DNA from: Stenotrophomonas rhizophila
GTDB taxonomy: Bacteria; Pseudomonadota; Gammaproteobacteria; Xanthomonadales; Xanthomonadaceae
Direction: 5' to 3'
DNA: 64,000 nucleotides
NCBI RefSeq assembly: GCF_001704155.1
Contig: NZ_CP016294.1
Coordinates: forward strand, 927,501-991,500
Made by a program: the position numbers and the translations under genes. Positions within the stretch are counted from its first letter, which is position 1. Each line of letters starts with the position of its first letter. Under the pieces are notes generated by a model that did no database searches, was not told the DNA's origin, and saw nothing but the letters and a program-made list of their open reading frames with translations. Of this stretch, positions 1-64,000 are shown one piece after another.

Positions 1-1320
1 CGCCTGCGGTGCCTTCACCGCCATCAGCACGCCGTCCACCGCGCCGGCGGCACGTACCTGCGCGCCGATGTCGCCCACGGTGTCGTTCACACCCACGGTG
101 GCCAGCACCTGGCCGCCGCGCTGGGTGAAGCGCTCGCGGAAGGCGGCGGCGGTACGGCGGCCGTTGTCGTCGTTGCTGTGAAGCACCAGCACCTTGCTGC
201 GTTCGCGGCTGCGCAGGTACTCGGCGGCGATGATGCCGTCGTCTTCCGGCGCCAGCGAAAAACCGGCGCTGCCGGCCGGCGGACTGCTCTTGCCGCGGTT
301 CAGTGCCAGCACCGGCACCGGCAGTTCGGTACGGCCGAACACGGCGTCCACTTCATCGCGGCCCAGCGGCCCGACGATGAAGTCCACGCCGGCAACGACG
401 GCCTTGTCATACGCGGCCACGGCGCCGGCCGGGGTACCGGCGGTATCGATGAACTGGATATCCGGGCGCTGCCGGCTTTCACCGTAGTAGCCGCTGAGCA
501 GGCCATCGCGCACGGGCTGGGCGGCGGTGGCCAGGCGGCCGCTGAGCGGCAGCAGCACGGCCATCTTCACCGGCGGGCGGTAGCCATCGCTCATCGCCGC
601 GGGACGCTTGCTGGTGTCGAACTGGGCCACGCCATCACGGTCGAACGGGCGCGGCAGCGGCAGCCCACGTGCGATCAGGGCGCGGCCGGCAAAGTTGTAC
701 AGCGGCTCGTTGGCCGGCAGCGCGGCCGCGCGGGCACGCAGGGTGGCATCGTCCAGCGTGCCGAGCAGGCCGGCAATGGCCTGCTGGTTGTCGGTGCGTG
801 CCTGGCCGGTCAGCGCGGCGTGCGCCCGGGCGCGTTCGGTGGCCGCACCCATTGCATCGCCGGTGGCCTGCAGCGCGTTGGCGCGCGCCAGCTGCCAGCG
901 CGTGCGCAGCGGCGCGGAGACGGTGTCGGAGGATTCGTTCAGGAACGCCAGTGCCTGGGCCGGCTGCTTGTCGGCCAGGGCCAGCTCGGCGCTGGTCAGC
1001 TGGAAGCGCTGCAGGCTGGCGCCGCTGAGCTGGCGCGCGGTGACCTGGGCCAGCAGGCTGCGCGCGCGGGCGTTGTCGCCGGCCTCGCGCCAGGCGAAGG
1101 CCGCATCGGCCAGCGCGGCGCCACGGGCGTTGCCGCGCAGGGTGTTGGCCAGCGCCTCCAGCTGTACGGCGGCGTCACGCGGCTTGCCCTGGTCGATCAG
1201 CGCCAGCGCCTGGCTCTGCGCCGGCGATTCCGGGGCGCTGGTCAGGCTGGTCGTGGCGCAGCCGGCAAGCAGCAGCAGCGACAACGACAGGGCGGAGATG
1301 CGTGCGGCGGGCTTGTTCAT
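1..1320 (-). CDS. lpoA: Penicillin-binding protein activator LpoA (3' end outside window)
   Basis: Outer-membrane lipoprotein that stimulates class A penicillin-binding proteins from the periplasmic side. The N-terminus carries a lipoprotein signal peptide: a hydrophobic run followed by the lipobox LAGC, with the lipidated Cys at about residue 21. The last residues visible (GVLMAVKAPQA) belong to the periplasmic-binding-protein-like C-terminal domain. About 440 codons are present and the gene runs off the window start, so the family's full length is not seen. ATG codons at 1332, 1323 and 1320 are all in frame; the one giving MNKPAARIS is chosen because it leads directly into the signal peptide. 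It is divergent from rsmI, the usual lpoA/rsmI arrangement in gammaproteobacteria. Identification rests on the lipobox, length and this context. Confidence 0.85.
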   Translation of the reverse strand, partial: MNKPAARISALSLSLLLLAGCATTSLTSAPESPAQSQALALIDQGKPRDAAVQLEALANTLRGNARGAALADAAFAWREAGDNARARSLLAQVTARQLSGASLQRFQLTSAELALADKQPAQALAFLNESSDTVSAPLRTRWQLARANALQATGDAMGAATERARAHAALTGQARTDNQQAIAGLLGTLDDATLRARAAALPANEPLYNFAGRALIARGLPLPRPFDRDGVAQFDTSKRPAAMSDGYRPPVKMAVLLPLSGRLATAAQPVRDGLLSGYYGESRQRPDIQFIDTAGTPAGAVAAYDKAVVAGVDFIVGPLGRDEVDAVFGRTELPVPVLALNRGKSSPPAGSAGFSLAPEDDGIIAAEYLRSRERSKVLVLHSNDDNGRRTAAAFRERFTQRGGQVLATVGVNDTVGDIGAQVRAAGAVDGVLMAVKAPQA

Positions 1321-1388
1321 CATCAGGTCCATTCGAGGGTGGCTCGTACACGTTAGGATTCTACCCTTGACCTGTGAGTGCCGTTGCG

Positions 1389-2210
1389 ATGAGTGCTGTC
1401 CCCACGCTGTATGTCGTTGCCACCCCGATCGGCAATCTGTCCGACCTGACGCCGCGGGCGCAGGAGGTGCTGCGTTCGGTGGCCGCGATCTGCGCCGAGG
1501 ACACCCGCCGCAGCGGCCAGCTGCTGGCCCACTTCGGCATCCAGCAGCCGCTGGTGGCGCTGCACGACCACAATGAAGAGGTGCTGGCCCAGCGCATCGT
1601 GGCGCGGCTGCAGGCGGGCGAATCGCTGGCGCTGGTCAGTGATGCCGGCACGCCGCTGGTCAGCGACCCCGGCTACCGGCTGGTCCGTGCCGCGCGCGAG
1701 GCCGGCATCCGGGTCAGTCCGGTTCCCGGCGCCTGTGCGGCCATTGCCGCGCTCAGCGTGGCCGGGCTGCCCAGCGACCGCTTCACCTTCGAAGGCTTCC
1801 TGCCGTCCAAGGGGTCCGGCCGACGCGAACGCCTGCAGGCGCTGGCGGGGGAAACCCGCACGCTGGTGTTCTACGAATCCTCACACCGCATCGCGGAGTC
1901 GCTTGCAGACATGGTTGCCGCATTCGGCCCGACACGGCCTGCAGTGTTGGCGCGCGAACTGACCAAGCTGTTCGAGACTGTGCTCGACGGCGACCTGGCC
2001 AGCCTGCTGCAGCAGGTCGAAGCCGACGACAACCAGCGCAAAGGCGAATTCGTGGTGATGGTGCAGGGCGCGGCCAACGACGAAGAAGCCCAGCTCGCGC
2101 AGGGCCGCCGCCTGTACGCCAAGCTCAGCGAACACCTGCCGCCGTCGACAGCCGCCAAACTCGCCGCCGAACTCACCGGCGCCCCGCGAAAAGCGTTGTA
2201 CGGCTCGTAA
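1389..2210 (+). CDS. rsmI: 16S rRNA (cytidine1402-2'-O)-methyltransferase RsmI
   Basis: SAM-dependent tetrapyrrole-methylase-fold enzyme that 2'-O-methylates C1402 in the decoding centre of 16S rRNA. The N-terminus shows the family signature LYVVATPIGNLSDLTPRA, followed by EDTRRSGQLLAHFGI and the glycine-rich SDAGTPLVSDPGYRLV segment. The SFEGFLP-like segment (FTFEGFLPSKG) is also typical. From the ATG at 1389 the protein is 273 residues, normal for the family. An in-frame GTG at 1374 would add five residues and cannot be excluded. It is divergent from lpoA, with about 70 bases between start codons that must hold both promoters. Confidence 0.95.
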   Translation: MSAVPTLYVVATPIGNLSDLTPRAQEVLRSVAAICAEDTRRSGQLLAHFGIQQPLVALHDHNEEVLAQRIVARLQAGESLALVSDAGTPLVSDPGYRLVRAAREAGIRVSPVPGACAAIAALSVAGLPSDRFTFEGFLPSKGSGRRERLQALAGETRTLVFYESSHRIAESLADMVAAFGPTRPAVLARELTKLFETVLDGDLASLLQQVEADDNQRKGEFVVMVQGAANDEEAQLAQGRRLYAKLSEHLPPSTAAKLAAELTGAPRKALYGS

Positions 2211-2289
2211 ACGGCATCGCAATGGATTCGTGGAAATTTCCGGGCGGCTGGCTGATTGATCCCGACCTGCGGACGTTACGTAACACGTC

Positions 2290-2310
2290 GTAGCCCCGGC
2301 CGTTGGCCGG
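2290..2310 (+). repeat. GTAG-signature palindrome (SMAG/REP-like)
   Basis: GTAG followed by the stem CCGGCC-gtt-GGCCGG. The form, a GTAG tetranucleotide abutting a short GC-rich stem with a GTT loop, recurs throughout the window and matches what is known of Stenotrophomonas SMAG elements. Confidence 0.7.
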
Positions 2311-2431
2311 ACACCGCGCGCAGCGCGGCTCAAGCGCCCGGAGACGGTAACGCAACAACTGCGGCCAACGCCCCGGCGTTCAAAGGTTCCGAAGCCGCCG
2401 GTCAGGGTTCATGACGCCGGCACGAAGAGCA

Positions 2432-2453
2432 GCCGGCCAACGGCCGGCGCTAC
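2432..2453 (-). repeat. GTAG-signature palindrome (SMAG/REP-like), inverted copy
   Basis: GCCGGCC-aac-GGCCGGC followed by CTAC, so the GTAG end is on the minus strand. It faces the copy at 2290-2310 across about 120 bases. Confidence 0.7.
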
Positions 2454-2530
2454 GAATTGATACGGGCCCATTGGGATCGGTATCAATCAACCAGGGGCCA
2501 GCATCCGTTACGGTGGTAGACTACCCACGG

Positions 2531-2882
2531 CAGAGCCGGCCAGACAGTCGCGTCATTCCTTCGGGAATGCCGAGGAAAGTCCGGGCTCCGCAGGGCAAGG
2601 TGCCAGGTAACGCCTGGGCGGCGCGAGCCGACGGAAAGTGCAACAGAAAGATACCGCCTACGTTCCCTTCGGGGAGCCGGTAAGGGTGAAATGGTGCGGT
2701 AAGAGCGCACCGCGAGTCTGGCAACAGACCGGCACGGCAAACCCCACCTGGAGCAAGACCAAATAGGGTCCTCATGGCGCGGCCCGCGTCGGGACCGGGT
2801 AGGTTGCTTGAGCGCCACGGTGACGTGGCGCCTAGAAGAATGACTGTCCACGACAAAACCCGGCTTATCGGCCGGCTCTGCC
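2531..2882 (+). ncRNA. rnpB: RNase P RNA (class A)
   Basis: Catalytic RNA of ribonuclease P, which matures tRNA 5' ends. The universally conserved blocks are present in order: CAGACAGTCGC near 2541, GAGGAAAGTCCGGGCTCC near 2571, GGTAAGGGTGAAA near 2678, and AGAATGACTGTCC with ACAAAACCCGGCTTA near 2836-2866. The ends pair as P1: CAGAGCCGGCC (2531-2541) with GGCCGGCTCTG (2870-2880). Length of about 350 nt is normal for proteobacteria. A GC hairpin at 2906-2927 lies just downstream. Confidence 0.96.
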
Positions 2883-2905
2883 GCTTTTTCCGCCGACGGC
2901 GAAGA

Positions 2906-2927
2906 AGCCCCCTCAGCAAAGGGGGCT
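2906..2927 (+). terminator. Candidate rnpB terminator hairpin
   Basis: AGCCCCC (2906-2912) pairs with GGGGGCT (2921-2927) around an 8-base loop. The bases after it are only moderately T-rich, so termination strength is uncertain. It also lies just past the end of the convergent DM13 gene. Confidence 0.55.
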
Positions 2928-2936
2928 CCTCGTTCG

Positions 2937-3425
2937 TCAGGCTTGCGGGCCCATTCGATACTGGGCCGCCGAGATGAACTGGCTGAACGCTTCGCACCAC
3001 ACCACCACGGTGGTGTAGTCGTCGATGTCGACGTGGTCGGGCACCTCCAGCAGGAAGCGGTTGAAGGTCTTTACGTCACCGATCAGCGTGGCGTCCTGCT
3101 TGATCCGCAGGAAATCGCCGCGGGTGTCGACGTATTCGCGCGACAGGTACACCTTGTAATCCGGGCCGGGGGCCATGCGGCCATCGAAGGCGATCTGGCT
3201 GTGGCTCACGCTGACCTTGCCGTCGGCCCAATGCACCGCGTCACTGCCCTTGAGGTCGCGGCGGAAGCGGGCTTCATGGGTGCTGTTGGCCATCGCCTCG
3301 GCAACGCTGGACGCGCTGGGCCCATCCGGTGCGGTAAGGATGGGCAACAGGTATACCCCGCTGCCGAAGCCTGCTGCCAGGGTCAGCACGTGGGTGGCCA
3401 GGAAAAGGCTAAGTCGTCGATTCAT
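2937..3425 (-). CDS. DM13 domain-containing protein
   Basis: Predicted exported or membrane-anchored protein of 162 residues with one DM13 domain, a fold proposed in the family literature to bind a redox group through a conserved Cys. Residues 8-30 are hydrophobic (FLATHVLTLAAGFGSGVYLL) and act as a signal or anchor. The DM13 part spans about residues 52-156, with YKVYLS at 91-95, FLRIK near 105, and the hallmark VVWCEAFSQFISAAQY containing Cys144. The start at 3425 (MNRRLSLF) is chosen over upstream in-frame codons because it begins the hydrophobic segment. It is followed at 91 bases upstream by the TANGO2-like gene on the same strand, so the two may be co-transcribed. Substrate and partner are unknown. 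Confidence 0.8.
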   Translation of the reverse strand: MNRRLSLFLATHVLTLAAGFGSGVYLLPILTAPDGPSASSVAEAMANSTHEARFRRDLKGSDAVHWADGKVSVSHSQIAFDGRMAPGPDYKVYLSREYVDTRGDFLRIKQDATLIGDVKTFNRFLLEVPDHVDIDDYTTVVVWCEAFSQFISAAQYRMGPQA

Positions 3426-3515
3426 CAAGGGTCTCGGCTGGAGGGCGCCAACTGCGCCGGTACCAGACAAGAGCGACGAGCGGGCCGGATCGATCCGGGC
3501 CGTGCCCCGCTTCAT

Positions 3516-4307
3516 TCACCCTGCAGCGGGGCGGGGCAGCGGCCCGGGCGGGCCGACCGTGAGCGCGGTTTCCCCCACGCACGCGCCCGACGGGTCGAAC
3601 CGACGCTCGCGGATGAAGCCCTGGCCCTGCGCATCCAGTGCGATCACGGTGCTGGCCCGGGTGCCGTACTCCGGGCTGCGGATGAAGGCGGCCGACAGCC
3701 AGCGCTCCCGCTCCAGGCCAATGCCGGTGTCGGGCAGGCGGGCGTCGGCAGCGCGGTTCTCGTCGGCCAGTGCCGCCCACAGCGGCGCCAGGTCCTCGCG
3801 GCCGGCGTCCACCCAGTCCTGCAGGGCGGCATTCAAGGCCAGGGTCTTGGGCCATGGCGCGTCCAGCGGGCCGTTGGACATGCCGTGGATACCCGGCGCC
3901 AGGGTCTGCCGCAGCAGCGGGTGGTTGCCCAGGAACTGGCAGCTGTCCCGATCGGCCAGCAGCAGGTTGAACGGAGCAAAGGCCGGGGCGTTGCCGGCCA
4001 GCGCGTCGGCAAAGGCGGCCGCAGACCCGGTACCGCGCAGGTAGTCGGCCACCAGTGCACCGCGAGACGGGCCGGTCTGCCGGGCCAGCGGGTCGCGCAC
4101 GTTGGTCACCACCGCCATCCGGCCATCCAGGCCAACGCCGGCCCAGGTGCCGCCCGAACGCAGGTCTCGCCCGGCCAGCACGCCCAGGTCCGGTGCGGGC
4201 CACGCCGCCAACCCGGCGGTGGGGCGTGCATGGAATTCATCGCGGTTGCCGGCCATCAGCAACTGCCAGCGGGGGTGGACCTTCCAGGCCAAGGCAAGCA
4301 GACACAT
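3516..4307 (-). CDS. NRDE family protein (TANGO2-like)
   Basis: A 263-residue member of the NRDE/TANGO2 family; the eukaryotic relatives have been linked to Golgi organisation and haem handling, while the bacterial role is not settled. The sequence starts MCLLALAW, with the conserved Cys at position 2, and carries the family-naming motif AGNRDEFHARPTA at residues 19-31, then GGTWAGV and TNVRDP. The start at 4307 is preferred because family members begin MC; longer in-frame starts exist upstream. It lies on the minus strand immediately behind the dcw cluster promoter region and is probably transcribed toward the DM13 gene. Confidence 0.88.
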   Translation of the reverse strand: MCLLALAWKVHPRWQLLMAGNRDEFHARPTAGLAAWPAPDLGVLAGRDLRSGGTWAGVGLDGRMAVVTNVRDPLARQTGPSRGALVADYLRGTGSAAAFADALAGNAPAFAPFNLLLADRDSCQFLGNHPLLRQTLAPGIHGMSNGPLDAPWPKTLALNAALQDWVDAGREDLAPLWAALADENRAADARLPDTGIGLERERWLSAAFIRSPEYGTRASTVIALDAQGQGFIRERRFDPSGACVGETALTVGPPGPLPRPAAG

Positions 4308-4444
4308 GCCCGGCATTGTGCCGGTTTTGCGCAGCAACGGGTCGCTTGGGACATGGGGGCGGATGAATGCGCGGGGATGTTTCACGCCACCTCCACACCC
4401 CTGAACTTCGCCCCAATCTCAAAAAATGAGACGAAACAGCAACT

Positions 4445-4453
4445 TGTGGATAA
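4445..4453 (-). promoter_or_regulatory. Perfect DnaA box upstream of the dcw cluster
   Basis: TGTGGATAA on the plus strand is the exact complement of the DnaA-box consensus TTATCCACA. It sits about 80 bases upstream of the candidate mraZ promoter. Whether DnaA acts here is inference. Confidence 0.5.
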
Positions 4454-4523
4454 GCCTTGAACAAGTCTCTAAACATTGCTGCAAGCCCTTGATGTCCAAG
4501 GTGATTTCCCCTTCGCAAAACTG

Positions 4524-4575
4524 TTGACAACCCAATCGGCACTGCTAAGGTGGGCAACAGAGGGGAAACCGGGTT
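4524..4575 (+). promoter_or_regulatory. Candidate mraZ promoter with MraZ-box-like repeats
   Basis: A perfect -35 TTGACA (4524-4529) and a poor -10 TAAGGT (4546-4551) are 16 bases apart. Directly after it lie TGGGC (4551-4555), AGGGG (4561-4565) and CGGGT (4570-4574), spaced about ten bases. Known MraZ sites are TGGGN repeats with 5-base spacers, so this is a degenerate match consistent with autoregulation of the cluster. Confidence 0.5.
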
Positions 4576-4632
4576 TTTTGTGGTTTTTCGTGGTTCAATG
4601 TTTCATCCAGGCGAAGGAAAGGTGTACGCGTC

Positions 4633-5079
4633 GTGTTTCAGGGCGAGACGGCCATCACGGTTGACGATAAAGGACGCATGGCGGTTCCCACCGCGCATCG
4701 CGACCTCGTCGCGCGTGTGAGCAACAACCGCCTGGTCCTGACCTACAACCCTTTCGAGTCCGGCTGCCTGTGGCTGTATGCCGAGCAGGAGTGGGAACGG
4801 GTCCGCGACGACGTCATGTCCAAGCCCAACACACAGCGCGTCGTGCGCCTGCTGCAACAGAAGCTGGTCGGTTCGGCCGCGCATCTGGAGCTGGATGGCA
4901 ACGGCCGCATCAGTATCCCGGCAAGCCACCGCAACGCTGTTGGCATTGAAAAGAAGGCGGTGTTGCTCGGCATGGGCGACAAATTCGAATTGTGGAGCGA
5001 GCAGGCTCATCGCGCACTGATCCAGCAGACGTTGTCTGACGAGGATCTGGGCGATGGGTTGCTCGACCTGAAGTTGTGA
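4633..5079 (+). CDS. mraZ: Transcriptional regulator MraZ
   Basis: DNA-binding protein of the AbrB-like fold with two SpoVT-type repeats, first gene of the dcw cluster and known in other bacteria to repress its own operon. The 148 residues start [22 protein letters not shown], and the second repeat reads [16 protein letters not shown] at about residues 77-92; both contain the D-x-GR-[MI]-x-[IV]P signature. The start is GTG at 4633, preceded by the Shine-Dalgarno-like AAGGAAAGG at 4613. Its last codons overlap the rsmH start, so the two are likely translationally coupled. Confidence 0.96.
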
Positions 5080-6059
5080 CCCGGGGTGCCCGGGTGCGCG
5101 GAGGCGCGCAGGCCGGTCACCTTCCGGTGTCGCAGTCGCCGGCGGGCCATCTGCCGGTGCTGTACACGCAGGTCCTGGACGGCCTGAGGGTGATCGAAAA
5201 CGGAACGTATCTCGATGGCACGTTTGGTCGTGGCGGTCACGCCCGCGGCGTGCTCGAGCAACTCGGTCCTGGAGGCCGGCTGCTGGTCATGGACAAGGAT
5301 CCGGAGGCAATCGCGGTAGCCGAGCGTGATTTCGCGCCGGACCCGCGCGTCTCGATCTTCCGTGGCAGTTTCGCCGACCTGCTGCACTGGAACGCAACCG
5401 CCGACGGCCTGGACGGGGTGCTGTTCGACCTCGGCGTGTCCTCGCCGCAGCTGGACGTGGCCGAGCGCGGTTTCAGCTTCGGCAAGGACGGCCCGCTGGA
5501 CATGCGCATGGACCCGGACAGTGGCGAAAGCGCGGCGCAGTGGCTCAACCGTGTCGAAGAACGCGAGCTGATGGATGTGCTGTGGACCTATGGCGAAGAA
5601 CGCCAGGGGCGCCGCATCGCCCGGGCGATCATCGCCCGCCGCGACAAGCAGCCGTTCACCCGCACCGGCGAGCTGGCCGAACTGATTGCTTCGGTGATGC
5701 CGCGTGGCAAAGACAAGATCCACCCGGCCACGCGCAGCTTCCAGGCCATCCGCATCCACATCAACCGCGAACTGGCCGATCTTGAAGCTGGCCTGGACGC
5801 GGCGATGGCGCGCCTCAAGCCGGGTGGCCGGCTGGCGGTGATCAGCTTCCATTCGCTGGAAGACCGCATCGTCAAACAGTTCATGAACCGCCACGCCAAG
5901 GCCCCGCCGACCAATCGCCGGTTGCCCGAGCTGGCGGCGTTCGTGCCGACGCTGGACCTGATCGGCGGCGCCATCAAGGCGGAGGACGACGAGCTGGCGG
6001 TCAACCCGCGCTCGCGCAGCGCCGTGCTGCGCGTGGCCGAAAAGCGCGGGGTGGTGTGA
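5076..6059 (+). CDS. rsmH: 16S rRNA (cytosine1402-N4)-methyltransferase RsmH
   Basis: SAM-dependent enzyme (formerly MraW) that N4-methylates C1402 of 16S rRNA, the same nucleotide that RsmI, also in this window, modifies on the ribose. Motif I is [15 protein letters not shown], followed by [21 protein letters not shown] and [20 protein letters not shown] near the C-terminus. Length of up to 327 residues is normal. The earliest start is GTG at 5076 in a GTGA overlap with the mraZ stop; a GTG at 5094 (MRGGAQAGH) is an equally plausible start. Confidence 0.95.
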
Positions 6060-6322
6060 TGAGCCGCCTGCTGCTGGTCGTGCTGCTGGCCTGCACAATC
6101 GCCTCGGCGATCGGGGTGGTGTTCATGCGCCACCGCCACCGGCAGACCTTCGTGGAGCTGTCGCGCGTGGAGCGCGCCCGCGACGAACTGAACATTGAAT
6201 TCGGCCGCCTGCAGCTGGAACAGGCCACCCTGGCCGAAGCCACCCGGGTTGACCGCGTGGCCCGCGAGCGGCTGGGCATGAAGTTCCCCGAAGCGGCCGA
6301 TGTCGTGGTGGTACGGCCATGA
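6059..6322 (+). CDS. ftsL: Cell division protein FtsL
   Basis: Small bitopic divisome protein that pairs with FtsB and FtsQ and helps activate FtsW/FtsI. The 87 residues show a short N-terminus, one membrane span at about residues 3-21 (LLLVVLLACTIASAIGVVF), then a leucine-zipper-like periplasmic coiled coil (ELSRVERARDELNIEFGRLQLEQATLAE is the charged heptad region, about 32-60). Identity rests on size, topology and position between rsmH and ftsI. The start ATG overlaps the rsmH TGA by one base, and the end overlaps ftsI by four bases. Confidence 0.92.
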   Translation: MSRLLLVVLLACTIASAIGVVFMRHRHRQTFVELSRVERARDELNIEFGRLQLEQATLAEATRVDRVARERLGMKFPEAADVVVVRP

Positions 6323-8166
6323 ACAAGACCGGCCGCAACCGCACCCGCAACGCCTTCAACCTGCGCCAGCGCCTGAAGTGGGTCGGCCTGGCGCTGGGCC
6401 TGTGCTCGGTGTCGCTGGTCGGCCGCGCCGCCTACGTGCAGATCATCAACAGCGATTTCTACCAGCGCCAGGGCGAAGCCCGCTACCTGCGCGAGCTGCC
6501 AATCAACACCTCGCGCGGCATGATCACCGACCGCAACGGCGAACCGGTGGCGGTGTCCACCCCGGTTGCCTCGATCTGGGTCAACCCGCAGGAGCTGATG
6601 CGCTCGCCCGACCGCATTCCGGAACTGGCCACCGCGCTGGGCATGCCGCTGGACGAGCTGACCTCGAAGCTGAGCCAGAAGGCGGACAAGGAATTCATGT
6701 ACCTGCGCCGCCGGATCAATCCCGACGACGCCGAGAAGGTGGTTGCCCTGAAGATCCCGGGCGTGGCCTCGCAGCGCGAGTTCCGCCGCTTCTACCCGCA
6801 GGGTGAAGCGATGGCGCACGTGCTCGGCTTCACCAACATCGACGACCGCGGCCAGGAAGGGCTGGAGCTGGCCTTCGACGAATGGCTGCGCGGCAAGGCC
6901 GGCGCCAAGCGGGTGATCCGCAACCGCAAGGGCGAGACCGTCGAAAGCGACCTGCTGCGCGCCGCCGAACCGGGCAAGGACCTGACCCTGAGCATCGACC
7001 GTCGCATCCAGTTCCTGGCGTTCAAGGAACTGCGCAACGCGCTGATCGAGAACAAGGCCGCGGGCGGTTCGATGGTGATCATGGACGTGGCCACCGGCGA
7101 AGTGCTGGCCATGGTCAACCTGCCGACCTACAACCCCAATGCGGTGGGCGGCGCGGCGCCGGACACCCGCCGCAACCGCGCCGTGACCGACCTGGTCGAG
7201 CCGGGTTCGACCATGAAGCCGCTGACCATCGCCTCGGCGCTGCAGTCCGGCGTGGTCACCAAGGACACCACGGTCGATACCAACCCGGGCTACATGGCGA
7301 TCGGCCGCTACACCATCAAGGACGTGCCGCGGAACAACGGCGTGCTCAACGTCACCGGCGTGATCACCCGCAGCTCGAACATCGGCGCGGCCAAGATCGC
7401 GGCCAAGATGCCCGACCAGGTGTTCTACGACCACGTCCACAGCTTCGGCTATGGCAGTGCCCCGCACAGCGGTTTCCCCGGCGAATCGGCCGGCGTGCTG
7501 CCGCGCCCGGCGCGCTGGAGCGGGTCGTCAAAGACCACCATGTCCTACGGCTATGGCCTGAATGTCACCCCGCTGCAGATCGCCACGGCGTACTCGGCGC
7601 TGGGCAACGGCGGCAAGCTGATCGCGCCGACCTTCGTCAAGGGCCAGCGCAACGAAGGCAAGCAGATCATCGACGAGAACATCGCCAAAGAGGTCGTGGC
7701 GATGATGGAAACGGTGGTCACCCAGGGCGGCGCCAAGCAGGCGGCGGTGCTGGGTTACCACGTGGCCGGCAAAACCGGTACCGCGCGCAAGGCTGGCCCT
7801 GGCGGCTACGAGCGTGGCCACTACAACGCGCTGTTCGCCGGCGTGGTGCCGGCCAGCAACCCGCGCTTTGCCACGGTGATCGTCATCAACGACCCGCAGG
7901 CCGGCAAGTACTACGGCGGCCTGGTGTCCGCCCCGGTGTTCCACAACGTCATGGAAGGCGCGCTGCGCCTGATGGACGTGCCGCCGGACGACATCGATTC
8001 CTGGCTGGCGGCCCAGCAGTCCGGAAAGATGGGCCACGCCGCCTCCTCGCTGCCGACCCCGCCGCCGGCCGAGGCGGTCGTTGCCCCGGACGCCGCCGCC
8101 GAATTCGATGCCGCGCTGCCCAGCGCGCACGCCACGTTGCCGCCCGCGCAGGGAGGCACGCAATGA
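6319..8166 (+). CDS. ftsI: Septal transpeptidase FtsI (PBP3)
   Basis: Class B penicillin-binding protein that cross-links septal peptidoglycan with FtsW. It has an N-terminal membrane span at about residues 20-40, a pedestal domain with [14 protein letters not shown] at 67-80, and a C-terminal transpeptidase. The active-site motifs are visible: SxxK as S297-T-M-K300 in EPGSTMKP, SxN as S352-S353-N354, and KTG at 485-487 in AGKTGTARK. The 615 residues end in an Ala/Pro-rich tail after about residue 560. It overlaps ftsL and murE by four bases each (ATGA). Confidence 0.97.
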
Positions 8167-9641
8167 GCCAGATGATGTTGCTTTCGCAGTTGCTTCCCGA
8201 TGTGGTGCTGAGCCACGACCCCTCCATCACCGGCCTGGTGCTGGACAGCCGCGCGGTGCGCCCCGGTAATGCCTTTGTCGCGATCGCCGGCTTCGGCGCG
8301 CACGGGCTGGGCTTTGTCGACCAGGCCCGCGCCGCCGGTGCGGCCGCGATCCTGTTCGAACCGCCGGCCCCGGCGGAGCTGCCGGCACCGGCCGATGCCA
8401 TTGCCGTGCCGGGCCTGCGCACGCGCATGGGCGCCATGGCCGACCAGTTCCATGGCCAGCCCTCGCGCGCGATGACCATGGTCGGCGTGACCGGCACCAA
8501 CGGAAAAACCTCCACCGTGCAGCTGCTGGCCCAGGCCTGGCACCTGCTCGGCACCGCCAGTGGCAGCATCGGCACCTTGGGCGTGGGTCTGTACGGCGAT
8601 GTGGTGCCGACCGGCTTCACCACGCCGCTGGTGCTGCAGATGCATGAAGTGCTGGCGCAGCTGCGTGACCAGGGCGCCAGGGCGGTGGCCATGGAAGTGA
8701 GCTCGCATGCGCTCGACCAGGGCCGCGTGGATGCCGTGCACTACGACGTGGCGGTGTTCACCAACCTCACCCGCGACCATCTCGATTACCACGGCGACAT
8801 GGCGCAGTACGGCGCGGCCAAGGCCAAGCTGTTCCACCGTGCCGGCCTGAAGGCCGCGGTGGTGAACCTGGATGACAGCTTCGGCAGCGAAATGCTGCGC
8901 ACGGTCGATGCCGGCGTCGCCCGGATCGGGGTCAGCTCGCGCGGTGCGCAGCAGGCCACGCTGCGCGCCGACTCGCTCAAGCTCGATGGCCGTGGCATCG
9001 CCTTCGACCTGGTGGTCGACGGTGCACGCCACCCGGTGCAGTCGCCGCTGCTGGGCCGCTTCAACGTGGACAACCTGCTGGCCGTGGCCGGTGTGCTGCA
9101 TGCGCTGGGCCATGCCCCCGAGGCGATCGCCGCGCTGGTGTCGCAGCTGCAGCCGATCGCCGGGCGCATGAACCGCCTCGGCGGCGAACGCGGCCTGCCG
9201 ACCGTGGTGGTCGATTACGCGCATACCCCCGATGCATTGGAGCAGGCCCTGCAGAGCCTGCAGGGCCACCTGCAGGGCAGGCTGTTCTGCGTGTTCGGCT
9301 GCGGCGGCGAACGCGACGCGGGCAAGCGCCCGCAGATGGCGGCCATCGCCGAACGCCTGGCCCAGCAGGTGATCGTCACCGACGACAACCCGCGCGGCGA
9401 GGATGGTGACGCCATCGTCGCCGACATCCTGGCTGGTTTCACTGCCCCCGACGCGGTCACCGTGCAGCGCAACCGCGCGCGCGCGATCGGCCTGGCGGTG
9501 AAGCTGGCCGGCCCTGGCGACATCGTGCTGCTGGCCGGCAAGGGCCATGAGCCCTATCAGGAAGTGCGCGGGGTCAAGCACGACTTCGACGACACCCTGG
9601 TGGCCGCTGCCGCGCTCAGCGCCAAGGAGGCCATCCTGTGA
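8163..9641 (+). CDS. murE: UDP-MurNAc-tripeptide synthetase MurE
   Basis: Cytoplasmic ATP-dependent ligase adding the third stem-peptide residue to UDP-MurNAc-dipeptide. The 492 residues carry the Mur-ligase P-loop GTNGKT at 111-116, the [11 protein letters not shown] block at 178-188, [11 protein letters not shown] at 201-211, and DNPR at 408-411. The DNPR motif is the known signature for meso-diaminopimelate specificity, so the wall is predicted to be the Gram-negative A1-gamma type. The start ATG overlaps the ftsI stop as ATGA. Confidence 0.97.
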
Positions 9642-11032
9642 AGCGCACGCCGCTCTCGCTGATCGCCCATTGGGCCGGGGGTGACATCCATGGCGATGAC
9701 ACCGCCATCGACGCCATCAGCAACGACACCCGCACGTTGGCGCCGGGCAGCCTGTACGTGGCACTGCGTGGCGAGCGCTTCGACGGCCATGATTTCGCTG
9801 CCGACGCGGTCGCCCGTGGCGCCAGCGCGATGCTGGTCGAACGCCTGCTCGACGTGGCCGTGCCGCAGATCGTGGTCGGCGACAGCGAGCATGCGCTTGG
9901 CCGGATCGCGACCGGCATGCAGCGCGACCGCGCCGCACGCGTGTTCGCCATCACCGGCAGCAACGGCAAGACCAGCGTCAAGAGCCTGCTGCTGGCGATC
10001 CTGCAGCAGGTCGCGCGCGAGCAGCGCGCGGTGGTGTATGCCAACCCCGGCAACCGCAACAACGAGATCGGCCTGCCGCTGGCGGTGATCGATGCGCCGG
10101 AAGATGCCGATTACGCCATCTACGAGATGGGCGCCGGCAAGCCGGGTGACATCGCCTACCTCACCGACATCGCGCGCCCGCAGTACGCGCTGGTCAACAA
10201 CATCGCCCCGGCCCACCTGGAGCGGATGGGCAGCCTGCAGGGCGTGGCCAGCACCAAGGGCGCCATCTACGCCGCACTGCCGGCCGATGGCGTAGCGGTG
10301 ATCAATGCCGATGACGCCTTCGGCATCTGGTTTGAACAGCACATCGTCGGCCAGCCGCCGCGCAGCCGCGTGCTGCGTTATGGCCTGGACCACAGCGCCG
10401 ACGTGACCGCGCAGGACATCCGCGCCACCGCAGACGGCAGCCGGTTCCTGCTGGTCAGCCCGGCCGGCAGCGTGGATATCGCCTTGGCGCTGCCGGGCCG
10501 CCACAACGTCAGCAACGCCCTGGCCGCCGCATCGCTGGCGCTGGCGGCGGGCATCGGCCTGGCTTCGATTGCTGCCGGCCTGGCCCGTGCCGAACCGGTA
10601 CCGGGCCGCCAGATCGCGCACCGGCTGCCCAATGGCGCCGTGCTGATCGATGACAGCTACAACGCCAACCCCGGTTCGCTGGCCGCTGCCATCGATGCGC
10701 TCGCCGCGTCGAAGGACGAGGCCTGGCTGGTGCTGGGTGACATGCGCGAACTCGGCCCGGATGGCGAGGCACTGCATGCGCAGGCCGGGCGCCGTGCCCG
10801 CGACGCCGGCCTGAAGCGGCTGTACACGCTGGGCACGCTGAGCGCGGCGGCATCGCAGGCGTTCGGCGACGGTGGCCGTCATTTCCAGAGCCACGACGCG
10901 CTGGCTGCCGCGCTGGCCGACGAACTGCATGCTGGCGTGCGCTGCCTGGTCAAGGGCTCGCGCGGCAGCGCCATGGACAAGATTGTAAAAGCGCTGCTGG
11001 CGCGAGGAGAGGAAACCCCCCATGTTGCTTGA
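9638..11032 (+). CDS. murF: UDP-MurNAc-tripeptide:D-Ala-D-Ala ligase MurF
   Basis: Last cytoplasmic Mur ligase, joining D-Ala-D-Ala to the tripeptide. The 464 residues show the P-loop in [14 protein letters not shown] (GSNGKTS at 107-113), [12 protein letters not shown], and the C-terminal [16 protein letters not shown] block. The start is GTG at 9638, overlapping the murE stop as GTGA. Its 3' end overlaps mraY by 11 bases. Confidence 0.97.
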
Positions 11033-12107
11033 ACTGGCCCGATGGTTGCAGCAGTTGGAGAGCCTGTTCGGGCTGTTCGGCTACCTGACTCTGCGAGGCA
11101 TCCTGGCCGCGCTTACCGCGCTGTTCCTGTCGCTGTGGCTGGGCCCGGCGATGATCCGCAAGCTGGCCCAGTTCAAGGGCGGCCAGCCGATCCGTACCGA
11201 CGGCCCGCAGACCCACTTCTCCAAGGCCGGCACGCCGACCATGGGCGGTTCGCTGATCCTGCTCACCATCACCCTGTCGGTGCTGCTGTGGGCGGACCTG
11301 CGCAACCGATATGTGTGGGTGGTGCTGGCGGTGATGCTGTGCTTCGGCGCCATCGGCTGGTACGACGACTGGATCAAGATCGTGCGCCGCGACCCGAACG
11401 GCCTGAAGTCGCGCTGGAAGTACCTGCTGCAGTCGATCTTCGGCCTGGCCGCCGGCCTGTTCCTGTTCTACACCGCCGACGTGCCGGCCGCGCTGACCTT
11501 CTACATCCCGATGTTCAAGTCGGTGGCGCTGCCGCTGGCGGGCATCAGCTTCGTGGCCATTGCCTACTTCTGGATCGTCGGCTTCTCCAACGCGGTCAAC
11601 CTGACCGACGGCCTGGATGGGTTGGCGATCATGCCCACGGTGCTGGTGGCCTGCGCGCTGGGCGTGTTCGCCTATGCCTCGGGCAACGTGGTGTTCTCCA
11701 ACTACCTGCAGATCCCGCAGATCCCCGGGGCGGGCGAACTGGTGATCATCTGCGCGGCGATCGCCGGCGCGGGCCTGGGCTTCCTGTGGTTCAACACCTA
11801 CCCGGCCATGGTGTTCATGGGCGACATCGGCGCGCTGGCGCTGGGCGCGGTGCTGGGTACCATCGCGGTGATCACCCGCCAGGAACTGGTGCTGGTGATC
11901 ATGGGCGGCGTGTTCGTGATTGAAACGCTGTCGGTGATGATCCAGGTCGCCTCGTTCAAGCTGACCGGCAAGCGCGTGTTCCGCATGGCGCCGATCCACC
12001 ACCACTTCGAACTCAAGGGCTGGCCGGAGCCGCGCGTGATCGTGCGCTTCTGGATCATCTCGGTGGTGCTGGTGCTGATCGGCCTGGCCACGTTGAAGGT
12101 CCGCTGA
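11022..12107 (+). CDS. mraY: Phospho-MurNAc-pentapeptide transferase MraY
   Basis: Integral membrane enzyme that moves phospho-MurNAc-pentapeptide to undecaprenyl phosphate, forming lipid I. The 361 residues contain about ten hydrophobic spans. The conserved Asp pair D115-D116 lies in GWYDDWIKI, followed by [13 protein letters not shown] and the C-terminal [16 protein letters not shown] histidine motif. Shine-Dalgarno GAGAGGA precedes the ATG. The next gene is ftsW, starting on the last base of the stop codon; the murD gene usually found between them in Enterobacteria is absent. Confidence 0.97.
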
Positions 12108-13432
12108 TGAACGACCTGTCGCGCCAGGCAACCCGCCTTGAAGCCATCGGAGGCCACTTCGACAAGTGGCTGCTGGGCGCGATCATCACGCTCACCGGGC
12201 TGGGCGTGGTGATGGTCGCGTCGAGCTCGATCGCCCTGATGAGCAGCCCGTTCTACTACCTCAACCGCCATCTGATCTTCCTGGCGGTGGGCATCGTGCT
12301 GGCCGGGCTGGCCATGCGCACCGAGCTCAAGAGCATCGAGCAGTACAACCAGATGCTGCTGCTGGGCTGCTTCGCGCTGCTGGTGGTGGTGTTCATTCCC
12401 GGCCTGGGCAGCAGCGTCAACGGCGCCCGGCGCTGGATCAACCTCGGTTTCTCCAAGTTCCAGACCGTCGAAGCAGTGAAGGTGCTCTACATCGTGTGGC
12501 TGTCCAGCTACCTGGTGCGCTTCCGTGACGAGGTCAACGCGACCTGGCCGGCGATGCTCAAGCCGCTGGGCGTGGCCGGCGCGCTGGTGGTGCTGCTGCT
12601 GCTGCAGCCCGACTTCGGTTCCTCCACCCTGCTGCTGGCGATCACCGCCGGCATGCTGGTGCTGGGCGGGGTGAACCTGCCGCGCATGTCGATGCCGATC
12701 GTGTTCGGCCTGGTGGCGATGAGCGCGCTGGCGATCATCGAACCGTACCGCATGCGCCGCATCACCTCGTTCTGGGACCCGTGGGCCGACCAGCAGGGCG
12801 ACGGCTACCAGCTGTCCAACGCGCTGATGGCGGTGGGCCGTGGCGAGTGGACCGGCGTGGGCCTGGGCAATTCGGTGCAGAAGCTGTACTACCTGCCGGA
12901 AGCACACACCGACTTCATCTTTTCGGTCACCGCCGAAGAACTGGGTTTCGTCGGCACCTGCCTGATCGTGGCGCTGTACGCGCTGCTGGCCGGCCGCGCG
13001 TTCTGGATCGGCATGCGCTGCGTGGAAATGAAGCGCCACTTCTCCGGCTACATCGCCTTCGGCATCGGCCTGTGGGTGAGCATGCAGAGTTTCGTCTCGA
13101 TCGGCGTGAACCTGGGCATCCTGCCGACCAAGGGCCTGACCCTGCCGCTGATTTCGTCTGGCGGTTCGAGCATCCTGATGACCTGCGTGGCGATGGGCCT
13201 GCTGCTGCGCGTGTCCTACGAACTGGACCGTGCCGAGCGCCGCCAGGCCGTGCGCATGGGCGCGGCGGAACTGGATGATGCCGCGCCGGTCGATGCGCCG
13301 GCCCGTGCCAGCGCCGTGGCCGCTGCCATGCAGGAAAGCAACGCACGTGCCTCCGCGCAGCGCGACAGCGCCCCGCGTGGGACCAGCCGCATGCAGCAGC
13401 GGATCGAGCCGACCCTGGGGAGGATGGGATGA
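12107..13432 (+). CDS. ftsW: Septal peptidoglycan glycosyltransferase FtsW
   Basis: SEDS-family polymerase that works with FtsI at the septum. The 441 residues have about ten membrane spans, beginning at residue 24 ([20 protein letters not shown]), and the family signature region [21 protein letters not shown] near residue 340. The long loop containing [12 protein letters not shown] is typical of FtsW/RodA. The cytoplasmic tail after about residue 375 is long, Ala/Arg-rich and low in predicted structure. The stop overlaps the murG start as ATGA. Confidence 0.96.
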
Positions 13433-14514
13433 ACGCCCAGCATTCCCCGCGTCCGGTGATGATCATGGCCGGCGGTACCGGCGGCCACATCTTCCCCGGC
13501 CTGGCCGTGGCCAAGGTGCTGCGCGAACGCGGCATTCCAGTGACCTGGCTGGGCAGCATCGGCGGCATGGAAACGCGCCTGGTGCCGCAGCACGACATTC
13601 ATATCGACACGCTGGCGATCAGCGGCCTGCGTGGCAAGGGCAAGCTGGCGCTGCTGACCGCGCCTGGCCGCCTGCTGCGCGCCGTGCGCTCGGCCGGCTT
13701 CCTGATCCGCGACCGCCAGCCGCGCGCGGTGATCGCCTTCGGCGGCTTCGCCTCCGGTCCCGGGGGCCTGGCCGCACGCCTGCACGGCCTGCCGCTGCTG
13801 GTGCACGAACAGAACCGCGCGCCGGGCTTGACCAACCGCGTGCTGTCGCGCTTCGCACGCCGCGTGCTGACCGGGTTCCCGGGCAGCTTCGCCCAGCGCG
13901 AAGAAGCGGTCGGTAACCCGGTGCGGGCCGAGATTGCCGCCATTGCCGGACCCGAACAGCGCCTCGCCGGTCGCGAAGGCCCGCTGCGGGTGCTGGTGCT
14001 CGGTGGCAGCCAAGGTGCGCGTGCCCTCAACAACGCCGTGCCCCAGGCACTCGCCGCACTGGTCGGTCGCATCGCGGTCGACGTGCGCCACCAGAGCGGT
14101 GAAAAGCTGCACGCCGAAGCGCTGCAGGCGTACCAGGATGCCGGTGTCACTGCGCGCGTCGAGCCGTTCATCGCCGACATGGCCGAAGCGTTCGCCTGGG
14201 CCGACCTGGTGGTCTGCCGCTCCGGCGCGTCCACCCTGGCCGAGCTGTGCGCGGTCGGCGTGGGCAGCGTGCTGGTGCCGTTCGCGGCGGCCGTCGACGA
14301 TCACCAGACCCGCAACGCGGAGTACCTGGTCGAACGTGGTGCGGCCGTGTTGCTGAAGCAGGACGAAATGCTGGCCACGCGCCTGCAGGACGTACTGCGC
14401 GATCTGTCCGAAAATTCCGCCCGCCGCATGCAGATGGCAACCGCCGCGCGTGCCCTGGCCAAGGTCGATGCCGCCGAGCGCATCGCCGACATCATTCTCG
14501 AGGAATCCAAATGA
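13429..14514 (+). CDS. murG: Lipid II synthase MurG
   Basis: GT28-family N-acetylglucosaminyltransferase on the inner face of the membrane; it converts lipid I to lipid II. The 361 residues show the N-terminal glycine-rich loop [12 protein letters not shown] (GGTGGH at 15-20), GGFASGPGG near 105, [12 protein letters not shown] near 125, VLGGSQGA near 187, and SGASTLAE followed by [10 protein letters not shown] in the UDP-GlcNAc site. Position after ftsW and before murC is canonical. Confidence 0.97.
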
Positions 14515-14536
14515 ACACCGTTACGCGAGGCCGCGC

Positions 14537-15973
14537 ATGATCCGCCGCCTGCACGACACCAATGACCTCGTGCGCGCCTTCCCGCGCGTGCACTTCGTCG
14601 GCATCGGTGGCACCGGCATGAGCGGCATCGCCGAAGTGATGCTGACGCTGGGGTATGAGGTGTCCGGTTCGGACAATGCCGACAACGCCGCCACCCGTCG
14701 CCTGGCGGGGCTGGGCGCGCGCGTGATGCGCGGCCATTCGGCCGCCAATGTGCTGGGCACCGACTGCGTGGTGGTGTCCAGCGCGATCCGCGAGGACAAC
14801 CCCGAACTGATGGAAGCGCGCAGCCAGCGCATTCCGATCATGCCGCGCGCGGCCATGCTGGCCGAACTGATGCGCTTCCGCCGCGGCATCGCCGTGGCCG
14901 GCACGCACGGGAAGACCACCACCACCAGCCTGACCGCGGCGGTGCTGAGCGAAGGCGGGCTGGACCCGACGTTCGTGATCGGTGGCCAGCTGCTGGCCGC
15001 CGGTGCCAACGCCAAGCTTGGCAGTGGCCAGTGGCTGGTGGCCGAAGCCGACGAAAGCGATGGCAGCTTCCTGCGCCTGAATCCGCTGGTGTCGGTGATC
15101 ACCAACATTGATGCGGACCACCTGGAGAACTACGGCAACGACTTCTCCCGCGTGCAGGCCGCCTTTGCCGAATTCCTGCAGCGCCTGCCGTTCTATGGGT
15201 TGGCGGTGCTGTGCATCGACGACCCGGAAGTGGCCGCGCTGGCCGCACAGACCCCGCGCCATGTCATGAGCTACGGCATGAGCAGCAATGCGGACGTGCG
15301 CGCCGAAGACGTGGTCCAGGATGGGCCGCGCATGCGCTTCACCCTGCGTCTGCCCGAAGGCAGCAGCTACCCGGTGACCCTGGCGCTGCCGGGCACGCAC
15401 AACGTGCTCAACGCGCTGGCCGCCGCTGCGGTGGGCTGGCAGCTGGGCGTCGCCCCGGATGCGATCGCCCGCGCGCTGGAAAGCTTCGCCGGCATCGGTC
15501 GCCGCTTCAACGACCTGGGCATCGTCACCACCCGCACCGGCGCCAAGGTGCGCGTGATCGACGACTACGGCCATCACCCTCGTGAGCTGGCTGCGGTGTT
15601 CGCCGCCGCGCGTGGCGGCTGGCCGTCGCAGCGCCTGGTGGTGGCGTTCCAGCCGCACCGCTACAGCCGTACCCGTGACCAGTTCGACGCGTTCGCCGCG
15701 GTGCTGTCCGAAGTGGACGCCCTGGTGCTGAGCGAGGTCTACCCGGCCGGCGAAGCGCCGATTCCCGGTGCCGATTCGCGCTCGCTGGCCCGCGCCATCC
15801 GCGCGCGCGGCCGCAGCGAACCGGTCGTGGTCGGCCAGGCGGCCGAACTGCAGCACGTGCTGCCTGACGTGCTGCAGGACGGCGACCTGCTGCTGATGAT
15901 GGGCGCGGGCGACATCGGCCACGTTGCCCACCTGGTCGCCACCGATGGCTTCAGCGAGGCACCCGCCGCATGA
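14537..15973 (+). CDS. murC: UDP-MurNAc:L-alanine ligase MurC
   Basis: First Mur ligase, adding L-Ala to UDP-MurNAc. The 478 residues begin with the Rossmann-like [14 protein letters not shown] at 20-33; the P-loop [12 protein letters not shown] is at 121-132, followed by [10 protein letters not shown] and [12 protein letters not shown]. The start ATG at 14537 follows GAGG and is 22 bases after murG, one of only two gaps inside the cluster; longer upstream starts would invade murG. It overlaps ddlB as ATGA. Confidence 0.97.
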
Positions 15974-16953
15974 GCACGCTGACCTTCCCGCCGCTGCGCA
16001 CCACCGACCCGGCCGTGTTCGGCCGCGTTGCCGTGCTGCTGGGCGGCACCTCCAGCGAACGCGAAGTGTCGCTGGATTCCGGCCGCAACGTGATCGAGGC
16101 GCTGCGCGCGCGCGGTGTCAACGCCACCGCGGTGGACGGCATTCCGGCCCTGGCCCTGGCGCTGGTGGAAAAGCGCTTCGACCGCGTCTTCAACATCCTG
16201 CACGGCCACAACGGCGGCGGTGAGGACGGCATCGTGCAGGGGCTGATGGAAGCCTTCGGCGTGCCGTATACCGGTTCGGACGTGCTCGGTTCGGCACTGG
16301 GCATGGACAAGATCCGCACCAAGCAGGTGTGGCTGTCGCTGGGCCTGCCCACCCCGCAGTACCGGAAGGTGGACAGCACCAATGTCCATGCGCTGGCGGC
16401 CGAACTCGGCCTGCCGGTGGTGGTCAAGCCGGCCAACGAAGGCTCCAGCGTCGGCATCAGCCGGGTCACCGACGAGGCTGGCCTGGATGAGGCGGTCGCA
16501 CTGGCGGCCCGCTACGACGGCCAGCTGCTGATGGAGCAGATGGTGGTCGGCGACGAACTCACCGTGGGCATCCTCGGCGACCAGGCGCTGCCGTCGATCC
16601 GCATCGTGCCCAAGGGCCAGTGGTACGACTACAACGCCAAGTACATTGCGGAAGACACCCAGTACCTGTGCCCGGGCCTGGAAGGCGACGACGAAGCGGA
16701 GATCCGCCGGATCGCGCTGGCTGCGTTCCGTGCCGCCGGCTGCCGTGGCTGGGGTCGCGTTGACGTGATGCGCGACCGCAGCAGCGGCGCGTTCTACCTG
16801 CTCGAAGTGAACACCGCGCCGGGCATGACCAGCCATTCGCTGGTGCCCAAGGCGGCTGGCCAGGCTGGCATCGGGTTTGAAGAGCTGGTCTGGCGCGTGC
16901 TGGAACAGACGTTGCCGCAAGGCTTCGGCACCTCGGAGGCCACCTACGCATGA
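15970..16953 (+). CDS. ddlB: D-alanine--D-alanine ligase DdlB
   Basis: ATP-grasp ligase making the D-Ala-D-Ala used by MurF. The 327 residues carry the N-terminal [19 protein letters not shown] signature, the [14 protein letters not shown] block, [14 protein letters not shown], and the C-terminal [17 protein letters not shown] motif. Length is normal. ATGA overlaps on both sides tie it to murC and ftsQ. Confidence 0.97.
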
Positions 16954-17696
16954 ACGCGGTGCTGCGCATCTTCGTCTGGCTGCTGGCCCTGTCGCTGGTA
17001 GCGCTGCCCGTGGTGGCGGTGCTCAACGGCTGGGTCGGCGCCGAACGCTGGCCGTTGGCCAAGCTGCGCGTGCACGGTGAATTCAAGCGGGTGCCGGCCG
17101 AGCAGCTGCAGCAGGTGGTGCTGCCGTATGCGAAGTCCGGCTTCTTCGCGGTAAAGCTGCAGGACGCGCAGGACGCCATCGAAAAGCTGCCGTGGGTGGA
17201 AAGCGCGCAGGTGCGCAAGCAGTGGCCCGACGTGCTGGAAATCACCCTGGTCGAGCACAAGCCGTTCGCGCGCTGGGGCAAGGACCGGCTGCTGTCCGAG
17301 CAGGGCAAGCTGTTCGCCACCCCCCAGAAGCTGCAAGACCTGGCATTGCCCGACCTGGATGGCCCGGACACGCAGACCGAAGAAGTAGTGGCGCTGTACA
17401 ACGACGCACGCGCGCTGTTCGCGCCGGCCGGGGTGGATGTCACCCGGGTCAGCATGGATGCGCGCGGCAGCTGGTCGCTGCAGCTGAGCAACGGCACCGA
17501 AGTGGTGGTCGGCCGCGATGACGCGCGCTCGCGCCTGCAGCGCTTCGTGCGCGTGCTGCCGCAGCTGGCCAACCAGCAGGCGCCGATCGAACGCGCCGAC
17601 CTCCGTTACACCAATGGTTTCACGCTGAGCTGGGGTACTCCCCCGGCCCCGGCCGCGCCGGCCAATGTGGCGCAACGCACGCAGGACAGGACATGA
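16950..17696 (+). CDS. ftsQ: Cell division protein FtsQ
   Basis: Bitopic divisome scaffold bridging early proteins and FtsL/FtsB. The 248 residues have a membrane span at about 4-24 ([21 protein letters not shown]), the POTRA domain starting at [17 protein letters not shown] (about 37-105, with [18 protein letters not shown]), and the beta domain to about 230. A Pro/Ala-rich tail follows. Identification is from topology, POTRA features and position between ddlB and ftsA. Confidence 0.94.
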
Positions 17697-18928
17697 ATCG
17701 CAAGGGTGACAAATCGCTGATCGTCGGGCTCGATATCGGCACCTCCAAGGTGGTGGCGCTGGTCGGCGAGTACTCGCCGGGCAATCCCATCGAGGTGATC
17801 GGCATCGGTTCGCATGAGTCGCGCGGGCTCAAGCGCGGCGTGGTGGTGGACATCGAATCGACCGTGCAGTCGATCCAGCGCGCGGTGGAAGAAGCCGAGC
17901 TGATGGCCGGCTGCGAGATCCGCTCGGTGTATGCCTCCATCTCCGGCAACCATGTGCAGTGCAAGAACTCGCCGGGGATCGTGCCGATCCGCGACGGTGA
18001 GGTGACCTGGGGCGACCTGGACCGCGTGCTTGACGCGGCCAAGGCCGTGGCGATCCCGGCCGACCAGAAGATCCTGCACGCGATTCCGCGCGAATACGTG
18101 CTGGACGATTCCCAGGAAGGCATCCGCAACCCGGTCGGCATGACCGGCGTGCGCCTGGAGGTGCATGCGCACCTGGTGGTATGCGCGCAGTCGGCCGCGG
18201 CCAACATCAGCAAGTGCGTGCAGCGCTGCGGCCTGCAGGTGGATGACCTGGTCCTGTCCTCGCTGGCCTCCAGCGTGGCCGTGCTGACCGCCGACGAGCG
18301 CGAACTGGGCGTGGTGCTGGTCGACATGGGCGCCGGCACCACCGACCTGGCCGTGTTCGTGCAGGGCGCGATCTGCCACACCGCCTCGCTGCCGATCGCC
18401 GGCGACCACGTCACCAACGACATCGCGCACATGCTGCGCACGCCGACCCCGGAAGCCGAGCAGATCAAGGTGCGCTACGCGTGCGCGCTGGCCCAGCTGG
18501 CCACCGCCGAGGAAAGCATCCAGGTGCCCAGCGTGGGCGACCGTCCGCCGCGCCGCATGCCGCGCCACGCGCTGGCGCAGGCAGTGCAGGGCCGTTACGA
18601 GGAAATCTTCGAGATGGTGCAGGCCGAACTGCGCCGTTCCGGCTTCGAGGAACTGGTACGCGCCGGCATGGTGCTCACCGGCGGTGCCTCGAAGATGGAA
18701 GGCGTGGTCGAACTGGCCGAGGAAATGCTGCAGATGCCGGTACGCGTAGGCATTCCGCAGCATGTCACGGGGCTGGGCGAAGTGGTCGGCAACCCGGTGC
18801 ATGCCACCGGCGTGGGCCTGCTGCTGATGGGCAGCCAGATCGAACACCCGCGCCGCCCGTCGCTGCCCACCGGGCGCGCAGGCAGCATGTTCAACAAATT
18901 GAAAACCTGGTTCCGCGGCGAGTTCTGA
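17693..18928 (+). CDS. ftsA: Cell division protein FtsA
   Basis: Actin-like ATPase that tethers FtsZ to the membrane. The 411 residues show the phosphate-1 loop [15 protein letters not shown] near 14-28, the phosphate-2 segment [13 protein letters not shown] near 208-220, and [11 protein letters not shown] near 330. The C-terminus ends in the amphipathic membrane-targeting segment [12 protein letters not shown]. It overlaps ftsQ as ATGA and is followed by a 161-base gap before ftsZ. Confidence 0.97.
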
Positions 18929-18977
18929 CGCGGCACCTCAACGCGGCGACGCGTGTTTCAAACCGGCCCCCGCCGGC

Positions 18978-19020
18978 GCAACAGAAAAGCAACACACAAC
19001 CCACACAGCCGCAACGGCAA
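18978..19020 (+). promoter_or_regulatory. C/A-rich, G-poor leader ahead of ftsZ
   Basis: This stretch of the ftsA-ftsZ gap is dominated by C and A with few G, very unlike the surrounding G-rich DNA. Such sequence is unstructured and resembles Rho-utilisation or AC-rich translation-enhancing leaders. The ftsZ Shine-Dalgarno GAGGA follows about 58 bases later. Function is inferred only. Confidence 0.3.
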
Positions 19021-19089
19021 CATGCAGCGCGAAGGCAGGACGCCAACACGCCCATGCCAACCACAAGCGGATACAACGAGGACACGGAC

Positions 19090-20316
19090 ATGGCGCATTT
19101 CGAACTGATTGAGAAGATGGCACCCAATGCGGTGATCAAGGTGATCGGCGTGGGCGGCGGCGGCGGCAACGCCGTGGCGCACATGGTCAGCACCAGCGTG
19201 GACGGCGTGGAATTCATCACCGCCAACACCGACTCGCAGGCCATCAAGAATTGCGGTGCCAAGCTGCAGCTGCAGCTGGGTACCAACGTCACCAAGGGCC
19301 TGGGCGCAGGCGCGAATCCGGAAGTGGGCCGCCAGGCCGCGCTGGAAGACCGCGAACGCATCATGGACGCCCTGCAGGGTGCGGACATGGTGTTCATCAC
19401 CGCCGGCATGGGCGGTGGTACCGGCACCGGCGCTGCACCGGTGGTGGCACAACTGGCCAAGGAGATGGGCATCCTGACCGTCGCCGTGGTCACCAAGCCG
19501 TTCCCGTTCGAAGGCCGCCGCCGCATGCAGGTCGCGCTGAAGGGCATCGAGGAACTGAGCCAGCACTGCGACTCGCTGATCACCATCCCGAACGAAAAGC
19601 TGATCACCGTGCTGGGCCGCAACGCCACCATGATCCAGGCCTTCCGTGCCGCCAACGACGTCCTCCAGGGCGCCGTGCAGGGCATCGCCGACCTGATCGT
19701 GCGCCCGGGCCTGATCAACGTCGACTTCGCCGACGTGCGCACCGTCATGTCCGAAATGGGCCTGGCGATGATGGGTACCGGCACCGCCCGTGGCGATGAC
19801 CGCGCCCAGGCCGCCGCCGAAGCCGCCATCCAGAACCCGCTGCTGGACGATGTGAACCTGGCCGGTGCCAACGGCATCCTGGTCAACATCACCGCCGGCG
19901 CCGACTTCACCATGGCCGAGTTCGACGAGATCGGCCGTACCATCGATGGCTTCGCCTCCGAAGACGCCACCGTGGTGGTCGGTACCGTGCTGGATCCGGA
20001 CATGCAGGACGAAGTCCGCGTGACCGTGGTTGCGACCGGCCTGAACCGTGCCGTGGCCGCCAAGTCCCAGCGTCCGGGCGAGCGCGCGCCGATCAAGCTG
20101 GTCCGCAACGCCACCACCGGCCAGCCGGAGTTCGGCGATTTCGACAACGGCGGCGATGCCGTGTCCAAGGCGGTCGGCGGCATGGGCCTGGGCCTGCGCC
20201 GTCCGAGCGCCGACACCGTGGCCCCGTCCGCACCGTCGGCCTCGGGTCCGGCCGCGGCTGAGCTGCCCAACGATTACCTGGACATCCCGGCGTTCCTGCG
20301 CCGCCAGGCGGACTGA
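19090..20316 (+). CDS. ftsZ: Cell division GTPase FtsZ
   Basis: Tubulin-like GTPase forming the Z ring. The 408 residues contain [11 protein letters not shown] at 19-29, the tubulin signature GGGTGTG at 108-114, and [11 protein letters not shown] at the T7/synergy region. The conserved C-terminal peptide [14 protein letters not shown] (395-408), which binds FtsA and ZipA, is preceded by an Ala/Pro/Ser linker. The start at 19090 ([10 protein letters not shown]) has GAGGA seven bases upstream. The hairpin at 20368-20393 follows the gene. Confidence 0.98.
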
Positions 20317-20367
20317 GGAACGCGGCCGGGGTCTTGTCCTCCCCGGTAAGCGCCTCCATGTCCCTTG

Positions 20368-20393
20368 CTGCCGGGCCAGGATAGGCCCGGCAG
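20368..20393 (+). terminator. Hairpin between ftsZ and lpxC
   Basis: CTGCCGGGCC (20368-20377) pairs perfectly with GGCCCGGCAG (20384-20393) around AGGATA. No T-run follows, so it may be a partial terminator, an attenuator or an RNA-end stabiliser rather than a strong stop. Confidence 0.45.
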
Positions 20394-20489
20394 TCTGCCG
20401 CCCCCGGTTCAGAAAGGAGCGGTGGTAGTGCGTGTTATTCTTGTTTGTCACTGTCGCGTTGACTGCGCGCTTTCCCCCGGCTGGCCCCC

Positions 20490-21401
20490 ATGATTCCGCA
20501 ACGCACCCTCAAGAACACGATCCGCGCCACCGGCGTTGGCCTGCACAGCGGTGACAAGGTCTACATGACCCTGCGCCCGGCACCGGTCAACCATGGCATC
20601 GTGTTCCGGCGCGTGGACCTGGACCCGGTGGTGGAAGTGCCGGCCCGTGCGGACCTGGTCACCGAAGTAACCCTGTGCACCGGGCTGACGTGCAACGACG
20701 CCAAGATCCAGACCGTCGAACACCTGATGTCGGCCCTGGCCGGCCTGGGTGTGGACAACATCATCGTGGAGCTGTCCTCGGCCGAGCTGCCGATCATGGA
20801 CGGTTCCTCGGGCCCGTTCGTGTTCCTGCTGCAGTCGGCAGGCATCGCCGAACAGGACGCGCCCAAGCGTTTCATCCGCATTCTCAAGACCGTGGAAGTC
20901 ACCGAAGGCGACAAGGTCGCCCGCTTCGAGCCGTATGAAGGCTACAAGCTCGGTTTCACGATCCAGTTCGACCACCCGATGATCCCGGCCAAGCAGTCGC
21001 GCGCCGAGATCGAGTTCTCCACCGCCGCCTACACCAAGGAAATCTCCCGCGCGCGCACCTTCGGGTTCATGCGTGACCTGGAGTACATGCGCGAGCGCAA
21101 CCTGGGCCTGGGCGGTTCGATGGACAACGCCATCGTGCTCGACGAATTCCGCGTGCTCAACGACGACGGCCTGCGTTACGCCGACGAATTCGTGCGCCAC
21201 AAGATCCTCGACGCGATCGGTGACCTGTACCTGGCCGGCGGCCAGGTGCTGGGCGCCTACGAGGGCTTCAAGTCCGGCCACGCGCTCAACAACAAGCTGG
21301 TGCGGGCCCTGCTGGCCGATGCCACCGCCTGGGAGTGGGTGAGCTATGACGCACCCAGCAGCGTGGTGCCGGTCGTCTACGGCGCCCCCGCATACGCTTA
21401 A
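20490..21401 (+). CDS. lpxC: UDP-3-O-acyl-N-acetylglucosamine deacetylase LpxC
   Basis: Zinc amidase catalysing the committed step of lipid A synthesis. The 303 residues start [20 protein letters not shown]; the zinc ligands fit H78 (TVEHLMSAL), H237 and D241 ([10 protein letters not shown]), and H264 lies in KSGHALNN. Position after ftsZ is conserved in gammaproteobacteria. The bases before the ATG (GGCTGGCCCCC) lack a clear Shine-Dalgarno, which would fit low translation of a tightly limited enzyme, though that is inference. Confidence 0.97.
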
Positions 21402-21669
21402 CTCGTTGAAATGATTGGAAAAGAATGGCGCCTTGGGCGCCGTTCGTCGTTTTCGGCGGTGTGCGCGGCGTGATGTTGACGTCAATGAACCGTGTACGTA
21501 CCTGGGTCACGTTTTTGTGAACCCGATCCGGTTTCGAGCTGAATTTAACGAACTTTTAATAAAAGACTAACGACTGGACGACCCAGCACGGCTACGATGG
21601 CCGCCGGCTCCCAACCAGATTCACGTGATCGTGACGACGGTAGGGAAGGGGCGGGATGCCCCGATGGCT
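21402..21669. other. Convergent intergenic region lpxC/dciA
   Basis: No gene. GGCGCC-ttg-GGCGCC at 21427-21441 is a small hairpin just after lpxC and may terminate it. A second imperfect inverted repeat, GGGTCAC with GTGAACCC, lies at about 21504-21525. The 21540-21570 part is unusually A/T-rich for this window. Confidence 0.4.
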
Positions 21670-22110
21670 TCAGGACCTGGTCGAATCCACGTCCTTTAGA
21701 CAGGCCAACGCGTCGCGTAGCCCTTTGTGCGTGGCGGCTGAAACTGCGTGGGGGCCATTCCTGTTATCGATCGCTGGGGAGCGTGGAGGAGCGGCAGCCG
21801 CGGTTTTGACGGTCACCTTGGTGACCTTCAGCCCGATGGACCGGGCCGCGTCGATCAACTGAGCCTCGGCAAGCCGCACTTTGGCGTGCCAGACAGGGGA
21901 TTCGACGAGAAAAACGAGGTGTTCGCCGTTCACATTCGCCAACCGGCAACGGGTGGCCAGGGTGGGCGGCAAATGGGGGCGCAACTGACGGTCCAGCGCA
22001 TCGAGCCACAGGGCACGACGCAGCGGATTGCCAGCTTTGTCACCCATGACTGCATCCAGCGCCGGCTTCGGCGTTGACGCAGGACGGGCACTGGATTTCG
22101 GCTCAGACAT
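21670..22110 (-). CDS. dciA: DUF721/DciA family helicase-loading protein
   Basis: DciA is the widespread bacterial loader or operator of the replicative helicase DnaB, replaced by DnaC only in a few lineages. The 146 residues contain the DUF721 core from LDRQLRPHLPPTLATRCRLANVNG to LVFLVESPVWHAKVRLAEAQLI (about 40-85), including the characteristic SPVWH-K motif; the C-terminal third is Ala/Pro-rich and likely disordered. It starts 12 bases from the divergent M23 peptidase start. Family assignment is confident; function is transferred from the family. Confidence 0.85.
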   Translation of the reverse strand: MSEPKSSARPASTPKPALDAVMGDKAGNPLRRALWLDALDRQLRPHLPPTLATRCRLANVNGEHLVFLVESPVWHAKVRLAEAQLIDAARSIGLKVTKVTVKTAAAAPPRSPAIDNRNGPHAVSAATHKGLRDALACLKDVDSTRS

Positions 22111-22122
22111 GAAAACTCACTG

Positions 22123-23073
22123 ATGGCATTCAAAAAGATCGTAATCAAAACGCGTGAAGGACAGGCCAAGACGCCGCTGGCGCGTTTGCGTTTCTACTTC
22201 GAGGACAGGCCCCGCGCCCTGCTGGGCAGCGTACTCGGGCTGGGCTGCCTGATCGGCTTCGGTGCCGGTCTGGGTGGCAGCATGTTCAACGATTCCCGGC
22301 TCCACGCCAAGGTCGCCCAGCAGGAACGCGACCTGGCGCAGGCCCGCAAGGACGCCCAGACCCAGGTCAACGCCCTGGCCGCCCGCATGGGCGAGCTGCA
22401 GGCGCAGGCGACCCGGCTCAATGCGCTGGGCGAACGGCTCACCCAGATGGGCAAGCTGGAAGACGGCGAGTTCGACTTCAACGAGACCCCCGGCCTCGGT
22501 GAAGGCGAGCCTGGCCCGACCCAGGACATCCCGGTCAGCGCGGTCAACGCCGACTTACAGGTGCTGGAGCAGCGCTTCGCTGCTTCAGGCCGCCAGTTGT
22601 CGGTGATGGAATCGCTGATGTTCGACCACCAGCTGGAGCAGGACGCCGTGCCGGGTCGCATGCCGATCCGCAACAGCTACATCACCTCCAGCTTTGGTGG
22701 TCGCAACGACCCGTTCGGTCGCGGTCGCGGCAACCACAAGGGCATCGACTTCCATGCCAAGGTCGGCGACCCGGTGATGGCCGTGGCCGATGGCGTGGTC
22801 AGCTTCGCCGGCGTGAAGGGCGGCTACGGCAACGTGGTCGACGTGGACCACGGCAATGGCTATGTGACCCGCTATGCGCACAATTCGCGCCTGGTGGTGA
22901 AGCCGGGCGACCTGGTGCGGGCCGGCCAGGAAGTGGCCAAGGCCGGTTCCACGGGCCGTTCCACCGGTGCCCACGTGCACTTCGAGGTCTGGGAACGCGG
23001 CCAGGTGGTCAACCCGCGCAAGTTCCTGGGCGATGGCGGCAACACCCCGGTCGGGCGGGTTTCCCGCGGCTGA
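22123..23073 (+). CDS. M23 family peptidoglycan DD-metallopeptidase
   Basis: Predicted inner-membrane-anchored LytM-type endopeptidase or activator. The 316 residues have a basic N-terminus, one membrane span at about 33-52, a coiled coil at about 60-112, a spacer, and a C-terminal M23 domain from about 183. All expected zinc and catalytic positions are visible: H205 and D209 in NHKGIDF, H253 in YAHNS, and H284/H286 in GAHVHFEVW, so it should be an active enzyme rather than an EnvC-like degenerate activator. The start is the ATG at 22123 with no clear Shine-Dalgarno; its promoter must lie inside dciA. secA follows in the same direction. Confidence 0.9.
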   Translation: MAFKKIVIKTREGQAKTPLARLRFYFEDRPRALLGSVLGLGCLIGFGAGLGGSMFNDSRLHAKVAQQERDLAQARKDAQTQVNALAARMGELQAQATRLNALGERLTQMGKLEDGEFDFNETPGLGEGEPGPTQDIPVSAVNADLQVLEQRFAASGRQLSVMESLMFDHQLEQDAVPGRMPIRNSYITSSFGGRNDPFGRGRGNHKGIDFHAKVGDPVMAVADGVVSFAGVKGGYGNVVDVDHGNGYVTRYAHNSRLVVKPGDLVRAGQEVAKAGSTGRSTGAHVHFEVWERGQVVNPRKFLGDGGNTPVGRVSRG

Positions 23074-23127
23074 GGGCGCCATCTGGCGGATCGCGGGCGC
23101 TTGAAACCAAGTGCCCTCGTCCCAAGC

Positions 23128-23133
23128 TACAAT
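23128..23133 (+). promoter_or_regulatory. Candidate -10 element for secA
   Basis: TACAAT lies 105 bases before the secA start and directly before the 23148-23168 hairpin. No convincing -35 is seen at 16-18 bases. Confidence 0.3.
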
Positions 23134-23147
23134 GGGTGTTGCCATAG

Positions 23148-23175
23148 ACAGGGCGCGATGCGCCCTGTTTCGTTT
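23148..23175 (+). terminator. Hairpin with T-rich tail between M23 gene and secA
   Basis: ACAGGGCGC-gat-GCGCCCTGT is a perfect 9-bp stem followed by TTCGTTTG. It reads as an intrinsic terminator for the M23 gene. Because a TACAAT lies just upstream, it could instead be a leader attenuator of secA. Confidence 0.6.
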
Positions 23176-23237
23176 GCGGCGGGCGGCTCCCGAGGGAGCG
23201 TCGCCGTTGGGGCGTCTCATTCCAACCGGTTCCTTCA

Positions 23238-25973
23238 ATGATCAACAGCCTGCTTACCCGCGTCTTTGGCAGTCGTAACGAACGCCAGCTGCGCCAGCTC
23301 AACCGCATCGTCGCCAAGATCAATGCGTTGGAGCCGGACATCGAAAAGCTCTCCGACGAGCAGCTCAAGGCCAAGACCCCGGAGTTCAAGCAGCGCATCG
23401 CCGACGGTGAAGCCCTGGACAAGGTGCTCCCGGAAGCCTTTGCGGTCTGCCGTGAAGCCAGCCGCCGCGTGCTCGGCATGCGCCACTACGACGTCCAGCT
23501 GATCGGCGGCATGGTCCTGCACCTGGGCAAGATCGCCGAAATGCGCACCGGTGAAGGCAAGACCCTGGTGGCGACGCTGCCGGTGTACCTGAACGCGCTG
23601 GAAGGCAAGGGCGTCCACGTGGTCACCGTGAACGACTACCTGGCCCGCCGCGACTCGGCGCAGATGGGCAAGCTGTACAACTGGCTGGGCATGAGCGTCG
23701 GCGTGGTCTACCCGGGCATGCCGCACAGCGACAAGCGCGAGGCCTATGCCAGCGACATCACCTACGGCACCAACAACGAATTCGGCTTCGACTACCTGCG
23801 CGACAACATGGCGCTCTCGCGGGCCGACCGTTACCAGCGTGGCCTGCACTACGCCATCGTCGACGAAGTCGACTCGATCCTGATCGACGAAGCGCGTACC
23901 CCGCTGATCATCTCCGGCCCGGCCGACGATTCCCCGGAGCTGTACATCCGCGTCAACCGCGTGGTGCCCAGCCTGATCCGCCAGGAAGCCGAAGAAGGCG
24001 AGGGCGATTTCTGGGTCGATGAGAAGGGCAAGCAGGTGCACCTGTCCGAAGCGGGCATGGAGCACGCCGAGCAGCTGCTGGTCGAAGCCGGCATCCTCAG
24101 CGCCGAAACCGAAGGCCTGTACGCGGCGCAGAACCTCACCGTGGTCCACCACCTCAATGCCGCCCTGCGCGCGCATGCCATCTACCAGCGCGACGTCGAT
24201 TACATCGTGCGTGATGGCGAAGTGGTGATCGTGGACGAATTCACCGGCCGTACCCTGGCCGGCCGCCGCTGGTCCGATGGCCTGCACCAGGCGGTGGAAG
24301 CGAAGGAAGGCGTGCCGGTCCAGCGCGAGAACCAGACGCTGGCGAGCATCACCTTCCAGAACCTGTTCCGCATGTACAAGAAGCTGTCCGGCATGACCGG
24401 TACGGCCGACACCGAAGCCTACGAATTCCAGAGCATCTACGGCCTGGAAGTGGTGGTCATCCCGACCAACCGCCCGACCATCCGCAAGGACTCGCCGGAC
24501 CAGGTGTTCCTCAACCGCAACGGCAAGTTCAACGCCGTGCTGGCCGACATCCAGGAATGCAACAAGCGCGGCCAGCCCGTGCTGGTCGGCACCACCTCGA
24601 TCGAAACCTCGGAAATGCTGTCCGAGCACCTGCGCAAGGCCGGCGTGCACCACGAAGTGCTCAACGCCAAGCAGCATGACCGCGAAGCGACCATCATCGC
24701 CAACGCCGGCATGCCCGGTGCGGTGACCATCGCCACCAACATGGCCGGCCGTGGTACCGACATCGTGCTGGGCGGTTCGCACGAAGCGGAGCTGCACGCG
24801 CTGGGCGAAGATGCCACCGCCGAGCAGCGCGCCAAGGTCAAGGCCGACTGGCAGGTCCGCCACGACCAGGTCAAGGCCGCCGGCGGCCTGCACATCGTGG
24901 GCACCGAGCGCCACGAATCGCGCCGTATCGACAACCAGCTGCGTGGCCGTTCCGGCCGCCAGGGTGACCCGGGTTCGTCCCGCTTCTACCTGTCGCTGGA
25001 AGACAACCTGATGCGCATCTTCGCCTCGGACTGGGTCCAGAAGGCGATGCGCATGATGGGCATGAAGGAAGACGACGTCATCGAAGACCGCCTGGTCAGC
25101 CGCCAGATCGAAAAGGCGCAGCGCAAGGTCGAAGCGCACAACTTCGACATCCGCAAGAACCTGCTGGACTTCGACGACGTCAACAACGACCAGCGCAAGG
25201 TGATCTACGCCCAGCGCGATGAGCTGCTGGACGCCGAGTCGGTGAAGGACAACGTCGACGGCATCCGCGGCGATGTGATCTACGACATCGTGGCCCGCTT
25301 CGTGCCGCCGAACTCGATTGACGAACAGTGGGACCTGCCGGGCCTGGAAGCCACCCTGGCCTCCGACCTGGGCGTGCAGATGGACGTCACCGGCATGGTC
25401 AAGCAACACGAAGAACTCGACGCCGAAGCCATCGCCAACAAGGTGCAGGCCCGCGTGGACGAGCACTTCGAGCAGAAGGAAGCCGGCGTCGGCGAAGAGA
25501 CCATGCGCGCGCTGGAGAAGCACGTCATGCTAACCGTGCTCGACCAGAGCTGGAAGGAGCACCTGGCCCGCATGGATTACCTGCGCCAGGGCATCTACCT
25601 GCGCGGTTACGCACAGAAGCAGCCCAAGCAGGAATACAAGAAGGAAGCCTTCGAGCTGTTCTCGGAAATGCTGGAGAACGTCAAGCGCGAAGTGGTGACC
25701 CTGCTGGCGCGCGTGCGCATCCGCAGCGAGGAAGAAGTGGCGGCGCTGGAAGCAGCCGAACGCCAGCAGGCCGAAGCGCGCCTGCTGCAGTCGCAGTTCC
25801 AGCACCAGAACGTGGGCGGCTACGGCGCCGACGAAGAGGCGGCGGACGTGGAAGCCCAGCGCAGCGGCGTCGTCGGCCAGGTGACCCGCGAAGAGCCCAA
25901 GGTCGGCCGCAACGATCCATGCCCCTGCGGCAGCGGCAAGAAGTACAAGCACTGCCACGGCCAGTTGAGCTGA
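23238..25973 (+). CDS. secA: Preprotein translocase ATPase SecA
   Basis: Motor ATPase of the Sec pathway. The 911 residues contain Walker A in [11 protein letters not shown] (GEGKT at 105-109), the [19 protein letters not shown] segment near 209-227, and the second motor domain with [14 protein letters not shown]. The C-terminal zinc-binding tail [16 protein letters not shown] has C895, C897, C906 and H907, the SecB-binding element. The upstream bases GGTTCCTTCA lack a good Shine-Dalgarno. A strong terminator follows directly. Confidence 0.98.
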
Positions 25974-25977
25974 TCAG

Positions 25978-26008
25978 AAAAAAGCCCCGCGGAAGCGGGG
26001 TTTTTTTT
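25978..26008 (+). terminator. Strong intrinsic terminator after secA
   Basis: CCCCGC-ggaa-GCGGGG (25985-26000) is preceded by six A and followed by eight T. This is a textbook Rho-independent terminator. Confidence 0.95.
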
Positions 26009-26087
26009 GATCTCTGTTCGCAGGACGCAAGCGATTGTTGGCATCGATCTGTGACCGAAGTCCCCGATGTGGACCTTTCAGAGAAAA

Positions 26088-26126
26088 CTGACACGGAAGC
26101 GTGGTGCATCCCCACGCGAGTGTCAG
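26088..26126 (+). promoter_or_regulatory. Long hairpin upstream of the autotransporter gene
   Basis: CTGACAC (26088-26094) pairs with GTGTCAG (26120-26126), and inside it GCGTGG (26099-26104) pairs with CCACGC (26112-26117), giving 13 paired positions with a small internal loop. It lies 149 bases before the autotransporter ATG and past the secA terminator. It has no T-run, so it is not an obvious terminator; an operator or a leader RNA structure is possible. Confidence 0.45.
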
Positions 26127-26274
26127 ATGCGACCCACGTGTGGATATACGACAGAGGGTTAACGTGTTCAGCACTGTCGCGAATGCATTGCATTCGGGGC
26201 AGGCTCGACGCGCATTGCGCTCCGCAGGCTGCGGCAGCGTCGCGTTTCCCCTGAGTCGCCATCCATGGAGTTTC

Positions 26275-29200
26275 ATGAACAGGATTTATCGCCTGGTGTT
26301 CAACCGCACCACCGGCCTGATGCAGGTCGCGTCCGAACTCGCCACGTCCCCCTCTTCCTCCTCTCCCGCGACCGACAGCCGCCGCCGGCGTTCGCCGCTG
26401 AGCGCTGCCATGCTGGTTGCGCTCGGCCTGTCGGCCGCCTCGCTGCCTACCGCCTTCGCGGCGGTGTATGACTTCGATGCGAGCGAGACCGTCACCGATC
26501 CGCGCGCTTATGTCGATGGTTTCCGCGTCGGCCCGAACGGCGCGGTGGAAGTCCAGCTGCGCAACGGCGGCACGTTCACCTCCAACGGCCTGGTCTCGCT
26601 GGGTACGCTTGCCGGCAGCAATGGCGAACTGCAGATCTTCGGGCCGACCTCGTCGCTGACCGTCAACAGCGCCGTCGTGCGCGTGGGTGAAGCAGGCACC
26701 GGCGCGTTGCGTCTTTACGATGGCGCAAAGGCCACCCTGGGCTCGACGCTGTCGTTCGGCTATGCAGCCGGTTCCAGCGGCATCGGCCAGGTCGATGGCA
26801 CCGACGCACTGCTTACCGCCCGCCAGATTCTGGTCGGTCGCGAAGGCAGTGGCATGCTCACCATCCGCAATGGTGCCCGCGTGGAGACCACGCTGCAGGC
26901 ACCGCCTATCGGCGATTCGTTTGGCATGAGCGTGGGTACCGAGGTCGGCAGCACGGGCACCATCAACGTCACCAGTGGCGGCCAGCTGCTGGTCACCGGC
27001 AATGACCTGCGCGTCGGTGAGGGCGGTACCGGCGCGCTGTTCATCAACAATGGTGGCGTGACCGCCGGGCGCGACGTGCTCATCGGTGCTGCCGCCAGTG
27101 GCAAGGGCGAAGTCATTGTCCGCAACAGCGGCACCTTGGCGTCGCAGCTGGTCAGCATCGGTGAAGCACAGGAGGCCAGCGGCTCGCTTCTGGTGAGCGG
27201 CGCAGGTTCGACGGTCACCACCGATACCCTGCGGGTGTCCGGCAACGGCGACGGTCTGCTGCGCATCGAAGATGGCGCGCTGGTGGCCGTGACCGGCAAC
27301 GTGACCGCCGAAGACAACCAGGGCCTGCCGAGCACCGCCGCACGCACCGGCCGCATTGAAGTGACCGGCGCCGGTTCGGTACTGAGCGGCGACCGGATCA
27401 TTGCAAGCACCCAGCTGCTGGTGGAGAACGGCGGCCAGATCCAGTCCAACACCGCGCGCATCCGCGACTCGCTCAGCGCTACCGGTACCGCCACCCTCAC
27501 CGGTGCCGGCAGCCGCTGGACCAACCAGGGCGAGCTGGACATCCGCACCGGCGTGGACGTGCTGGACGGTGCGGTGATCGGCACCGACACGCTGCTGGTG
27601 TCCGGCGGCGCCAACACCATGACCTTCAAGATCGGCGCGGTCGATGAGCAGGTCCGCGTCAGCGGCGCGGGTTCGGCCATTGAGGCCACCGGCGACGTCA
27701 CGGTGGGCAGCCACCTGGTCGGCGAACCGTTCGGCATCCTCAACGTGGCCAATGGCGGCCGTGTTGCCGCCGGCGGGGACCTCAAGCTGGGCACCCTGGG
27801 CTTTGTCGTGGTGGGCGGCGGCCTGGATACCTGGTCGGTCGCCGACGGCGCCCCGACCTGGGCGGCGGCCGAAGCGGCCGGCGAACTGGGCGCGGCCGAT
27901 ATCGTCATGGACGGTGCGCTCAGCGCGCTGGTGTTCAACCACACCGGCGACATCAGCCTGGCCAACACCGTCAGCAGTACCAATGGCACCACCGGCGGCG
28001 TGACCAGCGTGGCCGGCACCACCACCTTGACCGGCGACCTGGCCGACTTCGGGGGCAAGGTCACGGTCAACGGCGGCACGCTGCGCATCGATGGCGACAT
28101 GTACACCGGGCGCAGCTATACCGGTACCAGCCAGGCTGCTGCACAGCAGATCGAGGTCACCGGCGGCACCCTGGTGCTCAACGGCAACTCCGGCTTCGAC
28201 CAGACCATCAACTACGGCAGCAGTACCGGCGTGGTGCGCAGCTCGAACGTGATGGTGCGCAATGGCGGCATGCTCGCCGGCAATGCGACCGTGGGCACCA
28301 CCCAGGTCTTCAATGGCGGCGTGCTGTCGCCGGGTGATGCCGGCATCGGCACGCTCACCATCAACGGTGACCTGTACATCAATGCCGCGGGCGCGGTGCC
28401 CGAAAGCGTGGCCGACAAGGCCTTCTACGACGTGGACCTGCTTGGCAACGGCCAGTCCGACCGGGTTGCCGTCACCGGCAAGGCCTACATCGGCCATGGC
28501 GTCGGCATCGCCGGCAGCACCGGTGCCACCGGCGTGCGCGTGACCGGGCTGGACCCGAATGCCAGCTACCAGAACGGCCAGACCTACGCGATCCTCGACG
28601 TGGCCGGCGGCATCAATGGCGGCTTCGACGATGTGATCTCGCGCTCGGCCTTCATCACCCCAACCCTGACCCAGACCGGCAACCAGGTCGTGCTGACCAT
28701 CGCGGTCAACACGCCGGTGACCCCGGTGGATCCGGTCGACCCGGGTACCCCGGTTGATCCGGGCACGCCCGTCGATCCGGGCACCCCGGTCGATCCCGGC
28801 ACGCCAGTGGATCCGGGCTTCCCCGGCACCCCGGGCGTGACCCCACCGATCGTCTTCGGCGCCGTCGCCGTCACCGGCAACCAGCGCGCCACCGCCGCGG
28901 CGCTGGATTCGCTGCAGCAGTCCGGCGACGCGCTGGCGCTCTACAACGGCCTGCTGATGCTCGATGAGGCCGGTGCGCTGGTTGCCTTCGATGACCTCGG
29001 CGGCGAACTGCACGCCAGCAACCGTGCGCTGCTGCTGGATGACCGCTTCCTGCGTGAAGGGATCTTCCAGCGCCTGCGCCCGGCGCCGGACACCAAGCTC
29101 AACGGCTCCTCGGTGTGGGTGGCCGGCAGCGGCGCCTCCAAGCGCCAGGACAGCGATGGCACCGCCTCGCGCACCCAGGAAACCCGCCAGGGCCTGATGG

Positions 29201-29934
29201 TGGGCTACGACTGGACCTTCGGCGACCGCTGGACCGTCGGCGTGGCCGGTGGCCCGGAATCGCTGCGCCAGCAGATCCGCGACCGCAACGCGATCACCGA
29301 GGTCGACGCGGTGCACGGTGGCCTGTACGCCGGCTTCCGTGGCGAGCAGGCCTGGATCAACGGCGGCGCCAGCTACGCCGACTACGAGGTGGATACCCGC
29401 CGTGAACTGGGTGCCGGCACGTCCTGGGAACAGAGCCTGGGCAGCCAGCATGACGCTCATTCGGTACAGGCGTTTGCTGAAGGGGGTTGGGACATCCAGC
29501 TCAGTGCGCTGACCCTGAGCCCGTACCTGGCCGTGGCCTACACCCGCCTGTCGAGCGAGGCCGCCACGGAAACCGGCGGCACCGCAGCCCTGTCGGTGGC
29601 ATCCAGCAAGGATGAGGTCTGGACCACCACGGCCGGCATCCGCGCCGCGTGGGACATCAGCGGTGGCCAGACCGACGGCGCCCGCCTGGAGGCCGGCCTG
29701 GCCTGGCAGAACGCGGCCGGCGAACTGCGTGCCGACTCGCGCAACCGCTTCGTGGCCGGCAGTGACAGCTTCACCGTCAGCGGCCTGCCGCTGGCGCGCA
29801 ACGTGGGCATCGCCGAACTGGGCGTGTCGTTGAACACGTCGGACAACAGCCGCCTGTCGATGTTCGCGCAGGGCCGTGCCGGCGATGGCCAGCGTGAAGT
29901 GGGCGCCCAGCTGAACTGGAACGTGGTGTTCTGA
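26275..29934 (+). CDS. Type Va autotransporter with ESPR signal and beta-helix-type passenger
   Basis: Secreted or surface protein of 1,219 residues. The N-terminus MNRIYRLVFNRTTGLMQVAS is an extended signal peptide region (ESPR). A Ser-rich spacer, a basic stretch and the hydrophobic core SAAMLVALGLSAASL follow, with likely cleavage near residue 62. The passenger (about 64-815) is made of glycine-rich repeats of the type VG-x-G-x-GxLxIxNG with LxVG, expected to form a beta-helix. A Pro-rich linker built from four 6-residue GTPVDP units lies near 818-855, then a helical segment (LDSLQQSGDALALYNGLLML), and a C-terminal autotransporter barrel from about 945 ending in NWNVVF. The terminal Phe is the expected BAM signal. 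No protease or lipase motif is seen in the passenger, so an adhesin-like role is only a guess. The start at 26275 is fixed by the ESPR. Confidence 0.93.
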   Translation: MNRIYRLVFNRTTGLMQVASELATSPSSSSPATDSRRRRSPLSAAMLVALGLSAASLPTAFAAVYDFDASETVTDPRAYVDGFRVGPNGAVEVQLRNGGTFTSNGLVSLGTLAGSNGELQIFGPTSSLTVNSAVVRVGEAGTGALRLYDGAKATLGSTLSFGYAAGSSGIGQVDGTDALLTARQILVGREGSGMLTIRNGARVETTLQAPPIGDSFGMSVGTEVGSTGTINVTSGGQLLVTGNDLRVGEGGTGALFINNGGVTAGRDVLIGAAASGKGEVIVRNSGTLASQLVSIGEAQEASGSLLVSGAGSTVTTDTLRVSGNGDGLLRIEDGALVAVTGNVTAEDNQGLPSTAARTGRIEVTGAGSVLSGDRIIASTQLLVENGGQIQSNTARIRDSLSATGTATLTGAGSRWTNQGELDIRTGVDVLDGAVIGTDTLLVSGGANTMTFKIGAVDEQVRVSGAGSAIEATGDVTVGSHLVGEPFGILNVANGGRVAAGGDLKLGTLGFVVVGGGLDTWSVADGAPTWAAAEAAGELGAADIVMDGALSALVFNHTGDISLANTVSSTNGTTGGVTSVAGTTTLTGDLADFGGKVTVNGGTLRIDGDMYTGRSYTGTSQAAAQQIEVTGGTLVLNGNSGFDQTINYGSSTGVVRSSNVMVRNGGMLAGNATVGTTQVFNGGVLSPGDAGIGTLTINGDLYINAAGAVPESVADKAFYDVDLLGNGQSDRVAVTGKAYIGHGVGIAGSTGATGVRVTGLDPNASYQNGQTYAILDVAGGINGGFDDVISRSAFITPTLTQTGNQVVLTIAVNTPVTPVDPVDPGTPVDPGTPVDPGTPVDPGTPVDPGFPGTPGVTPPIVFGAVAVTGNQRATAAALDSLQQSGDALALYNGLLMLDEAGALVAFDDLGGELHASNRALLLDDRFLREGIFQRLRPAPDTKLNGSSVWVAGSGASKRQDSDGTASRTQETRQGLMVGYDWTFGDRWTVGVAGGPESLRQQIRDRNAITEVDAVHGGLYAGFRGEQAWINGGASYADYEVDTRRELGAGTSWEQSLGSQHDAHSVQAFAEGGWDIQLSALTLSPYLAVAYTRLSSEAATETGGTAALSVASSKDEVWTTTAGIRAAWDISGGQTDGARLEAGLAWQNAAGELRADSRNRFVAGSDSFTVSGLPLARNVGIAELGVSLNTSDNSRLSMFAQGRAGDGQREVGAQLNWNVVF
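28744..28815 (+). repeat. Four tandem 18-bp units encoding GTPVDP linker repeats
   Basis: Units at 28744, 28762, 28780 and 28798 each read close to GGCACCCCGGTCGATCCG and encode Gly-Thr-Pro-Val-Asp-Pro. Third-base differences between units suggest the repeat is not very recent. Copy number could vary between strains. Confidence 0.85.
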
Positions 29935-30029
29935 TCGACCCACCGCCTGATCCACCCGAAGGGCCCCGCATGGGGCCCTTCGTCTGTACGGCATTGCGCA
30001 TGCACGGGCCGATTGGGCATTCTGGTCGC

Positions 30030-30986
30030 ATGCCATCCCCCAAACGATCGATCCACGTCGTGGCCGGCGTCATCACCGACGCCCGCGGCCGCATCCTGCT
30101 CAACCGCCGTACCGAGAACCGCGACATGGCCGGCCTGTGGGAATTCCCGGGCGGCAAGCGCGAAGAGGGCGAGAGCTCCGAGCAGGCGCTGGTGCGCGAA
30201 CTGCGCGAGGAGCTGGGGATCGAGGCCGAGGTCGGCGACTGGATCATGGACGTACCGCAGCTCTACCCGGACAAGCACCTGCGCCTGGAAGTGCGGCACA
30301 TCCGCAGCTGGAAGGGCTCACCTCGCGGCCGCGAAGGCCAGGCCATCACCTGGGTGGCGCCGGACAAGCTGTCGCGCTATTCGATGCCGCCGGCCGATCT
30401 GCCGGTGGTGGCCGCGCTGCGCCACCCGGACCGCTACCTGATCACCCCCGAACCGGACACCGACGAGGATGCCGCGCACCAGGACTGGTACGCACGGCTG
30501 GCGCGTGCGCTGGAGGCGGGCGTGCGCCGCGTGCAGCTGCGCACGCCAAACAGCCAGGCCCGCATCGCCTTGGCCGAACAGGCCGTGGCCCGGCACCGCG
30601 GCGGGGTGCAGTGGCTGCTGAATCGCGATATCGAACTGGCCCGCCGGCTTGGCGTGGGCGTGCACCTGGGCGGCGAGCAGTTGCTGCAGCTGGAGGCGCG
30701 GCCGTTGCCGGCCGACCAGCTGGTGGCCGCGTCCTGCCACGACCTGGCCCAGCTGCAGGCCGCGCAACGACTGGGCTGTGACTTCGCCGTGCTCGGCCCG
30801 GTCCAGGCCACCGACAGCCACCCCGGCAGCGTGCCGATGGGCTGGGACGCCTTTGAAACCCTGCGCGCACAGGTCTCGCTGCCGTTGTACGCGCTGGGCG
30901 GCCTGCACCCGGACGACATCACCCAGGCGCGCCGCCACGGCGCGCAGGGCATCGCCGCCATCCGCGCGTTGTGGCCTACAGGGTGA
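30030..30986 (+). CDS. Nudix hydrolase (MutT-like) fused to a thiamine-phosphate-synthase-like domain
   Basis: A two-domain protein of 318 residues. The N-terminal part (about 5-135) is an 8-oxo-dGTP-type Nudix hydrolase, with the Nudix box running from G41 in FPGGKREEGESSEQAL to the REL-REELGI end near 64. The C-terminal part (about 150-318) resembles ThiE, with LARALEAGVRRVQLR, FAVLGPVQATDSHPGS and LYALGGLHPDD. The ThiE motif that normally ends in T-x-T-K reads TDSH here, so thiamine phosphate synthase activity is doubtful. Such fusions are known in gammaproteobacteria. The start ATG at 30030 (MPSPKRS) matches the Nudix N-terminus. Its last 11 bases overlap the convergent gene. Confidence 0.88.
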   Translation: MPSPKRSIHVVAGVITDARGRILLNRRTENRDMAGLWEFPGGKREEGESSEQALVRELREELGIEAEVGDWIMDVPQLYPDKHLRLEVRHIRSWKGSPRGREGQAITWVAPDKLSRYSMPPADLPVVAALRHPDRYLITPEPDTDEDAAHQDWYARLARALEAGVRRVQLRTPNSQARIALAEQAVARHRGGVQWLLNRDIELARRLGVGVHLGGEQLLQLEARPLPADQLVAASCHDLAQLQAAQRLGCDFAVLGPVQATDSHPGSVPMGWDAFETLRAQVSLPLYALGGLHPDDITQARRHGAQGIAAIRALWPTG

Positions 30987-31563
30987 TCCAGAAACAGCCG
31001 TACTGACGGCGCAGTCCAAACACCGTCCGCGCCGGCGTGGCCGTCGTACCGAGTGTCTGCTCCAGCCGCAGCCCGATCGGCCGCGGCCGGCTGGCCTGCG
31101 GCGCGGCCGCTTCCACTGCCTCGACCAGGGTCGCGTTCGGGTCGACCGGCAGCGGCGTCGGCGCGGCGACCTCCGGGTATACCGGGGCGATATCCAGCAG
31201 GGGCCGCTGCACCACCGATTCCAGTCGCCCGATGATCTGGTTGGCGGCGGCATTGGAGACGTTGCCCCACAGGTAGATCGACGACAGCCGGTTGACGTCC
31301 TGCAGGCTCACCGCATCGCGGATCTGCCCGGTCAGCTCGCTCAACCGGCGCGCGCAGCCGGCGCGGTAGATGCCGGTATTGCCCACCGAATCACCACGCG
31401 GCGGCATCCGCGCCGTCGCGCCCAGCGCATCGCAGCTGCGGTCGGTGAACACCGTTTCGCCCTGTGCAGTGGTGCAACGGTTCACGCGCTGCGCCTGTGC
31501 CTGCGCCCAGGGGGCCCAGCACAGCATGCACAGCGACAGCAGCAACGGAACGACCGGTCTCAT
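30976..31563 (-). CDS. Exported DUF4124-type protein
   Basis: A 195-residue protein with a signal peptide at 1-23 (LLLSLCMLCWAPWAQAQA). After it comes a DUF4124-like segment, VNRCTTAQGETVFTDRSC, where two Cys flank the GE-x-VFTDR core. The rest, including SIYLWGNVSNAAANQIIGRLE, is of unknown function and lies in the periplasm by prediction. The 3' end overlaps the Nudix/ThiE gene by 11 bases in convergent orientation. Family assignment is moderate; no biochemical role is known to me. Confidence 0.7.
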   Translation of the reverse strand: MRPVVPLLLSLCMLCWAPWAQAQAQRVNRCTTAQGETVFTDRSCDALGATARMPPRGDSVGNTGIYRAGCARRLSELTGQIRDAVSLQDVNRLSSIYLWGNVSNAAANQIIGRLESVVQRPLLDIAPVYPEVAAPTPLPVDPNATLVEAVEAAAPQASRPRPIGLRLEQTLGTTATPARTVFGLRRQYGCFWITL

Positions 31564-31616
31564 CGCAGCAGGGTAGCGGGACGCGCGTTATCTGCAAGCA
31601 ATGGCGTGCGCGATGT

Positions 31617-32474
31617 TCAGCGGCCCAGCAGCTTCAATACCTGGGTGGTGGGCTTGGCCAGGTTGAGGGTGTAGAAATGCAGGCCCGGTGCGCCGCCGGC
31701 CACCAGCCGCTCGCACAGCTGGGCGACCACTTCGGCACCGAAGGCGCGCACCGCATCGGCGTCGTCGCCGTAGGCCTGCATGCGCTTGCCGATCCAGCGC
31801 GGGATCTCGGCACCGCACTGTTCGGAAAAGCGGCGCAGCTGGCTGAAGTTGGAGATCGGCATGATGCCCGGCACGATCGGCACCTGCACGCCCAGCTTGC
31901 GCACCGCGTCCACGAAGTGGAAATAGGCGTCGGCATTGAAGAAGTACTGGGTGATGGCCGCATCGGCACCGGCGTCGATCTTGGCCTTGAAGTACCTCAG
32001 GTCGCGCAGCGCGTCGTCCGATTGCGGGTGCGTTTCCGGGTAGGCGCCGACCTCGATGTGGAAGGCGTCGCCGTGCTCGGCGCGGATGAAGGCGATCAGT
32101 TCCGACGCGTAGCGCAGGTCGCCGGGATGGCCCATGCCCGAGGGCAGGTCGCCGCGCAGCGCCACGATCCGCCTGCAGCCGATGGCCCGGTACAGCTTGA
32201 GCAGTTCGCGGATCTCCTCGCGGCTGCCGCCCACGCAGGACAGGTGCGGCGCGGCCTCGAAGCCGTGGTGCTGCTTGAGGTGTCGCACCGTTTCGGAGGT
32301 GTAGCTCAGGGTCGAGCCGCCGGCGCCGAACGTGCAGGACACGTATTCCGGCGCGTACGCCTTGAGCTTGGCCGCGGTACGGTCAAGCTGGGCGCGCTGG
32401 TCGTCGGTCTTGGGTGGGTAGAACTCGAAGCTGAGGGCGGTCATGGGCGGCGGCGGCAGCGGATGTGGGTCCAT
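31617..32474 (-). CDS. metF: 5,10-methylenetetrahydrofolate reductase MetF
   Basis: FAD enzyme making 5-methyl-THF for methionine synthesis. The sequence shows LSFEFYPPKTDDQR at the N-terminus, CTFGAGGS, IVALRGDLPSG, ITQYFFNADAYFHF, and PGIMPISNFSQL, all standard for the MetF TIM barrel. From the ATG at 32474 it is 285 residues with an extra MDPHPLPPPP leader; an internal ATG at 32444 (MTALSFEF) gives the usual family length and may be the true start. Neither has a clear Shine-Dalgarno. It is divergent from the TIGR01777 gene, with a perfect palindrome between them. Confidence 0.95.
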   Translation of the reverse strand: MDPHPLPPPPMTALSFEFYPPKTDDQRAQLDRTAAKLKAYAPEYVSCTFGAGGSTLSYTSETVRHLKQHHGFEAAPHLSCVGGSREEIRELLKLYRAIGCRRIVALRGDLPSGMGHPGDLRYASELIAFIRAEHGDAFHIEVGAYPETHPQSDDALRDLRYFKAKIDAGADAAITQYFFNADAYFHFVDAVRKLGVQVPIVPGIMPISNFSQLRRFSEQCGAEIPRWIGKRMQAYGDDADAVRAFGAEVVAQLCERLVAGGAPGLHFYTLNLAKPTTQVLKLLGR

Positions 32475-32482
32475 CATATCGC

Positions 32483-32496
32483 TTCATCGCGATGAA
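32483..32496. promoter_or_regulatory. Perfect 14-bp palindrome between metF and the TIGR01777 gene
   Basis: TTCATCGCGATGAA is perfectly self-complementary and sits in the short divergent promoter region. TGTAAA (32497-32502) and TTTACA (32520-32525) form a second inverted repeat beside it. It looks like a repressor or activator operator; a methionine-cycle regulator is a guess from the target gene. Confidence 0.45.
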
Positions 32497-32564
32497 TGTA
32501 AAAGGTGGCGGGCGTTGCGTTTACACCCGGGCGGGTAAAGTGGCCTTCCCCAAGGAGAGCACGC

Positions 32565-33443
32565 ATGGACATCCTGATCACCGGCGGCACCGGCTTCATC
32601 GGCCAGCGCCTGTGCCAGCGGCTGCTGGCGGCCGGGCACCGGGTCACGGTGCTGACCCGCAGCCCGGGTCGGCCCGGCCAAGCCGGGGTGCAGTACGTCG
32701 GTGCACTGGGCGATGTGGGCCCGGTCCATGCGGTGGTGAACCTGGCGGGTGAACCGCTGGTGGAAGGCCGCTGGAACGCGGCGCGCAAGCAGGCCATGCT
32801 CGAGTCACGCATCGGCACCACCCGGGCCCTGCTGGACTGGATGCGCGGGTTGCCGACCCGCCCGCAGGTGCTGGTGTCCGGCTCGGCGATCGGCTACTAC
32901 GGGCCGCGTGATGCCACCCCGCTGGATGAAGCGGCCTCGCCGGGGCATGACTTCGCCGCCATGCTGTGCCGGCGGTGGGAGGCCGAGGCACTGAAGGCCG
33001 AAGACCTGGGCGTGCGCACCTGCCTGCTGCGCACCGGCATTGTGCTCGACCGCGAGGGCGGTGCGCTGGCGCGCATGCTGCCGCCGTTCCGGATCGGCGC
33101 GGGTGGGCCGATGGGCGATGGCATGCAGTGGATGAGCTGGATCCATCGCGACGACCTGGTGGGGCTGATCCTGTGGCTGCTGGCCGATCCCGAAACACGT
33201 GGCGCCTGCAACGGCACCGCGCCGGCGGCGGTCACCAATGCGGAATTCGTCCGCACCCTGGCGCATGTGCTGAAGCGGCCAGCGTGGGTGCGGACGCCGG
33301 CATTCGCATTGAAACTGGCCTTCGGCGAGATGGCGGGCCTGCTGCTGACCGGGCAGAACGTGGTGCCGGCGCGCGCGCTGCAGGAAGGCTACCGGTTCCG
33401 GTACCCGACACTGGAAGCGGCCCTGCGCGCGATCCTCGGCTGA
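32565..33443 (+). CDS. TIGR01777 family NAD(P)-binding epimerase-like protein
   Basis: Short-chain dehydrogenase/epimerase-fold protein of 292 residues, related to E. coli YfcH; the substrate is unknown. The dinucleotide loop is ITGGTGFIGQRL (GGTGFIG at 7-13), followed by AVVNLAGEPL, the family tract SGSAIGYYGPR near 106, SWIHRDDLVG near 190, and the C-terminal GQNVVPARALQEGYRFRYP. The start ATG has a strong CAAGGAG eight bases upstream. Confidence 0.9.
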   Translation: MDILITGGTGFIGQRLCQRLLAAGHRVTVLTRSPGRPGQAGVQYVGALGDVGPVHAVVNLAGEPLVEGRWNAARKQAMLESRIGTTRALLDWMRGLPTRPQVLVSGSAIGYYGPRDATPLDEAASPGHDFAAMLCRRWEAEALKAEDLGVRTCLLRTGIVLDREGGALARMLPPFRIGAGGPMGDGMQWMSWIHRDDLVGLILWLLADPETRGACNGTAPAAVTNAEFVRTLAHVLKRPAWVRTPAFALKLAFGEMAGLLLTGQNVVPARALQEGYRFRYPTLEAALRAILG

Positions 33444-33483
33444 GGGCGGTTACCCTGTGCGCCTGTCTCCAGCTGCGTACGCC

Positions 33484-34041
33484 ATGTCGATTGTCCTTAC
33501 CGAATTCGCCCGCCCCCGTCTGTTCCCGCGCGTGCCCCGTGGCAACACCATCCAGGACTGCACCGCCGAGCAGTTCCAGGCGCACCTCAACGCGCACGCG
33601 CCGTTCAAGGTGCTCGATGGCTACGCGCCGTTCTGCAAGCTGTTCGTGTATGAGAACTGGACGTCCACGCGCTGCCTGACCGTGCCGGTCACCGATGCCA
33701 ACCGCCACCAGCTGCGCAGCGCCTATGAGGCGCGCAACCGCGACGAACTGCCGGTGCTGGTGCGCTGGTTCGAGGGCGTGCAGTCGCCGCGCGCGAACTA
33801 CCTGGTGGTCATCCTGTACAGCGCCGAACAACTGGCGAAGGAAGGCTCGCCGATCGAAGCGGACTGGGGCATCGTCGGCTGCATCTACACCGCCGAACCG
33901 GAAGAAGTGCCGATGGCGCCCATCACCATGATGCGCAATGCGCTGGGGGTGGAAGAGGGCGGCTCCGGTGTGCCGCTGGATCGTGAGGCTTACAAGCGCG
34001 CCGTGGCGTACTGGGAAAGCCACGCGAACTGGCGGCCGTAA
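33484..34041 (+). CDS. DUF3228 family protein
   Basis: A 185-residue soluble protein with no signal peptide or membrane span. Segments such as CTAEQFQAHLNAH, GYAPFCKLFVYENWTSTR and MAPITMMRNALGVEEGGSG agree with DUF3228, a family without known function. It follows the TIGR01777 gene by 40 bases and may share its transcript. Its TAA stop lies in one arm of the palindrome shared with the convergent ybaK. Confidence 0.75.
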   Translation: MSIVLTEFARPRLFPRVPRGNTIQDCTAEQFQAHLNAHAPFKVLDGYAPFCKLFVYENWTSTRCLTVPVTDANRHQLRSAYEARNRDELPVLVRWFEGVQSPRANYLVVILYSAEQLAKEGSPIEADWGIVGCIYTAEPEEVPMAPITMMRNALGVEEGGSGVPLDREAYKRAVAYWESHANWRP

Positions 34042-34052
34042 GGTTACGGCCG
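34033..34052. terminator. Palindrome containing both stop codons of a convergent pair
   Basis: CGGCCGTAA-gg-TTACGGCCG is perfectly symmetric. The DUF3228 TAA is at 34039-34041, and the ybaK stop, TTA on the plus strand, is at 34044-34046. The two-base loop is too tight for an ordinary RNA hairpin, which would open to four bases. A role in termination in both directions is possible; no T-run is present. Confidence 0.45.
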
Positions 34053-34520
34053 ACCGATACCCGCCATTTCTGCTTCGGTCAGCGCGACCAGATCGGCCGG
34101 CGCCAACGCCACCTCGAGCCCGCGTCGGCCGGCGCTGACGTGCATCACCGGCAGCGCCTGCGCGCTGGCATCGATGAAGGTGCGGTGCTTCTTCTTCTGG
34201 CCCAGCGGACTGATTCCGCCGACCAGGTAGCCGGTGGCGCGCTGTGCCGCGTCCACCGCCGCCATCTCGCACTTTCTACAGCCCGCCGCCTCGGCCAGCG
34301 CCTTCAGGTCCAGCGTGCCGCTGACCGGCACGATCGCCACCAGCAGCTCGTGCTTTTCGGTTCTGGCCAGCAGGGTCTTGAACACCAGTGCGGGGTCCAG
34401 CCCCAGCTGCTCCGCCGCTTCGCCGCCATAGGAGGCGGCGTTGGCATCATGGTGGTAGGCAAGCACGCGGTGGGCGATACCGTGCTTCTTGAGCAGATTG
34501 ATGGCCGGGGTCATGGTCAT
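34044..34520 (-). CDS. ybaK: Cys-tRNA(Pro)/Cys-tRNA(Cys) deacylase YbaK
   Basis: Trans-editing enzyme of the INS/YbaK superfamily that hydrolyses mischarged Cys-tRNA(Pro). The 158 residues show LGLDPALVFKTLLAR with the conserved Lys, VPVSGTLDLKALAEAAGCRKCEMA, and YLVGGISPLGQKKKHRTFID, a family hallmark. Two adjacent start codons (34520 and 34514) are possible. Only two bases separate its stop from that of the convergent DUF3228 gene. Confidence 0.92.
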   Translation of the reverse strand: MTMTPAINLLKKHGIAHRVLAYHHDANAASYGGEAAEQLGLDPALVFKTLLARTEKHELLVAIVPVSGTLDLKALAEAAGCRKCEMAAVDAAQRATGYLVGGISPLGQKKKHRTFIDASAQALPVMHVSAGRRGLEVALAPADLVALTEAEMAGIGRP

Positions 34521-34654
34521 GCAGCTGGCGTGGTCGCACTACCTTAGCGTGGGCGCGACCGCAGAATCTTGACCCGGACTATCGGGGGCGGTTCCAGGTA
34601 GGGGTCTATCCCGCTGCTGCCGGCACTGGGGCCGCCAGCAGCAGGAATGCAACC

Positions 34655-35182
34655 TCAACCCATGGGCGCGCAATCGACATGGTCGACCTTCCCGGCCCCG
34701 TACTTCGCTTCCGCCTTGGTTTTTGCCAAGCCATCGGCCACGTCACCGTTGCTGGCAGCGACCTGGAAGTAACCCTCCGCCTCGCCCTTGAGCACATTGC
34801 CATCCGCATCGTGCACGGCACACCGGTAGTCCTTGGTTGCACCTGTCGCTGGGGCAGATGGAGCCGTTGGCGTCGGATCGGTTGTCGTGGCCGGTGCCGA
34901 CGTTGCCGTGCTCGATGCCCCTGCCACCGCATCGCATTGGGCCTTGGTCAGCGTGACGCTGTTCTTCTTGTAGCGCGTGGCGGCAGCCAGCGCACCGGCC
35001 TCCGCTGCTTTCAGGTCGGCCGCCTTGATGGCGTATTTCCCGTCCGCGTTGGAGCTCGCTTCCGGCGTTTTGCCATCTGCACCGGAAAACACCATGCACC
35101 GATAGTCGGCGGCGTGGACGGGGGACATGCAAGCGGCACCGCACAGCACCAGCAGTGCGGGAACTAGGAACTTGATATTCAT
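34655..35182 (-). CDS. Small secreted protein with an internal duplication
   Basis: A 175-residue protein I cannot assign to a family. It has a signal peptide at 1-24 (LVPALLVLCGAACMSPVHA) and two related modules: one starting DYRCMVFSGADGK near 26 and one starting DYRCAVHDADGN near 123, each ending with an alternating KA-rich stretch and a Cys. They are joined by a Ser/Thr/Pro/Ala linker (about 88-118). Each module has one Cys near its start and one near its end, suggesting a disulfide per module. The start ATG has GGAGA nine bases upstream. Its periplasmic role is unknown. Confidence 0.75.
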   Translation of the reverse strand: MNIKFLVPALLVLCGAACMSPVHAADYRCMVFSGADGKTPEASSNADGKYAIKAADLKAAEAGALAAATRYKKNSVTLTKAQCDAVAGASSTATSAPATTTDPTPTAPSAPATGATKDYRCAVHDADGNVLKGEAEGYFQVAASNGDVADGLAKTKAEAKYGAGKVDHVDCAPMG

Positions 35183-35256
35183 GGAAATCTCCGGAATGCA
35201 CCCAGATATTCCCCCGCGCGCTGATGATCCCGGCGCGGATGTGAAGCTCGCATGAC

Positions 35257-35282
35257 GAAAACGGGCGCCCGAAGGCGCCCGT
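35257..35282 (-). terminator. Intrinsic terminator of ahcY
   Basis: On the minus strand ACGGGCGCC-ttcg-GGCGCCCGT is followed by TTTTCGTC. The stem is 9 bp with a UUCG-type tetraloop. It lies 41 bases after the ahcY stop. Confidence 0.8.
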
Positions 35283-35290
35283 GGTATCCG

Positions 35291-35313
35291 GTAGTGCCGA
35301 CTGTCAGTCGGCA
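35291..35313 (+). repeat. GTAG-signature palindrome
   Basis: GTAG is followed by TGCCGACT-gtc-AGTCGGCA, between the ahcY stop and its terminator. It is therefore transcribed in the ahcY 3' untranslated region. Confidence 0.7.
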
Positions 35314-35322
35314 ACCGTCCGA

Positions 35323-36768
<1,446 letters not shown>

Positions 36769-36802
36769 GCAAAAGCTCCGGTAATGGACGAATGGCTCGT
36801 CT

Positions 36803-36890
36803 TCGCCGGGCGCCGTTGGAACCAGCCCTGCCACCGAGCCTGGCCGTGCGGAACAGGTCCGGCAGCGGTCGCAGCGCCCCTCGGTGGAGG
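36803..36890 (-). ncRNA. SAH riboswitch in the ahcY leader
   Basis: Reading the minus strand, the order CCACCGAG, GGGCGCTGCGACCG, CCAGGCTCGGTGG and CAACGGCGCCC matches the SAH riboswitch consensus. P1 forms between CCACCGAG and CTCGGTGG (plus 36880-36887 and 36831-36838). The pseudoknot forms between GGGCGC and GCGCCC (36874-36879 and 36809-36814). The aptamer begins a few bases after the expected start from the TATAAT at 36899-36904 and ends about 25 bases before the ahcY Shine-Dalgarno. Known SAH riboswitches switch ahcY on when SAH is high. Confidence 0.92.
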
Positions 36891-36898
36891 GGATGCCC

Positions 36899-36904
36899 AT
36901 TATA
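36899..36904 (-). promoter_or_regulatory. ahcY promoter -10 element
   Basis: A perfect TATAAT on the minus strand, about eight bases upstream of the first base of the SAH aptamer. No good -35 is visible at 16-18 bases. Confidence 0.7.
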
Positions 36905-37014
36905 TCCCGGCGCACCGCCCGGGCATGAATCGGCGTACGCCCCCAACCATCGGCAGGGGGGCAAATCGCGCCCCGCTGTTAAGGTCCAAGGTTTGCACAG
37001 GATGGGGTGGGAAG

Positions 37015-39537
37015 ATGACAGGCACTGACCGTACGCGCCGCGCGCGCTGGAGCAGCCGGCTGATGGTGGGCATGGCACTGCTGGCGGTGGCGCCGCTGGC
37101 GCTGGCGGCAACGCCCACGGCCGGCAAAAAGGCGCCCCAGGCCACTGCGGCCCCGGCCGGGCAGGGTTACCAGCTGCCGTCGGCGGCGCTGCAGGCGGTG
37201 GCCAACGCCCCGCGGGCGCCCACCCTCAGCCTGTCGCCGCGCCGCGATATCGCCGCCCTGCTGCAGACCCCGCCGCTGCCTTCGATCAACGAGGTGGCCC
37301 AGCCCGAGCTGAAGCTGGCCGGCGTGCGGATCAACCCGGCCACGTATTCGGCCAGCACCTTCACCTTCGCCGACAAGCTGTGGCTGATGAACATCGCCGA
37401 CGGCAAGGAGCGCCAGGTCACCGGCCTGCCGCAGCCGCTGTCGGTGGCCTCGCTGGCATGGTCGCCGGACCAGCAGTACCTGGCCTTCAACCAGGTGCAT
37501 GCCGCCAGCGGTGCCAATGAGCTGTGGATCATCGACGTGGCCAGCGGCACGGCGCGCCGCCTGCTGGCCGATCTCAACACCGTGTTCGGCAGCGGCTACG
37601 ACTGGCTGCCCGACAGCCGCGGGCTGGTGGTCACCCAGCAGGTCAAGGGCCAGGGCCCGGCGCCCGCCGCCGGTGGCATCCCGACCGGCCCGGCGATCCA
37701 GCAGACCCAGGCCGACGCCGGCGTGCGTGCGATCCGCACCTACCAGGACCTGCTCAGCAACGAAGCCGATGCGCGCCTGTTCGATCATTACGCCAGCTCG
37801 CAGCCGGTCCGCGTGGCGCTCAATGGCGTGACCGCGCCGCTGTCCAGCGCCGGCGTCTACCTGGACGTCAGCATCTCGCCCGACGGCCAGCATGTGCTGG
37901 CCCAGCGCGTGCAGCGTCCGTATTCCTACCTGGTGCCGGCCGATGATTTCCCGCGCCGCATCGAAGTGCTGTCCGCCGCCGATGGCCGGCTGCAGCACAC
38001 CGTGGCCACCCTGCCGCTGGTGGAGGGCCTGCCCACCGGCAACGACGCGGTGCCGACCGGGGTGCGCGAGGTGAGTTGGCGCGCCGATGCGCCGGCCACG
38101 CTGGTCTGGGCTGAAGCGCAGGACGGCGGCGATCCGGCCCGCGATTCCAAGGTGCGCGATGCGGTGCTGATGCAGGCCGCGCCGTTCGAGGCGCCGCCAG
38201 TGACGCTGGCGCAGCTGGGCAGCCGCTATGCCGGTATCCAGTGGGGCCGGGGCGACCTGGCGCTGCTCAACGAGTCGTGGTGGAAATCGCGCGTGGTCAA
38301 GCAGTGGCGAATCGCGCCGGACCAGCTCGACCAGGCCCCGCAGCTGCTGTCCGAGCGTTCATCGCAGGACCGCTACAACGATCCCGGCAAGCCGGCGCTG
38401 GTGCGCGATGTGAACGGGCGTTCGCGCCTGCAGATCACCGCCGATGGGCGCGGCATCTTCCTGATCGGCCAGGGTGCTTCGCCGGAAGGCGACCGACCGT
38501 TCGTGGACCGCTTCGACCTCGAGAGCCGCACCGCCACCCGTCTGTTCCATTCGCAGGCGCCGACCTATTCGCTGCCGCAGGCACTGCTCGACCAGGAAGG
38601 CACCTCGGTGCTGCTCACCCGCGAGTCGCCCGATACGCCGGCCAACTACTTCGTACAGTCGCTGGCCGATGCCACCGCCGCGCCGCGCGCGCTGACCCGT
38701 TTCGAGCATCCGCTGCCGCAGCTGCGCGGGGTGAGCAAGGAACAGATCCGCTACAAGCGCAACGACGGTGTCGACCTGACCGCGACGCTGATGCTGCCGC
38801 CGGGCTACAACGCCAGGAAGGACGGCCCGTTGCCGATGCTGATGTGGGCCTACCCGGGTGAGTTCAAGACCGCTGCGGCGGCCAGCCAGGTGACCGATTC
38901 GCCCTATCGTTTCAACGCCATCGGTTATTGGGGCCCGCAGGCGTTTTTGGCCAAGGGCTATGCGGTGCTGGTGAGTCCGTCGATGCCGATCATCGGCGAA
39001 GGCGACAAGGAACCCAATGATACCTACCTGCCCCAGCTGGTGGCCAACGCCGAAGCGGCGGTGGATGAAGTGGTGCGGCGAGGGGTGACCGACCGCGAGC
39101 ACATCGCCATTGGCGGGCATTCGTACGGGGCGTTCATGACCGCGAACCTGCTGGCGCATACGCGGCTGTTCAAGGCCGGTATCGCGCGCAGCGGTGCGTA
39201 CAACCGCACGCTCACCCCGTTCGGGTTCCAGGCCGAGGAGCGCAACTTCTGGCAGGCGCAGGACGTGTACCTGAAGATGTCGCCGTTCAACTTCGCCGAC
39301 AGGATCAAGGATCCGATCCTCTTCATCCATGGCGGGGACGACAACAATTCCGGTACGTTCCCGATCCAGAGCGAGCGCATGTTCGCGGCGGTGAAGGGGC
39401 TGGGCGGTACGGCGCGGCTGGTGATGCTGCCCAACGAGTCGCACCATTACCGCGCGCGTGAGTCGCTGATGACCATGCTGGCGGAAAGCGAGCGGTGGTT
39501 GGAGCAGACCATCGGGCCGGGCATGAAGATCAAATGA
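37015..39537 (+). CDS. Exported S9 family (prolyl oligopeptidase-like) serine peptidase
   Basis: Secreted peptidase of 840 residues with a signal peptide at 1-31 (MVGMALLAVAPLALA), an N-terminal beta-propeller region with WSPDQQYLAF and SPDGQHVLAQ blades, and a C-terminal alpha/beta hydrolase domain. The catalytic triad fits S703 in GGHSYGAF, D776 in IHGGDDNN, and H810 in NESHHYRARES. The pattern around YPGEFK and GEGDKEPNDTY resembles the glutamyl-endopeptidase branch of S9 (plant CGEP type) more than dipeptidyl peptidases. It is divergent from ahcY and 124 bases upstream of ppc. Confidence 0.9.
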   Translation: MTGTDRTRRARWSSRLMVGMALLAVAPLALAATPTAGKKAPQATAAPAGQGYQLPSAALQAVANAPRAPTLSLSPRRDIAALLQTPPLPSINEVAQPELKLAGVRINPATYSASTFTFADKLWLMNIADGKERQVTGLPQPLSVASLAWSPDQQYLAFNQVHAASGANELWIIDVASGTARRLLADLNTVFGSGYDWLPDSRGLVVTQQVKGQGPAPAAGGIPTGPAIQQTQADAGVRAIRTYQDLLSNEADARLFDHYASSQPVRVALNGVTAPLSSAGVYLDVSISPDGQHVLAQRVQRPYSYLVPADDFPRRIEVLSAADGRLQHTVATLPLVEGLPTGNDAVPTGVREVSWRADAPATLVWAEAQDGGDPARDSKVRDAVLMQAAPFEAPPVTLAQLGSRYAGIQWGRGDLALLNESWWKSRVVKQWRIAPDQLDQAPQLLSERSSQDRYNDPGKPALVRDVNGRSRLQITADGRGIFLIGQGASPEGDRPFVDRFDLESRTATRLFHSQAPTYSLPQALLDQEGTSVLLTRESPDTPANYFVQSLADATAAPRALTRFEHPLPQLRGVSKEQIRYKRNDGVDLTATLMLPPGYNARKDGPLPMLMWAYPGEFKTAAAASQVTDSPYRFNAIGYWGPQAFLAKGYAVLVSPSMPIIGEGDKEPNDTYLPQLVANAEAAVDEVVRRGVTDREHIAIGGHSYGAFMTANLLAHTRLFKAGIARSGAYNRTLTPFGFQAEERNFWQAQDVYLKMSPFNFADRIKDPILFIHGGDDNNSGTFPIQSERMFAAVKGLGGTARLVMLPNESHHYRARESLMTMLAESERWLEQTIGPGMKIK

Positions 39538-39542
39538 TGCCG

Positions 39543-39561
39543 CGCCGGGCGTTGCCCGGCG
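39543..39561 (+). terminator. Hairpin after the S9 peptidase gene
   Basis: CGCCGGGC-gtt-GCCCGGCG is an 8-bp stem five bases after the stop codon. No T-run follows. Confidence 0.45.
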
Positions 39562-39587
39562 GCTGCAACACATGCAATTGAAACCAT

Positions 39588-39612
39588 TTGCGCGGCAGGG
39601 ATTGCCGCGCAA
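39588..39612 (+). promoter_or_regulatory. Perfect inverted repeat upstream of ppc
   Basis: TTGCGCGGCA-gggat-TGCCGCGCAA has a perfect 10-bp stem. It ends 49 bases before the ppc start. It may be a second terminator, a ppc leader hairpin or an operator. Confidence 0.4.
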
Positions 39613-39661
39613 TCTGGGTTAGGCTTGATGCGATTCCGTTCCCGAGGCCAGTGCGTCGCAG

Positions 39662-42370
39662 ATGAACGAGTACCGCAGCAGCATCGTCTTTGCCACCCCC
39701 GACATTCCCCTGCGTGACGACGTGCGCCGACTCGGCGCACTGGTCGGCGACCTGCTTGCCGAGCAGGTCTCCACGCAGTTCTTCGATGATGTGGAACAGG
39801 TGCGCACCCGCGCCATCGCGCGCCGTGAAAGCGAGGCGCCGCTGTCCGACCTCAACGATGCATTGACCGGGCTGCCGCCCGAACGCGCCGAAGCGATGGT
39901 GCGTGCGTTCAGCACCTACTTCCAGGTGGTCAACATCGCCGAGCGGGTGCACCGCATCCGCCGACGCCGCGATTACCAGCGCGCCGGTACCGCGCCGCAG
40001 CCCGATGGCCTGCAGGATGCACTCCAGCAGCTCAAGGCGCAGGGCGTCACCCTGGAGGAGCTGGCCAGCTGGCTGCCGCGCATCGACATCGAGCCGGTGT
40101 TCACCGCGCACCCGACCGAAGCGGTGCGCCGCGCACTGCTGGAAAAAGAACAGCTGATGGTGGCCAGCCTGGTCGACAACCTCGACGGCCAGCGCACCCC
40201 AGGCGAAGCCGCGGCCGATGCGGCGCGCTTCCGCATGGCACTCACCGCGTCCTGGCAGACCACCGATTCCTCACCGGTGCGTCCCACCGTGGACGACGAG
40301 CGCGAACACGTCGGCTTCTACCTGGTGCAAGTGCTGTACCGGGTAATCCCGGTGCTGTACGAATCGCTGCAGCAGGCATTGCTCGATACCTACGGCGACA
40401 GCGTGCCGCTGCCCCGGTTGCTGCGCTTCGGCACCTGGGTGGGCGGCGACATGGACGGCAACCCGAACGTGGATGCCGGCACCATCCGCAACACCCTCGA
40501 TGCGCAGCGCCAGGCCGTGCTGGGCCGTTACCAGAAGGACCTGCTGCAGCTGGCCAGCCTGCTCAGCCAGTCCACCGAGCGGGTGGCGGTCAGTGACGCG
40601 CTGGAGGCTCGGGTGGCGCACTACCAGCAGCTGCTGCCGAAGGTGGTTTCGCGCCCGCGGCATGCCGACATGCCCTACCGCCTGCTCAACGACCGCATGC
40701 GCGCGCGGGTGCAGGCCACGCTGGAAGATACCGAGGGCGCTTACGCCTCGCCGCAGGAACTGGAGGAGGACATCACCCTCATCCTCGACAGCCTGCATGC
40801 CAACAAGGGCGACCACGCCGGTGGCTTCGCGGTGCGCCGGCTGTTGTGGCGGGTACGCACCTTCGGCTTCCATCTCGCGCGGCTGGACGTGCGCCAGGAG
40901 TCGAGCGTGCATGGGCGCGCGCTGGCCAGCGTACTGGACGGCCAGGACGCCTGGGACGCGGCCGATGCGATCGCGCGCGCGCAGCGGTTGTCGCCGTTCG
41001 CCAGCGGTGAGCAGGCACTACCCGCCAGCACCGAAGAGGGCGGTCAACGCCTTGATGCGGTGTTCGCCGCACTGGCCGATGCCCGCCGCCGCCACGGCGC
41101 CGATGCGTTGGGCAGCTACATCATTTCCATGGCGCATGACCGCAGCGATGTACTGGCCGTACTGGCGCTGGCGCGACGTGGCGGACTGGTGGACGACGCC
41201 GGTGCGGTGCCGCTGGATATCGCGCCGCTGTTCGAAACCGTGGACGACCTGCAGCGCGGCACGGATACGCTTCGCGACCTGCTGGCCGATCCGGTGTACC
41301 GCGCGCACCTGGCCGCGCGCGACGATGTGCAGATGGTGATGCTGGGCTATTCGGACAGCGGCAAGGACGGCGGCATCGCCGCCTCGCGCTGGGGCCTGCA
41401 GCGGGCCCAGGTGGAGCTGCTGGAGGTGGCCGCGGAGAGCGGTATCCGGCTGACCTTCTTCCATGGCCGTGGCGGCTCGATCAGCCGCGGCGGTGGCAAG
41501 ACCACCGATGCGGTGGATGCATCACCGCGTGGCAGCATCGATGGCCGCCTGCGCGTGACCGAACAGGGCGAAGTGATCCACCGCAAGTACGGCATCCGCG
41601 CGCTGGCGCTGCGCTCGCTGGAACAGTCCACCGGTGCGGTGCTGCGCTCCAGCCTGCGCCCGCGTGCACCCGAACCGCGCGAGGCGCAGTGGCGCCCGGT
41701 GATGGACCTGGTCGCGCGGAAAAGCGCGGAGGCCTATCGGGCATTCGTCGGCCAGCCCGATTTCATGCAGTACTTCCGCCAGGCCACCCCGATCGACGTG
41801 ATCGAGCGGATGACGCTGGGCTCCCGGCCCTCGCGGCGGCTCGGCCAGGACGCGGCGCTGACCAACCTGCGCGCGATTCCGTGGGTGTTCGCCTGGAGCC
41901 AGGCGCGTGCGGTGATTCCGGGCTGGTATGGCGTGGGCAGCGGACTGCAGGCGGCGATCGATGCCGGGCATGCGGATACGCTGCAGGAGATGGCGCGCGA
42001 CTGGCCGTTCTTCAGCACCTTCCTGGACGATATCGCGATGGTGCTGTCCAAGGGCGACATCACCATCGCCGAGCAGTTCTCGCAGCTGGCCGGACCGCTG
42101 CACGACCGGTTCTTCCCGCAGATCCAGCACGAACTGGCGCTCACCGGCAGGCAGATCCTGGCCATCACCGGGCAGGACGAACTGCTGCAGCACGACCAGC
42201 GCCTGGCGCTGTCGATCCGCCTGCGCAATCCCTACATCGACCCGATCAGCGTGCTGCAGGTGGACCTGCTGCGGCGCTGGCGCGACAGCGGCGGCGAGGA
42301 TGACGAAGTGCTGCGCGCGCTGGTGGCGTGCGTCAACGGCGTCTCCCAGGGCGTCCAGAACACCGGGTAA
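39662..42370 (+). CDS. ppc: Phosphoenolpyruvate carboxylase
   Basis: Anaplerotic enzyme forming oxaloacetate from PEP and bicarbonate. The 902 residues show the catalytic [11 protein letters not shown] block (His about 150), [10 protein letters not shown], the second active-site block [11 protein letters not shown] near 560, [14 protein letters not shown] near 600, and the C-terminal QNTG that is universal in bacterial PEPC. Length is normal. An in-frame ATG at 39662 begins the protein; two hairpins lie in the preceding gap. Confidence 0.98.
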
Positions 42371-42531
42371 CGCACGTATCGACCAACGGTATGCCCACCC
42401 GTTGGGCGGGCACCCTTCGGGCCGTCGCAAGCGACGTTAGGAACGGCTCGCCGTTCCTTGCGATACCTACCAGGATCGCGCAGTGGTCAGATACGCGACC
42501 GCCGGTAGGTCACGACCGTTGGTCGTGACGC
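42371..42531. repeat. Cluster of three GTAG-type palindromes between ppc and a convergent gene
   Basis: A degenerate copy (GTAT then TGCCCACCC-gtt-GGGCGGGCA) lies at 42389-42412. An inverted copy, AGGAACGG-ctcg-CCGTTCCT with CTAC further on, spans 42439-42470. A plus-strand copy, GTAG then TCACGACC-gtt-GGTCGTGA, spans 42505-42529. No gene is present. Confidence 0.7.
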
Positions 42532-43035
42532 TTACTCGGGCGACGGCGGATTGGACGCCAGCAACTCACGCTGGCGCTGCTCCATCTCCGCGCGCAGCTG
42601 CCGGCGCAGCAGCGCGGCAGCCTGGCGGCGGCGCTGGTCGCTCGTTTCCAGCTGCAACGGCGGTACCGGGGTCGGCTTGCCGTCGTCATCGACGGCCACC
42701 ATGGTGAAGAAGCAGCTGTTGGCGTGGCGCACGCTGCGCTTGAGGATATCCTCGGCCACCACTTTCACCCCGACTTCCATCGACGAAGTGCCGGTGTAAT
42801 TCACCGAGGCCAGGAAGGTGACCAGTTCGCCCACCGCGATCGGTTCGCGGAACGTCACCTGGTCCACCGACAGGGTGACCACGTAGCGACCGGCATAGCG
42901 GCTGGCGCAGGCATAGGCGACCTGGTCGAGCAGGCGCAGGATCGCCCCGCCGTGGACCTTGCCGGAGAAGTTGGCCATTTCCGGCGACATCAGCACGGTC
43001 ATGGTCAGCTGGTGGGATTTGATATCGGTAGGCAT
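42532..43035 (-). CDS. Acyl-CoA thioesterase (hotdog fold, YciA/ACOT type)
   Basis: A 167-residue hotdog thioesterase expected to hydrolyse acyl-CoA in the cytoplasm. The fold markers are MTVLMSPEMANFSGKVHGGAILRLLDQVAY (residues 12-41), with the N-F-x-G-x-V-HGG-x-I-L-x-LLD active-site helix, then SVDQVTFREPI and CFFTMVAVDDDGKP. The last 30 residues form a charged helix (QRRRQAAALLRRQLRAEMEQ). A strong hairpin separates it from metK upstream. Confidence 0.9.
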   Translation of the reverse strand: MPTDIKSHQLTMTVLMSPEMANFSGKVHGGAILRLLDQVAYACASRYAGRYVVTLSVDQVTFREPIAVGELVTFLASVNYTGTSSMEVGVKVVAEDILKRSVRHANSCFFTMVAVDDDGKPTPVPPLQLETSDQRRRQAAALLRRQLRAEMEQRQRELLASNPPSPE

Positions 43036-43052
43036 GCAGGGATTGTAACGAC

Positions 43053-43076
43053 GACGGCCCGCATTCGCGGGCCGTC
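43053..43076 (-). terminator. Hairpin downstream of metK
   Basis: GACGGCCCGC-attc-GCGGGCCGTC is a perfect 10-bp stem. It lies 31 bases past the metK stop and 18 bases before the thioesterase start on the same strand. The following minus-strand bases GTCGTTAC are weakly T-rich. Confidence 0.6.
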
Positions 43077-43106
43077 GGTTCCACATGCTGCGCGGGCGGG
43101 GGGCCC

Positions 43107-44318
43107 TTATTTCAGCTTCGCATCGGCGCGCAGGGCGGCGGCGCGGTCGGTCTTCTCCCAGGAGAAGGCCGTTGCGTTCACCGTTTCACCGGCAGCGTTG
43201 AGGTAGCTGAAGTCCTTCGGCTTGCGGCCGAAGTGACCGTAGGCCGCCGTCTGCTGGTACATCGGGTGGATCAGGTCCAGCATCTTGATGATGCCGTACG
43301 GGCGCAGGTCGAAATGCTTGCGGATCAGCTTTTCGATCTTGTCATCGCTGATCTTGCCGGTGCCGAAGGTGGTGACCGAAATCGAGGTCGGCTCGGCCAC
43401 GCCGATGGCGTAGGAGACCTGCACTTCGCAACGGTCGGCCAGGCCGGCGGCCACGACGTTCTTGGCCACGTAACGGGCCGCGTAAGCCGCCGAACGATCG
43501 ACCTTGGACGGATCCTTGCCCGAGAACGCGCCACCACCGTGACGGGCCCAGCCGCCGTAGGTGTCGACGATGATCTTGCGGCCGGTCAGGCCGCAGTCGC
43601 CCACCGGGCCGCCGATCTCGAACTTGCCGGTCGGGTTGATGTGGAACTTGGTGCCCTTGTGCAGCCACTTGGCCGGCAGCACCGGCTTGATGATTTCTTC
43701 GCGGACGGCCTCGATGAGGTCCTTCTGCTTGATGCCCGGGGCATGCTGGGTCGACAGCACGACGGCGTCGATGGCGGACACTTCGCCGTTTTCATAGCGC
43801 AGGGTGACCTGGCTCTTGGCGTCCGGGCGCAGCCACGACAGCGGCGAGTTCTTCTTTTTGCGGATCTTGGCCTGCTGCTCGACCAGGCGGTGCGACAGGT
43901 GGATCGCGGCCGGCATGTAGCTGTCGGTTTCGTTGGTCGCATAGCCGAACATCAGGCCCTGGTCGCCAGCGCCCATTTCTTCGGGCTTCTTGCGGTCCAC
44001 GCCCTGGGCGATGTGCGGCGACTGCTTGCCGATCAGGTTCAGCACGCCACAGGTGGCGCCGTCGAAGCCGACGTCGGAGCTGTCGTAGCCGATGTCCAGG
44101 ATCACCTTGCGGGTCACCGCTTCCAGGTCGATCCAGGCGGAGGTGGTGATTTCACCGGCCACGATCGCCACGCCGGTCTTGACCATGGTTTCGCAGGCCA
44201 CGCGGGCGCGCTGGTCCTGGGCAAGGATCGCGTCCAGCACCGCATCGGAGATCTGGTCGGCAATCTTGTCCGGATGGCCTTCGGAGACCGATTCGGAGGT
44301 GAACAGGTAGCTGGACAT
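43107..44318 (-). CDS. metK: S-adenosylmethionine synthetase
   Basis: Makes SAM from methionine and ATP; partner of MetF and AhcY in the methyl cycle. The 403 residues begin [28 protein letters not shown], with the catalytic HPDK, then [15 protein letters not shown] near 117-131, [25 protein letters not shown], and a C-terminal lysine tail. The length is slightly above the typical 384-396 because of the [11 protein letters not shown] insertion. A longer upstream open frame exists but MSSYLF at 44318 is the family start. No known SAM riboswitch is visible upstream. Confidence 0.98.
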
Positions 44319-44575
44319 CAGGCGTAATATCCTTTGATTCGGATGGAAAGATGGGCGCGAATGATACACGGCAAGTCGCGCCATTGCATTGTGGCCCAGC
44401 GGGGGTTGCCCGTGGTTAAGCCGGCGTGCCCACCGTGAAAGGCCGCCGCAGCGCGATTGACCCCCAGCCTCGGGGCCCAGTGTTCCACCAGCGTGACAAC
44501 GCCGCCCAGCCCGCGCGCCATGCCCCTGCGCCCGGCTGCACCCGTAAACCCGCCGCCGTCCCGTACCATCGCCGG
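44319..44575. other. Divergent intergenic region metK/DUF457 gene
   Basis: No gene of its own. On the minus strand a TATCAT, 31-36 bases upstream of the metK start, is the best -10 candidate. I see no riboswitch consensus and no palindrome of note. Confidence 0.35.
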
Positions 44576-45619
44576 ATGGATTCCCTAAGCCAGATAGTCT
44601 TGGGCGGCGCCGTAGCCGCCGCCATCGCCCCTGCCGGCCACCGCCGCGCCGCGCTGCTTGCCGGCGCCGCACTGGGCACCCTGCCGGACCTGGATGCCCT
44701 GCTGCTGGCCTTCACCGCCACCGACCCGGTGGCGCTGATGACCGAGCACCGCAGCTACAGCCACTCGCTGCTGGTGCTGCCGTGGGTGGCGCTGTTGATC
44801 TGGTGGGGTTTCAAGCGCTTTGGCCACGGCCGGGTGGCGCAGGCACCCGCGCGCTGGTTCTGGGCGATCCTGCTGGCGCTGATCACCCATCCCCTCCTCG
44901 ATGCGTTCACGGTGTACGGCACCCAGCTGTGGTGGCCGTTCACCCCGCCGCCGACGATGTGGTCCAGCGTCTTCATCATCGACCCGCTGTACACGGTGTG
45001 GTTGCTGCTGGGCTGCGCGGTGGCATGGTTTGCGCGCAGCCGCCCCTTGGCGCAGAAGGCGCTGCTGGCGGGGCTGGTGCTGAGCACCGGGTACCTGGGC
45101 TGGTCGCTGCTGGCCAAGCACCAGGTCGACCGCGAAGCCGACCGTGCGCTGGCGGCGATGGGGCTGGGCGATGCACCCCGGTTCTCGGTCGCCACGCCGT
45201 TCAACACGCTGCTGTGGCAGGTGGTGGCGATGACGCCCAGCGGCTATGTGATCGGCGAGCGTTCGCTGGCGGCCGACAGGGGCTCGATGACGTTCCGCGG
45301 CTTCCCCTCGAACGTGCAGGCGCTGCGCCAGGCCGCGCACATTCCCGCCGTTGCCCGATTGAACTGGTTCAACCGGGGCTTCATGCGCGCGCAGGTGGTC
45401 GATGGCCAGCTGCAGCTGAGTGATCTGCGCATGGGGCTGGAACCGGATTACACCTTCACCTTCGCGGTGGCGCGTGCGGAGGGCGAGCGTTGGGTGGCGA
45501 TCCCACCCGGGCAGCTGCGCCCGGCGTACGACGGCGAGCAGGGCCGGGCCCGCGCCAAGCGCCGCCTCGGGGCGATGTGGCAACGCATCTGGCACGCCCC
45601 GCAGACGCAGGGCCGGTAA
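44576..45619 (+). CDS. DUF457/YdjM-type membrane-bound metal-dependent hydrolase
   Basis: Inner-membrane protein of 347 residues, related to E. coli YdjM. The N-terminal half has about five spans and the conserved metal-ligand-like residues of the family: [23 protein letters not shown] (H22 and the D-x-D at 38-40), [14 protein letters not shown] (H57, H62) and [14 protein letters not shown] (H104, D108). The C-terminal half is a soluble domain. Catalysis has not been shown for this family to my knowledge. It is divergent from metK. Confidence 0.85.
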
Positions 45620-45627
45620 GCCAACGG

Positions 45628-45694
45628 GTAGAGCCGACTGTTAGTCGGCTGCGCGTAGCGCGCCGGCGAGCAGCCGACTGACAGTCGGCTCTAC
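45628..45694. repeat. Paired GTAG palindromes forming a large inverted repeat
   Basis: GTAGAGCCGACT-gtt-AGTCGGCT at 45628-45650 is mirrored by AGCCGACT-gac-AGTCGGCTCTAC at 45672-45694. Each half folds alone, and the two also pair with each other. It sits between convergent genes, a typical site for SMAG dimers. Confidence 0.8.
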
Positions 45695-45720
45695 CACCGT
45701 CAGCAGCACCCGCCATTCTT

Positions 45721-46554
45721 TCAGTAAACCGTCGCGCGGGCCTGCACGAACGAGAAGAAGAACACGGCGTTGGGGTCGTTCTGCACCAGGCTGAACTCGC
45801 GGCGCATGCCGTCCACGGTTTCCTGGTCGACCAGGCCGGCTTCCAGCAGCGGGTCGGCGGCCGACAGCAGCAGCTGTTCCCAGAAGGCGATCATGGTCTT
45901 GCGCCGGGCCGGTTCCCGGTTGTCCAGGTGGATGGTCTTGATCTCGGTGTGGACGTCGCGGAAGCCGCCGGCCAGCAGCAGGTTGCCGAGCTTGGCGCCG
46001 ACGAACGGGTCGCCGCCATGGTCGTACTGGAAGTCGTTGAAGGCCATCCAGTAGCGCCAGATGTGCGGCGAGTACGGGTCGAGCAGGAACGAGGCGTTCA
46101 TCACTTCGGTGACGTAGACGGGCGAGCCAGGCACCAGCACGCGGCGCACTTCGTTGAGCACGCGGGCCGGCGAGGGCACGTGTTCGAGCACCCAGCACAG
46201 GAAGGCCGAATCGAATTCGCGCGCGCCGAACGGCAGGTTGCCGGCGTCGGCCTGCAGCAGGGTGTAGCGCTCGCTGCACCATGGGGTTTTCTCGAGGTTC
46301 TGGCGGGCGGTGGCCAGCTGGGTTTCGCTGAGGTCCACGCCGGTGACGTGCAGTTCGGGGAAGCGGCGCAGCAGGATTTCGGTCTGCGCGCCAACGCCGC
46401 TGCCGACTTCAAGCAGGCGCTGGGCGCCGCTGTAGTCGATGTTGTTGAAGATGGACGATTCCAGCAGGCGGGCCTGGGTGACCAGGCGATGCTGTTCGGT
46501 GCTGGAAAAGCCGTGCAGGTAGGTGGGGGCGGCAATCGGGGTCATGGCGGTCAC
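45721..46554 (-). CDS. Class I SAM-dependent methyltransferase
   Basis: A 277-residue methyltransferase of unknown substrate. Motif I is LLEVGSGVGAQTEILL at about 47-62, with VTGVDLSETQL as the acidic-loop motif, LLQADAGNLPFGAREFDSAFLCWVLEHVPSPARVLNEV as motifs II-III, and a C-terminal substrate domain. There is no signal peptide. The start (46554, or 46545 for MTPIAAP) is 10 bases from the dusB stop, so the two form an operon. The dusB linkage hints at, but does not prove, an RNA or translation-related target. Confidence 0.85.
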   Translation of the reverse strand: MTAMTPIAAPTYLHGFSSTEQHRLVTQARLLESSIFNNIDYSGAQRLLEVGSGVGAQTEILLRRFPELHVTGVDLSETQLATARQNLEKTPWCSERYTLLQADAGNLPFGAREFDSAFLCWVLEHVPSPARVLNEVRRVLVPGSPVYVTEVMNASFLLDPYSPHIWRYWMAFNDFQYDHGGDPFVGAKLGNLLLAGGFRDVHTEIKTIHLDNREPARRKTMIAFWEQLLLSAADPLLEAGLVDQETVDGMRREFSLVQNDPNAVFFFSFVQARATVY

Positions 46555-46564
46555 TTGGGGTGGA

Positions 46565-47557
46565 TCAGGCCGCGGAGGACAGCGGTTCGCCGGCGGCCAG
46601 TGCGGTGAAGTAGTCGGTGGTCAAGGCGATCTGGCCTGCAGCGTCTTCGGCGCGGTTGACGACGGCGCGGAAGGCGGCATTCTCGGGGCGGTCCTTGGCG
46701 TACCAGCCAAGGTGCTTGCGGGCGATGCGCACACCCTGGGGTTCGCCGTAGAAGTCGTGCAGGGCATGCAGGTGGCCGAGCAGGATGTCGCGCACTTCGT
46801 GCAGGCTGGGCGGCGGTAGCAGGGTGCCGGTGGCGAGGTAGTGGGCGATTTCGCGGAAAATCCAGGGGCGGCCCTGTGCGGCGCGGCCGATCATGACGGC
46901 GTCGACGCCGGTCTGGGCGAGCACGTGGGCGGCTTTCTGCGGGGAGTCGATGTCGCCGTTGGCGATCACGGGGATGCGCAGGGCGGCCTTGATGGCGGCG
47001 ATGGTCTCGTACTCGGCGCTGCCCGTGTAATGCTGGTCGCGGGTGCGGCCATGCACGGCAAGCGCGGCAATGCCGCTGTCTTCGGCGATGTGGGCGATGC
47101 GCGGGCCGTTGCGGTGGTCGCAGTCCCAGCCGGTGCGGATCTTGAGGGTGACGGGGACATCGACGGCGCCGACGACGGCGCTGAGGATGCGGGCGACGAG
47201 GTCTTCGTCGCGCATCAGGGCGGAGCCGGCCCAGGCGTTGCACACCTTCTTGGCGGGGCAGCCCATGTTGATGTCGATGATCTGGGCGCCGTGGTCGACG
47301 TTGTAGCGGGCGGCGTCAGCGAGCTGCTGGGGTTCGGTGCCGGCGATCTGGACGCTGATGGGGTCGGGTTCGCCAGCATGGTCCATGCGGTGAATGGATT
47401 TGCGGGTGGTCCAGAAGCGCGGATCGGAGATGGTCATTTCCGAGGCAGCCAGACCCGCGCCCAGGCGCTTGCACAGCAGCCGGAACGGTTTGTCGGTGAC
47501 GCCGGCCATGGGGGCGAGCACCACGTTGGGCTGGATGTTGTAGGGACCAATCTGCAT
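46565..47557 (-). CDS. dusB: tRNA-dihydrouridine synthase DusB
   Basis: FMN enzyme reducing uridine to dihydrouridine in tRNA. The 330 residues show VLAPMAGVTDKPFR at the N-terminus, the catalytic loop DINMGCPAKKVCN (Cys100 region), HGRTRDQHYTG, IPVIANGDIDSPQKA and MIGRAAQGRPWIF. The pattern is DusB rather than DusA or DusC. In many gammaproteobacteria fis follows dusB; here a methyltransferase does. A GTAG palindrome sits only 10 bases before its start codon. Confidence 0.95.
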   Translation of the reverse strand: MQIGPYNIQPNVVLAPMAGVTDKPFRLLCKRLGAGLAASEMTISDPRFWTTRKSIHRMDHAGEPDPISVQIAGTEPQQLADAARYNVDHGAQIIDINMGCPAKKVCNAWAGSALMRDEDLVARILSAVVGAVDVPVTLKIRTGWDCDHRNGPRIAHIAEDSGIAALAVHGRTRDQHYTGSAEYETIAAIKAALRIPVIANGDIDSPQKAAHVLAQTGVDAVMIGRAAQGRPWIFREIAHYLATGTLLPPPSLHEVRDILLGHLHALHDFYGEPQGVRIARKHLGWYAKDRPENAAFRAVVNRAEDAAGQIALTTDYFTALAAGEPLSSAA

Positions 47558-47566
47558 GCGGGCATT

Positions 47567-47589
47567 GTAGTGCCGGCTCATGGCCGGCA
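47567..47589 (+). repeat. GTAG-signature palindrome abutting dusB
   Basis: GTAG is followed by TGCCGGC-tcatg-GCCGGCA. In the dusB direction the hairpin ends 13 bases before the ATG, where the ribosome would bind. Confidence 0.75.
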
Positions 47590-47734
47590 ACCAAGCAGAC
47601 CCCTGTGATCCGGCCCCACATTCAGGCCGATCCGGAAGGCCCTGATGCCGTACGGGCATGAGCAGATGCTTGACGGTTGCTTCCCGCGCCCCCATGGCTG
47701 CGGGATCGTTGGGGGTTACCTGTGGCAATAAGCA

Positions 47735-47875
47735 AGATCAACGGCGTCGGCTCTGCCGGGTCCCACGGCTTGGCAGGTCGGTGTGGGTTTGCGGGGGACG
47801 CCGTGAACCCATCCTTGGGGGCTTGGTCGCGGCATCCATGCCGCTCACACCCCCGCAAACCCACCCCGACCTGCC
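47735..47875. repeat. Long-hairpin element, copy A
   Basis: The outer arms at 47772-47797 and 47850-47875 are complementary over 25 of 26 bases (GTGGGTTTGCGGGGG against its complement). Inside is a second hairpin, GCGGCAT-cc-ATGCCGC, at 47829-47844. The box AGATCAACGGCGT (47735-47747) precedes it. The same arrangement and nearly identical core recur at 62241-62378, where the inner stem carries a compensatory G-C to C-G change. It lies between dusB and rbsK in a 423-base gene-free stretch. Confidence 0.8.
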
Positions 47876-47920
47876 TTTGAGACATTGTCGGTGACGGTAC
47901 GAACGTCAAATGCAGAGGCA

Positions 47921-47951
47921 AAAAAAAACCGGCGCCTTGGCGCCGGTTTTT
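47921..47951 (-). terminator. Bidirectional intrinsic terminator after rbsK
   Basis: CCGGCGCC-tt-GGCGCCGG (47929-47946) is flanked by a run of A on the left and T on the right. On the minus strand it ends in a run of eight or more T, 30 bases after the rbsK stop. It is also able to stop plus-strand transcription. Confidence 0.92.
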
Positions 47952-47952
47952 G

Positions 47953-47976
47953 GTAGAGCACGACCGTTGGTCGTGC
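47953..47976 (+). repeat. GTAG-signature palindrome
   Basis: GTAG, then GCACGACC-gtt-GGTCGTGC, between the rbsK stop and its terminator. Confidence 0.75.
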
Positions 47977-47980
47977 CGTC

Positions 47981-48937
47981 TTACACGTCCGCCGGCGTGT
48001 AATGCGGCATGGCTACGGCGGCGCCTTCCTTTTCGGTGGAGCGGCCGGCGAACTGGTTGGCGAAGCGGACATGGCGGGCGAAGGCGGCGTCCGGGTCCTG
48101 GGCCAGGGAGGCGACCAGGGCGCCGTTGAAGGCGTCGCCGGCGCCGGTGGTATCGAGCACCTGGACCTGTTCGGCGCCTACACGGTAGTAGGGCTGGGTG
48201 TCGCCGCGCAGGTTCTCTTCGGCGTGCGAGACGAATACGCCGACGGCGCCGAGGGTGACCACGACGGTACCGTTGCCGACCAGCTTGCGGCACAGGGCGT
48301 GCAGGCTGGCGCCGTCGAGGGCGGCAACGTCGTCGGCGTCGACGCGTTCGCCGACATGGCGGCCGAGCAGGGCGGCGAATTCGGTTTCGTTGGGGGTCAG
48401 CACGTCGGCAAGCTTGAGCAGGCCGATGCTGGAGGGCGCGTCGGCCGGGGCGGCGTTCAGGACGGTGGTGGCACCGGCTTCGCGGGCGATGGCCAGGGCC
48501 GCTTCGATGGTTTCGACCGGGGATTCGAGCTGGGCCAGCACGACCTTGGCCCCGGCCAGCAGCGCGCGCTGCTGGTCGATGTAGGCGGTGCTGAGCGCGG
48601 CGTTGGCGCCGGGGCCGATCACGATGGTGTTGCGGCCGCGGCTGTCGACGTAGATGCCGCCGGTGCCGGTGGGCTCGGTGCTGGCTTCGGCGCTCAGGGC
48701 GAAGCCGTCCTGTTCGGCCAGGCCACGGGCCATGGCGCCGCCGGCGTCATCGCCGAGGGCGCACAGGAACGTGGTCGGGGCGCCGGCACGGCGGGCGGCC
48801 ACGGCCTGGTTGAAACCCTTGCCGCCGGGGCCGGTGCTGTAGCGGCCGGCGATGGTCGCACCCGGGGCCGGGAGCGATTCGCAACGCCACACATGATCCA
48901 CGTTGAAGGAACCGACAACGACGACACTGCTACTCAT
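47981..48937 (-). CDS. rbsK: Ribokinase (PfkB family)
   Basis: Phosphorylates ribose to ribose 5-phosphate. The 318 residues carry the first PfkB signature region GPGGKGFNQAVAARRAGA (37-54), the ATP/anion-hole motif DTTGAGDAF at 262-270 with the catalytic base D268, and VLTPNETEFAALLG. Of the PfkB sugar kinases, the GGKG-NQAVA pattern favours ribokinase. It follows nupC by 25 bases on the minus strand, so ribose may come from imported nucleosides; the specificity remains an inference. Confidence 0.88.
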   Translation of the reverse strand: MSSSVVVVGSFNVDHVWRCESLPAPGATIAGRYSTGPGGKGFNQAVAARRAGAPTTFLCALGDDAGGAMARGLAEQDGFALSAEASTEPTGTGGIYVDSRGRNTIVIGPGANAALSTAYIDQQRALLAGAKVVLAQLESPVETIEAALAIAREAGATTVLNAAPADAPSSIGLLKLADVLTPNETEFAALLGRHVGERVDADDVAALDGASLHALCRKLVGNGTVVVTLGAVGVFVSHAEENLRGDTQPYYRVGAEQVQVLDTTGAGDAFNGALVASLAQDPDAAFARHVRFANQFAGRSTEKEGAAVAMPHYTPADV

Positions 48938-48962
48938 AAAGACTGTTTCTCGGGAACGGATA

Positions 48963-50261
48963 TCAGCTGAAATGCGTCAGCACGCCGGCGATGGTCGCCG
49001 TCATGAAGGTGGCAATGGTACCGCCCAGCACGGCCCGCAGGCCGAACTTGGCCAAGTCGTGGCGGCGTTCCGGTGCCAGCCCACCAATACCACCGATCTG
49101 GATGGCGATCGAGCTGAAATTGGCGAAACCGCACAGGGCGTAGGTGGCGATCAGGCGGCCTTCAGCCGACAGCGACACGCCGGGGACCTGGCCGTTGACG
49201 ATTTCGGAGAGCTTGGAATAGGCGACAAACTCGTTGATGACCACTTTCTGGCCGATCAGCGAGCCGACGGTGGTGGCATCGGCCCACGGGGTGCCGATCA
49301 CCCAGGCGATCGGGGCCAGCAGGTAGCCGAAGATGGTCGACAGGTCGGTCGGGCGGCCGATCATGGCCTGCAGGCCGGTGATTTCGCCGAACCAGGTCAG
49401 CGGGGCGTTGAGCAGGGCGATCAGGGCGATGAAGGCAAGCAGCATGGCGCCGATGTTCAGGGCCAGCTTGAGGCCGTCGCCAGCGCCTGCGGCGGCGGCG
49501 TCGATGATGTTGCTGGAGGTCTTCTCCACTTCCATCTTGACGGTGCCACGGGTCAGCGGGGTGCCGGTTTCGGGCACCAGCAGCTTGGCCACCACCAGGG
49601 TGGCCGGGGCGGCCATGATGCTGGCGGCCAGCAGGTGCTTGGCGTAGAAGGCCTGCTGCACCGGGTCGTTGCCGCCCAGCATGCCGACGTAGGCGGCCAG
49701 CACGCCGCCGGCGATGTGCGCCATGCCGCCGATCATCATGGTGATCAGCTCGGACTGGGTCATCTTGGCGATGTACGGGCGCACGGTCAGCGGCGCTTCG
49801 GTCTGGCCGATGAACACGCTGGCGCAGACGCTGGTGGTTTCGGCGCCGGACACGCGCATCACCTTGGTGATCGCCCAGGCCATGCCGCGCACGATCAGCT
49901 GCATCACGTTGAGGTGGTACATGACCCCCATCAGCGCCGAGAAGAAGATGATCGTCGGCAGCACCTGGAAGGCGAAGATGAAGCCGAACTGGTTGGTGTC
50001 CATCAGGCTGCCGAAGATGAAGCGCGAGCCTTCGTTGACGAAGCTGAGCACCTTGACGAAGCCGTCGCCGAGCAGGGAGAACGCTTCGCGCCCACCGGGC
50101 ATCAGCAGCACCACCGCGGCGAAGGCGATCTGCAGGGTGATACCGGTGATCACCAGCCGCCAGTCGACGGAACGCTTGTTGTTCGAGAACAGCCAGGCGA
50201 TGCCGATCAGCACTGCCAACCCGAACAGGCCGAAGCCAATCCTGCCCAAACCTTCGACCAT
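48963..50261 (-). CDS. nupC: Concentrative nucleoside transporter (NupC family)
   Basis: Cation-coupled nucleoside importer of the inner membrane. The 432 residues contain about nine to ten hydrophobic spans and the CNT motifs GFIFAFQVLPTIIFFSALMGV, ASVFIGQTEAPLTVRPYI (the G-Q-T-E-A-P hallmark), and CGFANFSSIAIQIGGIGGLAPERR. It is the first gene of the nupC-rbsK operon; its promoter must lie in 50262-50464, shared with the divergent aldo-keto reductase. Confidence 0.95.
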   Translation of the reverse strand: MVEGLGRIGFGLFGLAVLIGIAWLFSNNKRSVDWRLVITGITLQIAFAAVVLLMPGGREAFSLLGDGFVKVLSFVNEGSRFIFGSLMDTNQFGFIFAFQVLPTIIFFSALMGVMYHLNVMQLIVRGMAWAITKVMRVSGAETTSVCASVFIGQTEAPLTVRPYIAKMTQSELITMMIGGMAHIAGGVLAAYVGMLGGNDPVQQAFYAKHLLAASIMAAPATLVVAKLLVPETGTPLTRGTVKMEVEKTSSNIIDAAAAGAGDGLKLALNIGAMLLAFIALIALLNAPLTWFGEITGLQAMIGRPTDLSTIFGYLLAPIAWVIGTPWADATTVGSLIGQKVVINEFVAYSKLSEIVNGQVPGVSLSAEGRLIATYALCGFANFSSIAIQIGGIGGLAPERRHDLAKFGLRAVLGGTIATFMTATIAGVLTHFS

Positions 50262-50464
50262 CAGACTTCCCCTAGGGCGCCGCGAAAAACGGGAAGCCTA
50301 GAGCAGCGGCAGGGGCGGGGCAAGGAAAAGCAGCGTGCGGGGGCCGATCGGCCGCGATCGGGCAAGTATCCACAGGGGTTCGGGCCCGCCGGGCGATACA
50401 CTGATGCGACTCATTCCGGCCGCGCCCCGGTGTCCTGGCGCAGCCATCCAGCAGGAGAAAACGC

Positions 50465-51439
50465 ATGCACTACCGCCGCCTGGGCTCGTCCGGGCTGAAG
50501 CTGTCGGCCTTGTCCTTCGGGGCCTGGGTCACCTTCGGCGACCAGATCAGCCGTGACGAGGCCCGCAACCTGGTTGCCTGTGCCTGGGACCACGGGATCA
50601 ACTTCTTCGACAACGCCGAGGGCTATGCGCGCGGCCGCGCCGAGCAGGTGATGGGCGATGTGATCGCCGACCTGCGCCTGCCCCGCGATGGGGTGTGCGT
50701 GTCCAGCAAGGTGTTCTTCGGCGCGGTGGACGAGCCCCGGCCGACCCAGCACGGCCTCTCGCGCAAGCACGTGACCGATGCCTGCCACGCCGCGCTCAAG
50801 CGCCTTCGAGTGGACTACCTGGACCTGTATTACTGCCACCGGCCGGATCCGGACACCCCGATCGCCGAGACCGTGCTGGCCATGGACACGCTGATCCGGC
50901 AGGGCAAGGTGCTGTACTGGGGTACGTCGGAGTGGTCGGCCGCGCAGATCCAGGAAGCGGTGGACGTGGCGCGCCGCCACCACCTGCACCTGCCGACGAT
51001 GGAGCAGCCGCAGTACAACCTGCTGCACCGCGAACGGGTCGAGCGCGAGTACGCGCCGCTGTACGCCGACCCGGGGCTGGGCACCACGATCTTCTCGCCG
51101 CTGGCCTCGGGGCTGCTGAGCGGCAAGTACAACAGCGGGTTCGATCCGGATTCGCGGCTGGGCCAGGCCCAGATGGGCTGGCTCCGCGAGCTGGTGCTGG
51201 GCGATTCGGCCGAGGCCCGGCTGGAAAAGGTGCGCGCCTACAGCGCGCTGGCTGCCGAGCTGGGCCAGTCGCCGGCGCAGCTGGCCATCGCCTGGTGCCT
51301 GCGCAACCCGAACGTCTCCAGCGTGATCCTCGGCGCCAGCCGGGTGAGCCAGCTGGAGCAGAACCTGGGCGCCCTCGAGGTGCTGGAACAGGTGGCCGAA
51401 GCGGACTGGAGCAGGGTGGAGGCGCTCTTCGCGCCCTGA
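50465..51439 (+). CDS. Aldo/keto reductase (Kv-beta-like)
   Basis: NADPH-dependent oxidoreductase of 324 residues with the complete AKR tetrad: D49, Y54, K82 and H125. It begins MHYRRLGSSGLKLSALSFGAW and has the family segments WGTSEWSAAQI and the C-terminal cofactor region VILGASRVSQLEQNL. The overall pattern is closest to the potassium-channel beta-subunit branch. The substrate is unknown. The ATG follows GGAG. A near-DnaA-box, GTATCCACA, lies about 100 bases upstream but is not convincing. Confidence 0.92.
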   Translation: MHYRRLGSSGLKLSALSFGAWVTFGDQISRDEARNLVACAWDHGINFFDNAEGYARGRAEQVMGDVIADLRLPRDGVCVSSKVFFGAVDEPRPTQHGLSRKHVTDACHAALKRLRVDYLDLYYCHRPDPDTPIAETVLAMDTLIRQGKVLYWGTSEWSAAQIQEAVDVARRHHLHLPTMEQPQYNLLHRERVEREYAPLYADPGLGTTIFSPLASGLLSGKYNSGFDPDSRLGQAQMGWLRELVLGDSAEARLEKVRAYSALAAELGQSPAQLAIAWCLRNPNVSSVILGASRVSQLEQNLGALEVLEQVAEADWSRVEALFAP

Positions 51440-51450
51440 CCTGACGGCCG

Positions 51451-51520
51451 GTAGAGCCCCGCCCTGCGTGGCTCCGAGGTGCCTGATGCCCACGTACAGC
51501 CGGGCAGGGAGGGGCCCTGC
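51451..51520 (+). repeat. Degenerate GTAG-type inverted repeat
   Basis: GTAG at 51451 is followed by GCCCCGCCCTG, nearly complementary to CAGGGAGGGGC at about 51505-51515. The core is less regular than other copies, so this is a weak member at best. Confidence 0.35.
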
Positions 51521-51595
51521 CGATAGGCAGCATCAATCGATTTCCAAAAATCGATCATTAATTTCATCAATCAACATGAGAATGGTTGTTGATTG

Positions 51596-51614
51596 TGAAC
51601 TGAGAATCATTATC
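51596..51614 (+). promoter_or_regulatory. Fur box upstream of hemP
   Basis: The run CTGAGAATCATTATC matches 13 of 15 bases of the right part of the Fur consensus GATAATGATAATCATTATC. A weaker ATGAGAATGGTTGTT lies about 25 bases upstream. The site precedes a haem-uptake gene by 32 bases, which supports iron repression. Confidence 0.8.
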
Positions 51615-51645
51615 ATCTAACTCGTCCCTCGCACGAGTCCAGACA

Positions 51646-51843
51646 ATGAACACTCAAGCCGCTGTACTGCTGCGCCCCGAAACGCTGACCCTGCGCGACC
51701 GCCCGGTCCGCGCCGTTCCGGCCGAAGAAGTGATCGACAGCGAGGCCCTGCTCAAGGGTCGCCGCGAAATCCTGATCCAGCACGGCGACCGCTTCTATCG
51801 TCTGCGCCACACCAGCAACGACAAGCTCATTTTGACCAAGTAG
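51646..51843 (+). CDS. hemP: Hemin uptake protein HemP
   Basis: Small cytosolic protein of 65 residues found upstream of haem receptors in many proteobacteria; in some it acts as a regulator or aid to haem uptake. The family core SEALLKGRREILIQHGDRFYRLRHTSNDKLILTK occupies the C-terminal half (the part before is variable). The stop codon TAG is the TAG of a GTAG palindrome that begins on the last base of the Lys codon. It is preceded by Fur boxes and followed by the TonB-dependent receptor gene after 160 bases. Confidence 0.92.
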   Translation: MNTQAAVLLRPETLTLRDRPVRAVPAEEVIDSEALLKGRREILIQHGDRFYRLRHTSNDKLILTK

Positions 51844-51862
51844 CGCCGGCCGCTGGCCGGCT
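51840..51862 (+). repeat. GTAG-signature palindrome providing the hemP stop codon
   Basis: GTAG (51840-51843) then GCCGGCC-gct-GGCCGGC (51845-51861). The TAG at 51841-51843 is the hemP stop codon. Confidence 0.8.
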
Positions 51863-52003
51863 CCAGGCGGTCCCTGTCACCGCGCGGGTCCGCGCGAACT
51901 CCCCTGCACTGCTCTCTCCCCCTCGGCACGTCGCCTGCGACCGCTTGGTCCCTGGCGTCTGTCGGGGGTCTCTTTCCGCGTCCAGCCGACCCTGCCCACC
52001 CAC

Positions 52004-54205
52004 ATGACCCGTCCTACCGCCCTGAGCCTTGCCTTGTGGCTGGCGCTGCCCATGGCCGCCGCCCACGCTGCTGCCCCTGCCACCCCCGATGCCGGTGCCG
52101 ACGCGCGCGACTTCGACCGCGTGCAGGTCACCGCTACCCGCACCGAACGTGCGCTCAGCGACGTCGCCGCCACCGTTGATGTGATCGACCGCGAGCAGCT
52201 GGATGACCACCTTGTGCGCAGCATCAAGGACCTGGTCCGCTACGAGCCGGGCATCTCGGTGACCAGCAGCCCGGCCCGCTTCGGCCTGGGCGGGTTCCGC
52301 ATCCGCGGGCTGGATGGCAACCGCGTACTGATCCAGACCGACGGCATCGCCATGCCCAAGGCCTTCAGCATCGGCAGCTTCTCCGACGCCAACCGCAACT
52401 TCACCGACCTGGAAACGCTCAAGCGGGTCGAGATCGTGCGCGGCCCGGCCAGCGCGCTGTACGGCTCCGATGCACTGGGCGGGGTGGTGGCCTTCGTCAC
52501 CAAGGACCCGGCCGATTACCTGAAGGACGGCAAGAACAGCTACGTCGGCCTGAAATTCGGCTATGACGGCGAATGGAACGGCCTGCTGGGCAGCGTCACC
52601 ACCGCCTTTGGCGGCGACCATTGGAGCGGCATGGTGAACGTCAACCATCGCCAGGGCCAGGAAACCGAAAGCATGGGCGATGTGCGCAGCAGCGACCGCA
52701 CCCGCACCGCCGCCAACCCGCAGGACCGCGATGGCCGCAGCGTGCTCGGCAAGCTGGTCTATGCGCCGAGCGAAGACCAGCGCTTCCGGCTGACGGTGGA
52801 AGGCAACGAAGACAGCGTGGACACCGACGTGCTGTCGGCCATCGACCACACCACCACCACCGGCATGCAGGCGCGCGACCACCAGACCCGCGCGCGGGTG
52901 TCGTTTGCGCACGAGATGGACAACCTGGCCGCCGGCTTCGCCGACAGCCTGTCCTGGCAGCTGTACCGGCAGGACAGCGAAACCACTCAGCGCACCGATG
53001 AGCAGCGCGCCAACCGCAGCACGCGCCACCGTGAATTCAACTTCGACCAGCGCGTGTACGGCCTGCAGGCGGTCTTCCACAAGGCGTTGCAGACCGGCAC
53101 GGTCGAGCACGCGCTGACCTATGGCTTCGATGGTGCCTGGACCGAAACGCGGCAGAAGCGCGACGGCTACCAGGTCCTGGCCAACGGCCAGACCAGCACC
53201 ACGATCCTGCCCGATGCGTTCCCCGTGCGCGATTTCCCCATCAGCAGAACCACCGAGCTCGGCCTGTACGTGCAGGACGAAATGCGCTTTGCCGATGGCC
53301 GCTTCTCGCTGGTGCCGGGCGTGCGCGTGGACCACTACGAACTGCGCCCGGACGTGGACCCGATCTTCGCCGCCGACAACCCGGGCATGCCGGTATCGGA
53401 CCTGACCAAGACCAGCGTGTCGCCGAAGCTGGGCATGGTGTGGCGCTTCGCCGATGACTGGTCGCTGTTCGCCGGCTACTCGCACGGTTTCCGTTCGCCG
53501 CCGTACAACGACGTCAATCTGGGCTTCACCAACGTGATGTTCGGTTACACCGCCATTCCCAACCCCGACCTCAAGCCTGAAACCAGTGATGGCCTGGAAC
53601 TGGGTCTGCGCTATGTCAGCAAGGCCGCGTACGTCAGCCTGAGCGGCTACTACAACGACTACAAGGACTTCATCGAGTCGCAGCGCCAGGTCGGCATCAA
53701 CCCGCAGGGGCTGATCGTGTTCCAGTCGCAGAACATCGCCGACGCGGAAATCTTCGGGACTGAACTGAAGGCGGGGGTCGAGTTCGGCGAACTCAGCACC
53801 GCGCTGGCCGGCTGGTCGTTGAACGGCGCGGTGGCGTGGTCGCGCGGGCAGGACAAGACCGAAGACGTGCCGCTGGAGTCGATCGATCCGCTGCGCGGCA
53901 CGCTCGGCGTCGCCTTCGACCGAGATGCGTGGGGCGTGGAGCTGCTGGGCACGTTCGCCAGGCGCAAGGACCGCATGGCCAGCGCCACCGCGTTCCGCCC
54001 GGCCGGCTATGGGGTGCTGGACCTGGTGGCGCACTGGGACTTCGCCCCCGGCGCCAAGGTCAACGTAGGCGTGTTCAACCTCGGCGACCGCACCTACATC
54101 GATTACTCCGCGATCACCTCCGCGCTGGCCTCCAGCAGCACGGTGATCGACCGTTACACCAACCCTGGCCGGAACGTCTCGGCCAGCCTTGCCGTGAGCT
54201 GGTAG
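52004..54205 (+). CDS. TonB-dependent haem/hemoglobin-type outer-membrane receptor
   Basis: Outer-membrane receptor of 733 residues. It has a signal peptide at 1-22 (LALWLALPMAAAHA), a TonB-box region near DFDRVQVTATRT (36-47), a plug domain with GFRIRGLDGNRVLIQTDGI and EIVRGPASALYGSDALGG (about 55-165), and a 22-strand-type barrel ending NVSASLAVSW with a terminal aromatic. The pattern fits the TonB-dependent hemoglobin/transferrin/lactoferrin subfamily. Context supports haem as ligand: hemP and Fur boxes upstream. The true ligand is not proven by sequence. Confidence 0.92.
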   Translation: MTRPTALSLALWLALPMAAAHAAAPATPDAGADARDFDRVQVTATRTERALSDVAATVDVIDREQLDDHLVRSIKDLVRYEPGISVTSSPARFGLGGFRIRGLDGNRVLIQTDGIAMPKAFSIGSFSDANRNFTDLETLKRVEIVRGPASALYGSDALGGVVAFVTKDPADYLKDGKNSYVGLKFGYDGEWNGLLGSVTTAFGGDHWSGMVNVNHRQGQETESMGDVRSSDRTRTAANPQDRDGRSVLGKLVYAPSEDQRFRLTVEGNEDSVDTDVLSAIDHTTTTGMQARDHQTRARVSFAHEMDNLAAGFADSLSWQLYRQDSETTQRTDEQRANRSTRHREFNFDQRVYGLQAVFHKALQTGTVEHALTYGFDGAWTETRQKRDGYQVLANGQTSTTILPDAFPVRDFPISRTTELGLYVQDEMRFADGRFSLVPGVRVDHYELRPDVDPIFAADNPGMPVSDLTKTSVSPKLGMVWRFADDWSLFAGYSHGFRSPPYNDVNLGFTNVMFGYTAIPNPDLKPETSDGLELGLRYVSKAAYVSLSGYYNDYKDFIESQRQVGINPQGLIVFQSQNIADAEIFGTELKAGVEFGELSTALAGWSLNGAVAWSRGQDKTEDVPLESIDPLRGTLGVAFDRDAWGVELLGTFARRKDRMASATAFRPAGYGVLDLVAHWDFAPGAKVNVGVFNLGDRTYIDYSAITSALASSSTVIDRYTNPGRNVSASLAVSW

Positions 54206-54210
54206 CCATC

Positions 54211-54780
54211 ATGAGCCGAGCCCTTTCCGCACTGCGAACCTCAGACCGGTACCTGCGCCCTGGCCAGCTGCCATCCCCGGAACAGCTGGCGGCACTGGGC
54301 ACGGTGCTGTGTCTGTACCGCCCCGAAAGCAGCGAGCTGGGCGGCTGGAAACATGCCGTTTCGGCCCATGCCTGCCAGGGCATGGACAGCGAAGGCATCC
54401 GCGAAAGCCTGTGCTTCTCCGATGCGCGCGGACGCTGTTGCTGGCGGCTGTACCTGCTGCCCGACAGCGATTTCCTGGCCTGGGACCGCCTGGTATCGGC
54501 GTTCCCGGCGCGCCCGGAGCCGGCCAATGAGGGCGGCGTGGCCGAGCGCCTGTGGCGCCGGCTGGCCACGCGCCTCGGCGGCGAGCCCTGGCGCATGTGC
54601 GCGCTGCGCCTGCACGCGCGCAACGGCCAGGCACTGGCCGCCAGCGTGGCCTCGCTTTCGGTGCTGGGCGCTACCGCCGCGCGGCGCATCGCGCGGGTCG
54701 AGGGCGCCGACGGCGAGCTGTGGGTCGATGCGTCCAACGTCGTACCGCTTGTCCAACTTTCTTCCACCCGACCTTCCTGA
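54211..54780 (+). CDS. Unassigned cytosolic protein of the haem locus
   Basis: A 189-residue protein with no signal peptide or membrane span; I do not recognise the family. It is Arg- and Ala-rich, contains several His and Cys (WKHAVSAHACQGM near 48-60, RCCWRLY near 76), and ends with a strand-rich segment ARRIARVEGADGELWVDASNVVPL. His and Cys clusters could bind haem, but that is speculation. It starts five bases after the receptor stop and ends 13 bases before the DUF6607 gene, so it is almost certainly part of the haem operon. It is not long enough to be a HemS/HmuS-type protein. Confidence 0.75.
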   Translation: MSRALSALRTSDRYLRPGQLPSPEQLAALGTVLCLYRPESSELGGWKHAVSAHACQGMDSEGIRESLCFSDARGRCCWRLYLLPDSDFLAWDRLVSAFPARPEPANEGGVAERLWRRLATRLGGEPWRMCALRLHARNGQALAASVASLSVLGATAARRIARVEGADGELWVDASNVVPLVQLSSTRPS

Positions 54781-54793
54781 GGGACCTTCGTCG

Positions 54794-55717
54794 ATGACAT
54801 TCCAGACAGCCAGCGCGTGGCTGCTGCTTGCCGCCAGCGGCATCGCCCACGCCCAGCCCTCCGACCTGCAGCGCGACCACGCCAGCATCCTGGCCATGAA
54901 GGGCGAGTACATCGTCGATTTCGCCTTCGATGAAACCGTGCTGCTCAAGCCCGGTTATGAGCGCGCGCCGGCCGTGCGCAGCGGCGGCAACGAAGTGGTG
55001 ATCGTGGTCGAGGACAGCCCGAAGCGGATCGTGCTCCAGCACCTGCTGGTGGACGGCAAGAGCGGCCACGTGACCAAGCATTGGCGGCAGGACTGGGTGT
55101 ACGAGGCGCCGAACCGGTTCGAGTTCAGCGCCGACCAGACCTGGCAGGTGCGTGCGATCGATCCGGCGGTGAACGCCGGCGCGTGGACCCAGTGCGTGTA
55201 TGAAGTCAGCGATGCCCCGCGCTACTGCGGCACCGGCCGGTGGGACTACCGCAACGGCGTGGCCACCTGGACCAGCGACCTCAGCTGGCGGCCACTGCCG
55301 CGCCGCGAATACACCCGCCGCAGCGATTACAACGCGCTGGCGGTGATCAACCGGCACACGCTCACCCCCAACGGCTGGACCCACGAACAGTTCAACACCA
55401 AGATCCTGCGCGGCGCCGACGGCAGCCAGCAGGAGATCGCGCGTGAGTTCGGCTTCAACGACTACAACCGCACCACCGAGGTCGATTTCAAGCCGGCCTA
55501 CGACTACTGGGCCGCAACGGCGGACTACTGGGCCAAGGTGCGCGCCCGCTGGGACGGCTTCCTCGGCCAGGCGCCGGGCGTACACCTCAAGACCAAGCCG
55601 GATGGCATGGCGATGATCATTCCGCTGTTCACCCAGGCGCAGGACCTGCAGGACGGCAAGCAGGTCAAGGACGCGCAGATCGACGCGGTGTTCAGGCAGT
55701 GGGTGGAAACCAAATGA
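54794..55717 (+). CDS. Exported DUF6607 family protein
   Basis: A 307-residue protein with a signal peptide at 1-20 (ASAWLLLAASGIAHA), predicted periplasmic. Conserved-looking blocks are GEYIVDFAFDETVLLKPGY, KHWRQDWVYEAP, GRWDYRNGVATWTSDLSWRPLPRREYTRRSDY, and REFGFNDYNRTTEVDFKPAYDYWAATADYW. DUF6607 members are recalled from haem/iron-uptake loci but have no assigned activity. It closes the hemP operon. Its TGA lies inside a palindrome shared with the convergent DUF486 gene. Confidence 0.8.
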   Translation: MTFQTASAWLLLAASGIAHAQPSDLQRDHASILAMKGEYIVDFAFDETVLLKPGYERAPAVRSGGNEVVIVVEDSPKRIVLQHLLVDGKSGHVTKHWRQDWVYEAPNRFEFSADQTWQVRAIDPAVNAGAWTQCVYEVSDAPRYCGTGRWDYRNGVATWTSDLSWRPLPRREYTRRSDYNALAVINRHTLTPNGWTHEQFNTKILRGADGSQQEIAREFGFNDYNRTTEVDFKPAYDYWAATADYWAKVRARWDGFLGQAPGVHLKTKPDGMAMIIPLFTQAQDLQDGKQVKDAQIDAVFRQWVETK

Positions 55718-55733
55718 CGGCTGCGCCGTCATT
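55713..55733. terminator. Palindrome containing both stop codons of a convergent pair
   Basis: AATGACGGC-tgc-GCCGTCATT has a perfect 9-bp stem. The DUF6607 stop TGA is at 55715-55717 and the DUF486 stop, TCA on the plus strand, is at 55729-55731. It probably works as a compact bidirectional terminator. Confidence 0.6.
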
Positions 55734-56091
55734 CCTTGAACATCAGGAACGCGGCCACCACGATCAATCCGAACGCGGCGTAATGGTTCCACTTCAACGG
55801 CTGGTCCAGGTAGAACGCGGAGAACACCGCGAACACCACCAGCGTGATCACTTCCTGCATGCCCTTCAGCTGAGGGGCCGAGTACACCGCGCTGCCCAGC
55901 CGGTTGCCGGGCACCTGCAGGCAGTACTCGAAGAAGGCGATGCCCCAGCTGACCAGGATCACCATCATCAGTGGGGCGCTCTTGTACTTGAGGTGGCCGT
56001 ACCAGGCGAAGGTCATGAAGATGTTGCTGCCCAGCAGCAGCAACACGGGGTACAGGTAAGCGGTGAACGACGTGCCGGGCATCGCGGGCAT
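55729..56091 (-). CDS. DMT family protein (DUF486)
   Basis: Small inner-membrane protein of about 120 residues with four predicted spans (AYLYPVLLLLGSNIFMTFAWY, PLMMVILVSWGIAFFEYCLQ, MQEVITLVVFAVFSAFYL, YAAFGLIVVAAFLMF). The fixed motifs WYGHLKY, FEYCLQVPGNRLG and LKGMQEVITL identify DUF486, a drug/metabolite-transporter-like family with no known substrate. The start may be 56091 (MPAMPG) or 56082 (MPGTSF). Confidence 0.88.
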   Translation of the reverse strand: MPAMPGTSFTAYLYPVLLLLGSNIFMTFAWYGHLKYKSAPLMMVILVSWGIAFFEYCLQVPGNRLGSAVYSAPQLKGMQEVITLVVFAVFSAFYLDQPLKWNHYAAFGLIVVAAFLMFKE

Positions 56092-56154
56092 TCTCAGGGG
56101 GCAGGGGCGGGCAGCATACCTAGCGCCGACCCCTGCCGGTGTCATCAATCGCGT

Positions 56155-58638
56155 TCATGCCTCGCGAAGGGCCAGCGCCGGCGGGGTGTGCAGGATCCGT
56201 CGGGTGCCCCACCAGCCGGCCAGCATGCTCAGCGCCACGCCCAGTGCCCCTCCGGCCAGCAGCGGGCCCCACGGCGGGCTGAGCTGCAGTTCGAATACCT
56301 GGCGGGCCACGACGCTGCCCAGCAGTGCCGCCGTGCCCACCGCCAGCAGCGAAGACAGCAGACCCAGCGCGCCGAATTCCACCAGCACCGCGCCGCGCAG
56401 CTGGGTGCGGGTGGCGCCCAGCGTGCGCAGCACCGCGCTGTCGTAACGGCGTTCACCGGCGGTGGCCTGCAACGCGGCCAGCAATACCAGCACTCCGGCC
56501 AGCAGGCTGAAGCCCATCACCAGCTGCACGGCCTGGCTGACCCGGTCCACCACCTCGCGCACCCGCTGCAGGATGCTGTCGATATCCAGCAGTGAGATGT
56601 TCGGGTACTGGCGGGTCAGCCCGGCCAGGGCCGGGGCCTGTTCGCGCGGCAGGTGGAAGGCGGTGATCAGGTTGTACGGCGCGTCGCCCACCGCCCCTTC
56701 ATTGAGCAGCAGGAAGAAATTGACCCGGAACGAGTCCCAGTCGGCCTTGCGGATGCTGGTCACGGTGAAGCGCCGTTCCTGCTCGCCCATCTGCAGGGTA
56801 ACCGTGTCGCCCAGCTTCATCCCGTAGCGTTCGGCCCAGCCCTGTTCGATCGAAGCTTCGGCAGCGGTGCTCCCTGCGGCCCAATACCGGCCGCTCAACA
56901 GGGTATTGGCCGGCGGGAAATCATGCCGCCAGGAGAAGTTGACCGGGCGGTTGGCATCGTCATCGTCGTTGTTGTTGTCCTCGCGTTCCTGACGCTGCGG
57001 TGGCCTGTCGTTGACGGCCAGCAGCCGGCCGGTGCTGAACGGCTCGATCCCGGGCGAATCCACGCCCAGGCCGTCCAGCGCGGCCAGCACCGCCTGGCGC
57101 TGTTCGGGCTGGATGTTCATCAGGAAATAGTTCGGGGTATCGCTGGGCAGGCGGTCGCGCCACTGCGCCAACAACCCCGGGCCGATCACCGACAGCAGCA
57201 ACAGGGCGCACAGCGACAGCGAGAGTCCCACCAGCTGCATCACCGCCAGCCCGCGGCGGCGGGTCAGGGCGGCGAGACCCAGCTTCCAGCGCCCGCGCAG
57301 GCGCGGCTGCAGCCCGCGCAGCAGCCACAGCAGGGTGGCCCCGGCCGCACCTGCCAGCAACGCCAGCGCGGCCAGCCCGCCCAGCACCCAGGCGGCCAGC
57401 CGCACATCGCCGGTGGCCTGCACGGTGAGCGCCACGGTGGCCGCCAGCGCGGCGGCATACACCAGCAGGGAACTGGGCGGCAGGGTAGCAAAGCTGCGGT
57501 TGAGTACGCGCATCGGCGGCACCTTGCGCAGCCGCAACAGCGGCGGCAGGCCGAAACCCAGCAGCAGCACCAGCCCGATCCCCGCCCCGCTCAGCGCCGG
57601 CGCGGCCTGCGGCAACGGCAGCCGGCCCGGAATCAGCCCGCCCAGCGCCTGCACCAGCCCGGCCTGCGCGGCCATGCCCAGCCCGATCCCGACCAGGCAG
57701 GCCGGGATGGCCAGCAGCACCAGCTGCAGCGCCATGGCGGTGAGGATGTCGCGATTGCGCGCGCCCAGGCAGCGCAGCACCGCCACCTGGTCGATCCGGC
57801 GCAGCGCGAAGCGGTTGGCGGCCAGCGCGGTGGCCACGCCCGCCAGCAGCACCGCCAGCAGCGCAGCCAGCGACAGGAAGCGGCCGGCCAGGTCGAATGC
57901 GCCGCGCACGCCACGCTGGGCATCGGCAATGCCGACGATGCGCAGGCCCTTGGCGCGCGGCTGCAGCCAGCCGCGGAAATCGGCAATGGCGGCCGTGTCG
58001 CCGGCGAACATCATCCGGTACGACGCGCGGCTGCCCGGGCCGAGGAGGCCGGCACGGTCCACGTCGATGCGGTTGACCAGCAGCGGCGGCGACAGCTGCA
58101 TCAGCTCGCCGGAGGTATCCGGTTCGGCCTGCAGCACGCGGGTCACGGTGAGCGTGCCGGCGCCGAATTCGAGGGCGTCGCCCACCTTCAGCCCCAGCGC
58201 CTGCATCAGGCGCGGGTCGGCATAGGCCTCGCCTGCCGCCGGGGTGCCGGCCACTTCGCCGGCGCCGCCCGGGGCGCGGCTGACCCGCAGTTCGCCGCGC
58301 AGCGGATAACCGTCGCTGACCGCCTTGATGTTGGCCATCTGGCTTTCATCGCCATGGAACAGCACGCTGGGGAAGCTGACCATGCGCGTGCTGGCCAGCC
58401 CACGCGCGCGCGCCTCGTCGGCGAAGGCCTGTGGCACGTCCTCGCGGCCGCCCAGCCCGAGGTCGCCACCGAGCATTTCCGCCGCGCTGCTGGTCAGCGC
58501 CAACGTCACCCGGTTGACCAGCGTGCCCACCGCCGTCATCACCGCCACGCCCAGCACCAGCGCGGCGAACACGGTCAGCAGGTCGCCGGCGAGGAATTCC
58601 CGGCGCAGCGCACGCCCGGCATGGCGCAGCACGTTCAT
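56155..58638 (-). CDS. ybbP: ABC transporter permease, YbbP/FtsX type
   Basis: Large inner-membrane permease of 827 residues with two FtsX/MacB-like core domains: spans near 18-42, 258-280, 310-340 and 360-380, then a second set after about 400 and three C-terminal spans (from about 700). Extracytoplasmic domains lie between, including an Asp/Asn-rich insertion NNNDDDDANRP near 555. It overlaps the ATPase gene by four bases (ATGA), as in the E. coli ybbA-ybbP pair next to tesA. The cargo is unknown; neighbours suggest a lipid or envelope role. Confidence 0.9.
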   Translation of the reverse strand: MNVLRHAGRALRREFLAGDLLTVFAALVLGVAVMTAVGTLVNRVTLALTSSAAEMLGGDLGLGGREDVPQAFADEARARGLASTRMVSFPSVLFHGDESQMANIKAVSDGYPLRGELRVSRAPGGAGEVAGTPAAGEAYADPRLMQALGLKVGDALEFGAGTLTVTRVLQAEPDTSGELMQLSPPLLVNRIDVDRAGLLGPGSRASYRMMFAGDTAAIADFRGWLQPRAKGLRIVGIADAQRGVRGAFDLAGRFLSLAALLAVLLAGVATALAANRFALRRIDQVAVLRCLGARNRDILTAMALQLVLLAIPACLVGIGLGMAAQAGLVQALGGLIPGRLPLPQAAPALSGAGIGLVLLLGFGLPPLLRLRKVPPMRVLNRSFATLPPSSLLVYAAALAATVALTVQATGDVRLAAWVLGGLAALALLAGAAGATLLWLLRGLQPRLRGRWKLGLAALTRRRGLAVMQLVGLSLSLCALLLLSVIGPGLLAQWRDRLPSDTPNYFLMNIQPEQRQAVLAALDGLGVDSPGIEPFSTGRLLAVNDRPPQRQEREDNNNDDDDANRPVNFSWRHDFPPANTLLSGRYWAAGSTAAEASIEQGWAERYGMKLGDTVTLQMGEQERRFTVTSIRKADWDSFRVNFFLLLNEGAVGDAPYNLITAFHLPREQAPALAGLTRQYPNISLLDIDSILQRVREVVDRVSQAVQLVMGFSLLAGVLVLLAALQATAGERRYDSAVLRTLGATRTQLRGAVLVEFGALGLLSSLLAVGTAALLGSVVARQVFELQLSPPWGPLLAGGALGVALSMLAGWWGTRRILHTPPALALREA

Positions 58639-59342
58639 GCGGTGATTCCGCCGGCATCGACCAGGCGGCCGCCGTCGAGCCGGTAGATGCGCTCGCAGCG
58701 CTGGGCCAGGCGCAGGTCATGGGTCACCAGCACCAGCGTGGTATCGCTGGTGGCGTTGAGCGCGAACAGCAGGTCGCTGATCTGCTGCCCGGTGGCCTGG
58801 TCCAGGCTGCCGGTGGGCTCATCGGCAAACAGGATGCGCGGCCGTGCCACGAACGCACGCGCCAGCGCCACGCGCTGCTGCTCGCCGCCGGACAGTTGGC
58901 GCGGGTAATGGCGGGCGCGGTGGGTCAGCCCGACCTGCGCCAGCACCTCGCGCACCCGCGCCGCATCCTCGCGCCCGGCCAGTTCCAGCGGCAACGCGAT
59001 GTTTTCTTCAGCGGTCAGCGCCGGCAGCAGGTGGAAGCTCTGGAACACGAAGCCGACCTCGCGCGCGCGCAGCTGCGCGCGGGCTTCCTCATCCAGCGCG
59101 CCGAGCGTGGCCCCGGCCAGGGCGATGTCGCCGCGGCTGGGCAGGTCGAGTCCGGCCAGCAGCCCGAGCAGGGTGGTCTTGCCCGATCCAGACGCGCCGA
59201 CGATGGCGACGCTCTCGCCTTCATGGACGGTCATGTCAATGTTGTCCAGTATGTGGACTTCACCCTCCGGGCCACGTGCGGACTTGCCCACGTTGTGGGC
59301 GGCGATGGCGACGGGCGCGCTGCGGGGGGACAGGCTGTCGAT
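58635..59342 (-). CDS. ybbA: ABC transporter ATP-binding protein, YbbA type (no standard start codon)
   Basis: ATPase partner of the YbbP permease, 235 residues if started at 59342. Walker A GASGSGKT is at 49-56, the Q-loop QSFHLLP at about 101, the signature LSGGEQQR at 150-157, and Walker B with DEPTGSLD at 174-181. The expected start has a GGAG seven bases upstream, but the codon there is ATC, not ATG. No in-frame ATG, GTG or TTG exists between the tesA start and codon 18. The nearest downstream start, a GTG at codon 18, would remove the first strand and lacks a Shine-Dalgarno. Either AUC initiates here or the start has been lost. Confidence 0.85.
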   Translation of the reverse strand: MDSLSPRSAPVAIAAHNVGKSARGPEGEVHILDNIDMTVHEGESVAIVGASGSGKTTLLGLLAGLDLPSRGDIALAGATLGALDEEARAQLRAREVGFVFQSFHLLPALTAEENIALPLELAGREDAARVREVLAQVGLTHRARHYPRQLSGGEQQRVALARAFVARPRILFADEPTGSLDQATGQQISDLLFALNATSDTTLVLVTHDLRLAQRCERIYRLDGGRLVDAGGITA

Positions 59343-59354
59343 GAGGATTCTCCA

Positions 59355-60020
59355 ATGTACCGAGCAAAATGGGCGGGCCGGGCGGCCCAGGTGTTCTTGC
59401 TGCTGGCAGGGTTGCTGCTGCTGCCTGCGCTGGCATGTGCCAAAGGTGCCAACACCCGGCACGCGGTGCTGGTGGTCGGCGACAGCCTCAGTGCCGCCCA
59501 CAATATCCCGGCCGCATCGGGCTGGGTGAACCTGCTTCAGCAGCGGGTTAGCCAGCAGATCACGCCGCCGCCGACGGTCATCAATGCCAGCATCAGCGGC
59601 GAAACCACGGCCGGCGCACTGACCCGGCTGCCGGCCCTGCTGGAGAAGCATCGGCCGTCGGTGGTGGTGATCGAACTGGGCGGCAATGACGCGCTGCGCG
59701 GGCTGAGCCCGGCGCAGCTGCGCGGCAACCTGGAAAAGATGATCGTGGCCAGCCAGAAGGCCGGCGCCAAGGTGCTGCTGCTGGGCATCGATGTACCACC
59801 CAACTACGGCCCGGCCTATCGCGACCGCCTGCGCCAGGTGTATGCGGGCCTGGCCAGCCAGTACAAGGTGGCGCTGCTGCCGTTCCTGCTGGAGGGTGTG
59901 GCCCTGCAGCCCGGGCTGATGCAGGGCGACGGGCTGCACCCCACCGCCAAGGCCCAGCCGAAGGTGCTGGACAACGTCTGGCCGCTGCTCAAACCCCTGT
60001 TGAATGAGCCGCCGAACTGA
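59355..60020 (+). CDS. tesA: Acyl-CoA thioesterase I/arylesterase TesA (SGNH hydrolase)
   Basis: Exported lysophospholipase/thioesterase of 221 residues with a signal peptide at 1-29 (VFLLLAGLLLLPALACA). The SGNH blocks are all present: GDSLS with S44, ISGETTAG, GGND with N111, and the D192/H195 pair in DGLHP. It is divergent from ybbA with 12 bases between start points, the same arrangement as in E. coli. The response-regulator gene follows by 73 bases. Confidence 0.95.
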   Translation: MYRAKWAGRAAQVFLLLAGLLLLPALACAKGANTRHAVLVVGDSLSAAHNIPAASGWVNLLQQRVSQQITPPPTVINASISGETTAGALTRLPALLEKHRPSVVVIELGGNDALRGLSPAQLRGNLEKMIVASQKAGAKVLLLGIDVPPNYGPAYRDRLRQVYAGLASQYKVALLPFLLEGVALQPGLMQGDGLHPTAKAQPKVLDNVWPLLKPLLNEPPN

Positions 60021-60093
60021 TCCGTGAGCGGCTTCACATCGCCTCCACCGACGATCCGGCATGTTTCACAAAGCTGAAGAAAGAGGGACTCCC

Positions 60094-60807
60094 ATGCGTC
60101 AGACAAAGGAAACCTCCGGCCTGGTGCTGGTGGTCGAAGACAACCGCAATATCTCCGAGATGATCGGGGAATACCTGGAAGGCCGCGGGTTCGAAGTGGA
60201 CTACGCCCAGGACGGGCTGGACGGTTATCGTCTGGCGGCTGAAAACAGTTACGACGTGGTGGTGCTGGACCTGATGCTGCCGCGTCTGGACGGCATCGAA
60301 GTCTGCCGCCGGCTGCGCAACGATGCGCGCAAGTCGACGCCGGTGCTGATGTTGACCGCGCGCGATACGCTCGACGACAAGCTCACCGGCCTGGGCTTCG
60401 GCGCCGACGATTACCTGACCAAGCCGTTTGCGATCCAGGAGCTGGAAGCCCGCCTGCGCGCGCTGATCCGGCGCGAACGCCGCCAGGTGGGATCGGAAGT
60501 GCTCAAGGTCGCCGACCTGGTGCTGGACCCGGTCAGCATGCGCGCCACGCGTGCGGGCACCGAGCTGCAGCTGTCGCCCATCGGCCTGCGCCTGCTCACC
60601 ATCCTGATGCGCGAATCGCCGCGCGTGGTGACCCGCCAGGAAATCGAGCGCGAGATCTGGGGCAACGGGCTGCCGGATTCGGACACGCTGCGCAGCCATC
60701 TGTACAACCTGCGCAAGATCATCGACAAGCCGTTCGACCGTCCGCTGCTGCACACCGTGCAGAGCGCCGGCTACCGTATTGCCGATATCGCCCAGCCGAT
60801 GAGCTGA
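60094..60807 (+). CDS. OmpR/PhoP family response regulator
   Basis: Two-component response regulator of 237 residues. The receiver domain has the acidic pair E15-D16, the phosphoacceptor D59 in VVVLDLMLP, the switch residue T88 in LMLTAR, and K110 in DYLTKPF. The C-terminal winged helix (about 140-232) ends with LHTVQSAGYRI, typical of OmpR type. The start ATG at 60094 has AGAGGGA upstream; a longer start at 60061 would add 11 residues. The kinase gene follows 148 bases later. The signal and target genes are unknown. Confidence 0.92.
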   Translation: MRQTKETSGLVLVVEDNRNISEMIGEYLEGRGFEVDYAQDGLDGYRLAAENSYDVVVLDLMLPRLDGIEVCRRLRNDARKSTPVLMLTARDTLDDKLTGLGFGADDYLTKPFAIQELEARLRALIRRERRQVGSEVLKVADLVLDPVSMRATRAGTELQLSPIGLRLLTILMRESPRVVTRQEIEREIWGNGLPDSDTLRSHLYNLRKIIDKPFDRPLLHTVQSAGYRIADIAQPMS

Positions 60808-60860
60808 TGCGCCACAGCGCAGGGCGCACGATGGTGGGGGCTTGCGGCCCCGATGTACAC

Positions 60861-60886
60861 GATGCCCCGGCACTTGCCGGGGCATC
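60861..60886 (+). terminator. Strong hairpin between response regulator and kinase
   Basis: GATGCCCCGGC-actt-GCCGGGGCATC is a perfect 11-bp stem. No T-run follows, so it may attenuate rather than end transcription. Confidence 0.5.
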
Positions 60887-60923
60887 GCCGTTGCTTGCAC
60901 GATGGAATAACGGCGCGCTTTCC

Positions 60924-60929
60924 TATAAT
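60924..60929 (+). promoter_or_regulatory. Candidate -10 of the kinase gene
   Basis: A perfect TATAAT 26 bases before the kinase start, after the 60861-60886 hairpin. No consensus -35 is seen at 16-18 bases, so an activator may be needed. Confidence 0.45.
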
Positions 60930-60955
60930 CGCGGCGACTCGACCTGGACTTCGTA

Positions 60956-62227
60956 ATGCCGCACGGTCTGCCGCGCAAGATCCGCATTGTCTTCATCCTG
61001 CAGGCCGTACTGGCCAGCCTGGGCATCCTGCTGGGCGCGTGGCTGGTCTCGCTGGTGATCAAGCACAGCCTGGTCAGCAGCGCGCTGCAGGAAGAAGCGA
61101 CATATTTCTGGGACCTGCACGCGGCCTCGCCCGCGCAGCCGCCGCCGAACACGCGCAACATCCGCGGTTACCTGCTGGAGGCCGGGCAATCGGCGCTGAG
61201 CCTGCCGCCCAACCTGCGCACGCTGGCGCCGGGCTTCCACGAGTTGAAGGCAGACGACCAGCTGGTGTTGGTCGATGCGCGCCCGGAAGGGCAGCTGTAC
61301 CTGGTGTTCCTGCGTTCGCGCGCGGAGATGCTGGCGTTCTGGTTCGGCATCGTGCCGGTGCTGCTGACGCTGCTGGCGGTGTATGGCGCGTCGTGGATCA
61401 CCTACCGGGCGTCGAAGCGATTGGTCTCGCCGGTGAACTGGCTGGCGCGGCGGGTGTCGCGCTGGAACCCGGGCCATCCGGAGGCGTCGGACCTGGCACC
61501 GGACAAGCTGCCGGCGGACATGCAGGGCGAAACGCGGCAGCTGGCGGCGGCCCTGCATTCGCTGGCCACGCGGGTCACCGCGCACGTGGCACGCGAACGC
61601 AACTTCACCCGCGATGCGAGCCATGAACTGCGCACGCCGCTGACCGTGATCCGGGTGGCCAGCGACATGGCGCTGGGCGACCAGGACATGACGCCGCGGC
61701 TGCGTCGCGGGTTGCACCGCATCCAGCGCGCGGGCCGCGACATGGAGGCGGTGATCGATGCGTTCCTGATCCTGGCACGCGAGGCGGACGTGGAGCCGCA
61801 GATCGAACTGTTCGACGTCAACGAGATCGTGCGCTACGAAGTGGACAACGCGCGCGAGCTGATCGCGGGCCGGCCGGTGGAGATCCACCTGCACAGCGAG
61901 GCACCGGTGCACCTGCACGCGCCACCGCGGGTACTGCAGGTGGTGGTCAGCAACCTGCTGCGCAACGCGTGCAGCTACACCGACGAAGGCCGTATCGACG
62001 TGGACGTGCTGGACGACCGGGTGGTGGTGCGCGACACCGGCATCGGCATGTCGGCCGAAGCGCTGTCGCGCGCGTTCGAGCCGTTCTACCGCGCCGAACC
62101 CAGCCGCCCGCAGGGTACCGGCCTGGGCCTGTCGATCGTGCGCCGCCTGTGCGACCGCTTCGGCTGGAAGATCGCCCTGACCAGCGAACCCGGGGTCGGC
62201 ACCCAGGCCACGATCATCTATCGCTGA
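60956..62227 (+). CDS. Sensor histidine kinase
   Basis: Inner-membrane kinase of 423 residues, presumed partner of the upstream response regulator. Span 1 is about residues 11-34, the periplasmic sensor about 35-124, span 2 about 125-148, then a HAMP-like linker. The phosphoacceptor is H223 in ASHELRTPLT. The catalytic domain shows the N-box NLLRNACSYT, G1 VRDTGIGM, the F-box FEPFYRAE and G2 GTGLGLSIV. The sensor domain is small and Pro/Leu-rich, and I do not recognise it, so the stimulus is unknown. Confidence 0.93.
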   Translation: MPHGLPRKIRIVFILQAVLASLGILLGAWLVSLVIKHSLVSSALQEEATYFWDLHAASPAQPPPNTRNIRGYLLEAGQSALSLPPNLRTLAPGFHELKADDQLVLVDARPEGQLYLVFLRSRAEMLAFWFGIVPVLLTLLAVYGASWITYRASKRLVSPVNWLARRVSRWNPGHPEASDLAPDKLPADMQGETRQLAAALHSLATRVTAHVARERNFTRDASHELRTPLTVIRVASDMALGDQDMTPRLRRGLHRIQRAGRDMEAVIDAFLILAREADVEPQIELFDVNEIVRYEVDNARELIAGRPVEIHLHSEAPVHLHAPPRVLQVVVSNLLRNACSYTDEGRIDVDVLDDRVVVRDTGIGMSAEALSRAFEPFYRAEPSRPQGTGLGLSIVRRLCDRFGWKIALTSEPGVGTQATIIYR

Positions 62228-62240
62228 CGCGTAAAAGCGC

Positions 62241-62378
62241 AGAGCAACGGCGTTTCCATTGCCCGCGTGCAGGTGAGCGGCGGGGGTGGGCCCGCGGGGG
62301 GCGCCGTTAACCCATCCTTGGGGGCTTGGTCGCCGCATCCATGCGGCTCACACCCCCGCAAACCCACCCCCGCCACTC
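62241..62378. repeat. Long-hairpin element, copy B
   Basis: Second copy of the element at 47735-47875. It has the box AGAGCAACGGCGT (62241-62253), arms at 62275-62300 and 62353-62378, and the inner hairpin GCCGCAT-cc-ATGCGGC (62331-62346). The region from AACCCATCCTTGGGGG to the right arm is almost identical to copy A. The left arm reads GGGCCCGCGG where copy A has GGGTTTGCGG, so three outer pairs are lost here. It lies between the convergent kinase and SGNH genes. Confidence 0.8.
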
Positions 62379-62476
62379 CCCTCGATGGTGTGCGAGCGCG
62401 GTAGGGTCGGTTCCCAAACGACTGCCGACTCTGCTGATCGGCCCTTTAACGCATGACCTCAAAACAACGTGCGCTG

Positions 62477-63205
62477 TTACCGCTTTACCGTTGCACCACA
62501 CTGCACCTTGCTTGCCAATGCCTTCCGCCAGATCGCATACCCCTCCGGCTTCATATGCAGCATGTCTTCGCGGAACAGCGCCGCGCGTGGCTGCCCGTCC
62601 TCGCCCAGCATCGGGGTGTAGATGTCGGTGTAGCCGGTGTTCGGCAGCTTCGCCAGCGCCTGCTGGATCAATCCGTTCGCTTCCACCACCGCCGGCAGCA
62701 GCTGCGCGCGCGACGGGCTGGGCTTGATCGAGATGACCTCCACGGTGGTCTTCGGCAGGTCGCGGTGCACGCGCTGCACGAACGCCACCACGTCGTCGCG
62801 GACCTGGGTCGGTGTGCGGCCGCTGTTGAGGTCGTTGTCGCCGGCGTAGAAGAACACTTTGCACGGCGCGTACGGAATCACGATCTGGTCGGCGTACCAG
62901 GTACTGTCGCGCACTTCTGAGCCGCCGAAGCCGCGGTTGAAGACGTTCTGGCCGGGGAAGTCGGCCGCCAGGCTTTCCCACATCCGGATCGAGGAACTGC
63001 CGATGAACTCGATGCCGCCGCGTGGGGGCGGGCTGGCGGCGTCGGCCTTGGCGAAGGCGGCCATGTCGCCGGCCCAGGCCACGTTGGAGACCTGTTCGGG
63101 GACCTGCGGCGGGGCCGGCACCGGGGCGGGCGTGAGGGCCAGGGCGGGCAGGCTGGCGGTGAGCGCCAGGGCGAGCAGCAGGGGGCGGGCGAAACGCTGG
63201 GACAT
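62477..63205 (-). CDS. Exported SGNH/GDSL-family esterase
   Basis: A 242-residue predicted periplasmic or secreted esterase with a signal peptide at 1-23 (PLLLALALTASLPALA) and a Pro-rich spacer. The SGNH blocks are: FIGSSSIRMW (nucleophile S70 or S71), RGFGGSEV with the oxyanion Gly, YAGDNDLN with N124, and DMLHMKPEGY with D214 and H217. The substrate is unknown; such proteins include carbohydrate and lipid esterases. It is convergent with the kinase and divergent from dgkA. Confidence 0.9.
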   Translation of the reverse strand: MSQRFARPLLLALALTASLPALALTPAPVPAPPQVPEQVSNVAWAGDMAAFAKADAASPPPRGGIEFIGSSSIRMWESLAADFPGQNVFNRGFGGSEVRDSTWYADQIVIPYAPCKVFFYAGDNDLNSGRTPTQVRDDVVAFVQRVHRDLPKTTVEVISIKPSPSRAQLLPAVVEANGLIQQALAKLPNTGYTDIYTPMLGEDGQPRAALFREDMLHMKPEGYAIWRKALASKVQCGATVKR

Positions 63206-63394
63206 GAACGACTCCTTTGATGCGTAGGGTCATTCTAGGCCGGGTGGGCCGGCCAACGCCCGGCACGGCCGGGTGGCGCCGCCACCCTTGTGGCAAAATG
63301 GCGGATTGTCCACCGCTTCCCGCGCTGCCCATGACCCCTTGTCGTGCCCCGCACCTGCCGTCCTGCCTTGTTTTCCGCTATGGGGTGACCCTGC
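63206..63394. promoter_or_regulatory. Divergent promoter region SGNH gene/dgkA
   Basis: No gene. A small palindrome GGGTGGC-gcc-GCCACCC lies at 63271-63287, followed by the A-rich TGGCAAAATGG. It could be an operator, but no known consensus is recognised. Confidence 0.35.
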
Positions 63395-63775
63395 GTGGCT
63401 GATGAAACCGGGCACATGCCGCGCGGCCCCAAGCGCATCTTCAAGGCGGCGGTGTGGTCCTGGCAGGGCCTGCGGGCGGCCTGGCTGCACGAGTCGTCGT
63501 TCCGGCTGGAGGTCTACCTGCTGGTCGTGCTGGCACCGCTGGCGCTGTGGCTGGGGCAGACCCCGGTCGAGCGCGCGCTGATGATCGGTTCGATGCTGCT
63601 GGTACTGGCCATGGAGCTGGCCAATTCGGCGATTGAAGCGGTGATCGAGCGCTACGGCGCCGAATTCCACGAGCTGGCCGGCCGCGCCAAGGACATGGGC
63701 TCGGCGGCGGTGTTCGTGCTGATGATGAATGTTCTGCTGTGCTGGGGCCTGGTCCTGGCGCCGCGCGTGCTCTGA
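63395..63775 (+). CDS. dgkA: Diacylglycerol kinase DgkA
   Basis: Small trimeric inner-membrane kinase recycling diacylglycerol (or undecaprenol in other phyla). The protein has three spans (YLLVVLAPLALWLG, LMIGSMLLVLAMELANSAIEAVIE, AAVFVLMMNVLLCWGLVLAP) and the conserved E-x-x-N-S-A-I-E motif in MELANSAIEAVIER, plus the N-terminal FKAAVWSWQGLRAAW helix. The start may be GTG at 63395 (126 residues) or ATG at 63416 (119 residues, closer to the usual length). Confidence 0.93.
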   Translation: MADETGHMPRGPKRIFKAAVWSWQGLRAAWLHESSFRLEVYLLVVLAPLALWLGQTPVERALMIGSMLLVLAMELANSAIEAVIERYGAEFHELAGRAKDMGSAAVFVLMMNVLLCWGLVLAPRVL

Positions 63776-63814
63776 CGCGCCCCCCGTTCTTCCCCTTAGT
63801 AAGGATCCAGGTCC

Positions 63815-64000
63815 ATGTTGCTTGAACTGCTGTCCGACCCGAACGTCTGGTTGACCCTGCTGACCCTGAGCGCGCTGGAAATCGTGCTCGGCATCGACAA
63901 CCTGGTGTTCATTTCCATTGCCGTGAGCAAACTGCCGGAATCGCGTCGTCCGTTCGCGCGCAAGCTGGGCATCGCGGTGGCGTGCATCACCCGCATCCTG
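63815..64000 (+). CDS. TerC family integral membrane protein (3' end outside window)
   Basis: The first 62 codons of a TerC/YgdQ-type membrane protein. LTLLTLSALEIVLGIDNLVFISIAVSKLP is the family signature, with the conserved E-x-x-L-G-x-D-N-x-V in the first spans; TerC members are linked to metal efflux, tellurite resistance or manganese homeostasis. It starts at ATG 63815, 39 bases after dgkA, with AAGGA upstream at 63801. The rest lies beyond the window, so membership of a specific subfamily cannot be judged. Confidence 0.85.
   Translation, partial: MLLELLSDPNVWLTLLTLSALEIVLGIDNLVFISIAVSKLPESRRPFARKLGIAVACITRIL

Follow-up and report, generated by a model that had tools for sequence, protein, structure and literature searches.

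A dispersed hairpin element of Stenotrophomonas and other Gammaproteobacteria as a probable CsrA/RsmA-binding RNA

CsrA/RsmA regulates metabolism and lifestyle globally, and a few known sRNAs curb its activity. CsrB, CsrC and RsmX/Y/Z are encoded at one or a few loci and carry several loops each. The element described here resembles them in the GGA of its hairpin loops and in the titration of CsrA/RsmA that we propose for it, but differs in being dispersed in up to about 120 copies, each presenting two loops under a long stem. None of these sRNA families was matched at the Rfam gathering score in the window (the whole stretch of 64,000 nucleotides of the Stenotrophomonas rhizophila genome analyzed here) or in 18 loci from other gamma-proteobacteria. 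According to the relevant passages of PMC4333381, CsrA binding has also been proposed for TwoAYGGAY (RF01731), an RNA with two AYGGAY loops, and for the reverse complement of Bacillaceae-1 (RF01690); by analogy, there is thus precedent for proposing CsrA binding from loops. The element is set apart from both by its three-way junction, its long variable stem and its conserved bulge (TTCAC/CTTGC). Both models were absent from the 74 cmscan matches that seven loci returned at E values up to 10, which were mostly to microRNA hairpin models and otherwise below gathering scores, and RF01731 had no match at the gathering score in the 18 loci or the window.

Closer in taxonomic terms is RsmU of Xanthomonas campestris, reported in the pertinent part of PMC7694677 as an RsmA-binding RNA with GGA motifs in the comEA 3' UTR, which shares with the element these motifs, the 3'-region location and the bacterial family. 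Membership of RsmU is nevertheless unsupported, with five of six comEA loci lacking a match and the sixth (in genome G273) having a pair of copies about 1.3 kb away. The CsrA-related sRNAs of Alcanivorax are, as far as the account in PMC9788540 goes, two single loci. Among DNA repeats, the SMAG/GTAG REPs of Stenotrophomonas are described in the corresponding section of PMC3733652 as dispersed palindromes between tandem or convergent genes, often in pairs of opposite orientation. Dispersal, palindromic character, placement between tandem and convergent genes and frequent opposite pairing are common to both families; however, SMAG/GTAG REPs measure 20-40 bp and are tagged by GTAG, whereas the element has a branched core of 106 nt without a GTAG foot and is not a 20-40 bp palindrome ending in GTAG.

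No family in Rfam 15 matches the element. At gathering scores, Rfam recovers in the window only a bacterial RNase P class A RNA gene (2532-2883, plus strand) and a SAH riboswitch (36801-36888, minus strand), and in the 18 loci from other gamma-proteobacteria only one tRNA. As no description was found in the open-licence PMC literature either, the element apparently stands for a large family of dispersed gamma-proteobacterial repeats that has so far escaped description.

The two window copies and their fold

An initial annotation of the window had described two copies of a long hairpin, each with a box (AGATCAACGGCGT and AGAGCAACGGCGT, respectively), long arms and the core AACCCATCCTTGGGGGC, approximately where we find them. 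It had not seen the strand of the element; the relevant orientation is the minus strand of the window, and the features are accordingly given on that strand.

47771..47876, minus strand: copy 1 of the element, comprising the outer stem, the three-way junction and both hairpins, A and B (positions 1-106 of the model); covariance-model match of 123.4 bits, E 6e-25, with a model partly built from this copy
47850..47875, minus strand: copy 1, 5' arm of the outer stem, from fold and consensus structure, limits approximate
47833..47840, minus strand: copy 1, apical loop of hairpin A, CATGGATG, an ANGGAN hexaloop with a C-G closing pair
47810..47817, minus strand: copy 1, apical loop of hairpin B, CAAGGATG, an ANGGAN hexaloop with a C-G closing pair
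47772..47798, minus strand: copy 1, 3' arm of the outer stem, from fold and consensus structure, limits approximate
47735..47770, minus strand: 3' flank of copy 1 with the annotated box; by eye not conserved family-wide
47877..47919, minus strand: 5' flank of copy 1; by eye similar to a flank common to many copies of this genome
47924..47951, minus strand: intrinsic-terminator-like site between copy 1 and the upstream gene, which we take to be ribokinase-like
62274..62379, minus strand: copy 2 of the element; 106.8 bits, E 3.2e-21, with a model partly built from this copy
62336..62343, minus strand: copy 2, apical loop of hairpin A, CATGGATG
62313..62320, minus strand: copy 2, apical loop of hairpin B, CAAGGATG

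Read as RNA, the minus strand forms a long outer stem that closes a three-way junction bearing hairpins A and B; the outer stem keeps its pairing while its sequence is free, and hairpin B contains the conserved 5-nt bulge. The folding z-scores are -5.56 for copy 1 and -4.15 for copy 2, with none of 200 shuffles equally good in either case. The exchange in the inner stem that the annotation had noted, GCGGCAT/ATGCCGC in copy 1 and GCCGCAT/ATGCGGC in copy 2, is indeed present, and both copies lie between predicted genes, as it had stated; none of the copies in this genome overlaps a predicted gene (65 rows, some duplicate). The box AGA(T/G)CAACGGCGT likewise occurs in both window copies, yet it is no hallmark of the family, whose 3' flanks vary by eye.

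The genome search and covariance model that the annotation had proposed returned many copies with covarying stems, and these bear out its view that base pairing, not sequence, is kept, as well as its description of a dispersed element or structured RNA. In the 30 copies of this genome from which the model was built, 98.0% of the cells are paired, far from stems being broken as often as kept, against a shuffle mean of 77.8 and at most 49.3% in versions with slid partners. Double changes affect 27 of the 36 pairs and amount to 206 cells (shuffle mean 60.7), and the covariation score of 0.551 compares with a mean of 0.177 in shuffles and a maximum of 0.125 with slid partners. What is conserved in the element is pairing, not sequence. 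The same can be followed at a single site, since genome G014 carries an orthologous copy 1 at the syntenic position (86% identity over the 1.1-kb query). Judged by the helices of the consensus, the two orthologs are separated by five double compensatory changes and one C-G to U-G change; loop B has two changes, exactly at its two variable N positions, and the remaining differences are at an unpaired position and at both termini. Of the five compensated pairs, two (28/53 and 29/52) rest on the consensus structure; on the minimum-energy fold of copy 1, three double changes and one single change keep pairing and two pairs are broken.

The pairing also distinguishes the strands. In the outer stem, read on the minus strand of the window or its equivalent, G-U pairs outnumber A-C mismatches 23:1 in the copies of this genome and 107:10 in other Xanthomonadales (together 174 of 192 unique copies, 18 having been dropped by the requirement that both loops read CA.GGA.G), and 31:11 in 49 copies from other gamma-proteobacteria; these ratios weigh more than p-values, related copies being non-independent. 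Because G-U pairs exceed A-C mismatches so clearly, whereas a palindrome kept at the level of double-stranded DNA should give equal numbers of both, a folded single strand is under selection. Most simply this strand would be RNA, although single-stranded DNA of the same strand is also compatible, and the strand-specific excess of wobble pairs would support expression of the element as RNA, against which stands the lack of a promoter-like site at copy 1.

Copy number and spread

Far more than two copies exist. The covariance-model search yielded at least 59 distinct copies in the S. rhizophila genome (94 rows minus weaker opposite-strand echoes), a lower bound in that 150 of 3274 candidates were scored at first look and two copies with insertions (L037 and L043) stand outside the count; a BLAST-type search gave 60 rows. 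With 59 copies in one genome, a chance origin of the element is excluded. Among 31 related genomes, this one included, 16 hold copies. Within the genus the number ranges from no match in four of 19 genomes (again with this one included) to 121 rows in G005, and G186, from a different genus, has 117 rows; rows of the search in relatives include opposite-strand echoes, but by eye the G005 and G186 listings have no overlapping rows. Across the order Xanthomonadales, copies turned up in 74 of the 299 genomes, which represent 23 of the 85 genera, copy numbers being floors here, with 13 candidates per genome scored at first look.

The exact core pattern extends well beyond the order, to at least 119 stretches in named genomes. 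Among the 80 matches listed, 79 are from named gamma-proteobacteria and one from a genome named only as Proteobacteria; the genera include Stenotrophomonas, Xanthomonas, Arenimonas, Marinobacter, Microbulbifer, Shewanella, Alteromonas, Methylomicrobium and others. This wide spread and the ANGGA loops are additions to what had been annotated. Carriage as phage or plasmid cargo is rejected, with no viral contig containing the exact core pattern, no phage record matched by BLAST, and a single plasmid match, in Marinobacter, to which 32% of the query aligns.

Loops and the candidate CsrA/RsmA site

Both hairpins end in loops that read A-N-G-G-A-N. ANGGA is present in both loops of 53 of the 58 copies from this genome and of 127 of 134 from other genomes (hairpin A, 56/58 and 130/134; hairpin B, 55/58 and 129/134), the latter being the better-scoring copies under a model trained on ANGGA copies, and GGA is about 99% fixed across the 192 unique copies. 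The N after the first A varies: in other genomes it is T in 92, G in 26, A in 6 and C in 4 copies of hairpin A (6 gaps) and T in 66, G in 33, A in 25 and C in 9 copies of hairpin B (1 gap). In this genome, hairpin B has T in 32, A in 16, G in 6 and C in 3 copies, while in hairpin A this position is an invariant T (57/57). The spacing between the loops is 23 nt in 141 of 174 copies (range 19-25). Folding alone leads to a similar picture: of those 155 among the 192 copies that have exactly two predicted hairpins, 152 show GGA in the loop of the first and 137 in that of the second; the exact CANGGANG is apex-centered in 147 of the first and 74 of the second hairpins.

In the 94-sequence set, 50 sequences stem from loci whose search pattern prescribes loop B, and the invariance of loop B is therefore largely by construction; hairpin A provides the independent loop test. 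Outside the Xanthomonadales, where the search pattern was free of hairpin A, its apical loop (counted with the closing base) contains GGA in 46 of the 51 single-hairpin folds obtained from 56 segments, against 182 of 1252 (14.5%) in the shuffled control; locus L283, named only as Proteobacteria, was placed with the Xanthomonadales. In these other gamma-proteobacteria the loops of hairpin A are at times shorter or altered (e.g., CAGGACG, CCGGACG).

As set out in the relevant part of PMC7652899, SELEX defined the CsrA/RsmA site as RUACARGGAUGU with GGA within a hairpin loop, RsmE binds ANGGAN hexaloops, and a single dimer can span two sites at a distance of 10-63 nt, distances above 18 nt being the most favorable. 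The element has apical loops of this kind (ANGGAN or AGGA), and the spacing of its two sites falls inside the range of 10-63 nt; judged by sequence, both loops correspond to the published site at a spacing that a dimer could bridge. A potential partner is encoded in the same genome, whose single csrA gene has a product that matches solved CsrA chains by sequence and is clearly a CsrA. Co-occurrence with csrA says little, however, because the gene is so common (243 of the 299 genomes of the order). In a comparison by eye, seven of the 74 element-bearing genomes, all of them drafts of 65-90% completeness, are absent from the csrA-positive rows. As a separate observation, also by eye, no csrA was seen in a number of genomes that the order scan assigns to family f9 (e.g., G026, G045, G053), others of this family being csrA-positive, and no f9 genome is seen among the element-bearing rows.

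Since one compact RNA would carry two CsrA loops of high consensus, docking of RsmA/CsrA is the best explanation of the element, and we put at roughly 70% the probability that it is a dispersed, repeat-like CsrA/RsmA-binding RNA near gene 3' ends that serves as a sponge, a tether or both. This reading builds on what was observed of the fold and its covariation, the strand, the motif in the loops, the number and spread of copies, their preference for gaps, and the presence of csrA. In the mechanism that we propose, the long paired stem of free sequence would close the three-way junction and present the two ANGGAN hairpins, usually 23 nt apart, as a two-point docking site for one CsrA/RsmA dimer. 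A genome can have as many as about 120 copies, most of them in gaps next to gene 3' ends; those that are transcribed would sequester RsmA/CsrA, forming a distributed sponge, and/or anchor the protein to their own host transcripts. More tentatively, and with the odds somewhat against it, one may envisage a distributed counterpart of CsrB, split into tens to about 120 repeat-like, single-dimer RNA modules at gene 3' ends and spread through the Gammaproteobacteria; its sponge capacity would be set by copy number and by which neighborhoods are transcribed. A widespread, high-copy family in which the letters of the CsrA loop are nearly fixed would add a layer to the CsrA circuit and would place one class of intergenic repeats among RNA elements instead of DNA elements.

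Genomic setting, turnover and rival explanations

Several observations count against the CsrA reading. A scan for sigma-70 promoters around copy 1, the copy covered, found no promoter-like site, and a terminator-like site separates the upstream gene from this copy. The GGA strand has no preferred orientation relative to neighboring genes, coinciding with that of tandem neighbors in 18 cases and being antisense in 16 (34 rows, some duplicate). The lack of any match in four of 19 genomes of the genus, set against the 121 rows of G005, would also be odd for a vital regulator.

Patchiness across the genus and the many dispersed copies would suit a repeat made of mobile, palindromic DNA, similar to a MITE or to REP/BIME. 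Its hairpins, as single-stranded DNA, would be read by a transposase, for instance a Y1 HUH enzyme, so that the loops would be transposase determinants and CsrA irrelevant. Recognition of one DNA strand in single-stranded form would yield the wobble excess as well, and the layout is BIME-like: adjacent copies are divergent in 18 of 18 cases in this genome (gaps of 78-230 nt) and in 38 of 42 and 9 of 16 cases elsewhere. Units do multiply, too, as by eye some copies have arms and flanks in common. We nevertheless consider such a repeat unlikely. No foot conserved across genera was seen to adjoin the stem by per-position identities, by which a shifted box could be missed as arm lengths differ, although by eye the G024 copies do have a common foot box; among 58 copies of this genome, just one has GTAG in the 12 nt that precede the element on its 5' side. 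Nor was a clean insertion boundary seen at the two sites read in G002, and the persistence of GGA while loop size varies fits CsrA sites better. A 3'-end element whose stable stem terminates transcription or shields mRNA 3' ends, without a dedicated protein partner, appears unlikely in slightly greater measure. It would agree with the gaps in which the element resides, which are divergent in 3 of 75 cases as compared to 13 of 38 other gaps of at least 150 nt (Fisher p 3.6e-5; fetched loci plus the window, whose 17 gaps include its two element gaps, with genes called by simple codon usage). Yet none of the 58 copies has a run of five T within 25 nt 3' of the element, and the two nearly fixed ANGGAN loops and the branched core would be left unexplained.

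Complementary arms can also arise without function, when quasi-palindromes are corrected at the DNA level. The G024 copies, whose outer arms diverge beyond the inner few pairs and are far more different than the core, while hairpin A and the loops are alike, would be in keeping with this. Correction predicts equal numbers of G-U and A-C, though, in conflict with all three ratios given above, and leaves the fixed GGA unaccounted for; we regard it as very improbable. The same arm differences in G024, with hairpin A near-constant, had prompted the idea that the arms are inverted target duplications, which is weakened by related copies that by eye share arms and some flank.

CsrA/RsmA docking is the reading that we prefer, for a family whose copies come and go. 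In G002 both window copies are absent, and site 2 apparently retains a remnant of the 5' flank (junctions judged by eye), which looks like a loss rather than an empty target. Copy 2 was not seen in G014, G013, G312 and G315, and G015 retains it.

In the S. rhizophila genome (G000), 40 of 41 element sites fall in an arc of 780-3470 kb that was picked post hoc, with one site outside; with respect to a replication bias, the GC skew of the fetched loci was too noisy to locate origin or terminus. Arrays of four to six copies occur at L298, L264 (3107-3749) and G186 (1099525-1100367); orientation alternates in the Xanthomonas locus and in G186, and the array in a Saccharophagus metagenome contig is head-to-tail and AT-rich. 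By eye, short hexamer repeats (e.g., GCTGTT or TTTGGC) lie in the 3' flanks of several copies of this genome (e.g., L171, L170, L176), and a REP-like palindrome of the GTAG type adjoins copy 2 at about 62400-62430 of the window, as is likewise the case for several other copies.
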